Of a stretch of 50,174 nucleotides of DNA, positions 1 through 50,174 are shown in pieces. The number at the start of each line of letters is the position of its first letter. Position 1 is the first letter of the stretch. The DNA comes from Vulcanimicrobiota bacterium. Lineage in GTDB: Bacteria; Vulcanimicrobiota; Vulcanimicrobiia; Vulcanimicrobiales; Vulcanimicrobiaceae. The stretch lies in the NCBI GenBank assembly GCA_030038215.1, contig JASHPI010000155.1, positions 1 to 50,174 of the forward strand. The letters run 5' to 3'. The notes below the pieces were generated by a model that was not told the DNA's origin, ran no database searches, and was given only the letters and a program-made list of their open reading frames with translations. A program made the translations under genes and the position numbers.

Positions 1-1857
1 CAAAACAAGTACTGGATCGTCACCAGCGGCGGTGACGGCGAATGGGCCGTTCCCGAGCCCGACGATCCGAACTGGATCTGGTCGGATGCCGAAGACGGCG
101 CGCTTACGATCTACAATCGCGTCACCCAAGATGGGTGGTCCGGACAGCCCTATTTTCCGCTCGGCAGTGAGTCGTGGAATCTCGCGACCAGCAAGTACCG
201 ATTCAACTGGGAGTCGCCGATCGCGTTTGCACCCTGGCACGCGCCCGGCGGCGAGGTTATCGGGTGGTACGGCGGCAACGTCATCTTTCAGACGACCGAT
301 CGCGGGCGCAGTTGGACCGTGATCAGCCCGGATTTGACGCGCAACCTCAAATCGCATCAGATCCCGGCCGGCGGCCCGATCATCAACGACGTTTCGGGCG
401 CCGAATACAGCGATACCATCCTCGATATCGAGGCATCGCAGCGCGCGCGGGGCGAGATTTGGGTCGGCACGGATGATGGCCTAATCCAACTAACGCGTGA
501 CGGCGGAAAGCACTGGACCAACGTCACGCCGGCCGGGGCGCCCGAGTTCGGCCGCTTCGCGACGGTCGCTCCGTCGACGCTGGTCGACGGCACCGCTTAC
601 GCCATCTCCGATGCGCACCTGATGGGCGACAACGCACCGTACGCCTACGTCACGCACGACTTCGGCCGGAGCTGGACGAAGATCGTGAGCGGACTGCCGC
701 CCGATCAGTGGGTTCGTGCAATTCGACCGGACGTTCGCAACCGCAATCTCGTCTATCTCGGGACCGAGGAAGGCATCTGGATCTCATTCGATAGCGGAGC
801 GAACTGGCAAAAGTTCAACAACGATCTCCCACCCGTCTCGGTGCACGATATTCGCATGCAAGGCCGCGACGACGATCTCGTCATCGCGACGCACGGGCGT
901 TCGATCTACGTCATGGACGATATGACGCCAGTGCAGCAGCTCCAACAGGCGCAGGCGCGCGGCACCTGGCTCTTCGCGCCGCGTACCGGATACGAGTGGA
1001 CCCAGCACTCCAACGACGAGGGAACGTATACCAACTACGCCGCCGACAATCCGCCCTTAGGCGTTACAATCACCTTCTATCAGAGTCAGGTGCAGAAGGG
1101 CGCGCCGACGCTCGAGATCCTCGATGCGAGCGGCCGCGTGATCCGCACCATCTCGGGAACGCACAAAGTGCATGGTACGGACGAGCCGTATATCAGCAAC
1201 AAAGTTGGTCTGAATCGGTACACGTGGGACTTTACCGTCAATCCACCGGTGAAGTGGACCGGCGCGGTGAGTGATTTCTTAAATCCGAGTGCCGGACCAG
1301 GCGTCGTACCCGGGAACTACGCAGCCCGCATGACGCTCTCGGGTCACACCTACGTGCAACGTTTCCGCGTAGAGCCGGATCCGCGCTCGCGTTTCACGCA
1401 GGCCGAGTATCAGCGCACATTCGATGAGGCGATGCGTCAGATGGCGCGCCTTTCGCAGGTTAATACGATCCTCAACAACCTCGACGATCTGAAGAAAGCG
1501 ATGGACGCGGCTTCAGCAGAAGCAAAGAAGGCAAACAACGCCGTGATTGCCTCTCAGTTGGAAACGGCCGCTGCCGCGCGCAAGACGCTCTTCGATTCGC
1601 TCGCCGTGAACCTGCGCGGCGAGGGTACTGAAGACGAAGGCAGGCTCCACGAAGACTTGCTTGGCGCCTTCGGTAATGCTCAGGGTCTGATCACACCGCC
1701 GGTCGTAAACTTCCTCGCTCGCGTCGGGGTCGAATATCGCCAAGGCATTGCCCGTTACAATGCGTTCCTTGTGAACGTGCTCCCGAGCGTGAATGCGGCG
1801 TTGCAGCACGCCGGCATGAAGACGCTGCCTGCCGTCAAAACCGTTACGGCGCTATGA
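1..1857 (+). CDS. BNR/sortilin-like repeat secreted protein, 5' end outside window
   Basis: The reading frame is open from the first base and ends at TGA 1855-1857, so 618 C-terminal residues are visible. Repeated Asp-box-like motifs (TTDRGRSW, TRDGGKHW, THDFGRSW, SFDSGANW) mark beta-propeller blades of the BNR/VPS10 type. After the propeller there is a region resembling a FlgD-like beta-domain (TLEILDASGRVIRT) and a charged helical C-terminus. Such proteins are usually annotated as secreted glycosyl hydrolase-like or WD40/YVTN/BNR-repeat proteins, and most have no proven substrate. The whole length is closely similar to the next gene, which starts in a 4-base ATGA overlap, so the two look like a tandem duplication translated together. 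The signal peptide lies outside the window. The family call is firm; enzymatic activity is not shown. Confidence 0.88.
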   Translation, partial: QNKYWIVTSGGDGEWAVPEPDDPNWIWSDAEDGALTIYNRVTQDGWSGQPYFPLGSESWNLATSKYRFNWESPIAFAPWHAPGGEVIGWYGGNVIFQTTDRGRSWTVISPDLTRNLKSHQIPAGGPIINDVSGAEYSDTILDIEASQRARGEIWVGTDDGLIQLTRDGGKHWTNVTPAGAPEFGRFATVAPSTLVDGTAYAISDAHLMGDNAPYAYVTHDFGRSWTKIVSGLPPDQWVRAIRPDVRNRNLVYLGTEEGIWISFDSGANWQKFNNDLPPVSVHDIRMQGRDDDLVIATHGRSIYVMDDMTPVQQLQQAQARGTWLFAPRTGYEWTQHSNDEGTYTNYAADNPPLGVTITFYQSQVQKGAPTLEILDASGRVIRTISGTHKVHGTDEPYISNKVGLNRYTWDFTVNPPVKWTGAVSDFLNPSAGPGVVPGNYAARMTLSGHTYVQRFRVEPDPRSRFTQAEYQRTFDEAMRQMARLSQVNTILNNLDDLKKAMDAASAEAKKANNAVIASQLETAAAARKTLFDSLAVNLRGEGTEDEGRLHEDLLGAFGNAQGLITPPVVNFLARVGVEYRQGIARYNAFLVNVLPSVNAALQHAGMKTLPAVKTVTAL

Positions 1858-4800
1858 TGATGCTCTCGACTCTGGTCATCGCCGCTGCGGCGTACGCGAA
1901 CCTTGCTTGGCGTTCGATCGGTCCGGCGATCGCCGGAGGACGCGTCGCTGCGGTTGCCGGGACGCCGCAAGACGATCAGCTCTACTACCTGGGAACCGCC
2001 GGCGGCGGCGTTTGGCAAACGATCAACGGCGGCGCGACTTGGTCGCCGGTTTTCGAAAAACAGAGCGTCGGCGCGATCGGTGCGGTCGCCATCGACCCGA
2101 CCAACGAGAAGGTCGTTTGGGCCGGCACTGGCGAGGCGAATCCGCGCAATGACGTCAGCTACGGTGATGGTCTCTACAAAACCACCGATGGCGCGAAGAC
2201 GTGGCGGCGTGTCGGGCTGGCCGGCGTCTGGAGCATCTCGCGGATCGCGATCGATCCGCGTAATCCGCGTCACGTGGTCGTAGGCGCTTTCGGCGACCCC
2301 TTCAAAGACTCGCCCGATCGCGGCGTCTACGTGACGTTCGACGGCGGAGCGACGTGGAGCAAGTCGCTTTACCTCGGGCCGTCAAGCGGCGCCAGCGACG
2401 TCGCGGTCAATCCGCAGAATCCTAATATCGTCTACGCCGGCATGTGGCAGTTCCGTCGCGTGCCTTGGACGTTCTCGAGCGGCGGTCCGGATGACGGGCT
2501 CTATAAATCGACCGACGGCGGGCGCACTTGGAAACGCTTGCAAGGCGGCGGACTTCCGTCCGGATATACCGGACGTATCGGATTGGCAATCGCTCCCAGC
2601 CGCCCGACGCGCGTCTTTGCGCTGATCGAAGCCAAGGGTGGTATCCTGTGGCGCACCGACGACGCCGGCGCGCATTGGACGATGACCAGCGACGACACGC
2701 TCGTCGATCAGCGCCCGTTCTACTTCACGCACATCGCCGTCGATCCGCGCAATGCGGACCACGTTTACGCCGTGTCGGAAATGCTGTCGGAGAGTAAGGA
2801 CGGCGGTAAGAAGTTTACCGAGATCGCCAAGGACGTGCACGTCGACTATCACGCGATCTGGATCGATCCGACCAACCCCAAACGCGTCATCACCGGTGAA
2901 GACGGCGGCTACGCGCTCACGAACGACCTCGAACACTGGTCGTTTTCGCGTAACTTGACCATCGGGCAGATCTACCACGTCGGTCTCTCAAATGAGAATC
3001 CGTATCTCGTCTGCGTCGCATTCCAGGACAACGGCGGATTCTGCGGGCCGGAAAACTCCCTTGACAACGAAGGAATTCTCGACCGTCACTGGATCGACGT
3101 GGTCGGCGGAGACGGCATGTGGGCCGTCCCGGATCCGATCGATCCCCGCTATATCTGGACCGATTTGGAGGACGGTGCCGTCACGATCTTCGATCGGAAA
3201 ACCCAGGTATCGCGGTTCATCCGGCCATACGACTCCTTCCCGGGCAGTTTTCTCGGACCGTTCGACCTGAGCACGGTTCCTTATCGGTTCAACTGGGACG
3301 CCCCGATCGCGTTTGCGCCATGGGACGGTCACATCGGATGGTACGGCGGCAACGTGCTCTTTCAATCGACCGATCGTGGCGAAACGTGGAAGATCATCAG
3401 CCCAGATCTCACTCGCAACATCAAATCGCATCAGCTTCCGGCGGGCGGCCCCCTGGCGAAGGACGTTTCGGGCGCCGAGTATTCCGACACGATCCTGTAT
3501 GTCGAGGGATCGGCGGTCGACCAGGGTGAGATTTGGGTCGGGACCGACGACGGCTACGCGCAAATGACGCGCGATTCGGGCGCACACTGGGAGAACGTGA
3601 CGCCGCCCGGCACGCCGCAGTACGCGCGCGTCGAGGCGGCCGCGCCCTCGCCGCTCGTTCCGGGCACGGCGTACGTCATCGCCGACAATCACCGGATGGG
3701 CGATTACGCGCCGTACGCATTCGTCACGCACGACTACGGCAAGACTTGGACGAAGATCGTCGACGGGCTGCCCGCCGACCAGTACGTCCGCACGATTCGC
3801 CCCGATCTGCACAACGCGAACATCGTCTACGCAGGGACCGAGAACGGTTTATGGATCTCGTTCGACGGCGGCGCTCACTGGCAAGACTTTCGCATCAATC
3901 TCCCGGCCGTATCGGTCCGCGACATTCGCTTCGCCCCCCAGTTCAACGACCTGGTGGTCGCGACGCACGGCCGCGACACATGGATCCTCGACGACGCGAG
4001 CGCGATCCAACAACTTGGAACCGCCGAACAGGCCGGCGTGATGCTCTTTGCACCTCGCACCTCGTACGAATATCACTACCACTCCAACGACTTGGGAATT
4101 TACACGCGCTTTGCGGGCGACAACCCGCCCAAAGGCGCGATCGTCGACTTCTATCAGGCTGCGCCGCAGAAGAGCGCGCCGACGTTGCAAATCCTCGACT
4201 CCAGCGGGGCCGTTATTCGCACCGTCAAGGGCACGCACAAGGTGAAGGGCAAAGAGGAGCCGTGGGTGTCGAACAAGGCGGGAATCAACCGCTACGTTTG
4301 GGACTTTACCGAAGATCCGCCGACCAAATGGTATGGCGCCGCAAAGGAAGACTACCAGGGCCCCAAAACCGGACCTACCGTCGTGCCCGGCACTTACACC
4401 GTGCAAATCGCCCTCGATGGGAAGACGCTCCGCCAGCAGGTGGTCGTAAAGCCCGATCCGCGCGACGATTGGACTCAGGCGCAGTACCAAGCCGGCTATG
4501 CGTTCGCGAAGAAGTATTCGATCGTTTACGGCAAGATCGACGAAGCGCTGAACAACCTGGATGCGATCAAGAAGTCGCTGTCGAGCGCAGCCGCCGCAGC
4601 CAAGACCAACCCTTCGTTGGCGGCTCAGATCGCGGCGGCACAGCAGCAATGGCAGCCCGTCTTCTCGGGCTTCACCGCCGATTATCACAACGACGAAGAC
4701 TCGATTCAGCGCCCGGGCTCCCTGCGCGAGTCGATCCCGCGTACCGGCTTCGGCGGACCACAGCTTCCGCCCACGGCCGCACAGCTCGACTTCGCCAAGC

Positions 4801-4931
4801 GCTTCGACGCCGCATACGTTAACGCGGTTGCGAACTACAATGCATACGTCTCAACGCTCGCGCCGCTGCAGACGGGCTTGAAGAGCGCCGCCATCAAGCC
4901 GCTTCAGGGAGCAAATCCCGTTACGCCGTAG
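1854..4931 (+). CDS. BNR/sortilin-like repeat secreted protein (complete paralogue)
   Basis: This gene encodes 1025 residues and starts at the ATG inside the ATGA overlap with the preceding paralogue. A short hydrophobic N-terminus (residues 1-18) is a possible signal peptide, with no lipobox. Many blade motifs of the S/T-x-D-x-G-x-T/H-W type follow (TINGGATW, TTDGAKTW, TFDGGATW, STDGGRTW, STDRGETW, TRDSGAHW, SFDGGAHW), consistent with one or two beta-propellers over about 750 residues. A FlgD-like segment and a helical Ala/Gln-rich tail with a C-terminal hydrophobic stretch complete it. Long blocks match the upstream gene, for example around IISPDLTRN and KSHQ-PAGGP. It is likely exported; the binding partner or carbohydrate substrate is unknown. 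It ends 3 bases before the convergent phosphoesterase gene. Confidence 0.9.
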   Translation: MMMLSTLVIAAAAYANLAWRSIGPAIAGGRVAAVAGTPQDDQLYYLGTAGGGVWQTINGGATWSPVFEKQSVGAIGAVAIDPTNEKVVWAGTGEANPRNDVSYGDGLYKTTDGAKTWRRVGLAGVWSISRIAIDPRNPRHVVVGAFGDPFKDSPDRGVYVTFDGGATWSKSLYLGPSSGASDVAVNPQNPNIVYAGMWQFRRVPWTFSSGGPDDGLYKSTDGGRTWKRLQGGGLPSGYTGRIGLAIAPSRPTRVFALIEAKGGILWRTDDAGAHWTMTSDDTLVDQRPFYFTHIAVDPRNADHVYAVSEMLSESKDGGKKFTEIAKDVHVDYHAIWIDPTNPKRVITGEDGGYALTNDLEHWSFSRNLTIGQIYHVGLSNENPYLVCVAFQDNGGFCGPENSLDNEGILDRHWIDVVGGDGMWAVPDPIDPRYIWTDLEDGAVTIFDRKTQVSRFIRPYDSFPGSFLGPFDLSTVPYRFNWDAPIAFAPWDGHIGWYGGNVLFQSTDRGETWKIISPDLTRNIKSHQLPAGGPLAKDVSGAEYSDTILYVEGSAVDQGEIWVGTDDGYAQMTRDSGAHWENVTPPGTPQYARVEAAAPSPLVPGTAYVIADNHRMGDYAPYAFVTHDYGKTWTKIVDGLPADQYVRTIRPDLHNANIVYAGTENGLWISFDGGAHWQDFRINLPAVSVRDIRFAPQFNDLVVATHGRDTWILDDASAIQQLGTAEQAGVMLFAPRTSYEYHYHSNDLGIYTRFAGDNPPKGAIVDFYQAAPQKSAPTLQILDSSGAVIRTVKGTHKVKGKEEPWVSNKAGINRYVWDFTEDPPTKWYGAAKEDYQGPKTGPTVVPGTYTVQIALDGKTLRQQVVVKPDPRDDWTQAQYQAGYAFAKKYSIVYGKIDEALNNLDAIKKSLSSAAAAAKTNPSLAAQIAAAQQQWQPVFSGFTADYHNDEDSIQRPGSLRESIPRTGFGGPQLPPTAAQLDFAKRFDAAYVNAVANYNAYVSTLAPLQTGLKSAAIKPLQGANPVTP

Positions 4932-4934
4932 GAA

Positions 4935-6272
4935 CTACTCATAGTCCGGGATGCGGTCGTCAACGGGTTGACGCAAGAAGAAGGTGCGGTCGAGGGGTGC
5001 GTGGATCGGCGAGAACTTGCGCGGCGGCTGCGCGAAGTCGAGACAATCCGCTGCGGGCGAGGTTGCGCGCTCGTCTGCGGCGGATAGCTGACCGAGGCCG
5101 AACAGGTCTTCGGCAAAGCGCAGGACGCTCGCGGTCTCGTACTGCACGTGCGAAACGTAATTTTTCTTAGCATACGGCGAGATCACGAGCAACGGCACGC
5201 GAAAGCCGACGCCGTCGTAACCCTTATACGGCGGAGGCACTTGGTCGTAGAAACCGCCCCAATCGTCCCACTGCACGAAGACGACGGTATGGTTCCAGAA
5301 GCGGCTCTCTCCGATCGCGTTGACGATCGCGCTAACCCATGAAGGACCGTATCCACCGCCGCAATCACTGTGATCGGAGTCGGGGCACGTCGGGGTGATC
5401 CAGGTGAAGTTTGCAAGCTTGCCGGCCGCAACGTCGGTCAGGAATCGTTTCTGCGGCGTGATGACGTCCTTCTTCCAGTCCGGCCCCTCGAAAATGTGTC
5501 GCACGGCTTGATACCCCGACCAGTAGCCGCTGATCGGCCGAGTATATCGGCTGGTGTAGAAACGCCATGAGAGGCCGGCCTTATCGAGCTCGTCACCGAG
5601 CGTCATGTAGTCAAAGCAGGGAACCTGAGAGAGTCCGAAGGTGCGTTCGTGCGTGATCGTCGGAACGATGTCTTCTATCGTTCCTCCACAGCCCCACTCC
5701 AACCCCGGGACGTCGACGCTCGATTGCGCCTGCGCCGCGATGATATATTGGTGCGCGACAAAGCTCTCGTCGAGCTGCGATTGGAACATCCGGTCCGCCA
5801 AGACCCAATCGTGCGCCATCTCGAAATATGGCTTCGTTTCGCTGTGCGGAACGTAGGCATACTGTGGATGACCGGACGGCCCGCTCTGGATCATCTCTTT
5901 GTTGAAACCGTCCATCCGGCAATCGGTCCCGGGGAGCTTGCCGGTTCCACGGCAATCTTCGATCATGGCCGTCAACGAATGGTCGATGGTGTATACGGTC
6001 GCGAGACTGACCGGCTGCAGCGGGATCCACCTGCCTCTGGAGTCTCTTCCGCGCGTGACCGTGTCGGCTCCGGGATAGCCGTAAAAGAGATCGTCGAAGC
6101 TGCGGTTCTCTTGCACGATGTAGACGACGTGCTGGATTTTTCCGGCGCCGCTGGTCAGCGATGAAAACAGCATTCGGCCGGCGGGCAGGGGCGCGGCCGG
6201 CGAGGCGGCCGAACACGCTGCGAGTGTGAGGAGCGCCGCAGCGGGCAGCGTTGCGCGCAGCGACGCGGTCAC
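4935..6272 (-). CDS. Phosphoesterase-family lipoprotein (acid phosphatase/phospholipase C-like)
   Basis: A 445-residue protein of the phosphoesterase family (PF04185), which includes phospholipase C and acid phosphatase AcpA. The N-terminus is a lipoprotein signal with lipobox LAAC (Cys20). The hallmark N-terminal metal motif IVQENRSFDDLF lies at about residues 52-63, and the later motifs WDDWGGFYD-VPPP and RVPLLVISPYA are present. The metal-site segment reads WDDWGG where classical members have DEHGG, so substrate preference may differ. Expected role: hydrolysis of phosphate esters outside the cytoplasmic membrane. It lies 10 bases downstream of a clear paralogue on the same strand, so the two probably form one transcript. 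Substrate (phospholipid or small ester) cannot be read from the sequence. Confidence 0.9.
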   Translation of the reverse strand: MTASLRATLPAAALLTLAACSAASPAAPLPAGRMLFSSLTSGAGKIQHVVYIVQENRSFDDLFYGYPGADTVTRGRDSRGRWIPLQPVSLATVYTIDHSLTAMIEDCRGTGKLPGTDCRMDGFNKEMIQSGPSGHPQYAYVPHSETKPYFEMAHDWVLADRMFQSQLDESFVAHQYIIAAQAQSSVDVPGLEWGCGGTIEDIVPTITHERTFGLSQVPCFDYMTLGDELDKAGLSWRFYTSRYTRPISGYWSGYQAVRHIFEGPDWKKDVITPQKRFLTDVAAGKLANFTWITPTCPDSDHSDCGGGYGPSWVSAIVNAIGESRFWNHTVVFVQWDDWGGFYDQVPPPYKGYDGVGFRVPLLVISPYAKKNYVSHVQYETASVLRFAEDLFGLGQLSAADERATSPAADCLDFAQPPRKFSPIHAPLDRTFFLRQPVDDRIPDYE

Positions 6273-6282
6273 ACCGCTCGCC

Positions 6283-7635
6283 TCACTCGTAATCCGGCAT
6301 GCGCCGGTCCAGCAAGTGGTGGAGGAAATATCTCCATTTCAAGGGCGCCGCGATCGGCACGAACGGACGCGGAGGTCGCGAGAAATCGAAGCAGTCGCCG
6401 GCGGGTGAGTTCGCGCGCTTGTCCGCGGCTGCCAGGCGCCCCAATCCGAAGAGATCTTCGGCAAACTTCAGGACGCTGGCGGTTTCGTACTGCACGTGCG
6501 AAACGTGACCGTGCTTCGCGTAAGGCGAGATAACCAGAAGCGGAACGCGAAAACCGAGACCGTCGTAATTCTCGTACGGAGGCGGCACATGATCGTAGAG
6601 GCCGCCCCAGTCGTCCCACTGCACGAAGATGGCGGTCGAGTTCCAGAACTTGCTCTTACCGATCGTGTTGACGAGCGCGGCCACCCATGAGGGACCATCG
6701 CCACCGCCGCAGTTGACGTGATCGGAGTCGAAGCACTCGGGCGTGATCCACGTGAAGTTTGCCAGCTTTCCGGCGCGCACGTCGGTGAGAAACTTGCTTT
6801 GCGGGACGCAGCAAAGCACGTCTTTGCCCCAGTCCGGGCCGTAGTAGATATGCCGAATCGCCTGATAAGACGACCAATAGCTTCCGCCGTCGCTCGACGG
6901 TGAATCGTACTTGCTGGTGTAGAAGCGCCACGAAAGTCCGGCCTGGTCGAGCTCGTCGCCGAGCGTCTTGTAGTCGAAGCAGACCGTCTGACTCGGACCG
7001 GTGCCGCGCTCTTGCGTGATCGTGGCGACGGTGTCGCCGGCGCCGCCCGCGCAGCCCCACAGGCTGTAAGGCAGGTTGACGCTGGACTGTGCCTGCGCGG
7101 CGATGATGTACTGATGTGAGACGAAGCTCTCGTCGAGATGCGACTGGAACATCCGATCGCCCAGTACCCACTCGCGCGCCATGTCGAAATACGGCTTCGA
7201 GTCTTTGTGCGGCACGTAGACGTACTCCGGATTTGGCGGACCGCCGCTGGTTTCTTCATTATTGAAGCCGTCCATCGCGCATTTGGTGCCGGGGAGTCTG
7301 CCGCTCCCGTCGCACGCCGCGAACATCGCCTGGTCGGAATGGTCGATGATGTATTGGGTCGCTAAGCTCACCGGCTGCAACGTAATCGTCTGGCCGAAGG
7401 AATTCTTTCCGCTCGACACCGTGTCCGCGCCGGGATAGCCTTGAAAGAGATTGTCGAAGCTGCGGTTCTCCTGGACGATGTAGACGATGTGCTGGATCTT
7501 CCCGGCACCCGTTTTAGCGAGCGCATGAAGCGCTGCGTTTTCGTTGACCGGCAGCCCGGCCGGCGATTGCGAACACGCGACAATCGTAAAGACTGCCGAT
7601 ACGGATAGCGCAAGGCGAGGAGAGCGGCATTGCAT
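6283..7635 (-). CDS. Phosphoesterase-family lipoprotein (paralogue)
   Basis: A 450-residue paralogue of the gene just downstream, with the same architecture: a lipoprotein signal with Cys21 (lipobox IVAC), the ENRSF metal motif at about residues 56-60, WDDWGGLYDHVPPP, and RVPLLVISPYA followed by HVSHVQYE. Conserved cysteines are shared between the two copies, suggesting disulfides and export. It uses the first ATG after the serine hydrolase gene, from which it is separated by 62 bases. The role is inferred as extracytoplasmic phosphate ester hydrolysis. Tandem duplication is directly visible from block-by-block similarity along both proteins. Confidence 0.9.
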   Translation of the reverse strand: MQCRSPRLALSVSAVFTIVACSQSPAGLPVNENAALHALAKTGAGKIQHIVYIVQENRSFDNLFQGYPGADTVSSGKNSFGQTITLQPVSLATQYIIDHSDQAMFAACDGSGRLPGTKCAMDGFNNEETSGGPPNPEYVYVPHKDSKPYFDMAREWVLGDRMFQSHLDESFVSHQYIIAAQAQSSVNLPYSLWGCAGGAGDTVATITQERGTGPSQTVCFDYKTLGDELDQAGLSWRFYTSKYDSPSSDGGSYWSSYQAIRHIYYGPDWGKDVLCCVPQSKFLTDVRAGKLANFTWITPECFDSDHVNCGGGDGPSWVAALVNTIGKSKFWNSTAIFVQWDDWGGLYDHVPPPYENYDGLGFRVPLLVISPYAKHGHVSHVQYETASVLKFAEDLFGLGRLAAADKRANSPAGDCFDFSRPPRPFVPIAAPLKWRYFLHHLLDRRMPDYE

Positions 7636-7697
7636 CGCTCGCGTTACTATGCCGCGCTTTGGACGCTTCCTTCCCGCGCAGCCGGCTCGACGACCGA

Positions 7698-8543
7698 TCA
7701 GCCCAACGTGAAAAGACGTTTCAGAAGCGCCTCGTGTCGGTACGACGAGCTCTTCCCGAAGTGAACTACGATCATCTTTGAGCTAGGCACAAGGTAGAGC
7801 GCTTGTCCACCGGAGCCGCTGGCGTAGACGAGTCCGTCTGGTGCGCCCGGCGCGCCGAGCCACCACCCCAGTCCATAGCGCGCGTTGGCTTGCGAGCCTT
7901 CGAAGCACGGACCAAGCGAGGCGCGCTCGCGCAGCACGACGCGCCCGTACTCCAGCCAGTCCAGCGGCGTCAAGAATGCGCCGGTGGGCAACGGATGGGT
8001 TCCGTCAGAAAGTTTGCGCCAGTCGGCGACGCGCACGCTGCCGGGCTCGAGAACCCGCGCGCGCAGATAGTCGTGCGGCGTTTGCCGGCGCGCCGCAAGC
8101 TTGCGCGCGAAGACCGCGCCGAAAACTTGGAACCCGATGCCGCCGTAGGTGAAGCGCGAGCCGGGTTCGTCGCGCAGCGGCATGTTCAGCGCGCGCGCGT
8201 AGGTCGGCACCGCTGCGCCCAAGCCGCCGAAGGCGAATCCGGCCGTAAGCGAGAGCAGCATACGCAGCGTGACGCGGCGCTTCCATGGATCGTCGCGCCA
8301 CACTTCGATCGTTTCGGCGACCGGCTCGTCAAGCGCAAGCAGTCCGTCGCGCTGCGCGTAGAGCGCCGCGACGCCCCAGAAGCTCTTCGTGCCGCTGTAC
8401 AGCGGGTGCGAAGTTTGTCGCGAGACGCCATCACCGTACTCTTCGAGCAGAAGATCGTCGCCGCGGGCGATCGCAAGCGCGCGTAGCCCGTGATTGCGCG
8501 CGTACGCCAAAGCAGCTTCGGTCTCGATCGCCCCGCCGGACAT
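7698..8543 (-). CDS. Serine hydrolase of the beta-lactamase/PBP-like fold
   Basis: From the ATG at 8543 this is a 281-residue protein of the beta-lactamase family (PF00144; class C beta-lactamase, EstB and D-aminopeptidase relatives). The nucleophile motif SxxK is SGTK at residues 50-53, within PLYSGTKSFWG. A tyrosine motif (FTYGG) stands where YxN is usual, and a late Gly-rich motif (SGSGGQALYLVP) stands where HxG/KTG is usual. No signal peptide is seen with this start. Longer starts at 8582 or 8603 are open but run into the opposite-strand transporter start at 8581 and add residues that do not look like the family N-terminus. It is likely a cytoplasmic esterase or peptidase; true beta-lactamase activity is doubtful. 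Confidence 0.82.
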   Translation of the reverse strand: MSGGAIETEAALAYARNHGLRALAIARGDDLLLEEYGDGVSRQTSHPLYSGTKSFWGVAALYAQRDGLLALDEPVAETIEVWRDDPWKRRVTLRMLLSLTAGFAFGGLGAAVPTYARALNMPLRDEPGSRFTYGGIGFQVFGAVFARKLAARRQTPHDYLRARVLEPGSVRVADWRKLSDGTHPLPTGAFLTPLDWLEYGRVVLRERASLGPCFEGSQANARYGLGWWLGAPGAPDGLVYASGSGGQALYLVPSSKMIVVHFGKSSSYRHEALLKRLFTLG

Positions 8544-8580
8544 AAAGGAGCGTTCGAGCGCGACTAACGAAAGCGCCTGC

Positions 8581-9906
8581 ATGAGGCCGTACGTGCTCCT
8601 CATCGCCTCCGTGGCCGCGCTGGGCGGTTTGCTCTTTGGCTACGACACCGGCGTGATCTCGGGCGCAATCCTCTTCATCACCAAAGACTTCGCGCTCGAC
8701 ACGCGCATGGCCGAGTTCACGATCAGCATCGTGCTGATCGGCTGCATTGGAGGCGCCGCGGCAGCCGGAGGACTCGCCGATCGCATCGGACGCCGGCCGA
8801 CGCTGTTGAGCGCGGGCCTGGTTTTCCTTGTCGGTGCGATCGTCTCGGCGTTGGCGCCGAACGACGGGGTTCTCTTGGTGGGACGATTCGTCGTCGGTAT
8901 CGGCATCGGTTTCAGCTCGGTGGTCGCACCGCTATACATCTCGGAGGTTGCACCCGCAACAATTCGCGGCAGCCTCGTCTCGCTCTATCAGTTCGCGATA
9001 ACGATCGGCATACTCACCGCCTACGTCGTCGATTACGCCCTGGCGCACGGCGGAGAGTGGCGGTGGATGCTCGGACTGGCGGTCGTACCGTCGCTGATCC
9101 TGATCGGCGGGATGCTGGTCATGCCCGAGAGCCCGCGCTATCTGTTCAAGATCGGCGGCGATGCCCGGGCCCGATCGGAACTGTTGCGCATCCACGTCGA
9201 TGCGGCCACGTCGGAGCGCGAGGAACGCTCGATTCGCGAGAGCCTCACCGCAAAAAGCGGCGGCTTCGAAGTCTTCCGGGTGCCGTCGACGCGGCTCGCG
9301 CTGTTTATCGGCGTTTCGCTCGCGTTGCTTCAGCAGATCACCGGCATCAACACGGTGATCTACTACGGCCCGCAAATCTTCGAGATGGCGGGCGTCACGT
9401 CGGCGACGGCTTCGATTCTCGCGCAGGCGCTGGTCGGGACGGTGAACTGTCTCTTGACCCTGGTCGCGATTTTTTTCGTGGATCGGATCGGGCGCAAACC
9501 GCTGCTCTACGCAGGGCTGGTAGGAATGTTCGTCGCGCTGTCCGCGCTCGCGTATTCCTTCGCGCAGCCGCACCTTTCCGGCAGGCTCGGGACGATCGCC
9601 TTGGCGAGCATGATGGTCTACGTGGGCTGCTTCGCTTTCAGTCTCGGACCGATTCTCTGGCTCTTGCTCGCTGAGATCTTCCCGTTGCCCGCGCGCGGCT
9701 TGGGCATGTCCATCTCGACGCTCGCGAACTGGGTCGGGAACTTCCTCGTTTCACAGTTCTTCCTTACCATGGTCGAGCGTCTCGGACAGGCCGGGACCTT
9801 TTCGATCTATGCCGCGCTTTGCGTGGTGACGATTATCTTCGTGCGCACGATGGTCCCGGAGACGAAGCGCGAGCTGCTCGAGCAGATTCGGGTGGCACCA
9901 GCCTAG
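8581..9906 (+). CDS. MFS sugar:proton symporter (sugar porter family)
   Basis: A 441-residue, twelve-helix transporter of the sugar porter family. Signature motifs are visible: GGLLFGYDTGVISGA in TM1, DRIGRRP in the loop after TM2, PESPRYL after TM6, QQITGINTVIYYGP in TM7, DRIGRKPLL in loop 8-9, and PETKRE at the C-terminus. The start at 8581 places the family-typical beginning (YVLLIASVAALGG) at the N-terminus; an upstream in-frame ATG at 8494 would add 29 unlikely residues. The next gene, an alcohol dehydrogenase, begins 12 bases after the stop and the two probably share a transcript, hinting at uptake and oxidation of a sugar or polyol. The exact substrate is unknown. Confidence 0.93.
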   Translation: MRPYVLLIASVAALGGLLFGYDTGVISGAILFITKDFALDTRMAEFTISIVLIGCIGGAAAAGGLADRIGRRPTLLSAGLVFLVGAIVSALAPNDGVLLVGRFVVGIGIGFSSVVAPLYISEVAPATIRGSLVSLYQFAITIGILTAYVVDYALAHGGEWRWMLGLAVVPSLILIGGMLVMPESPRYLFKIGGDARARSELLRIHVDAATSEREERSIRESLTAKSGGFEVFRVPSTRLALFIGVSLALLQQITGINTVIYYGPQIFEMAGVTSATASILAQALVGTVNCLLTLVAIFFVDRIGRKPLLYAGLVGMFVALSALAYSFAQPHLSGRLGTIALASMMVYVGCFAFSLGPILWLLLAEIFPLPARGLGMSISTLANWVGNFLVSQFFLTMVERLGQAGTFSIYAALCVVTIIFVRTMVPETKRELLEQIRVAPA

Positions 9907-9918
9907 AACTCCTTCGCA

Positions 9919-10911
9919 ATGTTGGCAGCGGTGCGATATGCAGACGACCCGCCGGGCCGGTTGCGCTTAGCGGAGCGGCCGCTGCCGACACCGGCACGCG
10001 GAGAGGTAGTGTTGCGCATCCGGGCCTGCGGCGTCTGCCGGACCGACTTGCACATCGTTGACGGCGAGCTGCCGCCGCGTCTCCCGAGCGTCGTTCCCGG
10101 CCATCAGATCGTCGGGATCGTCGAACGGCTGGGTGAGGGAGTCGACGCAGCCCTTGCCGGCCGGCGCGTCGGCGTTTCGTGGCTGGGCGGCGTTGATGGG
10201 ACCTGCGAACAGTGCCTGGCCGGGCGTGAGAACCTCTGCGATGCGCCGACCTATACCGGCTACGACCGCGACGGTGGGTATACCGAGTATGTGTCTGTCC
10301 GTGCCGATTTTACCATTCCGCTTCCCGAGCACCTCGACGACCTCCACACCGCCCCGCTGCTTTGCGCGGGCATCATCGGCTTTCGGGCGCTCCGCGTCGC
10401 CGGCGTGCAGCCGGGCGAGCGCGTCGGGCTCTTCGGATTCGGCTCGTCGGCGCACCTCGCGCTGCAGGTCTTGCGTGGCTGGGGGTGCGAGGTCTACGTC
10501 GCAACCCGCGGCGAAGAGCATCAAGCATTCGCGCGGCGACTCGGTGCGCATTGGGTGGGGGGAGCGCTCGAGAGGCCGCCGGTTCCCCTCGATCGCGCCG
10601 TAACCTTCGCGCCCGCCGGCGACGTCGTGGTCTCGGCGCTCGCGTCGTTACGGAAAGGAGGCGTCGTCGCCATCAACGCGATTCATCTCGACCGCATGCC
10701 GTCGTTTGACTACGACTCACTCCTATGGGGCGAGCGTCAGCTGCGCAGCGTGACCAACATGACGCGCGTGGATGCGCGCGACTTCATCACGATCGCGGCG
10801 CGCGAAGGCGTCACGGCACAAACGACCGAGTTCGCCCTGGCCGATGCCCAGGCAGCGCTCGAAGCGGTACGCAACGATACCCTCGACGGCGCCGCAGTGA
10901 TTACGGTATGA
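9919..10911 (+). CDS. Zinc-dependent alcohol dehydrogenase (MDR superfamily)
   Basis: A 330-residue medium-chain zinc alcohol dehydrogenase that oxidises alcohols with NAD(P). The catalytic-zinc motif CGVCRTDLHIVDG lies near residues 34-46, with the GH of PGHQIVG following. The structural-zinc loop contains C-x2-C-x6-C (CEQCLAGRENLC). The Rossmann glycine motif is VGLFGFGSSAHLALQ, i.e. GFGSSA rather than the usual GxGGxG. It belongs to the AdhA-like group often annotated as zinc-dependent alcohol dehydrogenase family protein. It lies between the sugar porter (12-base gap) and a Gre-like gene (ATGA overlap), so cotranscription is likely. Confidence 0.92.
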   Translation: MLAAVRYADDPPGRLRLAERPLPTPARGEVVLRIRACGVCRTDLHIVDGELPPRLPSVVPGHQIVGIVERLGEGVDAALAGRRVGVSWLGGVDGTCEQCLAGRENLCDAPTYTGYDRDGGYTEYVSVRADFTIPLPEHLDDLHTAPLLCAGIIGFRALRVAGVQPGERVGLFGFGSSAHLALQVLRGWGCEVYVATRGEEHQAFARRLGAHWVGGALERPPVPLDRAVTFAPAGDVVVSALASLRKGGVVAINAIHLDRMPSFDYDSLLWGERQLRSVTNMTRVDARDFITIAAREGVTAQTTEFALADAQAALEAVRNDTLDGAAVITV

Positions 10912-11351
10912 GCCGGGCGTTCGTCAAGGATTGGGAGGATCGTCCCGAGCGGCCGCTGCCGCGTCCGGTCGAGCGCGAACGACCCAACTACGTGACGCCG
11001 CATGGATTGGAACGGCTGCGCGAAGCGCTCGCCGCAGCTCGCGCCAACGGCGACGAGCGCGATGCAAACTACTTCGAAGAGCGCCTCGAAAGCGCCCAGG
11101 TCGTCGATCCACGTTCGCAGCCGCGCGACGAGGTAGCCTTTGGATCGACGGTTGTCGTGCATGACGAACACGGCGGTCAGGTTCGCCTTCGCATCGTGGG
11201 CGCGGACGAAGCAGATCCGGCTCACGGAACGATCAGCTGGATCTCACCCTACGCGCAGGCGCTGCTCGGTCATCACAAGGGCGAGCGCGTCGTCGTGCAA
11301 CGCCCGGCCGGGCCGGCGACGGTCGTCATCGAGACGATCGAACCCGTTTAG
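10908..11351 (+). CDS. GreA/GreB-family transcription factor with short coiled coil
   Basis: A 147-residue protein whose start ATG overlaps the dehydrogenase stop (ATGA). The C-terminal half (from about residue 65) is the FKBP-like GreA/B domain: FGSTVVV, RIVGADEADP, GTISWISPYAQALLG and GERVVVQRPAG. The N-terminal coiled coil is very short, about 40 residues from TPHGLERLRE to VVDP, against roughly 70 in GreB, with GDERDANY at the tip where Gre factors carry an acidic GD-SENADY-type tip. It should bind RNA polymerase near the secondary channel, but the short coil may not reach the active site, so classical transcript cleavage is doubtful. The first 25 residues are charged and Pro-rich, as in related Gre-like proteins. 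Confidence 0.82.
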   Translation: MSRAFVKDWEDRPERPLPRPVERERPNYVTPHGLERLREALAAARANGDERDANYFEERLESAQVVDPRSQPRDEVAFGSTVVVHDEHGGQVRLRIVGADEADPAHGTISWISPYAQALLGHHKGERVVVQRPAGPATVVIETIEPV

Positions 11352-11359
11352 CACTCTCG

Positions 11360-12931
11360 TTGTCGCCGCTCAGCGTCGTCATTCCGGTCTACAACAACTG
11401 GTGGCTGACGCAGCGGTGCTTGCGCGCGCTCGAGGGGCTGCGCGGCGATGCGGCGGCGTTACTCGAAACGATCGTCGTCGACAACGCGTCGACCGACGAG
11501 ACCGCTGAGGCGGTCGGCGGTTTTCACTGGGTTCGTTACCTGCGACTGGAGAGCAATCGCAACTTCGCCGGTGCGTGCAACGCCGGGGCGCGTCTGGCGG
11601 AGGCGCCGTTGGTGCTCTTTCTTAACAACGACGCCTATCCGCTGGGCGACGCCCTAGATCCGCTGGTGCGCGTCTTCGAGCGAGATGAAGTGGCGATCGC
11701 CGGGGGTGCGCTCTTCTTCGAAGACGGCGTTACGCAAGCGGCCGGCCTCGTTGTGTTGCCGAACGCGCACTGGCATTACTCGCAGCGCAATTTGCCGCCG
11801 GACCTGGACGGAGTTACGACATCGCGCGATGCACTCGGCGTCTCTGGGGCAGCGATGGCGGTGCGGACCGAATGGTTTCTGGCCAACGGCAGCTTCGACG
11901 AATCGTTCGTCAACGGGTTCGAGGATGTCGATCTCTGCTTGCGCGCGCGCGAAGCGGGCCGCGCGATCGCCTACATCGCAACCGCGCGCTTCGCGCACTA
12001 CGAGGGCGCATCGGAGGGGCGCTTCGATCGCGAAGCTGAGAACGAGCGGCACTTCTACCGGCGATGGTCGTCAAGTTTTGCCTCGATGCCGCGAGTCGCT
12101 CGCGGCGAAGTCGGCGCCATCACCGTGCGCTCGAGCTCGCGCATCGGCCCGCTGCCGGCGGCGGCGTTGGAGGATCTCGAAGAGGCATTGCGCGCCTTTG
12201 GACACCCGATTGCGCACGCGATCCGTCCTTGGCAGCACTTCGACCGCCGCTTTCGGCGCGGCGCATCGCTTGGGTGGTTCGTGGATGACATTCCTCCGCC
12301 GGGAATCACCATCGAGGGGGATGGCGCGCTCGCGCGGATACGCACGCACGGCGCGATCGAACTCGAGGTGCCATGGCTGCCGTGCGCCGCATACGAACGC
12401 GTCGCTCGACTCGCGATTCGCCGCTCGGAGGATCCTGAATGCCGCGTCGTCGCCCTCGCCGGCAGCGACGCGGAACTGTGCGACACCCAAAGCGCGTTTG
12501 AGGGCCTCGAGGTCGTGCCGGTCAGCGCCCCGATGCTGCTCGGGGATGCTCAAATGCGCGAGGTAGCGTGCGTCGTGCACCTCGGATTGACCGACGAGAG
12601 CGCCTTCGGTAACGTCTTGCTCGCGCAGGCGGGCCTGCCGGCAGTCGTTGTCGCGCGCGAGGAGCTCAGCGCGCTCTTCGCGCCCGACGTCGCGCTGACC
12701 GCACAGCGCAATGAGATCGCGCAATACGCCGCGCACCTGGTCGCGGATCCGGCGGCACGCTTACGCTATGGAACGCTCGTGGCTGCCGACGCGCAGCGCC
12801 GCTTCTCACCGCGCCGCAGCGCGATCCGCGTCGTCGATCTGCTCTGCGCCGCGCGATTCGGCTTGGAACGTCCCGCCGCTGCGCGAACCGATACGCCCAT
12901 AGCCGCCTCCGCCGGGAGTCTGAACCGTTAG
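11360..12931 (+). CDS. Family 2 glycosyltransferase with an additional C-terminal domain
   Basis: A 523-residue protein starting at TTG 11360, 8 bases after the Gre-like gene. Residues 1 to about 230 form a GT-A family 2 transferase: SVVIPVYNNW at the N-terminus, VVDNASTDETAEA, the NNDAYP segment as the DxD-like metal site, and GFEDVDLCLRAREAG, which matches rhamnosyl/family-2 enzymes acting on surface polysaccharide. Residues from about 260 onward form a second domain that resembles the donor half of a GT-B enzyme (LGLTDESAFGN-LLAQAGLPAVV), but I cannot assign it confidently. The last 126 bases overlap the convergent hyuB gene. Likely role: extending a cell-surface or glycoprotein glycan; sugar and acceptor unknown. 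Confidence 0.86.
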   Translation: MSPLSVVIPVYNNWWLTQRCLRALEGLRGDAAALLETIVVDNASTDETAEAVGGFHWVRYLRLESNRNFAGACNAGARLAEAPLVLFLNNDAYPLGDALDPLVRVFERDEVAIAGGALFFEDGVTQAAGLVVLPNAHWHYSQRNLPPDLDGVTTSRDALGVSGAAMAVRTEWFLANGSFDESFVNGFEDVDLCLRAREAGRAIAYIATARFAHYEGASEGRFDREAENERHFYRRWSSSFASMPRVARGEVGAITVRSSSRIGPLPAAALEDLEEALRAFGHPIAHAIRPWQHFDRRFRRGASLGWFVDDIPPPGITIEGDGALARIRTHGAIELEVPWLPCAAYERVARLAIRRSEDPECRVVALAGSDAELCDTQSAFEGLEVVPVSAPMLLGDAQMREVACVVHLGLTDESAFGNVLLAQAGLPAVVVAREELSALFAPDVALTAQRNEIAQYAAHLVADPAARLRYGTLVAADAQRRFSPRRSAIRVVDLLCAARFGLERPAAARTDTPIAASAGSLNR

Positions 12932-14458
12932 CACGTCGCCCGCCTGCAGCGCGAGGCTCGTCTTTGCTGCCAGGATTTTCTCTGTCCGGTTGCGTGCGAG
13001 CGTGTGCCGACCGCGTGCGCCGGGCTCGCCACCCTGCGCCCCCGGCGGCTGCAGCGTGTGGCGGTCGGCGAGCAGTGTCGCGTCCGCCGTTCCTTCGACG
13101 AGCTCGATCGAGCGAATCAATCCGTTGCCTCCTCGCCAGGCACCAGCGCCGCCGGTCCCATCCGCAAACTCGTAGCGAACGACGCGCAGCGGATACTCGA
13201 GTTCGATTGCTTCGATCGGCGTGTTGAGCGTGTTGGTCATGTGACATTGAATGCCGTCGAGACCATCGCATGTCGGGCGCGCGCCCATCCCGCAGCCGAT
13301 GATTTCGTAGAAGGCCCAAGTGCGGCCGTCCGGCCGCGTTCCCCCAAGCATGACGTTGCTCATCGTCCCTCCACTACAGGCGGGCACGCGCTCCGGCACC
13401 GCTCGAGCCAGCGCCTGCAGCACCACCTCGGCGTTCCGCGTACTCGTCTCGACGTTGCCGCCGGAAACCGGCGCGGGGCGGCGCGGATTGAGCAGCGTTC
13501 CCTCGGGTACGTGCACCCGGACCGGGCGAAAGCAGCCCTCGTTCATCGGAATCATGCGATCGGTGACGGCGCGCAGCGCATAGTGCACGCCGGAAAGCGT
13601 CACGCCGAGCACCGCGTTCAGCGGCCATGGGACCTGTTCTGAGGTTCCGGTGTAGTCGAGAAGCGCCTGACCGTCCTGCAGTACGAGGCGCAGCGCGATG
13701 CGAATGCTCGGCATGCCGTCGCGATCCTCGAGGTAGTCGACGCCGTCGTAGACGCCTTCGCCGAGCGCCATCAGCGCCTTGCGCATCAGCGCTTCGCTAT
13801 CGTCGAGCGCCCGCGAGATCGCGCCCTCCATCGTTTCGATTCCGTAGCGCTCGTGGAGCTCCAGCAGCCGCCGCTCGCCGGTGTAGTTACCCGCCGTCTG
13901 CGCGCGCAGATCGCCGCTGCGCGCATCGGGCGTACGGGAGTTCGCGCCGAACAGCGCGACCGTTGAAGGCAGGACGCGATCGCCCTCGACCAGGCGCATC
14001 GGCGGCACGATCAACCCTTCGGCGAAGAGTTCGGCCGCCTGCGCCGGCATCGAGCCCGCGACCGCACCGCCGACGTCGGCGTGATGTGCCTTGTTCGCAG
14101 CGTAACCGACGAGCTGTTCGTTAAAGAAGACTGGGCGAATGACGGTCACGTCGTTGAGGTGCGTGCCGCTGACGTATGGATCGTTTACCACCCACATCTC
14201 GCCTGGTCGAACGCCGCCGTACCAGCGCTCGATGACGTGCAGCGTCTGCCGAAGTCCCCAGGGCAGCGAACCGAGATGGACCGGAATGTGTTCGGCTTGC
14301 GCGATCAACCGGGCGCGCCGGTCGAAGAGCGCGCACGAATGATCGAGCCGCTCCTTGATGTTCGGCGAATATGCGCTGTTGCGCAGCGCAATGCCCATCT
14401 CTTCGCTCGCGTAGACGAGCGCGCTCTTGATCACCTCGACGGTGATCGGGTCGCTCAT
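12806..14458 (-). CDS. hyuB: Hydantoinase B / 5-oxoprolinase subunit
   Basis: A 550-residue HyuB-family protein (PF02538), partner of HyuA in ATP-dependent hydrolysis of hydantoins, 5-oxoproline or related cyclic amides, or in acetone-carboxylase-like reactions. Recognisable segments are the start MSDPITVEVIKSAL, the NDPYVSGTHLNDVTV and HHADVGG motifs, NYTGERRLLELHERYG, and the C-terminal PGGGGYG. About 29 residues follow PGGGGYG before the stop, longer than usual, and this tail is what overlaps the glycosyltransferase on the other strand. Its ATG overlaps the end of hyuA by 4 bases. It is the last gene of an apparent operon running from 18317. The substrate cannot be deduced. Confidence 0.92.
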   Translation of the reverse strand: MSDPITVEVIKSALVYASEEMGIALRNSAYSPNIKERLDHSCALFDRRARLIAQAEHIPVHLGSLPWGLRQTLHVIERWYGGVRPGEMWVVNDPYVSGTHLNDVTVIRPVFFNEQLVGYAANKAHHADVGGAVAGSMPAQAAELFAEGLIVPPMRLVEGDRVLPSTVALFGANSRTPDARSGDLRAQTAGNYTGERRLLELHERYGIETMEGAISRALDDSEALMRKALMALGEGVYDGVDYLEDRDGMPSIRIALRLVLQDGQALLDYTGTSEQVPWPLNAVLGVTLSGVHYALRAVTDRMIPMNEGCFRPVRVHVPEGTLLNPRRPAPVSGGNVETSTRNAEVVLQALARAVPERVPACSGGTMSNVMLGGTRPDGRTWAFYEIIGCGMGARPTCDGLDGIQCHMTNTLNTPIEAIELEYPLRVVRYEFADGTGGAGAWRGGNGLIRSIELVEGTADATLLADRHTLQPPGAQGGEPGARGRHTLARNRTEKILAAKTSLALQAGDVLTVQTPGGGGYGRIGSRSGGTFQAESRGAEQIDDADRAAAR

Positions 14459-16560
14459 TGCGCGCGTCGCAGGTCGAGCAGCTCACCTTCGAGACGCAGC
14501 GACCATCCGGGCGCGACGTACGTCGTACTATCGTACTCCTCGACGATCGCCGGCCCTTTGATAGGGCGATCGGAATGGAGGGCGGCACGGTCGAAAACGG
14601 GCACGTCGAGGAAAGCAGCTTCGATCCACACATCGCGGGTCGTCCTCCCCGTGTCATGCCGACCCTTCGACCCGGCGCTTCTCGCCTCGCTCAGGACTGC
14701 GCTTTGCACAGGCAACTGGCCGTAGGCCGTCAGGCGCGCATTGACCAGCTCGATCGCTTCATCCGGGACATCGTAACCGTAACGCGCGCGATGCGCGTCG
14801 TGGAAGCGTTGCGCGATCGCGGACGGTGAATCGTCGTGCTCGATTGCAAGCTCGAAGCTTTGCCCGCGGTAGCGGGCGTCGTACTCCCGCCGAAAGACGA
14901 TCGTTTCCGGGCTGGCGCCCTGCTCGATCAGCGCGTTTCGGCCGCGCGTTTCACGTTCATCGAAACTGCGCGCCAGCGCCGCTCCGTCGATTTCGTCGAG
15001 CCTGCGCAGCACCGGCGCGACGTAACTCGCGTGCAGTTGCGCATCGAGCAGGCCGGACGCGGAAAAGAGGCCAGGATGCGCTGGAACCAGGATGCGCTCG
15101 ATGCGGAGCTCGTCGGCGAGCGCGCAAGCGTGCAACGGGCCGCCGCCGCCGAACGCCACCAGCGTAAACTCGCGCGGATCGAGGCCACGCTCGATCGTAA
15201 CGATGCGCAAGACCTTCGCCATTGCGGCGTCGATCAAGGTGACGATACCCGCCGCGGCCGCTTCGACGCTTAGCCCGATCGGTCGTGCCAGCCGTTCGAT
15301 TGCGGCGCGCGCGCGTTGCGCGTCGATCGGAAAGGCACCTCCGAGCAGGTGCTTGCGATTGAGCCGTCCCAGCACGACGTTGGCATCGGTAACCGTCGCG
15401 CGTTCGGATCTTCCGTAACAGGCCGGTCCCGGATCGGCGCCCGCCGAGATCGGTCCCACGCGCAGCGAGCCGGCGTCGTCGATCCAGGCGATCGTACCGC
15501 CGCCCGCGCTGGCTTCGGCTAAGTCGACGAATGGAAAGCGAACCGGATAGCCGCTGCCTTTGACGGCCCGCCCGCTATGCGTTCGCCCCGCGGCCTCGAA
15601 CTCGGTCGCGACCTGCGCGATGCCGTCCAGGATCGTGCCGGCCTTGGCGGTCGTCCCGCCCATGTCGAACGAGAGCAACCGGTGCGCGGCAATCCGCCGC
15701 CCCAGCGCCGCGGTCGCAATTGCGCCGCTGGCCGGACCGCTCTCGACGATTGCGGCCGGCGTCGCTGCAATCTGTGCGGCCGCACTCATGCCTCCGTCAC
15801 TGCGCATCACGTAGAGTGGGGCCTCGATGTGCCGCGCGCGCAGGGCGTCAAGAAGCTCTTCGAGGTAGCGCTCCACGATCGGAGCGAGCGCCGCATTGAC
15901 CAGCGCGGTCGAGAACCGCTCGTACTCGCGATACTCCGGATCGACTTCGGAGGAGCACACGATCCGTGCCTCCGGCAGCGCCGAGGCGAGCGCCTGCGCT
16001 ATGCGACGCTCGTGCACGTCATTGGCGTACGAGTTGAGCAGACAGACGGCGACGGCTGCGACGTCGCGCATCTGCAGCTGCATACAGACGCGCTGCAGCG
16101 AGCCTTCGTCAAGCGGCACCAGCACCGAACCGGACGGATCGATGCGCTCGCGCACCGTCAGACGGTCTTCGCGAGCCACGAGCGACCGCGGCCGCATGAC
16201 GAATAAATCGTAGAGCTCGCTGCGGTTTTGGCGGCCGATCTCAATGATATCGCGGAAGCCGTGGGTGGTAACGAGCGCGACGCGCGGCAGTTCGAGTCCG
16301 AGCTGACCCAGCAACGCATTGGTCGCGATCGTGGTCGAGTGGCCGACCAGCTCGAGACGACAGCCACGTTCGTAGCGCGCCAATAAGGAGGCGAGCGCTT
16401 CGATCACCGCCGCGTGCGGCGCGTGCGGCGTCGTAGGGACTTTGAGCGTGACGCGCTCGCCGCTCGAGGACTCGGAGGCGACGAGATCGGTGAACGTGCC
16501 CCCGACGTCGATGCCGACGCGCAGCGCGCAACTCAAGTTAGAACTTTTCCTGCGGTTCAC
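14455..16560 (-). CDS. hyuA: Hydantoinase A / N-methylhydantoinase-type ATPase subunit
   Basis: A 701-residue HyuA-family protein (PF05378 and PF01968) of the actin/hexokinase ATPase fold. The N-terminal phosphate motif VGIDVGGTFTDLV starts near residue 15, and the second motif LLSFDMGGTTAKAG is in the middle third. The C-terminal domain ends with GPAIVEEYDSTT-V-PGW, typical of the family. Near residues 617-640 the protein contains an odd Ser/Lys/Gly-rich stretch (VLSEARSAGSKGRHD) encoded by what looks like a dispersed DNA repeat inserted in frame. The gene starts 1 base after the preceding VOC gene and overlaps hyuB by 4 bases, so the subunits are probably made together. Hydantoin, oxoproline or another cyclic amide is a possible substrate. 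Confidence 0.92.
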   Translation of the reverse strand: MNRRKSSNLSCALRVGIDVGGTFTDLVASESSSGERVTLKVPTTPHAPHAAVIEALASLLARYERGCRLELVGHSTTIATNALLGQLGLELPRVALVTTHGFRDIIEIGRQNRSELYDLFVMRPRSLVAREDRLTVRERIDPSGSVLVPLDEGSLQRVCMQLQMRDVAAVAVCLLNSYANDVHERRIAQALASALPEARIVCSSEVDPEYREYERFSTALVNAALAPIVERYLEELLDALRARHIEAPLYVMRSDGGMSAAAQIAATPAAIVESGPASGAIATAALGRRIAAHRLLSFDMGGTTAKAGTILDGIAQVATEFEAAGRTHSGRAVKGSGYPVRFPFVDLAEASAGGGTIAWIDDAGSLRVGPISAGADPGPACYGRSERATVTDANVVLGRLNRKHLLGGAFPIDAQRARAAIERLARPIGLSVEAAAAGIVTLIDAAMAKVLRIVTIERGLDPREFTLVAFGGGGPLHACALADELRIERILVPAHPGLFSASGLLDAQLHASYVAPVLRRLDEIDGAALARSFDERETRGRNALIEQGASPETIVFRREYDARYRGQSFELAIEHDDSPSAIAQRFHDAHRARYGYDVPDEAIELVNARLTAYGQLPVQSAVLSEARSAGSKGRHDTGRTTRDVWIEAAFLDVPVFDRAALHSDRPIKGPAIVEEYDSTTYVAPGWSLRLEGELLDLRRAQ
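14651..14699. repeat. Dispersed-repeat-like segment embedded in hyuA
   Basis: Read on the minus strand this segment runs CCTGAGCGAGGCGAG, then AAGCGCCGGGTCGAAGGG, then toward GGCATGAC. It resembles the short intergenic repeats of the CCTGAGCG...TCGAAGG...ATGAC type that many bacterial genomes carry. Here it lies inside the hyuA coding region and is translated in frame. No second copy was seen in this window, so the repeat call rests on resemblance to known elements. Confidence 0.5.
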
Positions 16561-16561
16561 C

Positions 16562-17071
16562 CTACGCTTGCCGGTATGCTCGCTTTAAGACCTCGATATC
16601 GAGCTTGACCATCGCGAGCATGGCTTGCATCGCGCGGGCCGATCCCTCGGCGTCCCCGCCGGCGAGCACTTCGGATAGACCCTCGGGAACCACCTGCCAC
16701 GTCACGCCGAACTTGTCGGCGAGCCATCCGCATTGCAGCGGTTGTCCGCCGTCGGCCAATTTCTCCCAAAGGTCGTCGAGCTCGGTCTGGGTCTTCGCGG
16801 TCACGACGAAGGAGATCGCGCGCGATGCCGAGAGCGAAAACATCGCGCCCATATCCTCGCCCTCTGGATTCGTATGGCCTCCGTTGAAGGCAACGAATTT
16901 GGTGCCGTCCAGCGAGAACGCGATCGTCATAACTCGCCCCTTTGGCCCGGGGGTCGCCTCGCCGAAGCGGGTGATCGAGTCAATGCTGGCGTTTTTGAAA
17001 ATCGAAACGTAGAAGTTGACCGCCTCTTCGGCATTGTCGTCGAACCAGAAAAACGGTGTGATGTTCTGCAT
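16562..17071 (-). CDS. VOC-family (PhnB-like) protein
   Basis: A 169-residue protein of the vicinal oxygen chelate superfamily, PhnB / '3-demethylubiquinone-9 3-methyltransferase' group. Typical features are the N-terminal ITPFFWFDDNAEEAVNFY, the IDSITRFGE-TPGPKG segment, a -FVAFNGG strand, and the C-terminal LADKFGVTWQVVPEGLSE. No enzyme activity has been established for most PhnB-like proteins. It is the third of three consecutive VOC genes on this strand, starting 9 bases after the preceding one and ending 1 base before hyuA, so it sits inside the operon. It may bind a small metabolite or metal; specific function unknown. Confidence 0.88.
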   Translation of the reverse strand: MQNITPFFWFDDNAEEAVNFYVSIFKNASIDSITRFGEATPGPKGRVMTIAFSLDGTKFVAFNGGHTNPEGEDMGAMFSLSASRAISFVVTAKTQTELDDLWEKLADGGQPLQCGWLADKFGVTWQVVPEGLSEVLAGGDAEGSARAMQAMLAMVKLDIEVLKRAYRQA

Positions 17072-17080
17072 GGAGATCTC

Positions 17081-17899
17081 CTAGTAGCGAAGCTGGCTAA
17101 TCGTGAAGACGGCGCCTTGCGGATCGGCGATCGTTGCGCGCCGGAAGCCCGGCGCGTCGTACGGCGAGACGAGCACATTCGCACCGAGCGCTTCGGCCTT
17201 GAGCGCTGCCGCATCGGCGTCGTCGATCCAGAAGTCCACGCTCCACTCGGCGGAGCGGTCGTCTGGAAACGTATCGCAAGCCGGAAGCATGACGGCGACC
17301 ACGTCGCGGGGCACGGGCTGCTTCGGTTCGCCGCCGACGTAACCGGAAAGGCGGCAGAGGTAGATCGCACTCTCTCCCGCATCGAGGCTCTCGGTCTTCC
17401 AGTTGAAGAGGCGTGCGTAGAAGCTGCGCGCACCGTCGGGGTCGCGCGTGATCAGCGAACTCATCGCCCAGGCCTGCGGTTCGTTCACGAGCTCCGCGCC
17501 GTGACGTTGCTCGGCCTCCCACACGCAGAAGGTTGCGCCGGCGGGATCGCGCAACACGGCCATTCGACCGGCCGGCGCGACGTCGAAGGGTGCGACCACC
17601 GCCGCGCCACCCGCGTCCCCGGCTTGCGCCGCGACTCGGTCGACGCTTTGCACGGCGATGTACGTGGCCCAAAACGCGCCCGGCGGCGCTTGTGCGGGCT
17701 TCGAACCCACTCCGGCGACGTCTCGGCCGCGCAGCCGCGCTACGAAATATCGGCCCGGCGGCTCACCGGGCATCGGCCCTGGACCATCGTACTGCCAACC
17801 GAATAACTCGGAGTAGAAGCGCGTTGCAGCGTCGGGATCCGGCTGCAGCGTCTCGACCCAACACGGGACGCCGGGCGGATAGTGCGTTCGTTCGCTCAT
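17081..17899 (-). CDS. Two-domain VOC/glyoxalase-like protein
   Basis: A 272-residue protein with two glyoxalase-like VOC modules in tandem. The first begins PGVPCWVETLQPDPDAATRFY (residues about 9-29) and the second begins with AWAMSSLITRDPDGARSFY near residue 140. Each contains the FY-LFGW / FYARLFNW element typical of the 'VOC family protein' group that includes the Streptomyces CFP-30B hydroxylase-like proteins. The start ATG lies 1 base beyond the stop of the preceding VOC gene, suggesting translational coupling. Substrate is unknown; co-occurrence with hyuAB suggests a catabolic or detoxification route. Confidence 0.88.
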   Translation of the reverse strand: MSERTHYPPGVPCWVETLQPDPDAATRFYSELFGWQYDGPGPMPGEPPGRYFVARLRGRDVAGVGSKPAQAPPGAFWATYIAVQSVDRVAAQAGDAGGAAVVAPFDVAPAGRMAVLRDPAGATFCVWEAEQRHGAELVNEPQAWAMSSLITRDPDGARSFYARLFNWKTESLDAGESAIYLCRLSGYVGGEPKQPVPRDVVAVMLPACDTFPDDRSAEWSVDFWIDDADAAALKAEALGANVLVSPYDAPGFRRATIADPQGAVFTISQLRY

Positions 17900-17900
17900 T

Positions 17901-18317
17901 TCAACTCCTGCTCTCAGTTTGGCAATTGATCAACCATTTGACGCCGAACTTATCGCTCACCATTCCAAAGCGCGGCGACCAGAACGTCTTCGCCAGCGGC
18001 ATGATCACGGATCCGCCCTCGGCGAGCTTCGCGAAGACCTCGTCGGTCTGCGCTTCGCTGTCGGTCTGGACGCCGAGCATGAAGTTGTCGCCGGGTTCTC
18101 CCGCGCGGCCGGGCGGCGCATCCATGATGTTCACGATGCCGGCCGAAGAGCGCAACCTCCCGTACAGGACTTTTCCAGCCCAGCTCGGCGGCACGGCGTT
18201 CGCCGCCGGGGACCCTGCGAATCGCGTGATCTCGACCTTACCGCCGATGGCATCGCGGTAATGCTCGAGCACGGTTTCGGCGATTCCATTGAAGGTGAGA
18301 TGAGGGCTGAGTTCCAT
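17901..18317 (-). CDS. VOC-family (PhnB-like) protein, first gene of the operon
   Basis: From ATG 18317 this is a 138-residue PhnB-like VOC protein: MELSPHLTFNG at the start, VLEHYRDAIGG, an FMLGVQTDSEAQTDE segment and the C-terminal MVSDKFGVKWLIN. The start is supported by GAAAGGA about 9 bases upstream; a longer open frame reaches 18413 but would cross the promoter. It heads a tight operon (VOC, VOC, VOC, hyuA, hyuB) with gaps of 1, 9 and 1 bases and a final 4-base overlap. The leader is about 50 bases from a strong predicted promoter at 18374-18402. The HxlR regulator encoded divergently is the natural candidate controller. Confidence 0.86.
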   Translation of the reverse strand: MELSPHLTFNGIAETVLEHYRDAIGGKVEITRFAGSPAANAVPPSWAGKVLYGRLRSSAGIVNIMDAPPGRAGEPGDNFMLGVQTDSEAQTDEVFAKLAEGGSVIMPLAKTFWSPRFGMVSDKFGVKWLINCQTESRS

Positions 18318-18373
18318 TTCGAGCGTCCTTTCACAGATCGTGAGATAAAGGCTCACCCGCGCCTGTGCCGTCG

Positions 18374-18402
18374 AGTATACAAACCTAACTTCGGAAAAGC
18401 AA
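18374..18402 (-). promoter_or_regulatory. Sigma-70-type promoter of the VOC-hyuAB operon
   Basis: On the minus strand TTGCTT (18402-18397) and TATACT (18379-18374) are separated by exactly 17 bases, matching the sigma-70 consensus closely. The predicted transcription start would be near 18367, giving a leader of about 50 bases to the ATG at 18317. The intergenic stretch is visibly richer in A/T than its surroundings. Confidence 0.75.
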
Positions 18403-18428
18403 GTACTATTCAAAAAAGAAAGTTTACT
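18402..18428. promoter_or_regulatory. Imperfect dyad, candidate HxlR operator
   Basis: An imperfect inverted repeat with outer arms AGTA/TACT and inner arms TTC/GAA surrounds a run of A residues. It begins at the -35 box of the minus-strand promoter and lies just upstream of the HxlR gene's GTG start. Its position suits a repressor acting on both divergent genes. The layout resembles TACTA-type operators known for HxlR-family proteins such as YodB, but this is inference. Confidence 0.45.
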
Positions 18429-18441
18429 GTAAGATGGGAGC

Positions 18442-19107
18442 GTGGCGACTCGTACCTACGGGCAGTACTGCGGGCTGGCGCGCGCGGCGGAGATTCTCGG
18501 CGAACGCTGGGGGCTGCTGATCGTGCGCGATCTGCTGGTCGCGCCCAAGCGCTTTACCGACCTTCAACGCGGCCTCGCCGGCATTCCAACCAGCGTGCTG
18601 ACGGCACGGCTGAAGGAGCTCGAGGTAGCAGGCGTCGTCCGGCGTCGTGTCCTCCCGCGTCCCGAGGGCTCGATCGTATACGAGCTGACTGCGTACGGCT
18701 GGGAGCTCGAGGACGTGCTGGTGCAATTCGGGCGGTGGGGCGCCAAATCACTCGGCGATCCTCGAGCGGACGAGATCATTACAGCCGATTCGATGGTCGT
18801 CGCGTTGCGCTCTACGTTCCGCGCCGAAGCGGCGCAAGGTCTCCACGCCACTTTCGAGCTGCGCGTGGGCGAGATCGTTTTGAACGCGCGCGTCGACGAC
18901 GGAGAGGTCGAAGTCCATGCCGGACCCGCGCCGGCTGCTGACCTCTCGATCGAAGCCGGTCCGCAGATCCGCGCGCTGATGGCCGGCGAGATTACGCCGC
19001 GCGAGGCGGTCCGCAGGGGCGTCGTTCGGGTTAGGGGCGATGGCGATCTGCTGGCAAGCTTCGCGAAGATCTTTCGCATCGATCCGATGCCGGTCGCGCC
19101 CTCGTAG
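18442..19107 (+). CDS. HxlR-family regulator with C-terminal SCP2-like domain
   Basis: A 221-residue protein starting at GTG 18442. Residues about 1-100 form an HxlR winged helix: YCGLARAAEILGERWGLLIVRDLL, RFTDLQRGLAGIPTSVLTARLKELE, then a wing and YELTAYG-EL. Residues about 115-215 resemble an SCP2 sterol-transfer-like domain (ATFELRVGEIVLNARVDDGEVEVH and LMAGEITPREAVRRGVVRVRGD), a combination seen in some HxlR proteins and likely a ligand pocket. It is transcribed away from the VOC-hyuAB operon across a 124-base gap with a promoter and dyad. No redox-sensing cysteine cluster is visible; a single Cys lies near the N-terminus (YCGL), a position used by YodB/HypR-type sensors. Confidence 0.87.
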   Translation: MATRTYGQYCGLARAAEILGERWGLLIVRDLLVAPKRFTDLQRGLAGIPTSVLTARLKELEVAGVVRRRVLPRPEGSIVYELTAYGWELEDVLVQFGRWGAKSLGDPRADEIITADSMVVALRSTFRAEAAQGLHATFELRVGEIVLNARVDDGEVEVHAGPAPAADLSIEAGPQIRALMAGEITPREAVRRGVVRVRGDGDLLASFAKIFRIDPMPVAPS

Positions 19108-19180
19108 CGACCGCGCAACCCGGGCTCACTTTGGGTTACTCTTAGGCCTACCGGCAACAGCTCGGAAAGGAGAGCGTGAG

Positions 19181-19876
19181 ATGAAGATCGGTATTATCGG
19201 CGCTGGGAACATCGGGGGAACGCTGACGCGCCGCTTCAGGCAGGTCGGTCACGACGTCTACGTGGCGAATTCGCACGGACCTGCGAGTCTGGCCGAACTC
19301 GCGACAGAGACAGGTGCGAAGGCGGTAAGCGTCGAGGAAGCAGCACGCGCCGGCGATGTGGTCGTCGTCACGATTCCCGAGAGTAAGATCCCCTCGCTTC
19401 CGCGCGACCTCTTCGCGCAGACGCGGGTTAGCGTCGCGGTCGTCGACACCGGCAACTATTACCCGCGCCAGCGTGACGGCCGTATCGAAGCGATCGAAGA
19501 CGGCCTGCCGGAAAGCTGTTGGGTCGCAGAACAGTTGCATCGCCCCGTGATCAAGGCCTTCAACAACATTTATGCCGAGCATCTCCTGAAGCTTGGCAAG
19601 CCGCCCGGAACGCCGGGGCGCGTCGCACTACCCGTAGCCGGCGACGATCCCGCCGCTAAGGCAGTTGTGATGCGTTTGGTCGATGAGATCGGCTTCGATC
19701 CTATCGATGCCGGAGGATTGAACGAATCGTGGCGGCAGCAGCCGGGGTCGCCGGTTTATACCGAGGACTTCGACGCGGCCGGCGTGCGTGCAGCCCTGGC
19801 AGAAGCGAGTCCCGAGCGAACCGAGGCGTGGCGGGGAACCTCGAAGAGCCCGGGCACATTCATGGCTCCGGCCTGA
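19181..19876 (+). CDS. NAD(P)-binding oxidoreductase, F420-dependent-reductase-like
   Basis: A 231-residue protein with an N-terminal Rossmann fold (MKIGIIGAGNIGGTLTRRF, GxGxxG at residues 7-12) of the NADP oxidoreductase coenzyme-F420-dependent type (PF03807). Further family-like segments are VVVVTIPESKI, VDTGNYYPR, and VIKAFNNIYAEHL. The ATG at 19181 is preceded by GGAAAGGAGAG at a good distance. Such proteins reduce or oxidise small substrates with NADPH; no F420 biosynthesis gene is in the window, so cofactor F420 is not implied. It lies between the HxlR regulator and a PEP-mutase-like gene, with 6 bases to the latter. Confidence 0.87.
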   Translation: MKIGIIGAGNIGGTLTRRFRQVGHDVYVANSHGPASLAELATETGAKAVSVEEAARAGDVVVVTIPESKIPSLPRDLFAQTRVSVAVVDTGNYYPRQRDGRIEAIEDGLPESCWVAEQLHRPVIKAFNNIYAEHLLKLGKPPGTPGRVALPVAGDDPAAKAVVMRLVDEIGFDPIDAGGLNESWRQQPGSPVYTEDFDAAGVRAALAEASPERTEAWRGTSKSPGTFMAPA

Positions 19877-19882
19877 CCTGAC

Positions 19883-20689
19883 ATGGCCTCGCCTTACGAG
19901 CGCTTCCGCGCGCTCCACGAACGCACGGAAGCCTTCATCATGCCAAACGCTTGGGATGGCGCGTCGGCGGTCTTACTGAAGCGGGCGGGATTTCGCGCGC
20001 TCGGCAGCAGTTCGCTCGCGCTCGCGTTCTCGCTCGGGCGGCAAGACGGCCTGCATGCCGTTTCGCGTCACGAGGCGATCGCCAATGCCGTTTTGTTGGG
20101 GCGCGTAACCGATCTTCCCGTCAACGGCGATCTCGAAGATGGTTTTGGTCCGGATCCGGGAGATTGTGCCGCAACGGTGCAGGCGGCGATCGACGCCGGT
20201 CTCGCCGGCGTGGGCATCGAAGACACAACCGCCGATCCGTCACATCCGATTCACGAGTTCGACGATGCCGTCGCGCGTGTTCGCGCCGCAGCTGCGGTTG
20301 CGCGCGGTCGAATTCTGCTGACCGGACGTACCGACAACTTTCTCAACGACCGTCCCTTACTCGATGATACGCTCCGCCGGCTCACCGCATTTGCGGAGGT
20401 CGGTGCCGACGTTCTCTACGCGCCGGGTTTGCCGGACATGGACGCGATCGTCGCGGTGGTGCGCGCCGTCGCACCCAAGCCGGTGAACGTGTTAATTGGA
20501 CCGGCGAACGCACCAGTGACGCTGGCGCAACTCTCGGCCGTTGGCGTCCATCGTGTCAGCGTCGGCGGGGCGCTCTATCGCCGCACCATGACGGCCTTGG
20601 TCGAAACCGCGCAGAGGCTCCACGCCGGGGATCTCAGTGTTTTCGCGGGCGCAGTTCCGGGAAGCGAGATCGCGGCACTGATCGGTTAG
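19883..20689 (+). CDS. Isocitrate lyase / phosphoenolpyruvate mutase family enzyme
   Basis: A 268-residue TIM-barrel protein of the ICL/PEPM superfamily. Visible features: MPNAWDGASAVLLKRAGF, GSSSLALAFSLGRQD, the metal-site region LPVNGDLEDGFG (D-x-E-x-G), GVGIEDTT, LLTGRTDNF, and VNVLIGP. The usual lyase signature KKCGH-type loop is absent, as in many small family members annotated 'isocitrate lyase/phosphoenolpyruvate mutase family protein'. The likely reaction is C-C or C-P bond cleavage or formation on an oxoacid; substrate unknown. It is 6 bases downstream of the oxidoreductase and presumably cotranscribed. Confidence 0.9.
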   Translation: MASPYERFRALHERTEAFIMPNAWDGASAVLLKRAGFRALGSSSLALAFSLGRQDGLHAVSRHEAIANAVLLGRVTDLPVNGDLEDGFGPDPGDCAATVQAAIDAGLAGVGIEDTTADPSHPIHEFDDAVARVRAAAAVARGRILLTGRTDNFLNDRPLLDDTLRRLTAFAEVGADVLYAPGLPDMDAIVAVVRAVAPKPVNVLIGPANAPVTLAQLSAVGVHRVSVGGALYRRTMTALVETAQRLHAGDLSVFAGAVPGSEIAALIG

Positions 20690-20693
20690 CTCG

Positions 20694-21068
20694 TTACGGC
20701 TTGATCTCCGCGAAGTAGTGCAGCGTCCGACAACTGACACACTGCATGTGAAGGTGTGCCAGCGTCAGCGTGACGAGGACGGCCGCGTGTCCGGGAGCGG
20801 CCGCGCGAAAGAGCTCTGCGTGGCCGGAAGCCGAATCCCACACCGCCGCCGGCATATTCTCGGGCGGCCGCCGGTCGTACCCGAGATCGCGAAAGAGATC
20901 GTGACGAGGAATCTCTACCGTGCCGATGCGCTGCAAATTTGGCGTCGCGAATTGAAGGTGTCCGTCGTAGAGCGGGAACGCCATCTCTTCGTGCACGCGC
21001 AGCGTGTTGGCCCCGGCGACCTCGGGTCGCGCCACGCGCCAAGGCGCCGCCGCCTGGCAGGCGCTCAA
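20694..21068 (-). CDS. Small putative lipoprotein with uncertain start
   Basis: No family recognised. The only standard start is TTG at 21068, giving 124 residues beginning SACQAAAP. Upstream in the same frame the codons read LALTAVALLALLSAC, a textbook lipoprotein signal and lipobox, so the true protein probably starts further up. The frame has only CTG (21095) there and no ATG, GTG or TTG before an upstream stop. The gene follows the secreted protein ending at 21103 and may be translated by coupling to it. A C-x2-C pair (QCVSC) occurs near the C-terminus. Either a nonstandard start or a small sequence error explains the mismatch. Confidence 0.6.
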   Translation of the reverse strand: MSACQAAAPWRVARPEVAGANTLRVHEEMAFPLYDGHLQFATPNLQRIGTVEIPRHDLFRDLGYDRRPPENMPAAVWDSASGHAELFRAAAPGHAAVLVTLTLAHLHMQCVSCRTLHYFAEIKP

Positions 21069-21102
21069 GAGCGCGAGGAGCGCGACCGCCGTCAGCGCGA
21101 GC

Positions 21103-21504
21103 TTAGAAGGTGAGCGAACGGTGGCCGTTCGCCGGGTTACAGTTCACCCCTTGCTCCATCACGATTTGGAAGTCGAGGGTCGTGGTACCCCGCCCGGACT
21201 GTGTCGAACGGAAATATGGAAAGATCCAGCTGAACGGTTGACCCGCCCGCAACGGTGGAATGCTGCGCCGATCTAAGCGTTGTCCGTAGGCAGAGATCGA
21301 AACGTACTGCAGCACGTTCAAGGGTTGCGAACTCCCCATGTTGACGATGTTTCCGGCGATCGTGAAACGATTCTCTCCGCCTTGCGGCACGACGCTCTGA
21401 ACCTTGACCCACTCAATCGCGGGATTCGGGCCGGTGCACGCGATAGCCGGAGCCGCCGAGATCAGCATCGACGCACACAGCGTTACGATTGTGATGCGAA
21501 ACAT
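21103..21504 (-). CDS. Small secreted protein of unknown function
   Basis: A 133-residue protein with a clear Sec signal peptide (residues 1-22, ending SAAPAIA before CTGP). The mature part is predicted to be mainly beta-strand (VQSVVPQGGENRFTIAGNIVNMG, LQYVSISAYGQ, TTLDFQIVM). Two cysteines, one just after the cleavage site and one near the C-terminus, could form a disulfide. No family recognised. The stop is followed within a few bases by the in-frame signal of the next small gene, suggesting a two-gene unit. Confidence 0.7.
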   Translation of the reverse strand: MFRITIVTLCASMLISAAPAIACTGPNPAIEWVKVQSVVPQGGENRFTIAGNIVNMGSSQPLNVLQYVSISAYGQRLDRRSIPPLRAGQPFSWIFPYFRSTQSGRGTTTLDFQIVMEQGVNCNPANGHRSLTF

Positions 21505-21553
21505 ACAGGCCTTCCCTCCTCGGTCTACCCGCCAATCGCTCTATACCCGCAGA

Positions 21554-21579
21554 GCCCCGCGTCAATGCAAACGCGGGGC
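21554..21579 (-). terminator. Hairpin downstream of the YXWGXW gene
   Basis: A perfect 9-bp stem (GCCCCGCGT/ACGCGGGGC) with an 8-base loop lies about 20 bases beyond the stop of the YXWGXW gene. No T-run follows on the minus strand, so it may end or protect the transcript without being a classical intrinsic terminator. Confidence 0.5.
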
Positions 21580-21600
21580 CACAGCTACACCTCGTCCGGC

Positions 21601-22431
21601 CTAGCTCGGAGGATGGTGACCCCCGGCGTTCGCGGGGGGGTGTCCTCCGGCCGGTACGGCGACGTGGGGCGCGGCTGCCTGGCGATCCGCGGGCGTCACC
21701 GGCGTGAAATGCGGTGGCCGGTTGTTGGTGCTATACGGGTGCTGAACCGCCATCGTGTGCGGCACGCCGTGGTTGACGGTCTCGAGGTGATTGCGATCCT
21801 GCCCGGCGGTCTGTTCGTGGTACCGTTGTTCGGGCGTCTGCGTCTGTCCCAAATGCCGACTGGTGAGCTGACCCGAGGTCGGGTGGGTCTGAATGCCGCC
21901 GGCGCCGCCGTTGTAGCCGACGCGGCTGTGCGTGTAGTAGTTCTTGTTGATCACCGTCTTGTCGATGTACGTATTGTGGACATAGGTCCGGTTGACGTTC
22001 ATGATGGCGGTGTTATAGAAGAAGTTTCCGCCGCGCCAAGCGCCGCCGACGAAACCGGTGCCGAAATAGCCGAACCCGTAGTTAATTCCGCCGTAGAATC
22101 CGACGGTGGGCCCCCAGTACCCGGGATGCCAATAATAGACGCTGTTGAGCCAGCCCCAGTAGCCGGGCGTCCAGAGCATTCCCGGCGAGGGTGCGAGCAC
22201 CCATGTTCCGGGTACCCAATAGTAGCCGCCGGGCCCCCAGGCCCAGTAGCCGGGCTGCCACATGTAGTTCGGCCCCGGACAGAGCGGCTGCGTGTAGACC
22301 GGAATCAGCGGCGGTGCGATGTTGACGCCGATGCCGATCGAAACCTGTGCGGACGACGCCAGCGGCGCGGCCGCGAACGTGATAAACAGGAAGGCTGCGA
22401 GCATAGCTCGCATCGGGCGCAAAGTCTCCAT
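21601..22431 (-). CDS. YXWGXW-repeat exported protein
   Basis: A 276-residue exported protein with a signal peptide ending around LASSAQ. The first half carries many aromatic repeats of the YXWGXW type (GYWAWGPGGYYW, GTW-L, GYWGW, GYWGP), followed by a Tyr/Gly/Asn-rich region and a His/Gln/Pro-rich C-terminus (HPTSGQL, HFTPVTPADRQ, GGHHPPS). YXWGXW proteins (PF12779) are small secreted or cell-surface proteins of unknown function. The listed ATG 22431 overlaps the opposite-strand start at 22430; internal ATGs at 22413 or 22404 also give a good signal peptide. Confidence 0.85.
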   Translation of the reverse strand: METLRPMRAMLAAFLFITFAAAPLASSAQVSIGIGVNIAPPLIPVYTQPLCPGPNYMWQPGYWAWGPGGYYWVPGTWVLAPSPGMLWTPGYWGWLNSVYYWHPGYWGPTVGFYGGINYGFGYFGTGFVGGAWRGGNFFYNTAIMNVNRTYVHNTYIDKTVINKNYYTHSRVGYNGGAGGIQTHPTSGQLTSRHLGQTQTPEQRYHEQTAGQDRNHLETVNHGVPHTMAVQHPYSTNNRPPHFTPVTPADRQAAAPHVAVPAGGHPPANAGGHHPPS

Positions 22432-24001
22432 GGCCCCTGTATACCCAAATTCGCTTTTTTCAGGACCTAACTCGCTGCGGGAGCCCTCGGAGCGTCTCGC
22501 CTTCTGGCTGGTGGCCTTGGCCGCATTTCCGGCGGCGCTGCTTGTCGGCTACGCGCTCCACGAGTCGATCGGCGCCTCGCAAGTCGCGCTCTTCATCGCC
22601 CTCGCAATGCTCTACGTGACGCTCGCGCGCGGGCGCCTCTTGGGCTCGAGCGTCCACGTGCATCAAACGCAGTATCCGCGTGTCTTCGAGATCGTGAAAA
22701 ACGCCTGCGCCGCGCTCGAGATTCCGATGCCGCTGATTTTCGTACGCGAAGACAACTTGGTGCCGATCGTCGCGCTCGGCTTCGGCGAGCCCTACGCGCT
22801 CGTGCTCTCGAGCCATTGGATCGAAATCTTCGCCGACGACGAGCTCAGCTTCATGGCCGGACGCGAACTCGGCCACATCGCAGCCGGCCACACGCGCTTC
22901 CACTCGCTGCTAAGCGTGAACGGAAACGAGAATCCTTTGGTCGCACTGATCTTCGGCGCGTGGCTGCGTCGCTGCGCGCTCACCTGCGACCGGGTGGGGT
23001 TGCTCTGCTGTGGCTCGCTCGATGCTGCAACTCGAGCGATGGGCGTTGCCGCATTTCACGAGTTCGCGCGACGGGTCGACTATCAGGCATTTGCCGAGCA
23101 GCAGGCCGAGATTCAATCCGATTCGATCCTGCGCTGGGGCGAGTGGCTCAGCGGCGAGCCGTATGCAACGCGGCGCATCGCCTCGTTGCGGCGCTTCACT
23201 TCGACGCAGGCCTATGCGGACGCGGCTGCCTGGTTCGCGCGCGAGCGCGGCCTGGAACCACCGCCGCTCGCCGCCCCGGGCCAAGGGCGCGTCGTGCCGC
23301 GCGACTGTGCCGGCTGGTGGCGCCGCGTTGCAGCCTGGTCGATCGATGCGGTCATCGTTACGGCGATCATCACCGCGTTCGGCGGAAACGTCACGGGCAT
23401 CCATACGAGCGAGACGACCAGCCTTAAGGCCAAGCCGGGCAATGTCAGCGTGACGGCCCCCGGAGTCTCGCTGAGCATTCAGGGCAAACACCATGCAGCG
23501 CCGCTCGCAGCGACACCGGCGCCTGCGACACCCTTGCCCCTCCCTACCTCGACGGAAGGCGAGTCGGGCACGATCGGTTGTTTCGGAAGCACGGCAAGCG
23601 ACTGTCGCACCGATACGCTCTCCCTGGGGCCATTTCGGCTTACGGACCAAGGTCTGAGCCTGAATCTCTTCGGCGCGGAGGTGCCGTTGAACGCGAGCAC
23701 GCTTGCGGCGGCACCGGCAGGACTGGGCTTTCCGTTTTGGTTTCCGGTCTATCTGGCATTGCTCGTGATCGTCGCCGGACAGACCTTCGGGATGATGATT
23801 GCCGGCTTGCGTGTCGTGACGATAGACTTTCGCAAGCCGGGCATCTTGCGCACGATCGCGCGCTACCTCGTCGTCGGCCTTCTGTGGTGGCTGATCGCGC
23901 CGCTGAGCTTGATTTGGCGCCGCGTTCTGCTGCACGATCGCTGGACGCGAACGCGCCTGGTCAAAGTGGAACGCGTCGTCGCTCGCGACTTCTCGACCTG
24001 A
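22430..24001 (+). CDS. M48-like peptidase domain (zinc site degenerate) fused to RDD membrane domain
   Basis: A 523-residue protein. Residues about 22-66 hold two hydrophobic helices, residues about 75-300 an M48 (HtpX/Ste24-like) peptidase-like region, and residues about 310-515 an RDD-type membrane domain (WWRRVAAWSIDAVIV, then GMMIAGLRVV, TIARYLVV and PLSLIW). The zinc motif that should be HExxH reads RELGH (residues 145-149). The downstream motif usually like AELSCDRAGLL reads CALTCDRVGLL with Ala183 where the zinc-binding Glu is expected. Two of three ligands therefore appear lost. Between the RDD helices is a 100-residue, Ala/Pro/Thr-rich extracytoplasmic insert. The start is the only ATG before the first helix. 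Likely a membrane scaffold or inactive peptidase homologue. Confidence 0.82.
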   Translation: MAPVYPNSLFSGPNSLREPSERLAFWLVALAAFPAALLVGYALHESIGASQVALFIALAMLYVTLARGRLLGSSVHVHQTQYPRVFEIVKNACAALEIPMPLIFVREDNLVPIVALGFGEPYALVLSSHWIEIFADDELSFMAGRELGHIAAGHTRFHSLLSVNGNENPLVALIFGAWLRRCALTCDRVGLLCCGSLDAATRAMGVAAFHEFARRVDYQAFAEQQAEIQSDSILRWGEWLSGEPYATRRIASLRRFTSTQAYADAAAWFARERGLEPPPLAAPGQGRVVPRDCAGWWRRVAAWSIDAVIVTAIITAFGGNVTGIHTSETTSLKAKPGNVSVTAPGVSLSIQGKHHAAPLAATPAPATPLPLPTSTEGESGTIGCFGSTASDCRTDTLSLGPFRLTDQGLSLNLFGAEVPLNASTLAAAPAGLGFPFWFPVYLALLVIVAGQTFGMMIAGLRVVTIDFRKPGILRTIARYLVVGLLWWLIAPLSLIWRRVLLHDRWTRTRLVKVERVVARDFST

Positions 24002-24052
24002 GAGCAGTCTGACCAGGCCTCGAGGCGCGCAACGTGGGAACACTCCTAACGT

Positions 24053-24697
24053 ATGCGGACCGTGCTTGTCCTGGCCGGATCTGCCGCCTATCTGGGGCTT
24101 TCGATCCTCGCTTGGGGCGGATTCGGTCCGTTTTTCTCGCATCCGCCACTGATAGCGCTGACGATCGTCTCCTTCGCACTTACCATCATAGCGATTCGGG
24201 CCGACGGTAATTGCAGCCCCGGCGTACGCGAGGATCGTTCGAATCGCTGGGTTTTGTGGGTGTTCGCCCCGGTAGGTTTGCTGCAAGCATTCGTGCCGGC
24301 CTGGACCGATCGCATCGGTTTCTGGACGATCGACGGCGACACGGTACGCTGGATCGGCGTCGCTCTCTACACCGTCGGAAGCGTCTTACGCATGTGGCCG
24401 GTGTTCGTGCTCGGCCATCGCTTCAGTGGCTTGGTCGCCATTCAACGCGGCCACCAGCTGGTAACGAACGGCATCTACGGGACGATTCGCCATCCGAGTT
24501 ACCTTGGTTTGCTCACACAGGCTCTCGGCTGGTGCCTCGCCTTTCGCTCCGGCGTCGGTGTGCTGCTTACCGCGCTGCTGGTACCTGCGATCCTCGCGCG
24601 AATTCATTCTGAAGAACGCTTGCTGCAGTCGGCCTTCGGCAAAGAGTACGACGCCTATCGCGCGCGCACGTCGCGCTTGATTCCGGGAGTCTATTAG
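24053..24697 (+). CDS. Isoprenylcysteine carboxyl methyltransferase-like membrane protein
   Basis: A 214-residue integral membrane protein of the ICMT/phospholipid methyltransferase type. About five hydrophobic helices are seen, and the C-terminal SAM-binding region has the hallmark LVTNGIYGTIRHPSYLGLL (residues about 139-157, with the RHP-Y signature) and EERLLQSAFGKEYDAYRART at the end. Bacterial members are usually of unknown substrate; methylation of lipids, quinones or cysteine is possible. It starts 51 bases after the M48-RDD gene and ends 11 bases before the SRAP gene on the same strand. Confidence 0.88.
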   Translation: MRTVLVLAGSAAYLGLSILAWGGFGPFFSHPPLIALTIVSFALTIIAIRADGNCSPGVREDRSNRWVLWVFAPVGLLQAFVPAWTDRIGFWTIDGDTVRWIGVALYTVGSVLRMWPVFVLGHRFSGLVAIQRGHQLVTNGIYGTIRHPSYLGLLTQALGWCLAFRSGVGVLLTALLVPAILARIHSEERLLQSAFGKEYDAYRARTSRLIPGVY

Positions 24698-24708
24698 GAC
24701 ACCAGGGG

Positions 24709-25353
24709 ATGTGCGGTCGCTTCACGCTCACCGATCCCGCGCGCCTGCCGGCCGCGTTCCCGCGCTTTCGCTTTCCGGAGTTCAGCGAGACGCGGTTGCC
24801 CGCGCTCGGGCCACGCTTCAACATCGCGCCGGCGCAAGAGGTGCTGGGCGTCCGCAACAACGGGCAGAATAGTGCCGAGCTGCTGCACTGGGGCATCCAG
24901 GGGCGAATCAACATCCGGGCCGAATCGCTCGCAGCTCGCCGCGACCCGATTCGACGGCGCTGCATCGAGTTTGCCGATGGATTTTATGAGTGGCGTGACC
25001 GGCGCCCCGTCTACTACTCGCTCAAGACCGGCAAGCCGTTCGCTTTTGCGGGACTCTGGGTGCCGGAGAACGGCAGCGCAGCCTGCGACATCGTGACGTG
25101 CGAGCCGAACGCGTTGGTCGAGCCTATCCACAATCGCATGCCGGTCATGCTCACGCCCGAAACGCTCGAACTTTGGCTCGACCCCGAACCACTGCCGCCT
25201 GAAGTCGCCGGGTCGATCCTCAGACCGTTCGACGCCGCGCTGATGCAGGCGCGCGACGTCTCGCGCCGCGTCAACAACGCCAACCACGACGCGCCCGATG
25301 TGCTACAGCGCGATCCGGACAGCCCGGGTTTGTTCGATCGCTTAGGGCGTTAG
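24709..25353 (+). CDS. SRAP-family abasic-site DNA-protein crosslink protein (YedK/HMCES)
   Basis: A 214-residue SRAP-domain protein. Family hallmarks are the catalytic Cys2 right after the start (MCGRFTL), the NIAPAQE motif around residue 43, a WGIQGRINIRAESL segment corresponding to the conserved IN-R-E motif, GFYEW, and IHNRMPVML with the conserved His. Members (E. coli YedK, human HMCES) form a stable thiazolidine crosslink between Cys2 and an abasic site in single-stranded DNA, shielding it from breakage. Cys2 must be exposed by removal of Met1. It ends in a 4-base convergent overlap with the PNGase A-like gene. Confidence 0.93.
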   Translation: MCGRFTLTDPARLPAAFPRFRFPEFSETRLPALGPRFNIAPAQEVLGVRNNGQNSAELLHWGIQGRINIRAESLAARRDPIRRRCIEFADGFYEWRDRRPVYYSLKTGKPFAFAGLWVPENGSAACDIVTCEPNALVEPIHNRMPVMLTPETLELWLDPEPLPPEVAGSILRPFDAALMQARDVSRRVNNANHDAPDVLQRDPDSPGLFDRLGR

Positions 25354-27137
25354 CAGCCCAAGCGGGTTCCGACGATCATGTAGTCGCGTGACTCGATCGT
25401 CTTGTCCCAACAAGCTCCGCCGACGCCCAGCGACTTGTACTGCTGGCTGCTCTTGCCGTTTGATGGCGTGAAGCCGCTGCCGACGATCGTCAGCGTGTCC
25501 GATGCGTTCACGGTATTCTGCAACAGCCACGAGTTTGTTCCACCGGGGCTCAAATCCAAACCGCTGCCGTTCTTCGTTTGTGCGACGACGACGTTCTGCG
25601 TCGCTTTGCTTGTACCGGCCGTATAGAGGTAGTGAACGTTGAGCGGCCAGGTGAGCTGACTTTGGTCTTGCGAGTTGCGCTGCCCGTTCATTATCGTTTG
25701 CGTGGTGGACGTGAGCGTCGTCTGCTGGGTGATATTCTGCAAGTACTCCGACGATGTGATGTCGATTTTTTGCAGGTTCGAGAAGGCGATGCTCTGGGTG
25801 ACGCGTGTTTCGACTCGCCCCTTCGACGTCTTCACGTAGCCGGCCACACTGACCGGATGCGTCGCGGTCGTTTTGATCGTTCCGTAGGCCGTGCCCGACG
25901 GACCGAGCTTTACGCGCCGAACGATCGACTCGGATGGCGACGCCGGGGTGCCGTCGCTGATCAACCCTCCCGTCACCTGCGCGGAACCGTGATCCTCGTA
26001 AACGAGCAGGGCGCCGTTGGTCGTGAAGTAGTTGTCGTCGTTATAGACCGAAACCGCGATCGTGTGCGGCTTTCCGTCATCGAGCGTCGCCGCGAACGGG
26101 GTCAGGTTCAGACGGTATGGCGTGAAATTCAAGGTCTCGACGCCGGGGATCGGGATCCAAAGATACGGGTCGAAACCGCCGGTAAAGATGTACGGATAAA
26201 CGGGTGCGACGCCGGCGGCCTGGCCGTCGACCGTCACCTCCCCTTCGCGGAAGGCCGTGCCGCCGCAGTTGTCGAGCTTCTTCGCGAGGCCGTTCGGGAA
26301 ACAGGAGTACCAAAATTCGTCGTTCGACTGTCCTTGCAAGAAAAGATCGAGGTAGGCTGCTTCGACGTTTTTTGGAAACGTAAATGTCCCCATCATTTGG
26401 GTCGACGGCCCGTCGAGGTAGACATAGCCGCCGCGTTTTCCGCCCGATAGCGGATAAACGGCGTCGGCCGCCGTGGCGGCGGGATAGTGCTTCGTCGCCG
26501 GATAGAAATCGAGTTCGGCGCGCCCGTAGATGATGCCGGTATACTCCGAGTTCACGATGTTATAGACCGAGGCTTGTCCGATCGACTTGTTTGCGAAGAT
26601 GGGCGCGTACTCGCTAACGTCGCGCTCGATCTCCCAGCGAGGGCCGGCGTTTTACTGCGGCTCCGAGGTCGTTCCGAAGAAGACGTTGGTGGCGCCGATC
26701 CAAATCGCGCCGGTTCGATCGTATTGCACTCCCTCAGAAACTCTGAACTGCACCTTCATGATGATCTTGGCGTATGGTCCCGGACAGTTCACCGGAGGGC
26801 GATAGCGGAACGGATGGTCGTTGTAATCGGCGAACTTGCCCACCGGCAGTTGCCCAGGAGTGAGCGGGGGAGTCGTCGGCGTGAAGAGCAGGTCGACGCA
26901 GGGCGTTTCAGGCGGATGCGAGACCGGCGGCACGGCCGTGACTGGGTAGCTCGCGCCGTGCCCGCCGGCCATGCCGCTGCGGGCGACCTGGGCAATTCGC
27001 AAGGCGCTGCGCGAGAGCGAGAGCGGCACCGAGGTCGAGACAATCCCGTTGCCGCTCTGCGGCAGCCCTCCGTTCATTGCGCTCGGAGCGCTGCATGCAG
27101 TCAATATTGCAAGAAGAGCGAGCCTGGTGTTCCGCAT
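25350..27137 (-). pseudogene. PNGase A-like lipoprotein gene interrupted by one in-frame TAA
   Basis: The single frame from ATG 27137 to the stop at 25350 (596 codons) is broken by TAA at 26654-26652 (codon 162). On both sides the product matches the peptide-N4-(N-acetyl-beta-glucosaminyl)asparagine amidase A family (PF12222). Before the stop are PPVNCPGPYAKIIM, YDRTGAIWIGATNVF and GTTSEP. After it come RWEIERDVSEYAPIF, TGIIYGRAELDFYP and a Cys-containing C-terminus. The frame is unchanged, so this is a nonsense change, not an indel. The N-terminus is a lipoprotein signal with lipobox LTAC (Cys15). If intact, the enzyme would release N-glycans from glycopeptides outside the cell. A later ATG at 26555 could at best make a fragment lacking the N-terminal domain. 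Confidence 0.85.
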
Positions 27138-27198
27138 TGGCCCGCGTTTCCGCAGCAAGCCGGCATTTCCTCGCACTCCTAACTTGCACAGTGCTTGC

Positions 27199-28980
27199 TT
27201 AGTTGTCTGCGCGCGAGGTGCGCTCGCGAAGCACGGCGATCTCGCGGGCTTGCCGCTCGGCCAGCGCGCGGAATTTTTCGAGTTCGCGCGTCATGCGCAA
27301 CGCGTCGAGATGGTCGTACGCCGTTCCCGCCGCGATGCAGATATTCTTCAGCGCGGCGACCTCGTCGGGATCGATGTCCTCGCCGTTGACGTGCGCGCCG
27401 TAAAGCGCGACCGCCTCGAGTCGCGACCGCACGAAGACCGGCACCGCGAGGACCGGGGTTCGATCGTCTTGCGTTGTGCCGTCCGAGTCGTCGAAATTGT
27501 GCAGGCGCAGCGGGCCGTGCTTGCCCTGCACCTGTAGAAGCAGCGGTCCGTCGAGCACCTCGCCGTCGCGCACGTAGCGACCGTCTTGATCGCGTTTGAA
27601 GAGCGTGGCCGACGTAAGCGCCAAGGCGATTTGCGGTTCGCGTACCAGCGCTTCATCCACGTCCTTGGTGTGTTCTGCGTACGGAAGACCGTCGGCGATG
27701 CGTTCGAGGCGCGTCTCCGCCGCGTGCCGGCGCCGAAAGAAGACGCTCTCGATCCAAGCCTCGACCTTCGCGTGCAGGTTTTCGAGCCAGAACGCCACGC
27801 CGATCGCGGCCGCCGCGAGCAGGACGACGGTCGCGCCGCTGTGCTCGATCAACCGTCCCAGCATCCACTCGATGAAAGCGAAGATCGCGAAGATCGAGGC
27901 GGTCAATACGCCGTACACGACGGTGCGGCTGACGACAAACGAGATATCGAAGACGCGCTGGCGCACGACGGCGTAAGCCAGCGTGAACGGGCCGACGGCG
28001 TAGAGCAGCGCTGAAATCCAAATCAATGGACCCCAGGTCACCAGCGGATAGGCGGCCTCCCAATACCGCGCCCAGTCGGCAGTGTAGCTGATCAGCGTCA
28101 TCAATACGCCGGCGATCACCCACTGCAATCGCTGCCGCTCCTGCGGCGGGGTCGTCAAATAGGTTTGGCCCAGCGCGATCGCGGCGACGAGTACCAGAAC
28201 GAGGGCGGCCAGCGTCGAGCCGAGCGACATCCAGGCCGCCGGGCTCGATCCACGCAAGAGTGCGCTCGCGTCCCAGGCTAGGTTTGGAATTGCAAACAGC
28301 GCACCGATTGGAATCGCGCTGCGGTCGAGCCACGCGGTCCATCGCGTCGTCGGGAGTCCGGAGGGAAAGCGCGCTGCAAAAATGATCAAGCCAACCGGTC
28401 CGGCGATGGAGAGAACGTCGGATGCGAATTCGGCGACCAGGAAAAGTGAGTCGGGGAATCGGTACGTGGTAATGGTCGTCGCCGACATGAGATAGAGGAA
28501 GAGTCCCCAGGTCATGCGGCTCGGGCGTTGGAGAAGAATGACGAGCGCCACGGCGATATAGACGAAACCGGCGAGGCGCAAGAACGAAGGCAGCAACGAG
28601 AATCCGGCTTGCTGCGATTCCGCCGCCGTCGGCGGACGCGCCTCGAGCGCGGCCGTGCGCGCTTCGCCGGCGTGGACGACCGTAAACGCGATGCGTTCGC
28701 CCGGAAGCGCCGGCTGATAACTCAGCCCGATGATGCGATCGTGTAGGCTCGACCGCGTGAAATGGATCTGATCTCCCGGAACGATGCCGGCTTGCGCCGC
28801 CGAAGTGCCGGGATCGACCGATTCGACGACATAGCCGCGCGTGTATGTCAGCGCGTAACCGAAGGTGCTCTGCGGGAGAAAGAGCGTTGCCGTTGCCGCT
28901 ACGTTGAGCGCGACGACGATGGCCGCCGCGAGCAGCGCCGCGACGCGCTCTCCCGGATGCAGATGCCGGCGCGTCTCCAC
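27199..28980 (-). CDS. Multi-helix membrane protein with PDZ and GAF-like regions
   Basis: A 593-residue protein: one N-terminal helix (about 13-36), a PDZ-like segment in the extracytoplasmic loop (VVESVDPGTSAAQAGIVPGDQIHF, about 51-74), then roughly eight further hydrophobic helices to about residue 395. The cytoplasmic tail includes a helix with RRRHAAETRLERIADGLPYAEHT and a GAF-like stretch (about 425-560, with PVLAVPVFVRSRLEAVALYG), ending in a charged coiled coil. The layout is that of a sensor kinase input section, but no kinase (H, N, G boxes) follows. It may be a stand-alone sensor or signal to a partner through the coil. Divergent from the small secreted gene at 29071. Confidence 0.75.
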   Translation of the reverse strand: METRRHLHPGERVAALLAAAIVVALNVAATATLFLPQSTFGYALTYTRGYVVESVDPGTSAAQAGIVPGDQIHFTRSSLHDRIIGLSYQPALPGERIAFTVVHAGEARTAALEARPPTAAESQQAGFSLLPSFLRLAGFVYIAVALVILLQRPSRMTWGLFLYLMSATTITTYRFPDSLFLVAEFASDVLSIAGPVGLIIFAARFPSGLPTTRWTAWLDRSAIPIGALFAIPNLAWDASALLRGSSPAAWMSLGSTLAALVLVLVAAIALGQTYLTTPPQERQRLQWVIAGVLMTLISYTADWARYWEAAYPLVTWGPLIWISALLYAVGPFTLAYAVVRQRVFDISFVVSRTVVYGVLTASIFAIFAFIEWMLGRLIEHSGATVVLLAAAAIGVAFWLENLHAKVEAWIESVFFRRRHAAETRLERIADGLPYAEHTKDVDEALVREPQIALALTSATLFKRDQDGRYVRDGEVLDGPLLLQVQGKHGPLRLHNFDDSDGTTQDDRTPVLAVPVFVRSRLEAVALYGAHVNGEDIDPDEVAALKNICIAAGTAYDHLDALRMTRELEKFRALAERQAREIAVLRERTSRADN

Positions 28981-29070
28981 GCTGCGCTCTACGCCGGGCG
29001 CGCGCCCGACTCATCCAGGCGCCGCCTCCGCGCGTACGTCATACGACGCTGTTTTCTTTAAGGAGATATC

Positions 29071-29532
29071 ATGAACGTCAAGTCCTGGTTTTTTGCGATC
29101 TCCGGCGCGGGGCTGCTCGCGCTTGCGCCGGTCGTGAGCGGCGCCGCTCCGATGACCAGTGCGCCTTCGATGGCCGAGGTCGTCCATGTCGTTGCGTGCG
29201 GAGCCAGCGCCGGTCATCCCGAGGCTTCCTATATGGGGCCCTTCAACAAGATGGTGCTTCAACCGGCGCTGCCGCCGATGGCGATGATCGACTTCTTCAA
29301 CGCATCGAGCCGGCCGATCTCCACGGTCGAGTTCGGTCTGGTTGCCGATGGGAAGCTCTTAGCCGTCGTGCGCGACATGGGATCGTTCGCGCCGAATGCG
29401 CGCATCATGCACGCCTACGGCATCGCTGAGGCGGCCGTGCCACCTGCCAATGCGATGACCCAGTGCGTGCCGCTGCGCGTGCGCTACGCCGACGGAACGA
29501 CCTGGATGAATTCCAGCATGCCGGCCCACTAG
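29071..29532 (+). CDS. Small secreted protein of unknown function
   Basis: A 153-residue protein with a Sec signal peptide (residues 1-25, ending VVSGAA). The start is secure: AAGGAGATATC lies directly upstream of the ATG. The mature part contains two cysteines (VVACGAS and TQCVPL) and a predicted beta-sandwich pattern (MAMIDFFNASSRPISTVEFGLVADG). No family recognised. It is followed on the same strand by the ferritin-like/CDGSH gene. Confidence 0.72.
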   Translation: MNVKSWFFAISGAGLLALAPVVSGAAPMTSAPSMAEVVHVVACGASAGHPEASYMGPFNKMVLQPALPPMAMIDFFNASSRPISTVEFGLVADGKLLAVVRDMGSFAPNARIMHAYGIAEAAVPPANAMTQCVPLRVRYADGTTWMNSSMPAH

Positions 29533-29564
29533 GGAGCGCGCGCGGGGCCTCGAAGCGGCTGGGT

Positions 29565-31562
29565 GTGAACGAAACGATCGCAGCCACACCCAGCCGCCCG
29601 CACGTCGCCGAAGTCGAGAGCCGCGAAGAGCTGATTTATCTGCTCTCACGCGCTTCGGAACTCGAGCACGATCTGACCTGCATGTACCTCTTCGCGGCGT
29701 ACTCCCTGAAGAGCGATCTCCCCGAGGGAGGGATGACCGCCGATGAGCTCGAGCACGTGCGTGGATGGAAGCGGAAACTGGCCTGCGTTGCCGTCGAGGA
29801 GATGCTCCACCTCGCGCAAGTCTCGAATCTGTTGACCGCCATCGGCGGTGCGCCGCATTTTCGGCGATCGAACTTTCCGGTGCCGGCGACGGCGTTCCCA
29901 TTCGGCATCGGGTTGAGTTTGGAGCCGTTCTCGCAGGTGCTGATCGAGCGGCTCGTCGGCTGCGAGATGCCCGAGGACGACGTCATACGCTCGTTCGCGC
30001 CGGAACGCCAAGCCGAGTTAAGGGCTTTGCTCGATCGCGTTGCGGTCGGAATGCACGACCGCGTCGCCGCGGCCCCCGCCGTGCACACGACCGAACCATA
30101 CGACGTCGATTTTAAGACCGTTCCGGAGCTGTACCACAAGATCGAGTCCGGGTTCAGGCGACTCCCTGAAGAGCAGCTCTTCATCGGCCCGCCCGAAGCG
30201 CAGGCCAACCCCAAGTATCTCGACGAGGGTGAACTGATCGCGGTGCTCGATCGCGACTCGGCCCTGCGCGCAATCGAGATGATCATCGAGCAGGGCGAGG
30301 CGCCGAGCGCGGATCACCCCGAAGCGCACTTCTGCGTCTTTAATACGATTCGGGCGGAGTTTGAGGAGTTGACCGCGCTTGCTCGCGCGCAGGGGCGCAT
30401 TTTCGAACCGGCGCGGCCGGTCGTTTCGAATCCAGTGACCCGCTTCTCCGGAGCGGACGGCGGACGGACCCGAATCACGGATCCGCTGGCGCAAGAGGTC
30501 GCCGACCTTTTCAACAGCGCGTACGATACGATGCTGTTGATGCTGATGCGTTTCTTTGCGCACATCGAAGAGAACGAAGAGGAGTTGCGCATGTTGGCGC
30601 GCGGGACGCTGCGCATGATGGCGTCGGTCTTGCGCCCGCTGGCCGAGGCCCTCACGAAGATGCCGGCCGGCGACGCGTATCCCGGGAAGACGGCCGGACC
30701 GGGTTTCGGCTACAACCGCGACGTCCATCTGCTCGCGCACAAGCGCTCGGCGTGGATCTTCTTTCTGGAGCGGATTTGGGAGCTGGCCGGGCGCACGACG
30801 CTGCTCGCACAGGATGAAAGCGCGCCGCCGGAGATCGCTGAAGCCGCGGCGGCGCTCGAATCGGTCGCCGAACATTTGATGCCGTTCGTTCCGAGCAAGG
30901 ACGCCGAGCACATCAAGACCTTCGCCTGCGCGAGTGCCGCCGAGGTTTCGATTCGGCCCGAGCTAAATGGGCCGTACCTGGTGATGAACCTGCCGGAAAT
31001 GGTCAACTCCAGGGACGAGCCGCTCCGCACGCGTCCGGTCGTCGCGCTCTGCCGTTGCGGTGGTTCGGCGCTCAAGCCGTATTGCGACGGTACCCACGCC
31101 CGCATCGGCTTCGATAGCGCCAAGTCGCCGCAGCGTACATCGGACCAGCTCAAGCGCTACGACGGTAAGGAGATCACCGTCACCGATAACCGCGGCACGT
31201 GCTGTCACTTCGGAAACTGTACCGACCATCTTCCCGAGGTTTTCGGCGAGCGGCCCAACGGTTTCGTTCAACCCGACGCCGCCTCGAAGCAAGAGATCGT
31301 CGACATCGTTCGCGCATGTCCGTCAGGCGCACTCGGCTACGTGCTCGACGGTCTCGCGTATCCCGGCGAGCAGCGCGCGCCGTCAATCGTCGTCTCGAAA
31401 AACGGTCCTTACTACGTACGCGGTGGGATCGATCTGCACAACACGCAGCGAAACGACGGCGCTTCGCGCGAGCATTACGCGCTCTGCCGCTGCGGCCGAT
31501 CGAAAAACAAGCCGTTCTGCGACGGATCGCATTGGAACGTGTTCGTGGACCCGGACAACTAG
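29565..31562 (+). CDS. Ferritin-like protein fused to CDGSH, [4Fe-4S] and CDGSH domains
   Basis: From GTG 29565 this is 665 residues. Residues about 15-235 form a ferritin-like (VioB-type, PF12902) domain with paired metal-ligand helices: ELEHDLTCMYLFAAYSL and AVEEMLHLAQVSNLLTAIGG (EExxH). A central helical region (about 300-470) follows. The C-terminus has a CDGSH iron-sulfur motif (CRCGGSALKPYCDGTH, about 496-511), a divergent mono-cluster ferredoxin segment (GTCCHFGNC and ACPSGA, about 544-590), and a second CDGSH motif (CRCGRSKNKPFCDGSH, about 641-656). Both CDGSH motifs keep all three Cys and the His. Expected role: a redox or iron-handling protein that passes electrons or clusters to a di-iron site. 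An in-frame ATG at 29463 lies inside the previous gene and is unlikely. Confidence 0.88.
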   Translation: MNETIAATPSRPHVAEVESREELIYLLSRASELEHDLTCMYLFAAYSLKSDLPEGGMTADELEHVRGWKRKLACVAVEEMLHLAQVSNLLTAIGGAPHFRRSNFPVPATAFPFGIGLSLEPFSQVLIERLVGCEMPEDDVIRSFAPERQAELRALLDRVAVGMHDRVAAAPAVHTTEPYDVDFKTVPELYHKIESGFRRLPEEQLFIGPPEAQANPKYLDEGELIAVLDRDSALRAIEMIIEQGEAPSADHPEAHFCVFNTIRAEFEELTALARAQGRIFEPARPVVSNPVTRFSGADGGRTRITDPLAQEVADLFNSAYDTMLLMLMRFFAHIEENEEELRMLARGTLRMMASVLRPLAEALTKMPAGDAYPGKTAGPGFGYNRDVHLLAHKRSAWIFFLERIWELAGRTTLLAQDESAPPEIAEAAAALESVAEHLMPFVPSKDAEHIKTFACASAAEVSIRPELNGPYLVMNLPEMVNSRDEPLRTRPVVALCRCGGSALKPYCDGTHARIGFDSAKSPQRTSDQLKRYDGKEITVTDNRGTCCHFGNCTDHLPEVFGERPNGFVQPDAASKQEIVDIVRACPSGALGYVLDGLAYPGEQRAPSIVVSKNGPYYVRGGIDLHNTQRNDGASREHYALCRCGRSKNKPFCDGSHWNVFVDPDN

Positions 31563-31566
31563 GTTC

Positions 31567-31875
31567 CTATGCGCGCCGGTGTGATTTACCGCCCTCGGCC
31601 GTGGTGAGCGAGCGCGCGTCGATCCCGGTTAAGGCTTCGAAATACTCCGAGCTCGTGAGAAGCGCTTCCCAGCGGCGCCACATTGCGCGGACGGAGCGGC
31701 ACGAGACCCCGTACTCCTCTGCCAAGCGGTCGCAAGCATCCACATCCGGCGAGCGATGGATCGGCTGGCGGCGCCACAGCCAATCGCGCCAATACTCATC
31801 GGCGTTGTGCGCGATTCTCTCGGCCAGCGCAACTTGGAGAGCGAACAGCGTTTCAGTTTTGACCCGTGGTGCCAA
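31567..31875 (-). CDS. Small putative DNA-binding-like protein
   Basis: A 102-residue frame starting at TTG 31875; no ATG or GTG start and no good ribosome-binding site. The product is Trp- and Arg-rich with a helix-turn-helix-like segment (ACDRLAEEYGVSCRSVRAMWRRWE). Codon choice (mostly G/C in third positions) is like the neighbours, which supports coding. It faces the ferritin-like gene tail to tail and is divergent from the histidine phosphatase. It fills the otherwise gene-free stretch 31563-31925. No family recognised. Confidence 0.45.
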   Translation of the reverse strand: MAPRVKTETLFALQVALAERIAHNADEYWRDWLWRRQPIHRSPDVDACDRLAEEYGVSCRSVRAMWRRWEALLTSSEYFEALTGIDARSLTTAEGGKSHRRA

Positions 31876-31925
31876 GAGCGAGACTTATGTCTGTTGCGTT
31901 CATGCTCCTGTCATTTGGACGTTGT

Positions 31926-33218
31926 ATGATCGCGGAAGTTCGTCGTCGTTTGGAGATCGATACGTTGAGCATTAGCAGACTCTTCGCGTTTCTTGCTGTC
32001 ACATTGCTGTTATGCGGCGCCGGGCCCGCCATAGCGGACGCGCCGCAGTCCTCCGGACTGCGCATGGTGATCGTTTTGAGCCGTCACGGCGTGCGATCGC
32101 CGACGCATCCGGCGGACCTGCAGGCCTACGCGCGCCAGCCGTGGCCGGCGTGGCCGGATCATCCCGGGAATCTCACCGACCGCGGCGCGTTGCTGATGCG
32201 CCAGTACGGCGCATACTATCGCCGTGAGTACGTCGCCATGCTCGGCGCGCCGAACACTTGTCCAGCGAGCGGAACCGTCTTCGTTTGGGCCGACCTCGAT
32301 CAACGCACGCGCGCGACCGCCGATGCGATCGTGCAGGGGCTCGCGCCGGGATGCGGCATCGCAGTCAATCACGCGTCCGGCGATGCCGATCCGCTCTTCG
32401 ATCCGCTGCCGGGCATCGGCGTCGTCAATAAAGCTGCATCGTTGGCTTCGATCGAGGGCGCCGTCGGCGGGAATCTCAGCGGGTTAACCGATGCCTACCG
32501 GGCGCAGTTCGCAGCCATGGAGCAGGTTCTCGGCTGCGCTGCGCCGGTAACTTGCAAACAGATCTCGCGCGTTCCCACGACCGTTGCGAATGAGGGTGAC
32601 GGCGGACTCGCGACGATTTCGGGCGGACTCGACATGGCGGCCGACGTGGCCGAGAATCTGCTGCTCGAGTACACCGACGGTCACGCCACCGTCGGCTGGG
32701 GGCGCGTCGATCACGGCCGGCTCCTCGAGCTCCTTCAACTGCACGTCCTGGCGAAGCGCCTCGAAGACGGGAACCGCTACACGGCGCGCGCGCATTCCTC
32801 GAACATCATGGCGCACATCCTCCAAACGCTCGAAGAGGGCGCCGGCGGCACGGCCGTGGCGGGGACGCGCGTGCCGCCGCAGAGTCGATTCGTCTTCCTC
32901 TCCGGGCACGATACCCAACTGGCGGAGATCGCCGGGCTGCTCGGCCTCTCGTGGCTGATTCCGGGGGATCAGTTCAACGACACGCCGCCGGGGAGCGCGC
33001 TGATCTTCGAGCTCTACGCACCGGGCGCGGGCGGTTCGCCCTTCGTGCGGACCATCTTCACCTCGCAGTCGCTCGACGCGATGCGCGCCGGTTCGGGAGA
33101 GAATCCGCTGCGTGTGCCGGTCTACGTACCCGGGTGCCCGTCGCTCGACTGCCCCTTCGCGACCTTCACTCGTGTCGTCGACGAAGCGATCGACCCGGCG
33201 TTCGTGGCGCCATGGTGA
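31926..33218 (+). CDS. Histidine acid phosphatase (AppA/Agp-like), secreted
   Basis: A 430-residue protein (from ATG 31926) of the histidine acid phosphatase branch (PF00328; E. coli AppA phytase, glucose-1-phosphatase Agp). The catalytic motif LSRHGVRSPTHP is at about residues 51-62, and the proton donor HD occurs in FLSGHDTQLAEI near residue 327. A Sec signal peptide ends at PAIADA. TTG 31965 is a credible alternative start: it has GGAG at good spacing and gives a more compact signal peptide. The protein should hydrolyse phosphomonoesters (sugar phosphates, phytate) in the periplasm or outside. Downstream lies a remnant of a possible organophosphate-type transporter. Confidence 0.92.
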   Translation: MIAEVRRRLEIDTLSISRLFAFLAVTLLLCGAGPAIADAPQSSGLRMVIVLSRHGVRSPTHPADLQAYARQPWPAWPDHPGNLTDRGALLMRQYGAYYRREYVAMLGAPNTCPASGTVFVWADLDQRTRATADAIVQGLAPGCGIAVNHASGDADPLFDPLPGIGVVNKAASLASIEGAVGGNLSGLTDAYRAQFAAMEQVLGCAAPVTCKQISRVPTTVANEGDGGLATISGGLDMAADVAENLLLEYTDGHATVGWGRVDHGRLLELLQLHVLAKRLEDGNRYTARAHSSNIMAHILQTLEEGAGGTAVAGTRVPPQSRFVFLSGHDTQLAEIAGLLGLSWLIPGDQFNDTPPGSALIFELYAPGAGGSPFVRTIFTSQSLDAMRAGSGENPLRVPVYVPGCPSLDCPFATFTRVVDEAIDPAFVAPW

Positions 33219-33447
33219 CGAGAACCCCGGCCGCGAGGGCGGTCAGCGCCATCGCGAGCGTTAGTGTTCCGAACGCGCGGTTCCAACCGAAGGCAAGCGC
33301 AAGACGCGCGATTCCCACCCCGGCAAGCGCGCCGCCAAGATAGCCGACCCCGTCGATCAAACCGGACGCGAGCGCGCTTGCGGCGCGTCCGCCGAAATCG
33401 AGCGCCATCGCCCCCGCAAGATAGGAGTAAGGGCCGGTATTGAAAAG
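33166..33447 (-). pseudogene. C-terminal remnant of an MFS (OPA-like) transporter
   Basis: The minus-strand frame ending at 33166 encodes the last part of an MFS protein. It begins in TGPYSYLAGAMALDFGG, continues with ALASGLIDGVGYLGGALAG, and ends with one further helix and a basic tail. This matches helices 10-12 of organophosphate:phosphate antiporter-like MFS proteins. Upstream of about 33447 the frame continues without resemblance to the family, and there is no room for the missing ten helices, so the gene is 5'-truncated. It overlaps the end of the acid phosphatase gene and abuts the small plus-strand gene at 33440. ATG 33408 could express an 80-residue fragment, probably meaningless. 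Confidence 0.65.
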
Positions 33448-33649
33448 CGCGGTCTCGGGGAACGAAGTGGGTCTCTCGCTGCACGAGTGGTGGGCACTTT
33501 CCGCGCAGGAGCAAGCGCAACTGCGAGGGCACGCCTACGAGCGGCTCCAAAGGGTCGACGCGGATTACGGCAACGGGATGAGTACCGCCTTTGAGTTGGC
33601 CGAAGAGGTGATCGGCGAGCTTTGTGGTGGTATACTCGCTAGGCTATGA
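33440..33649 (+). CDS. Small hypothetical protein
   Basis: A 69-residue frame from TTG 33440; GTG 33467 would give 60 residues and may be the true start. The product (LSLHEWWALSAQEQAQLRGHAYERLQRVDADYG, split here by a turn, then a helix EL-EEVIGEL) is helical and charged, with neighbour-like codon use. Its stop overlaps the next small gene's ATG (ATGA). The beginning coincides with the point where the transporter remnant on the other strand loses similarity. Function unknown. Confidence 0.5.
   Translation: MKSAVSGNEVGLSLHEWWALSAQEQAQLRGHAYERLQRVDADYGNGMSTAFELAEEVIGELCGGILARL
33628..33636 (+). promoter_or_regulatory. Extended -10 promoter for the small acidic protein
   Basis: TGGTATACT is a strong extended -10 (TGn-TATACT). 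The predicted start point is about 33643, only a few bases before the ATG at 33646, which would make the transcript leaderless or nearly so. No convincing -35 box is seen. Confidence 0.5.
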
Positions 33650-33840
33650 GCGATGGACTTCCCTATCCCGACAGCGACGACGACGTTATTGCGCCCGACG
33701 TCGCGCCACTTCAAGATCAGCCGATCGATCCCGGGAAAGCCGTGCGCCTCGAACAGGAAAAATACGCCGACAGCAGCGCCGACGAAAACCGCGACGATCA
33801 GTGGGACGAGCATCACGGCCAACCCGACGACATCGTATAA
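33646..33840 (+). CDS. Small acidic hypothetical protein
   Basis: A 64-residue, strongly acidic protein (many Asp/Glu, motif QDQPIDPGKAVRLEQEKYAD), predicted largely unstructured. G/C-rich third positions support coding. There is no ribosome-binding site, but an extended -10 element sits just upstream, so it may be translated from a leaderless message; it also overlaps the preceding stop by 4 bases. The opposite strand has an open, hydrophobic frame here that is its mirror effect. Function unknown. Confidence 0.55.
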   Translation: MSDGLPYPDSDDDVIAPDVAPLQDQPIDPGKAVRLEQEKYADSSADENRDDQWDEHHGQPDDIV

Positions 33841-33847
33841 ACCTCGG

Positions 33848-34681
33848 TTAGCTTCCCGATACGACCACGATCGGGTTGGCTAAGTAGTCGATCCCGGCGT
33901 TCTGCAGAATCGTCTTCCCCTGACCGGTGAGGATGAACGCCTCGAAGGCGGTTGCCTGCGCGGGATGCGGCGCGTCGCGCAGCCGCGCGATCGTATAGGT
34001 AATTTTGTCGCTCATCGATGCTTTTCCGGGAAGCGGCACGAAGTGCAAGCCGCGCGCGACCGCTTCGGTTTTGTAGAAGAAGCCGACGTCGGCTTGTCCC
34101 GTGTCGATGCGTGCCAGCAAATCCTCTTCGGGGAAGATCTGCGCGTCATTCTCGGGATCCCCTAGGATGCGCTTCGCGCCGTCGGGGCCGGCCAGAATCG
34201 TCACCGCCGCGATGGTGTACACGCCTTTCGGATCGAGCTTCGGATCGGTCCGTCCGATCGAAAGGCCCGGCGTCGAGAGCGCAGCAACGATCGAAGTCTT
34301 GCCGGCAGCGACGCCGGCGAAGAGCGCCGCCTGGCGGGACCGGTCCGACCATCCGATGCCGAGGCTCGTTCCGGCGAACGTGGTCGCGTGCGCGACCTTC
34401 GCGCCGAGGCCCATGACCAGCTTCGGATCGACGCTGATGAAGATGTCGGGATTCTTCGTGCCGGCGGCGATGAGGTTCGCGAGCATCTTGCTGCCGGCGC
34501 CCTGGCCCTGAAAATCGATTCCTTGCTGGGCGAGCGCGGCTTTGATCGGGCCTTCCATCGGCGTCACCAGCGACCCCGCATAGGCGACCGAGACGACGCC
34601 GCGCGTTTGAGCGACCGCGGACGCGAGCGTCAGCGACCCCGCGACCGCGAGGACGAGCATCCAGCGGACCACGTTTGTCAT
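33848..34681 (-). CDS. Molybdate/tungstate-type ABC substrate-binding protein
   Basis: A 277-residue periplasmic binding protein with a signal peptide (residues 1-25). Segments such as VSVAYAGSLVTPMEGPIKAAL, FQGQGAGSKMLANLIAAG, PDIFISVDPKLV, and a C-terminal FILTGQGKTILQNAGI resemble WtpA/ModA-type oxyanion-binding proteins. A Mop-like gene 10 bases upstream on the same strand supports molybdate or tungstate binding. No permease or ATPase gene is in the window, so transport partners must be elsewhere or the protein acts alone. Confidence 0.83.
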   Translation of the reverse strand: MTNVVRWMLVLAVAGSLTLASAVAQTRGVVSVAYAGSLVTPMEGPIKAALAQQGIDFQGQGAGSKMLANLIAAGTKNPDIFISVDPKLVMGLGAKVAHATTFAGTSLGIGWSDRSRQAALFAGVAAGKTSIVAALSTPGLSIGRTDPKLDPKGVYTIAAVTILAGPDGAKRILGDPENDAQIFPEEDLLARIDTGQADVGFFYKTEAVARGLHFVPLPGKASMSDKITYTIARLRDAPHPAQATAFEAFILTGQGKTILQNAGIDYLANPIVVVSGS

Positions 34682-34691
34682 CGCAAACCCC

Positions 34692-34895
34692 TCACTTTCC
34701 GATCATCACTTCGGTTGCTTTGATGATGACGACGACCTCATCGCCCGCCTTCAGGCCAAGTCGCTTGGCGGAAGCAGCGGTAATCGCGGCAGCGATGCTC
34801 GCGGGCTCGATCGCAACCTCGACCTCGGCCATGACGGCGCCCTCCGAGACGCTCTTGACGCGACCGCGGATTTGATTGCGTGCACTGATTTCCAT
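34692..34895 (-). CDS. Mop/TOBE molybdopterin- or oxyanion-binding small protein
   Basis: A 67-residue single Mop-type TOBE domain: ARNQIRGRVKSVSEGAVMAEVEV, followed by IAAAITAASAKRLGLKAGDEVVVIIKATEVMI. Molbindins of this length assemble into hexamers that store molybdate or tungstate in the cytoplasm. A good ribosome-binding site (GAAAGGATAGCGC before the ATG) fixes the start. It precedes the substrate-binding-protein gene by 10 bases, forming a two-gene operon, and is divergent from the Popeye-like gene across 16 bases. Confidence 0.88.
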   Translation of the reverse strand: MEISARNQIRGRVKSVSEGAVMAEVEVAIEPASIAAAITAASAKRLGLKAGDEVVVIIKATEVMIGK

Positions 34896-34911
34896 GCGCT
34901 ATCCTTTCGAG

Positions 34912-35595
34912 ATGGCGAACCCGATCATCTGGCTCACGCTTTCCAACGTTCTCTATCTGATCTCCTATTCCGCGCGCGACATCCTATGGCTACGGATTCT
35001 CACGGTGGCCGCGGCGTCGTTACTGATCCCGTACTATGCGATGCAGTCTCCTCCGCTGCAAGCCCCGATTGGGTGGAGTGGCGTTTTTATCGTTATTAAC
35101 TTCTATTGGATCGTCCGGCTGTTGATCGAGCGCCGGCCGGTGCACTTTACGCCGGATGAAGCGCGCCTGCGGGAGATATCCTTCCCATCGCTGACGCCGC
35201 GCGAAGCGCGCGACCTCTATGCGATGGGCGTGTGGGACGAGGTTGCCTCGGACATGTCGCTGGTCAAGCACGATCGCGACAGCGACCGGTTCTCGGTCAT
35301 TTTGCACGGAGATGCCGACGTACTCTACCGCAAGACCACGATCTCGCAACTGGGCGAGGGTCAGTTCGTCGGCCAGCTCGACCTCCATGCCGATAAGTTC
35401 GGCGACTTGGATATCTTGACGCGGACGGCGATGCGCGTGATGTGCTGGCCTCGCGACAGGCTGCAAGCTTTTCTCGAGAAGCGCCCCGACGTCGCGCTGG
35501 CTCTAGAGCGAAGCGTGAGTTTCGAGGTATGGCGGATCCTCGGCAAGACGCTGACGAGACTCAGCGGACCTGAGAACTCGACGAGCCAGGGCTAA
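34912..35595 (+). CDS. Popeye-domain-like membrane protein
   Basis: A 227-residue protein: three hydrophobic helices in the first about 85 residues ([48 protein letters not shown]), then a cyclic-nucleotide-binding-like beta-barrel domain. Segments resembling animal POPDC proteins are visible: [49 protein letters not shown], and a final helix [17 protein letters not shown] proteins bind cAMP; the residues needed for that cannot be confirmed here. ATG 34912 is chosen; ATG 34894 would overlap the divergent gene. The 3' end overlaps the convergent aldo/keto reductase by 4 bases. Confidence 0.78.
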
Positions 35596-36485
35596 TCCGT
35601 GGCGTCGAGTTCTTGCATCGCGCGGTCATCGAGGGCCAGCTGCGCCGCATCGGTGTTTTCGCGCAGGTGCGAGACTTGCGACGTTCCGGGAATCGGGAGC
35701 ATCACGGGCGACTTGGCAAGCAGCCACGCGAGCGCGACCTGCGAGGGCAGCGCACCGATTCGCTCGGCGACGCGCGCGACCGCCCCGCCCGGCTGTGCGA
35801 GATCGCCGGTCGCGAGCGGGAACCAGGGAATGAAGCCCAGGCGCTCGCGCGTGCAGTACTCGAGGACCTGCTCGGAGTTGCGATACGCGAGGTTGTACTG
35901 GTTCTGCACCGAGACGATCGTCGCGAGCCGGCGAACCGCTTCTATTTGCGCGACGCTGACTTCGGAGAGGCCGATGTGGCGGATCTTGCCGGCGCGCTGC
36001 AGCTCCAGGAGCGCGCCGATCTGATCTTCCATAGGCACCTTCGGATCGATGCGGTGTAGCTGCAGCAGATCGATGAACTCGAGGCGCAGGCGGCGCAGGC
36101 TGCCTTCGACGGCGCTGCGCAGGTGTTCGGGGCGCCCGTCTTCCACCCACTGCCCGGGACCCGGCCGGGTAAAGCCGGCCTTCGTGGCGATCACGAGATC
36201 TTTAGGGTAGGGATGGAGCGCCTCCGCGATCAGCCGCTCCGAAACCTCGGGACCGTATGAGTCGGCGGTGTCGATGAGCGTGATTCCCAGCTCGATCGCG
36301 GTGCGAAGAACCGCGATCGCTTCGTCGCGATCGGCCGGCTCGCCCCAGATGCCCTCGCCGGTCAGGCGCATCGCCCCAAACCCCAGGCGGTAGACGGGCA
36401 GGTCGCCGCCGATGTTGAACGTGCCGCTCGCTTGCGCGGGACGAGCGGGGTCGTGCGGCGCGACGCTTTGCTCTGACGGGATCAT
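35592..36485 (-). CDS. Aldo/keto reductase
   Basis: A 297-residue (alpha/beta)8 aldo/keto reductase that reduces carbonyls with NADPH. The catalytic tetrad residues are visible: Asp in LIDTADSYG, the Tyr of the same motif, Lys in VIATKAGF, and His in LLQLHRID. The C-terminal cofactor segment has [24 protein letters not shown] upstream of ATG 36485 supports the start. The N-terminal 25 residues before [20 protein letters not shown] are an extension. Similar to the YdbC / pyridoxal-reductase-like AKRs that begin with G-MRL; natural substrate unknown. Confidence 0.93.
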
Positions 36486-36573
36486 GGCAATCTCCTTAGG
36501 TGCGAGGTGTCAGCCAGAACCCCCCGGCGCAACGCAACGATGCACCGCGCCCCCGGGCTCGAATAGCACGGGC

Positions 36574-37026
36574 ATGACGACCGAAGTATCGCGCGAGGGC
36601 TTTCTGATCAGCACCGATCCGGCGCGGCTCGATCTCGATGCGATCGAGCGCCTTTTGCGGAGCAGCTATTGGGCCGCCGATCGCCCGCGCGATGCGATCG
36701 AACGTTCGGTGCGCAACTCGCTCTGCCTCGGCCTGTACGACCTGCAAGACGGCCGTCAGATCGGGTTCACGCGCGCCGTAACCGATTATGCGACGTTTGC
36801 TTGGCTCTGCGACGTCATCGTCGACGAAGCGTATCGCGGCCGGGGCCTTGGGAAGTGGATGATGGAGACGATTTTTTCGGATCCTGCCCTGGGGAGCATC
36901 GGCCGTTGGATACTGGCAACGCTCGATGCGGAAAAGCTCTACGCACGCTACGGCTTTAGCTCACTCGCGCGCGCCGAGCGTTGGATGGAGCGAGTCCTCT
37001 CAAGAAACGACTGCACGCAATGTTAG
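36574..37026 (+). CDS. GNAT-family N-acetyltransferase
   Basis: A 150-residue GNAT acetyltransferase. The acetyl-CoA-binding motif A is VIVDEAYRGRGLGKWMMETI (residues about 83-102; RGRGLGKW), preceded by a central strand (FAWLCDV). The N-terminus resembles SSYWAADRP-DAIERSV, typical of the 'GNAT family' close to PhnO-like or YkwB-like proteins. The C-terminal KLYARYGF motif is conserved in this group. ATG 36574 is chosen since upstream in-frame codons lie in the divergent promoter region. It overlaps the convergent UDG-like gene by 4 bases. Substrate amine unknown. Confidence 0.9.
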   Translation: MTTEVSREGFLISTDPARLDLDAIERLLRSSYWAADRPRDAIERSVRNSLCLGLYDLQDGRQIGFTRAVTDYATFAWLCDVIVDEAYRGRGLGKWMMETIFSDPALGSIGRWILATLDAEKLYARYGFSSLARAERWMERVLSRNDCTQC

Positions 37027-37805
37027 CCCCAGCCGGGCGCATCGGGTATGCCGGCCAGCTGCCGCGCGCAGACGAGCAGTTCGGTTTCGTTTCCAAACCC
37101 CTTGAGATTGCGCTTGCGCCGGTTGACTTCTAGGTGCGAGGGATGAGTGGCGTTGACGAAGACGACGCCGTCACGCCGGCGTAGCGGTTCGATGTCGAGG
37201 TGGCGGATGCGAACGTGACGCGGAGATCGTAACCGGCCGAGAGACCAGTCGGAGCCGAAGAAGGGACTTACAAACCACGCGCTCGGATTTCCCAGTGAGA
37301 TGACCAGTTTGATGTCGAGCGCCTGGATTACTTCGCGCAAGTACCAGCGATAGGCGTTGGTAAACGCGATGTCGTCGCGCATCGGATGATGGTTCTGCTC
37401 TTTCGAGCTGCCGGCGCGCATGACCGGCCAGGCATTTGTGTAGAAACAATCGCCCAGAGAAAACCCGGCTTCTTGCAACATCCGCTCGGCGCCATAAACG
37501 GTTGCGTTCGTATGATGTTTCTCTCGCGCGAGATATTCAAAGAACGACGATTCATTTCCCCAGTCGCTACCGAGAACTACCGTCGAGACGCGGTCGCGCC
37601 CGGGATCGTAAAGGCCGAGATCGGCCGGAAAGAACGACATGCCGAGGCGATAGAGCGGCGTTCCCGCAAATGACTTACAGTCGTTGCGCACTGGGAAACA
37701 CGCCAGGCGCTCGCGGAGTGCGAGCACTCGATCGCCGACGGTCGGGCGCGGCGCTTCGGCGAAGCGAGCGCGCGCATCGACCAGAACTGCTGCTGCCGCC
37801 GTCAT
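37023..37805 (-). CDS. Uracil-DNA glycosylase superfamily-like protein
   Basis: From ATG 37805 a 260-residue protein. Motifs fit the UDG-fold superfamily: VVLGSDWGNESSFF in place of motif A, GDCFYTNAWPV (strand with Asn), LVISLGNPSAWF and NATHPSHLEVNRR in place of the HPS motif near the C-terminus. It is not one of the well-known UDG families, so DNA-repair activity is a guess. The start overlaps the stop of the upstream 51-residue gene by 1 base, indicating translational coupling. A longer open frame to 38099 exists but reads a different frame of that small gene. Confidence 0.6.
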   Translation of the reverse strand: MTAAAAVLVDARARFAEAPRPTVGDRVLALRERLACFPVRNDCKSFAGTPLYRLGMSFFPADLGLYDPGRDRVSTVVLGSDWGNESSFFEYLAREKHHTNATVYGAERMLQEAGFSLGDCFYTNAWPVMRAGSSKEQNHHPMRDDIAFTNAYRWYLREVIQALDIKLVISLGNPSAWFVSPFFGSDWSLGRLRSPRHVRIRHLDIEPLRRRDGVVFVNATHPSHLEVNRRKRNLKGFGNETELLVCARQLAGIPDAPGWG

Positions 37806-37960
37806 CAGTTCCACGCCCCCGTAAGGTCGATCAGCGCCATCACCCAACGGTCGCCGATTCTCGCGCGGGCGATGTAGCCTTTCGGCACGTGGTCGTAGAT
37901 GTAAAACCCGGCGCTTAGCGCTTCGGTGACGGAACGAAAGATACGCATACCATGTGCCAT
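37805..37960 (-). CDS. 51-residue protein coupled to the UDG-like gene
   Basis: A short gene: ATG 37960 is preceded by AAGGAA at ideal spacing, and its stop overlaps the next gene's ATG (TGATG). The product reads MAHGMRIFRSVTEALSAG, then FYIYDHVPKGYIARARIG and a hydrophobic WVMALIDLTGAWN end. The pattern suggests a small alpha/beta domain and the codon use is like its neighbours. No family recognised. A hairpin ending the upstream transcript lies just before it, so its own promoter should sit in about 37961-37990. Confidence 0.6.
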   Translation of the reverse strand: MAHGMRIFRSVTEALSAGFYIYDHVPKGYIARARIGDRWVMALIDLTGAWN

Positions 37961-37987
37961 CAAGAGCAATTCCTTGTGATCGATGAA

Positions 37988-38031
37988 GGGGGAAACGTCG
38001 TGGCGGATGCGTGGCCCGACCCGCCACGACG
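37988..38031 (-). terminator. Intrinsic terminator of the TonB-C-like gene
   Basis: An 11-bp perfect inverted repeat (CGTCGTGGCGG/CCGCCACGACG) with a 14-base loop, followed on the minus strand by TTTCCCCC. It lies 17 bases beyond the stop of the gene ending at 38048. Confidence 0.7.
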
Positions 38032-38047
38032 CGCTTTGGATCCGGCG

Positions 38048-38515
38048 TCAGTTGGAAAAGGAAACGCGGTAGAGCACGTCGTCTGCAGCCGGTTTGCATC
38101 CGACGAACGCCGCCGCGTAGCGCGATTCGCGAGCCACGCGCATCGCCTCGAAGTCGAGGAGCGCGTCGCCCGTGGATTGCGCGATCGTAACGTTAAGGAT
38201 CTGGCCTGCCGCCGAGAGGTCGACCCGCAAGACGGCCTCTCCGCCCGTGGGTGATTCTTCCGGTGTGCTGACGGCGGGGCTGCCGATGAGCCGCGCGCCG
38301 TGGTCTTCGCATGCGGAGACCGCGACCACGTTGGCCGTTGCCGGCCGAGGCGCGAGGGCGGAGGCGACGGCGAGCGCCGCCACCATGAGTTGCGGGCCCC
38401 AGCCGTGGAAAACCGGACCAGGAAGCCGCTTCAGGGCGGCAACGGCGGCCTCGTCCTCCGGGCCTGCGGGATTGCGGGTGTTGAGCTGCTGCGTCTCGTC
38501 GATGCGTCGCACGGT
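38048..38515 (-). CDS. TonB C-terminal-domain-like membrane-anchored protein
   Basis: A 155-residue protein: a cytoplasmic N-terminal part (about 45 residues), one hydrophobic helix (VAALAVASALA), and an exported domain with AVLRVDLSAAGQILNVTIAQSTG, LLDFEAMRVARES and YRVSFS. This matches the TonB C-terminal domain fold used by energy transducers. The start at 38515 has GGAGG close to the ATG. Two cysteines (VSACED and VGCKP) may pair. ExbB/ExbD partners are not in the window, so role is uncertain. Confidence 0.72.
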   Translation of the reverse strand, partial: TVRRIDETQQLNTRNPAGPEDEAAVAALKRLPGPVFHGWGPQLMVAALAVASALAPRPATANVVAVSACEDHGARLIGSPAVSTPEESPTGGEAVLRVDLSAAGQILNVTIAQSTGDALLDFEAMRVARESRYAAAFVGCKPAADDVLYRVSFSN

Positions 38516-38665
38516 CATTTCCTCCGTGCAGCGATTATGAAAGCGCGCCGGCGCGCCCGACAGCGACACTGTGACACTTCATTTGTACAGTTCAACCAGG
38601 GCGCGTCAGCGCCGGACTCGAACGCCTGCGCGTTCAGCGGCACGTACAGGTCGCGCAGGTGAGGC

Positions 38666-41146
38666 GTGAAGGATCCGGTCGAGTCGAGCTTCGGCTCGCT
38701 CTTACGACAGTTACGGTTGGAGCGGCGGCTCTCACAAGAAGAGCTGGCCGAACGCGCCCGCATGAGCGTCGCGGCGATCAGCGCGATCGAGCGCGGTAGC
38801 CGGCAGGCTCCGTACCGCAGCACCGTCGACCTCTTAGCCGATGGCCTCGCTATCGAGGGAGAGGCCCGTGCCCGGCTTCACTCGCTGGCGCAGCGGCGGC
38901 GTAAGGCTCGTGCCTTGCCGAGTCGTCTCGCGCCGGCGCGCAGCGTGCCGAATAATCTCCCCTTGCAGCTGACGTCGTTCGTGGATCGCACCGAAGAGCG
39001 AGCCAACGTTGAAGCCTTGCTGCGCAGGTATCGTCTGGTGACCCTGACGGGGGCCGGCGGCATCGGTAAGACGCGCCTCGCCCTCGAGGTGGCCTCCGAG
39101 ATGCTTGGCGTGTTTGAAGACGGCGCATGGCTTGTCGAGTTGGCCCCGTTGAACGACGGCGCTCTCGTTCCCAACGCGATTGCGACGGTTTTGGGCGTGC
39201 AAGAGGATCCAGGGCGCGCACTGCGCGAGACGATCAACGCCCAACTCAAAAGCAAGGCTCTGCTTTTGATCCTCGACAACTGCGAGCACGTTCTCGGCTC
39301 CCTCGCCGTTACCGTTGACGCGATGCTGCGCAGCTGTGCTGGGATTCGCGTGCTCTGCACGAGCATCGAGCCGCTCGGCATTGCCGGCGAGCACGTATAC
39401 TCCACGCCGTCGTTGCCGGCGCCGGCGCGTAACGTCACTTCCGCACTGACGGCGCCCGAAGCGCTCGGTTACGCATCGGTCGCGCTCTTCGCCGATCGCG
39501 CGCAGGCGGCGAATGCGAGTTTCGAGCTGACCGACGACCATGCGCCTATCGTGGGTAACTTGTGCCGGCGTTTAGACGGAATCGCGCTTGCCGTCGAGCT
39601 TGCCGCGGCACGCGTCGGCACCATGCCGGTCAAAACGCTGGCCGAGAAGCTCGATGAACGCTTTCGTCTGCTTACGTACGGAAATCGTGCCGGTCCTCGC
39701 CGTCAGCAGACGCTTCAGGCGCTGATCGATTGGAGCTACAATCTGCTCTCCGAATCGGAGCGGTCGCTATTCTGCAGGCTGGCGGCGTTCGCAGGCGGCT
39801 TCACGGTCGATCTCGCGACGGCGCTCTGGAACAAGCGTGACGCGCTCGACGTCTTGGGTTCGCTCGTGAAGAAATCGCTGGTGCAAACCGAGGTAGCCGG
39901 CGACGCTCCGCGCTATCGGCTGCTCGAGTCGACGCGCCTGTTCGCGCGCGAGAGGTTGATCGAACGGGACGAATTGGATTCGGTGAGCGCCGCGCACGCC
40001 GCGGCAATGTTGGAGCTCGCCGAGCGGCTGGAGATTGCCTACGAAACAATGCCGGACCGCGGCTGGAAGGCGCTCGCGGAGCCGGAGCTGGAGAACTGGC
40101 GAGCGGCGCTGGAGTGGTCGCTCGGCTCGCGGCGTGACGTTCCACTCGGCCAACGGCTTACGGCGGCGTTGAGTCCGATGTGGGCCACGCAAGCCGCGGT
40201 CGAGGGAGACCGATGGATTCAGGCGGCGATGGAGACGATCGACGAACGGACGCCGCTCGGAGTCGTCGCGCGCCTCGAACTCGCCGAGGCGAACATCGCG
40301 ATGTACCTCACTCTGTGGAAGCCGATGCTAACGGCGGCGCGGCGCGCGATGGAGTTGTTTGAACGCGCCGGCGACGCGGCCGGAGCAATGGAAGGCCGGA
40401 TCATCGCGGGCCGCGCGTTGGCGCTGCTCGGCGATGCCGGTGAGAGTGAGGCACTACTCGCGCCGTCGCTTGACGCGTGCTGGGCATTGAAGAAACCGCG
40501 CCTCGTCGGAATGGCGCTCGAAAGCCTCGCGATGGCGCGCATGACCGCGGGTGACGTCGCCGGCTCGCGTCCGCTCTACGCTCAGGCGCTCGCCGTGCTC
40601 GAGCCGATCGGCGCCGAACGGTCGCTCTCGAACGTCACCGTGAACTTAGCCGGCGCCGAGTTTCGCGGGGGCGATGCCGACGCCGCGTTGCGGTTGGCGA
40701 GTGGGGCGCTGGAAAAATATCGAGCCCTTAATAACCCGCGCGAGGTGCTGGTCATCTGCAACATCGCGGCGTATCTGGTCGCGCTCAGCCGCCTGGACGA
40801 AGCGCGCGACCAAGCCTGGAAGGGGCTGAACCTGGCGCTGGAGCGGCAGATGGATGTGCAAGTCACCTGGGCACTCCAACATCTTGCGGCCATCGCCGCC
40901 CTTCGCTATCGCGATGGCGACAAGCGCGCGGTCAACGCGCGTCGCCGCGCTGCCCGAATTCTCGGTTTCGTCGATGGGCGGCTCGTGGCGCTCGATACGA
41001 CGCGGAAGTACACCGAACAGCACGAGTATGCTGCGCTGCTGACGATGCTGCGCGAGGCTCTCGGGACCGACCAGCTCGCCGCCCTGCTCGGCGAAGGCGA
41101 GAGCTGGTCGATCCACGAGGTGCTCGAGGAGGCGCGCGGCGCCTGA
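38666..41146 (+). CDS. XRE-HTH / NB-ARC ATPase / TPR transcriptional regulator
   Basis: An 826-residue protein starting at GTG 38666. Residues 7-75 form an XRE helix-turn-helix (SLLRQLRLERRLSQEELAERA, AISAIERGSR). Residues about 100-450 form an NB-ARC-type ATPase with P-loop GAGGIGKT (129-136), Walker B LLLILDNCEHV and a GLPLA-like GIALAVELAA. The C-terminal half (about 480-800) is helical, TPR-like. Such proteins (COG3903-type predicted ATPases) are signal-transducing regulators resembling AfsR/LuxR-STAND proteins. It ends 3 bases from the convergent ycaO-tfuA locus; any control of that locus is inference. Confidence 0.9.
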   Translation: MKDPVESSFGSLLRQLRLERRLSQEELAERARMSVAAISAIERGSRQAPYRSTVDLLADGLAIEGEARARLHSLAQRRRKARALPSRLAPARSVPNNLPLQLTSFVDRTEERANVEALLRRYRLVTLTGAGGIGKTRLALEVASEMLGVFEDGAWLVELAPLNDGALVPNAIATVLGVQEDPGRALRETINAQLKSKALLLILDNCEHVLGSLAVTVDAMLRSCAGIRVLCTSIEPLGIAGEHVYSTPSLPAPARNVTSALTAPEALGYASVALFADRAQAANASFELTDDHAPIVGNLCRRLDGIALAVELAAARVGTMPVKTLAEKLDERFRLLTYGNRAGPRRQQTLQALIDWSYNLLSESERSLFCRLAAFAGGFTVDLATALWNKRDALDVLGSLVKKSLVQTEVAGDAPRYRLLESTRLFARERLIERDELDSVSAAHAAAMLELAERLEIAYETMPDRGWKALAEPELENWRAALEWSLGSRRDVPLGQRLTAALSPMWATQAAVEGDRWIQAAMETIDERTPLGVVARLELAEANIAMYLTLWKPMLTAARRAMELFERAGDAAGAMEGRIIAGRALALLGDAGESEALLAPSLDACWALKKPRLVGMALESLAMARMTAGDVAGSRPLYAQALAVLEPIGAERSLSNVTVNLAGAEFRGGDADAALRLASGALEKYRALNNPREVLVICNIAAYLVALSRLDEARDQAWKGLNLALERQMDVQVTWALQHLAAIAALRYRDGDKRAVNARRRAARILGFVDGRLVALDTTRKYTEQHEYAALLTMLREALGTDQLAALLGEGESWSIHEVLEEARGA

Positions 41147-41149
41147 TCG

Positions 41150-41470
41150 CTACGGTGACGAGTTGGTCGGGTCCGCTCCAGGCAGGGGCCCATTCATGCC
41201 GTTAAAGACAACAACAGCGTTGACTCGGTCATCCCTTTGCTGAACGTCGTCGGGAGTCGCGCAATAATATGCGTCCGCCGCATAAGCGCGCATGGCGGCG
41301 ATATCGGCGTCGGTTGGCGCTTCCTTCAATCCGAGCGTCGCCTGGATGAGCGCGCCCAGCCCGGCCCATTTGTTTTTCATACAGGTGACCCATGCATCGC
41401 GCACGTTCTTGTCTTCATAAAGCGCTTGGATGAAGCCGGCTGCCACGGCTTTCTGTTGTGTCGGGTTCAT
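41150..41470 (-). CDS. 106-residue candidate RiPP precursor downstream of ycaO
   Basis: ATG 41470 lies inside the last 56 bases of ycaO and has GAGAGGA about 6 bases upstream, so its translation looks independent yet coupled. The product is helical in the first two thirds (VAAGFIQALYEDKNVRDAW, LGALIQATLGLK, DADIAAMRAYAADAYY), like leader peptides of the nif11 or LigA type. It ends in a flexible, Gly/Pro/Asn-rich segment (NGMNGPLPGADPTNSSP). Cys30 and Cys70 are the only cysteines. Being third in a tfuA-ycaO-small gene unit makes it the best precursor candidate, but no known precursor family was recognised and it could be an accessory protein. Confidence 0.6.
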   Translation of the reverse strand: MNPTQQKAVAAGFIQALYEDKNVRDAWVTCMKNKWAGLGALIQATLGLKEAPTDADIAAMRAYAADAYYCATPDDVQQRDDRVNAVVVFNGMNGPLPGADPTNSSP

Positions 41471-42677
41471 GTTGTCCTCTCAACCGGTGCTCGGATGTGC
41501 CAAATGGATTTAGGGCCTCTCTGGCCTTTGGACCGATTCGTCCGTCGACGCACGTCGTTTCGAGCTCCGGAACGATTGCGCGAACGACCTTGACTGACAA
41601 ATTGGGCGGCGACAGATCGACGACCGTCGCCGAAGAGGCGCCGAACTGCGCGAGAGCCGATAGGATGCGCCTCACGTCCTCGGCCAGATCGTTGGTCGAT
41701 GAATCAGCAATAGACTCCAAGTCAACAGCATCCGCCGGAAGGTCGTAAAACCAAACGTCCTTCGGCGCTTTGGAAGGCCGGCGGGTGTGCTCCGTGGCTT
41801 GGGTCGCCGCATCGCCGGCGCGTAACGCATCATCACGAGCGCCGTGGATGTCAGTCAACCGGCTCTGCGCCGCTTCGGTGACCGCTCGGATGGCCGCGTG
41901 AGGGGGCGAGAGCGAACAGCCCAAACCGATATGAGACATCGGTGGATCGGATCCTTCCTCGACGATGCTTGCCAACATCACGGGAGGGAGGTGCGGCTCG
42001 TACAAGTGCATGATTCGCAACCGCAAGCCTTGCGCCGTGACGCACTCAACCAATCGGTCCAGGTCCGCGTTGCCGCTCGGTATCGTAACCGCGGACGCAA
42101 GCGCAAGGTCTCCGGCAGCCGGTCCCCATAGCATGCGCGGCAACCGTTCACATCGCATCTGGTAGAGTGACCACGCATGACGCTCGATCAGCTCGCAGAG
42201 CGCGTGATACGTCGCCTCGATAAGCGTATTTCCGGATGCCAAACCATTCGAGGTCGGAACGGGGAAGCTCGCATCTTTGGGCCGGCGCAGGTGCACTGCA
42301 TCGAGCGGCACCGGCATGTCGCGTCCGTTGAGGAGGTCGCGGCCGCCCAGGCAGTCCGCGCCGTCATAGCAGCGCGCGCGCGCCTGCAGCCATGGCGAAG
42401 CCGCGGTTACGCGTTCGACGGCCTCGAAAACGGCACTCGCGCGCGCCGCCTCCTTCGTCGGGCCCTTCCCATTGAAGACGGTCAGACCCGCCGCCGACGT
42501 TGGCACGATCGCGCAGAAGGTGGGAATGCCGATGCGATCGAGGCGCGTAATGTCGCCGACGCGCGTGATTCCGCAGCGCGCGCGAAGCTCCGCAACGAGC
42601 TCGAGCGTTCTTTCCAGCGGAACGCAACGATCGTAGGACCCGGGCACCTTGCGGTTAGAGGCCGTCAGGTCAAGCAT
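41415..42677 (-). CDS. ycaO: YcaO-domain cyclodehydratase/thioamide synthetase
   Basis: From ATG 42677, a 420-residue YcaO-family ATP-dependent enzyme that activates peptide-backbone amides. Visible family motifs: FNGKGPTKEAARASAVFEA-ER (residues about 68-89), ALCELIERHAWSLYQ (about 159-173), a C-terminal TEAAQSRLTDIHGARDD and VVDLSPPN-VKVVRAIVPELE. There is no PxPxP tail, as expected for TfuA-linked rather than azole-forming members. The ATG overlaps the tfuA stop by 8 bases. With TfuA it is expected to convert amides to thioamides; the partner and sulfur source are not encoded here. A longer start at 42725 lies inside tfuA. Confidence 0.93.
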   Translation of the reverse strand: MLDLTASNRKVPGSYDRCVPLERTLELVAELRARCGITRVGDITRLDRIGIPTFCAIVPTSAAGLTVFNGKGPTKEAARASAVFEAVERVTAASPWLQARARCYDGADCLGGRDLLNGRDMPVPLDAVHLRRPKDASFPVPTSNGLASGNTLIEATYHALCELIERHAWSLYQMRCERLPRMLWGPAAGDLALASAVTIPSGNADLDRLVECVTAQGLRLRIMHLYEPHLPPVMLASIVEEGSDPPMSHIGLGCSLSPPHAAIRAVTEAAQSRLTDIHGARDDALRAGDAATQATEHTRRPSKAPKDVWFYDLPADAVDLESIADSSTNDLAEDVRRILSALAQFGASSATVVDLSPPNLSVKVVRAIVPELETTCVDGRIGPKAREALNPFGTSEHRLRGQHEPDTTESRGSRLHPSAL

Positions 42678-43323
42678 AGGCGTGTCCGAGCCGAGCAAAC
42701 GCGCGCAGGACCCGACGCAGGGCAAATCGCGCGTCGACGCGCTTCAAATCGCCGTGTCTGGCGATTAGTGCACCGAGCGCCGCGCGAGCCTCCTCGGGCG
42801 CAAGCGCCAGCACGTCCTCCCAGGTTCGATCCGCGTAGAAGACTTCGCGTGCCTGCGCGACAAGCCGATCGGCCTCGGATCGCGCGATGATCCCGCGCCG
42901 CACCGCCAGATATGCCACGAAACGGATGTTTACCGAGGGAACGCTCAGCGCCGACTGCGTTCGCGGATCGACGGCCACCGCGACCTCATCGTCCCCGTCG
43001 ATAACCTCGCAAATATACCAGCGCGCGATGATACCGAGCGGGGCGAAGCCGTAGGGCGCGCACTCTGCAGCTCGCAGCGCGCCTAAGCTGGCGGCGCCGA
43101 AACAGCGAACGCGTTGCGCGGCCTTGTAGCACTCCTTGGGTGATGGCGCGAGGTCGTGATGAAAGACGCCATCTATTAAGAGGAGGTTATCGAAGCGCGC
43201 GGCGGCGCGCTCGATATCGCCGCGCGAAGCCGGCGGCAAATACGAAACATCCGCAAGCAGTAGCCGGTCTTCAGGCGCCAGCGAGGGGCCGCAAAATACG
43301 GCAAGGCTGCCTGACGAAGCCAT
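42670..43323 (-). CDS. tfuA: TfuA-like protein
   Basis: A 217-residue protein of the TfuA family (PF07812). Recognisable parts: VFCGPSL near the N-terminus, PPASRGDIERA (about 30-40), LLLIDGVFHHDLAPSPKE (about 47-64), RCFGAASLGALRAAE (about 72-86), and VIDGDDEVAVA (about 107-117). TfuA partners YcaO in thioamide formation (thioviridamide-type BGCs, methyl-coenzyme M reductase). The residue normally His in the H-KE motif appears replaced by Pro-Lys-Glu context here, so activity details may differ. It is the first gene of the tfuA-ycaO-small gene unit, divergent from the helical-protein gene at 43440. Confidence 0.93.
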   Translation of the reverse strand: MASSGSLAVFCGPSLAPEDRLLLADVSYLPPASRGDIERAAARFDNLLLIDGVFHHDLAPSPKECYKAAQRVRCFGAASLGALRAAECAPYGFAPLGIIARWYICEVIDGDDEVAVAVDPRTQSALSVPSVNIRFVAYLAVRRGIIARSEADRLVAQAREVFYADRTWEDVLALAPEEARAALGALIARHGDLKRVDARFALRRVLRAFARLGHAYA

Positions 43324-43439
43324 TCATCAAGCTTTGCGAGGAGTAGCTTGCATGCCTGCCGCGAGGCGCAAGCGCGGAAGCGTCGAAGCTGGCCGGTCCG
43401 TTCGTCGGCCGCGCTACGCGGCGAAAGGAGTCTTCTCCC

Positions 43440-43763
43440 ATGTTCGACGTGATCAAGAGTTTCGCGGAGCAAGCCACTTCAGGGAATCTCGACTCGTCTC
43501 AAGTCAGTCAAGCGGTGAGCGATCATGTCAGCTCCGTCAGCGACGATCAGCTCAGCGATCACTTGCAAACGGCAGCTTCAAACCTGCAGCAAAACGGGCA
43601 GGACGATTTGGCGCAGCAAGTCACCGGCCTAGTGGAGCAGATTAGCTCGAATCCATCCGGCGCGCGAGACACGATCGTCTCGTTCGTAACAAACAATCCG
43701 TCGGTGCTCCAGCACTTCGCGCCGGAGTTCGCGCAGGGCATCACCTCAAGGCTCGGTCTATGA
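43440..43763 (+). CDS. Small helical hypothetical protein
   Basis: A 107-residue, helix-rich, Gln/Ser-rich soluble protein (MFDVIKSFAEQAT, QVSQAVSDHVSSVSDDQLSDHL, NPSVLQHFAPEFAQGI) with no cysteine and no signal peptide. AAAGGAG upstream of the ATG supports the start. It is divergent from tfuA across 116 bases and has no visible relation to RiPP genes. No family recognised. Confidence 0.65.
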   Translation: MFDVIKSFAEQATSGNLDSSQVSQAVSDHVSSVSDDQLSDHLQTAASNLQQNGQDDLAQQVTGLVEQISSNPSGARDTIVSFVTNNPSVLQHFAPEFAQGITSRLGL

Positions 43764-43815
43764 AACGTCTGCCGGCGGTCACGAGCGGCGAGCGGCGGAC
43801 GCAAGTCGTATCGAT

Positions 43816-44241
43816 TTAGCGCTGTCCCGGCGAGCCGGGCTCGGCGACGAAGTCGTACAGGTGACCGTCGTACGCCGCGGTCCCCGAAATCGTGCCGTCC
43901 GCGTCCATCGTGCCGTTCACTGACAGCGCGTTGCCGACGTAGAGCTGCACGTGGCCGTCGCTCGCGAGCGTTCCGGTGACCGGCGAAACGTGATCGTTGA
44001 GCCGATCGGGACGCACGGAGATCCCCGTATACTGACCGCTGATCGTGCCGTCGCGGACCACAAGCTGCATCGTTCCGGCGTAGGGCACGCGCGAGAACCC
44101 GAAGGCGGGGGCAAAGGCCGCGACATACGGCGCCGGGGCTGCGGCCTCACCGCCGCTCGTTACGGCGAGCGCGGGGGCAACGGTCGCGGCCAGCGCGAGG
44201 ATCGCAGCCGGCAGGGTATACCACGATTTGAAAAACGTCAT
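43816..44241 (-). CDS. Small secreted hypothetical protein
   Basis: From ATG 44241 a 141-residue exported protein with signal peptide (residues 1-27, ending APALA). The mature part looks like a small beta-barrel: GTMQLVVRDGTISGQYTGIS, HVQLYVGNALSVNGTMDADGTISGTAAYDG, with repeated T/S-G-T pattern. No cysteines are seen in the mature part. No family recognised. Divergent from the metallophosphoesterase gene. Confidence 0.68.
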   Translation of the reverse strand: MTFFKSWYTLPAAILALAATVAPALAVTSGGEAAAPAPYVAAFAPAFGFSRVPYAGTMQLVVRDGTISGQYTGISVRPDRLNDHVSPVTGTLASDGHVQLYVGNALSVNGTMDADGTISGTAAYDGHLYDFVAEPGSPGQR

Positions 44242-44285
44242 GGCTCCATTTTGGCGCCCGCGGCTGCGTGTGCGCTGAGTTTGAG

Positions 44286-45710
44286 ATGAACGAACGATTA
44301 GTGAGGAACGCGATGAAGCAGCAAGGTCCATCGGGACGCGCGATCGGACGGCCCGTTTTCGCGCAACCCGAGCCCACGCCGGATCCGACGCGCTTTCGAG
44401 TCAAACACGCTTCGGATAAGGAGACCTACTACGAGATCGACAAGCTCAACAGAGAGCACAAACTGTACGCGACGGTCATCCCGCTGCCGCGTGCCACGCA
44501 AAAAGGCAGTGCCGACGAGCCGGTGCTCACGCTCTTGGAGGTGCTCGGCCACGATACGACGGCGCTGAAGAAGATCGAGCAGCACGGGCAGATCGTCTTT
44601 CACTCGTGTGGCGATTGTGGCAGCACGCGCGGTCCCAAGACGGAGAACGAGGTCACCGACAAGCTCGTCGCCGACTTCGACGAGCCGCAAGAGCGCGAGA
44701 TCCCGCAGTTTCAATTTCTGCTGGGCGACGTCGTCTATAATTTCGGCGAGGTCGAATACTACTACGATCAGTTCTACGAGCCATATCGCAACTACCCGGC
44801 GCCGATTTTGGCGGCGGCGGGCAATCACGACGGCATGGTGCCGCCGGGCGAACCGATCCCGAGTCTGCGCGGCTACTTGCGAAACTTCTGCACGCCGGGC
44901 TTCGTCGTGCTGCCCGAGGCGGGCGGGCTCTCGCGTACGGCGCAAATCCAGCCGGGCGTCTATTACACTTTCGAAGCGCCGTTCGTGCGGATCATCTCGC
45001 TCTACAGCAACACGCTCGAGGATCCGGGCGTCATCGCAGATCCGACGCCCGGCACGAAAATCGGCACCGCCCAGCTGACATACCTCACCGCGGCGCTAAC
45101 GCGAGCGCGCGACGACGCCGACAACGGGACGTACAACGGTGCGGTCATTATCGCGCACCACCACCCGTCGTTCTGCGCTGGGTCGCGGCACGGCTGGAGC
45201 GCGCAGATGCAGCGCCAGATCGACGCAGTTTGTGAAAGAGTCGGGTTCTGGCCGCACGCCGATCTTTCTGGGCACGCACACAACTATCAGCGTTTCACGC
45301 GTACGCGCTCGATCGAAACCGATGGCGGGACGATTGCAAACGCGCAGATTCCGTACGTGGTCTGCGGCAATGGCGGCCATGCGCTGCAGAAGATCCGCGG
45401 TCAGGGCGGCAGCGCCCTGCGCGCACCGCAGATCATCCAGACCGCCGCGCAGGGCAATCGGCCGGGGCAGATCGTTGGACAGGTCGCGCTCGAGAACTAC
45501 GACGACGGCGATTATGGCTATTTGCGCATCGTCGCCGATTCCAAGCAGTTGCTGATCGAGTACCATCCTGCCAGCGACGGCAGCGACGCCAAAACACCGG
45601 ACGATTCGGTGACCATCGATCTGGCAACGCGACGGCTCGTGCATTACGCCGCGCCGAATCTCGGCGAGCCGGATGAAGCCGCCCGCATCCGACGAAGGAG
45701 ACTCGCCTAA
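44286..45710 (+). CDS. Calcineurin-like metallophosphoesterase
   Basis: A 474-residue metallophosphoesterase of the Metallophos fold (PF00149). The dimetal motifs appear in order: a GDCGSTRG-like first motif, LLGDVVYNFGE (GDxxY), AAGNHDG (GNHD), a histidine in IIAHHHPSFC and DLSGHAHNYQRF (GHxH). No N-terminal signal peptide is seen with the ATG at 44286; ATG 44313 with AGGAA upstream is a possible alternative start. Acid-phosphatase/purple-phosphatase-like fold, substrate unknown. The S9 peptidase gene begins 16 bases after the stop. Confidence 0.88.
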   Translation: MNERLVRNAMKQQGPSGRAIGRPVFAQPEPTPDPTRFRVKHASDKETYYEIDKLNREHKLYATVIPLPRATQKGSADEPVLTLLEVLGHDTTALKKIEQHGQIVFHSCGDCGSTRGPKTENEVTDKLVADFDEPQEREIPQFQFLLGDVVYNFGEVEYYYDQFYEPYRNYPAPILAAAGNHDGMVPPGEPIPSLRGYLRNFCTPGFVVLPEAGGLSRTAQIQPGVYYTFEAPFVRIISLYSNTLEDPGVIADPTPGTKIGTAQLTYLTAALTRARDDADNGTYNGAVIIAHHHPSFCAGSRHGWSAQMQRQIDAVCERVGFWPHADLSGHAHNYQRFTRTRSIETDGGTIANAQIPYVVCGNGGHALQKIRGQGGSALRAPQIIQTAAQGNRPGQIVGQVALENYDDGDYGYLRIVADSKQLLIEYHPASDGSDAKTPDDSVTIDLATRRLVHYAAPNLGEPDEAARIRRRRLA

Positions 45711-45726
45711 AGGAGGTGCGCCCCTG

Positions 45727-47718
45727 ATGCCGGTCCGATCCTTGGCCGTTCTTCTCATGCTTTTCGCGACATTGAGTTGGGCGCACGCGCAGCCGGCCGG
45801 AACGATCGGCGAAGACGACTATCAGCGGCTGGTTGGTCTGGCGTCGCCGGTCCTCTCGCCCGATGGGAAAGCGGCGGTCGTGCTGGTGTCGCGCGTCGCG
45901 TGGAACGAGGACCGCCGCGACAACGAGCTAGTTTTGATCGACCTCGCCACGCGCGCGCAACGGACCCTCACCTATCAACGTAAGGGGCTCTCGGATCCCG
46001 CCTTCTCGCCCGATGGGACGCGCCTGGCGTTCCTGGCTGAAGACGGCGCCGGAGCCGATGCGCAGAATCAGGTCTTCGTGATGCCGCTCAATGGCGGCGA
46101 CGCGCACCCAGTCACGCACGCGAAGGCCGGCGTCGAGCAGTTCGCCTGGCGCCCCGACGGAGCGGCGATCGCGTTTGTTTCGGCGGATCCGCCGCCCGAG
46201 CCCAAAGGGGTCGACCGCTTTCGCGACAGCTTTGTTTTCACAACCCAGCCGATCGTGGCGCGCCGGCCGGCGCATCCCGGGCACCTCTTCCTGGTCTCGC
46301 TGCGCGACGGAACGATGACGCAGCTAACGTTCGGCACGCAGAGCATCGTCACGGGCGAAGCGCAGTCGACCCTCTCGTGGTCTCCCGGCGGAAAGAGCAT
46401 CGTTTTCACCGTCGCGCCCGATGCGATCCTCAACGACGAAAGCTACTCGCACGTCGTGCTGCTCGACGTCACCACTCGCAGCGTGCGTCCGCTCACCACG
46501 CATACCGCTTGGGAGAGTAACGCGCTCTTTTCGCCCGACGGTCGCCATATAGCTTATGCGTATTCCGACGGCGACTCACAAGTTAGTCTGGTGCAGGTCT
46601 ACGTGACGACGCCGGCCGGCGGAACCGGTACGCCGGTCTCGACGCCCGTCGATCGCACGGTTGCAGACTTCGCCTGGGCGCGCGACTCGAAAAGCCTCTA
46701 CTTCACCGCGCCCTATGACGCGACGACGGCGCTCTTTCGCGTGCCGCTCGACGGGCGGCCGGAACGCGTGCAGCTCGGCGATCTAACGCCGGCACCGGAT
46801 CTCGCGAATGCGCCGGGCCCGGACGGAGCGCTGCTCTTCATCGCCTCCTCGCCGAAACAGCCGCCCGAGCTCTTTTTAACGTCGGCCGCCGGCGCGACGA
46901 CGCGCTTAACGGAGTACAATGCGCCGATCGCGGCGCTGAATCTCGCCTCGGCGCAACGCATTACCTTTCCGACCGGCCTGCGCATCACCGGCGACGCCGT
47001 GCTCTACACGCCGCCCGGCTTTGTCGAGGGTCGCCGATATCCGTTGAGCGTCTTCATTCACGGCGGTCCGACCTCGTCGTCGACGCTGGGTTTCGATTTC
47101 TGGTCGCAGGTCATGGCCGCGCGCGGATGGCTGGTGCTGCGGCCCAACTATCGCGGCAGCAATAATCTTGGCCTCGCCTATCAACGGGCCGTTCTTTACG
47201 ACCCCGAGTTGGGACCCGGCAAGGACATCATGGCCGCGATCGATGCGGTGCGCGCGCGCGGCATCGTCGACGACAGCCGCATCGCCGTCTCGGGCTGGTC
47301 GTACGGCGGAATCATGACGGCCTGGATGATCTCGAAGTACCACATTTGGAAGGCGGCGGTGTCAGGCGCCTCGGTCAACGATTGGATCACCGACTACGGC
47401 ACCGCCGATGATAGTCTGGCCGATGCGGATCTTTTTCACGGATCGCCGTTCACGAGCACCAACGTCGACGAATGGCGGCGCGCTTCGGCGATCAGCTACG
47501 CCGGCGACGTGACCACGCCGGTGCTGATCCTCTCCGACGTCGGCGACAACCGCGATCCGTTCGCCACTTCATCGATGTACTGGCGTGCGTTGCGCGACAA
47601 CCACAAGGATGCAACGCTGCGCGTCTGGCCGGTGGACGGCCATTTTCCGCGCGATCCGGTGCGGACCGTCGACGTCTACCACTACTGGCTCGGCTTCATC
47701 GCGCAGCACTTCCAGTAA
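45727..47718 (+). CDS. Secreted S9-family prolyl-oligopeptidase-like peptidase
   Basis: A 663-residue protein with signal peptide (residues 1-21, ending WAHAQ). The start ATG has the strongest Shine-Dalgarno in the window (AAAGGAGGTG). Residues about 25-400 form a TolB/DPP-like beta-propeller (repeats such as FSPDGTRLAFLAE and FSPDGRHIAYAY), and residues about 410-663 the alpha/beta-hydrolase domain. The catalytic serine is in GWSYGG (Ser525), the His in DGHFPRDP (about 639), and the Asp in the ILSDVGDNRD region. Acts on peptides outside the cytoplasm, as acylaminoacyl- or dipeptidyl-peptidases. Confidence 0.92.
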   Translation: MPVRSLAVLLMLFATLSWAHAQPAGTIGEDDYQRLVGLASPVLSPDGKAAVVLVSRVAWNEDRRDNELVLIDLATRAQRTLTYQRKGLSDPAFSPDGTRLAFLAEDGAGADAQNQVFVMPLNGGDAHPVTHAKAGVEQFAWRPDGAAIAFVSADPPPEPKGVDRFRDSFVFTTQPIVARRPAHPGHLFLVSLRDGTMTQLTFGTQSIVTGEAQSTLSWSPGGKSIVFTVAPDAILNDESYSHVVLLDVTTRSVRPLTTHTAWESNALFSPDGRHIAYAYSDGDSQVSLVQVYVTTPAGGTGTPVSTPVDRTVADFAWARDSKSLYFTAPYDATTALFRVPLDGRPERVQLGDLTPAPDLANAPGPDGALLFIASSPKQPPELFLTSAAGATTRLTEYNAPIAALNLASAQRITFPTGLRITGDAVLYTPPGFVEGRRYPLSVFIHGGPTSSSTLGFDFWSQVMAARGWLVLRPNYRGSNNLGLAYQRAVLYDPELGPGKDIMAAIDAVRARGIVDDSRIAVSGWSYGGIMTAWMISKYHIWKAAVSGASVNDWITDYGTADDSLADADLFHGSPFTSTNVDEWRRASAISYAGDVTTPVLILSDVGDNRDPFATSSMYWRALRDNHKDATLRVWPVDGHFPRDPVRTVDVYHYWLGFIAQHFQ

Positions 47719-47790
47719 CGCCCGCAAAGGAGCCCTCCCTTGGCCGCAGAAGCGGGGGGTTGGAGCTGCCTTCTTGTTGGAGGGAGAAAT

Positions 47791-48945
47791 ATGACTACTC
47801 CATCGCGGCGCGAGATGCTTCTCATGAGCGCGGGGTTCGGACTGCTTGCAGGATGTGGAGGCCAGGGCGCGTTGACCCCGGCAATACTCTCTCCGGAAGG
47901 CGCGCGAATTCGTGACGACGCGCGCGTGAAGCGGGTGCTCGATCAGTATATCAAAGCAAACTGTGCGCAGGCGCAATACGTCACGACCGCGCTCTACGAC
48001 GGCGGAAAAACCGCGCTTCATGGCTACGCAAGCGGCGTTCCGAGCAAGAGCGTCGATACGTCGTGGATTTTCGGCATCGGCTCGAATACGAAGGTCTTTA
48101 CGGCGACCATGCTTGCGTACGAATGCGTCGGAAGCAATCCTTCAAAGAAGCTAAGCGATTCGGTCGCCGATTATCTCCCTGCCCGCGTCGGGAAGCGCGG
48201 GCATACCATCAAAGAGGTAACGCTCGTCGAGCTCGCCACGCACACCTCGTCGTTTCCCGACAGCGTTCCGGCTGAAGTCGAGAACACGCTGTTTTTCGAT
48301 AAGCCGCCCTCAAAGGCCCAGATCCAATGGTGGATCGACTGGCAGAACACGGGTAGCCCTTCACAGCATGATGCCTGCGTGGGAAAGACGCCGGGCACGT
48401 GCTACAACTATTCGGATTGGGGTTTCATCACGCTCGGCTTCGCCGTCGCTGGGTCGAACGAGGTGTCAGGCCAGCAATACACCGATCTGCTTGCGAAGTA
48501 CGTAACCAAGCCGCTCGGCCTCACTCAGACCGGTGCGCATAAAGTTCTCTCCGTCAAGGGTCACCTGCAAGACGGGAAGGTCTCGCCTAAGCTGCCGACC
48601 GATCTGCGATCGAACGCTCCGGATCTGCTCCGGTTCCTCGAAGCGATGCTTGGCAAGTTGAGTGGAGTTCCCGCGCCACTGCAAAGGGCGCTCGATTACA
48701 CCCAAAAAGTGCATTGGAAAGGCGCAAAGTACGGGTCCCCGCACACCGACGTCGGCCTGGCTTGGCAACTTCCGGTCTCACCGGGGAAGCCGCAACTCAT
48801 TTGGAAGAACGGCGAGGCCGGCGGCTTCACCTCGTTCATGGGCATGATCCCGGCGAGGAATTTGGCGGTCGCGATTCTTACTAACTCGGATGCGGCCAAT
48901 CCAACCAAGGCCGGCGTGCAGTTCTTGCTCGACGTCGGCGGCTAA
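47791..48945 (+). CDS. Serine hydrolase lipoprotein, class C beta-lactamase-like
   Basis: From ATG 47791 (GGAGGGAG upstream), 384 residues. The N-terminus has a twin-arginine-like RR (SRREML) and lipobox LLAGC (Cys22). The beta-lactamase-fold motif SxxK is SNTK (98-101), with YNYSDWG in the YxN position and a late G-rich motif (NGEAGGFTS). Several paired cysteines (VNANCAQ-type, CVGKTPGTCYN) suggest disulfides. Likely an esterase, D-amino-acid peptidase or PBP-like enzyme anchored outside. Follows the S9 peptidase by 72 bases. Confidence 0.87.
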   Translation: MTTPSRREMLLMSAGFGLLAGCGGQGALTPAILSPEGARIRDDARVKRVLDQYIKANCAQAQYVTTALYDGGKTALHGYASGVPSKSVDTSWIFGIGSNTKVFTATMLAYECVGSNPSKKLSDSVADYLPARVGKRGHTIKEVTLVELATHTSSFPDSVPAEVENTLFFDKPPSKAQIQWWIDWQNTGSPSQHDACVGKTPGTCYNYSDWGFITLGFAVAGSNEVSGQQYTDLLAKYVTKPLGLTQTGAHKVLSVKGHLQDGKVSPKLPTDLRSNAPDLLRFLEAMLGKLSGVPAPLQRALDYTQKVHWKGAKYGSPHTDVGLAWQLPVSPGKPQLIWKNGEAGGFTSFMGMIPARNLAVAILTNSDAANPTKAGVQFLLDVGG

Positions 48946-48984
48946 GCGGGTCATCCGGCCGGCCCGCGGCGACGTACCGAAACC

Positions 48985-49494
48985 ATGAGATGGTGGCTCC
49001 TCGCGCTCGCATGCGCCATCGCCGCGGCGTGCGTGCCTGCGCGTCAACCGGCGAGCGCTGCGATGGCGTCGCTCGCCCGGCTCGACGCAGCCGGCGATTG
49101 GATCGACGGCCGCGTTTCGGCCCGGGATCTGGCCGGTGACGTCGTGGTCCTCGACGTCTTTACCGTCGACTGCTTCAACTGCCGAAACGTCGTGCCCACG
49201 CTACGCGCGCTTTATGCGCGCGATCGTGCGCGCGGCTTGCGAATCATCGGCATTCACGCTCCGGAGACGCCGGTCGAACGTTCGCGACCCTACGTCGAGC
49301 AAAGCCTTGCCACGCAAGGCATCGTCTGGCCGGTCGCGATCGACAACGATTTTGCGCTGTGGCACGCCTATGACGTCCAAGCCTGGCCGACCGAGCTGAT
49401 CTTCGATCGGCGGGGGGCGTTGCGCCGAATAATCGTCGGCGACTCCCAAGACGACGACGTTCGCGCAACCGTAGAGTCGCTGCTCGGCTCCTAA
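48985..49494 (+). CDS. TlpA-like thioredoxin lipoprotein
   Basis: A 169-residue periplasmic thioredoxin-fold protein of the TlpA/ResA/DipZ-C-like group. The N-terminus is a lipoprotein signal with lipobox AAAC (Cys16). The active-site pair is CFNC (Cys63, Cys66) within VFTVDCFNCRN, different from WCxPC. Downstream are IIGIHAPETPVERS and a cis-Pro in QAWPTELIFD. Expected role: thiol-disulfide reduction outside the cytoplasm, for example in cytochrome c maturation or disulfide repair. Confidence 0.9.
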   Translation: MRWWLLALACAIAAACVPARQPASAAMASLARLDAAGDWIDGRVSARDLAGDVVVLDVFTVDCFNCRNVVPTLRALYARDRARGLRIIGIHAPETPVERSRPYVEQSLATQGIVWPVAIDNDFALWHAYDVQAWPTELIFDRRGALRRIIVGDSQDDDVRATVESLLGS

Positions 49495-49497
49495 GGG

Positions 49498-50174
49498 CTA
49501 CATCGTCAACACCATGCGGAAGCGCGCCGCGCCGCTCAGCATGCGGTCGTAGGCGTCTTGGGCACGTTCTAGCGGCATCGTTTCGACCATCGCGCGAACA
49601 CCCGTCTGCGCGCTGAAGTTCATCGTGTCTTCTGAATCGGCGGAGGTACCGGAAGGCCAGGCTTGGATCGATTGGCGACCGCCGATCATCGCTGCCGTGT
49701 TCACCGGCAGCGGTGCAAACGAGGCGCCTACGACGAGCAGCTCTCCGTCGACGCCGAGTCCGCCGAAGACCGGCTCCATCGCATCAGCGGCGGTCACGGT
49801 CGAGAGGACGAGCTTGGCGCCGCCCAGGCGTTGAAGCTCGGCTGCGACGTCGACATCGCTGGTGTCGATGTAATGCGCGGCGCCTAGCGATCGCGCCAGC
49901 TGCTCTTTGTCGCTTCCGCGAGCGATTGCGATGGTGCGCAATCCCATTTTCGCCGCATACTGCACGGCCAGGTGACCGAGGCCGCCGATTCCCAGAATCG
50001 CGACCAGATCGCCGGGCCGCGCGGCGCTGTGGCGCAGCGAGTTGAAGGTCGTGATCCCGGCACACATCAATGGGGCGGCTTCGACCGCGGTGAGCGTGTC
50101 CGGAATGCGCGCCATCCCAACCACCGGAGTCACCATGTACTGCTCGTAGCCGCCGTCGTAAGAGATGCCGGGGA
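49498..50174 (-). CDS. Zinc-type alcohol dehydrogenase (5' end outside window)
   Basis: The minus-strand frame is open to the last base of the window; 225 residues of the C-terminal part are visible (start outside). It is an MDR alcohol dehydrogenase: SYDGGYEQYMVTP, EAAPLMCAGITTFN, Rossmann motif GIGGLGHLAVQYAAKMG (GxGGLGH), and IAIARGSDKEQLARSLGA with IDTS. It resembles the AdhP/YahK-type NADP-dependent cinnamyl-alcohol-dehydrogenase-like group. The N-terminal zinc ligands lie beyond the window. It ends 3 bases after the TlpA-like gene, convergent. Confidence 0.9.
   Translation of the reverse strand, partial: PGISYDGGYEQYMVTPVVGMARIPDTLTAVEAAPLMCAGITTFNSLRHSAARPGDLVAILGIGGLGHLAVQYAAKMGLRTIAIARGSDKEQLARSLGAAHYIDTSDVDVAAELQRLGGAKLVLSTVTAADAMEPVFGGLGVDGELLVVGASFAPLPVNTAAMIGGRQSIQAWPSGTSADSEDTMNFSAQTGVRAMVETMPLERAQDAYDRMLSGAARFRMVLTM

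Follow-up and report, generated by a model that had tools for sequence, protein, structure and literature searches.

The tfuA-ycaO locus on the minus strand of the window, by which is meant the whole 50,174-nucleotide stretch of DNA that was analysed, is, judging by sequence comparison, probably a minimal thioamide-RiPP operon in which a 106-amino acid gene encodes the precursor. This precursor belongs to a new, phylum-restricted family within a known kind of system. The window constitutes the entire contig C228 of a 2.35-Mb MAG (85% complete) of Candidatus Eremiobacterota, and its TfuA shares 89% amino acid identity with the TfuA encoded on JASHXG010000020.1 ('Candidatus Eremiobacterota bacterium isolate JOPF251').

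As had been described in the sequence-only reading of this DNA, the tfuA (42670..43323; 217 aa) and ycaO (41415..42677; 420 aa) genes overlap by eight bases (42670-42677) on the minus strand, while the predicted RiPP precursor gene (41150..41470, minus strand) begins within the end of ycaO and has its own ribosome-binding site. The ATG of the precursor gene is at 41470, which gives a 56-base overlap with ycaO, and a Shine-Dalgarno-like AGAGGA sequence (41475..41480, minus strand) is situated four nucleotides 5′ of the ATG. The coupling of the small gene to ycaO, which was claimed in the same reading, stands by virtue of co-inheritance but not by virtue of the overlap, which is not conserved in relatives. 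In the nearest relative (G016) YcaO terminates with ...NPFSMFKVPF* ahead of the small gene, and in most other relatives it ends close to that NPF. The YcaO of the window carries approximately 25 extra C-terminal residues, which overrun the beginning of the small gene; these look like the product of the loss of a stop codon, which is the simplest origin. A functional coupling through the overlap was rejected, the overlap being only a local extension of ycaO, and the genes are instead coupled via co-inheritance. Divergent from tfuA is a 107-amino acid gene (43440-43763, plus strand) which is 97% identical in G016; homologues are absent from the other loci compared, and Pfam and NCBIfam give no convincing match.

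The translated tfuA product matches the TfuA family (PF07812; Bitscore: 100; e-value: 8.8e-29; cut-off: 30), identifying it as a thioamidation partner protein, and aligns nearly end to end with structure 6xp8 (e-value: 8.5e-25). Amino acid identity of TfuA across the phylum ranges from 56 to 89%, with S79 and K194 invariant. A Ser-Lys catalytic pair has reportedly been described for TfuA, and we take S79 and K194 as candidates only for this pair. The ycaO product (PF02624; Bitscore: 184; e-value: 7e-54; cut-off: 25.7) is predicted to be an ATP-dependent, backbone amide-activating enzyme that forms thioamides. Across 25 homologues the residues E85/E88/R89, N144GLASGN, E162/E165/R166 and E268/Q271/R273 are invariant or nearly so, and these motifs we presume to make up the ATP-binding site. 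The pair thus has the features expected of TfuA-YcaO clusters, namely adjacent tfuA and ycaO genes, ATP-binding motifs that appear intact and conserved TfuA residues; in 11 genomes of the phylum the two genes are fused in a single reading frame. The best-scoring subfamily models and the nearest solved structures for both proteins are those of the McrA-thioamidation pair (MJ1094, 6pe3; PMC5589413), with the window YcaO matching the MJ1094 structures 6pe3/6peu at an e-value of 2.8e-32. Both proteins nevertheless miss the equivalog cut-offs of these models (YcaO against TIGR03266, 202 of 365 bits; TfuA against NF033432, 151 of 235 bits), which is expected for enzymes acting on another substrate, and the window YcaO is divergent from the characterised YcaOs. 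The Eremiobacterota TfuAs form one clade (SH-aLRT 100), separate from the methanogen TfuAs.

Pfam and NCBIfam contain no family matching the 106-amino acid protein. Profile searches of 149 genomes of the phylum identified in-frame homologues in 28 of these which, together with a leader dN/dS of 0.09, indicates that the gene is a true coding sequence. In a 22-sequence alignment the N-terminal 60-70 residues are conserved, with A10, G47, L48, P52 and D56 as conserved columns, while the C-terminus is short and variable, a pattern that had been anticipated for the third ORF. The predicted leader domain (residues 1-67; 41270..41470, minus strand) is modelled by AlphaFold2 as four helices across residues 3-67, with pLDDT values that are mostly 86-96 across residues 1-60 and drop to about 70 across residues 61-70, followed by a short low-confidence helix and an unstructured tail, with a mean pLDDT below 50 from approximately residue 80. 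A Foldseek comparison of this model against the PDB yielded no significant match. Nine sequences of one genus gave dN/dS values of 0.087 for the leader, 0.31 for the linker and 0.128 for the core; by this measure the leader evolves under purifying selection, and the core combines invariant P, V, G and Q with a variable hydrophobic stretch. Between the window and G016 the precursors share 55-56% amino acid identity, as compared with 89% for TfuA and 84% for YcaO.

The predicted core of the window precursor, VNAVVVFNGMNGP (residues 83-95, as approximate boundaries; 41186..41224, minus strand), lies in a region predicted to be disordered (pLDDT around or under 50) and is followed by a window-specific tail. 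It aligns with the ...VGFFVLMQH-type ends of relatives and deviates from the VG...MQ pattern of most of them, the equivalent region in G016 being VNPICIFNGANGP. Across the family this C-terminal stretch is short, variable and mostly hydrophobic, with APKTVGFFVLMQH, APRHVGLVFLMQQNL and VVNHVGSFMMMQQG as typical examples. A small precursor with a conserved leader and a C-terminal core is thus encoded beside the enzymes, as is characteristic of TfuA-YcaO clusters. In one genome (L088:7687-8154; L088/G050) the precursor contains five copies of a 14-amino acid repeat that follow the pattern DAPSHVGxGFVVQ at a spacing of 42 nt, while a second locus (L091:3144-3518) encodes a precursor with two cores and three precursor genes occur in tandem in G023. 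The third gene had been proposed to be either the substrate or an accessory, and the repeated cores and tandem copies favour the substrate. As an accessory, the small protein would act as an adaptor or recognition element bringing YcaO-TfuA to another protein substrate, which we consider unlikely. The predicted folded helical domain and the constant company of ycaO would suit such a role, and the thioamidation of large proteins is known for McrA (PMC5589413) and uL16 (PMC13063428). However, neither two to five repeats of a disordered C-terminus nor up to three divergent tandem copies would be expected of an accessory, the C-terminus is short and variable, and McrA was not detected. The lack of a methyl-CoM reductase gene, originally noted for the window, extends to the whole MAG, where at 85% completeness no MCR_alpha match was obtained while methanogen controls were positive; as no McrA was detected in the genome, McrA was rejected as the substrate.

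Thioamidation is the best reading of the chemistry predicted for this locus, and is preferred on the basis of the YcaO motifs and scores, the presence of TfuA, the cores free of Cys, Ser and Thr, the presence of ThiS and ThiF and the failure to detect McrA. ThiS, in two copies, and ThiF are encoded in the MAG, with one ThiS sharing contig C161 with ThiF. TfuA is reported to hydrolyse a protein thiocarboxylate (PMC13063428). By analogy, the window TfuA may function as a hydrolase of thiocarboxylated ThiS and as the partner of YcaO, and ThiS and ThiF could provide a thiocarboxylate of the kind that TfuA hydrolyses. Azolines and amidines are also formed by YcaO enzymes. That the window YcaO modifies the precursor by forming azolines or an amidine, and no thioamide, would be compatible with a family capable of both, of which an amidine-forming member has been described (PMC8442711), and with the divergence of this YcaO from characterised enzymes, but we judge it quite improbable. 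The locus encodes a TfuA, in relatives often as a fusion with YcaO, and the window showed neither a cyclodehydratase partner nor a dehydrogenase at this locus. The PxPxP C-terminus of azoline-forming YcaOs is absent from YcaO among the 25 homologues, and the window YcaO scores 202 bits with the thioamidation model and 93 bits with the SagD-type model (TIGR03604). Azol(in)e clusters of the TOMM/SagD type are further characterised by Cys, Ser or Thr in the core, which the window core VNAVVVFNGMNGP lacks, although the tail after it contains them; several other family cores, e.g. APRHVGLVFLMQQNL, likewise lack these residues, and azolines therefore cannot be the common product of the precursor family.

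The distribution of the small gene closely follows that of the enzymes. The close TfuA type, defined as matches with an E-value below 1e-90, is found in 26/149 genomes, and the small gene is present in all 26; the conserved third ORF expected beside related tfuA-ycaO pairs was thus found throughout, and no close homologue of the pair was without it. In the remaining two of the 28 genomes with the small gene (G081 and G089), the ycaO gene beside it is cut by the contig end. In every case the small gene is found no more than a few kb from ycaO or, where the contig ends, next to a ycaO remnant, and in G030 and G052, where tfuA is located on a separate contig, it is accompanied by ycaO and a LuxR-type regulator. 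The co-occurrence of TfuA and the small gene has a Fisher p of about 5e-27 which, being uncorrected for the relatedness of the genomes, is an indication of strength rather than a calibrated probability. That the small gene is a chance neighbour, functionally unconnected to tfuA-ycaO, is scarcely credible: the physical overlap in the window is indeed merely a local ycaO extension, but the co-occurrence is complete and linkage to ycaO is kept where tfuA sits elsewhere. In the genus of the window the locus occurs in just 2/18 genomes, and a neighbouring metallophosphoesterase is confined to the same two. A search seeded with a single family member returned no plasmid-borne relatives of the precursor.

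The flanking genes vary among the 28 genomes with the small gene. A SAM methyltransferase gene is located inside the locus, beside ycaO, in 17/28, and a peroxiredoxin and thioredoxin-like pair, mostly situated directly upstream of tfuA (e.g. L074:8233-9269), occurs in 15/28, while a convergent AAA_16-LuxR regulator is encoded in 25/28. None of these three features occurs in the window or in G016, in both of which the convergent place is taken by an XRE-NB-ARC-TPR protein. In the window this regulator-like protein (38666..41146, plus strand) combines XRE-HTH (PF13560), NB-ARC/AAA and TPR matches. The family has 3-22 paralogues per genome in the genus of the window, on account of which the regulator was not counted among the constant components of the locus, and its association with the locus in the window is uncertain. 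An OPT oligopeptide transporter gene is found near the AAA_16-LuxR regulator in six genomes (e.g. L079:14871-16865). No transporter or protease tied to the locus was found in the window. The three-gene minimal locus suggested by the sequence-only reading holds for the window, which has the minimal set, but such a set has a precedent in thiovarsolin B, and relatives often add the methyltransferase.

For thiovarsolin B of Streptomyces, a precursor, YcaO and TfuA (varA/varY/varT) suffice, and in that family the precursors vary from one without repeats to others with as many as five repeated cores (PMC6511847). The thiovarsolin clusters share the core set of precursor, YcaO and TfuA with the window locus. 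They belong, however, to a different phylum and their precursors contain APR repeats, whereas the Eremiobacterota family has a folded leader of approximately 67 amino acids and cores of the VG-hydrophobic-MQ type, alongside TfuAs that form a clade of their own. As a further difference from the thiovarsolin clusters, heme-oxygenase-like, ATP-grasp and amidinotransferase genes did not come to light next to the window locus, although none was the object of a targeted search. TfuA clusters with Nif11-like precursors have also been described in Cyanobacteria and Proteobacteria by Malit et al. 2021 (PMC8120280), including a fused tfuA-ycaO gene; Eremiobacterota are unmentioned in the main text of that paper. 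As in the locus described here, TfuA-YcaO is accompanied in those clusters by small precursors whose N-terminal leader is comparable in size, but unlike in Nif11-like precursors no Gly-Gly cleavage motif is evident in the Eremiobacterota precursors. Of 21 precursor members, one matched the Nif11 family (PF07862; e-value: 0.0089) and the others gave no match, while the comparison of the precursor profile with known Nif11 precursors gave an hhalign P of 0.35. Membership of the Nif11 family was consequently set aside, the layout being similar and one weak Pfam match being available, but the profile comparison giving no support. Seven tandem Nif11-type precursors, most with Gly-Gly, were observed approximately 5-8 kb from a TfuA gene on contig C74 of Hyella patelloides (G148). 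As a predicted compact thioamide-RiPP locus, the window locus is ordinary in kind, and is new in its precursor family and host phylum. A search of the openly accessible literature, with subscription papers and antiSMASH/BiG-FAM tables outside its reach, returned no report linking Eremiobacterota with TfuA or thioamitides.

The scheme that follows, from the reaction and its target residue to the removal of the leader, is inferred from the gene content, as are export and the role of the product. The folded leader of approximately 67 residues would recruit YcaO and TfuA, and would be followed by a flexible linker and then by a short, mostly hydrophobic C-terminal core, about VNAVVVFNGMNGP in the window. 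YcaO would consume ATP to phosphorylate, and so activate, an amide of the core backbone, and sulfide would be supplied by TfuA, probably through the hydrolysis of thiocarboxylated ThiS charged by ThiF, such that oxygen is replaced by sulfur in one or more peptide bonds. Candidates for the modified position are the bonds flanking the conserved Val-Gly of the relatives. The core would then be freed by an unlinked protease. Instead of an antibiotic, the product may conceivably be a signalling peptide, short, hydrophobic and thioamidated, that is sensed by the convergent ATPase/LuxR (or XRE-TPR) regulator and re-imported by OPT in some species, but this we hold to be doubtful. If it were true, backbone thioamidation would protect or tune a peptide pheromone.

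The minimal gene set, the TfuA-YcaO fusions, the folded leader and the single- and multi-core variants together make this family a handy system for the study of substrate recognition and bond choice, for which the multi-core precursors of L088 and L091 are good expression targets. With thioamidation as the preferred reading of the locus, ribosomal thioamide peptides would be extended to a phylum without described examples in the literature searched.
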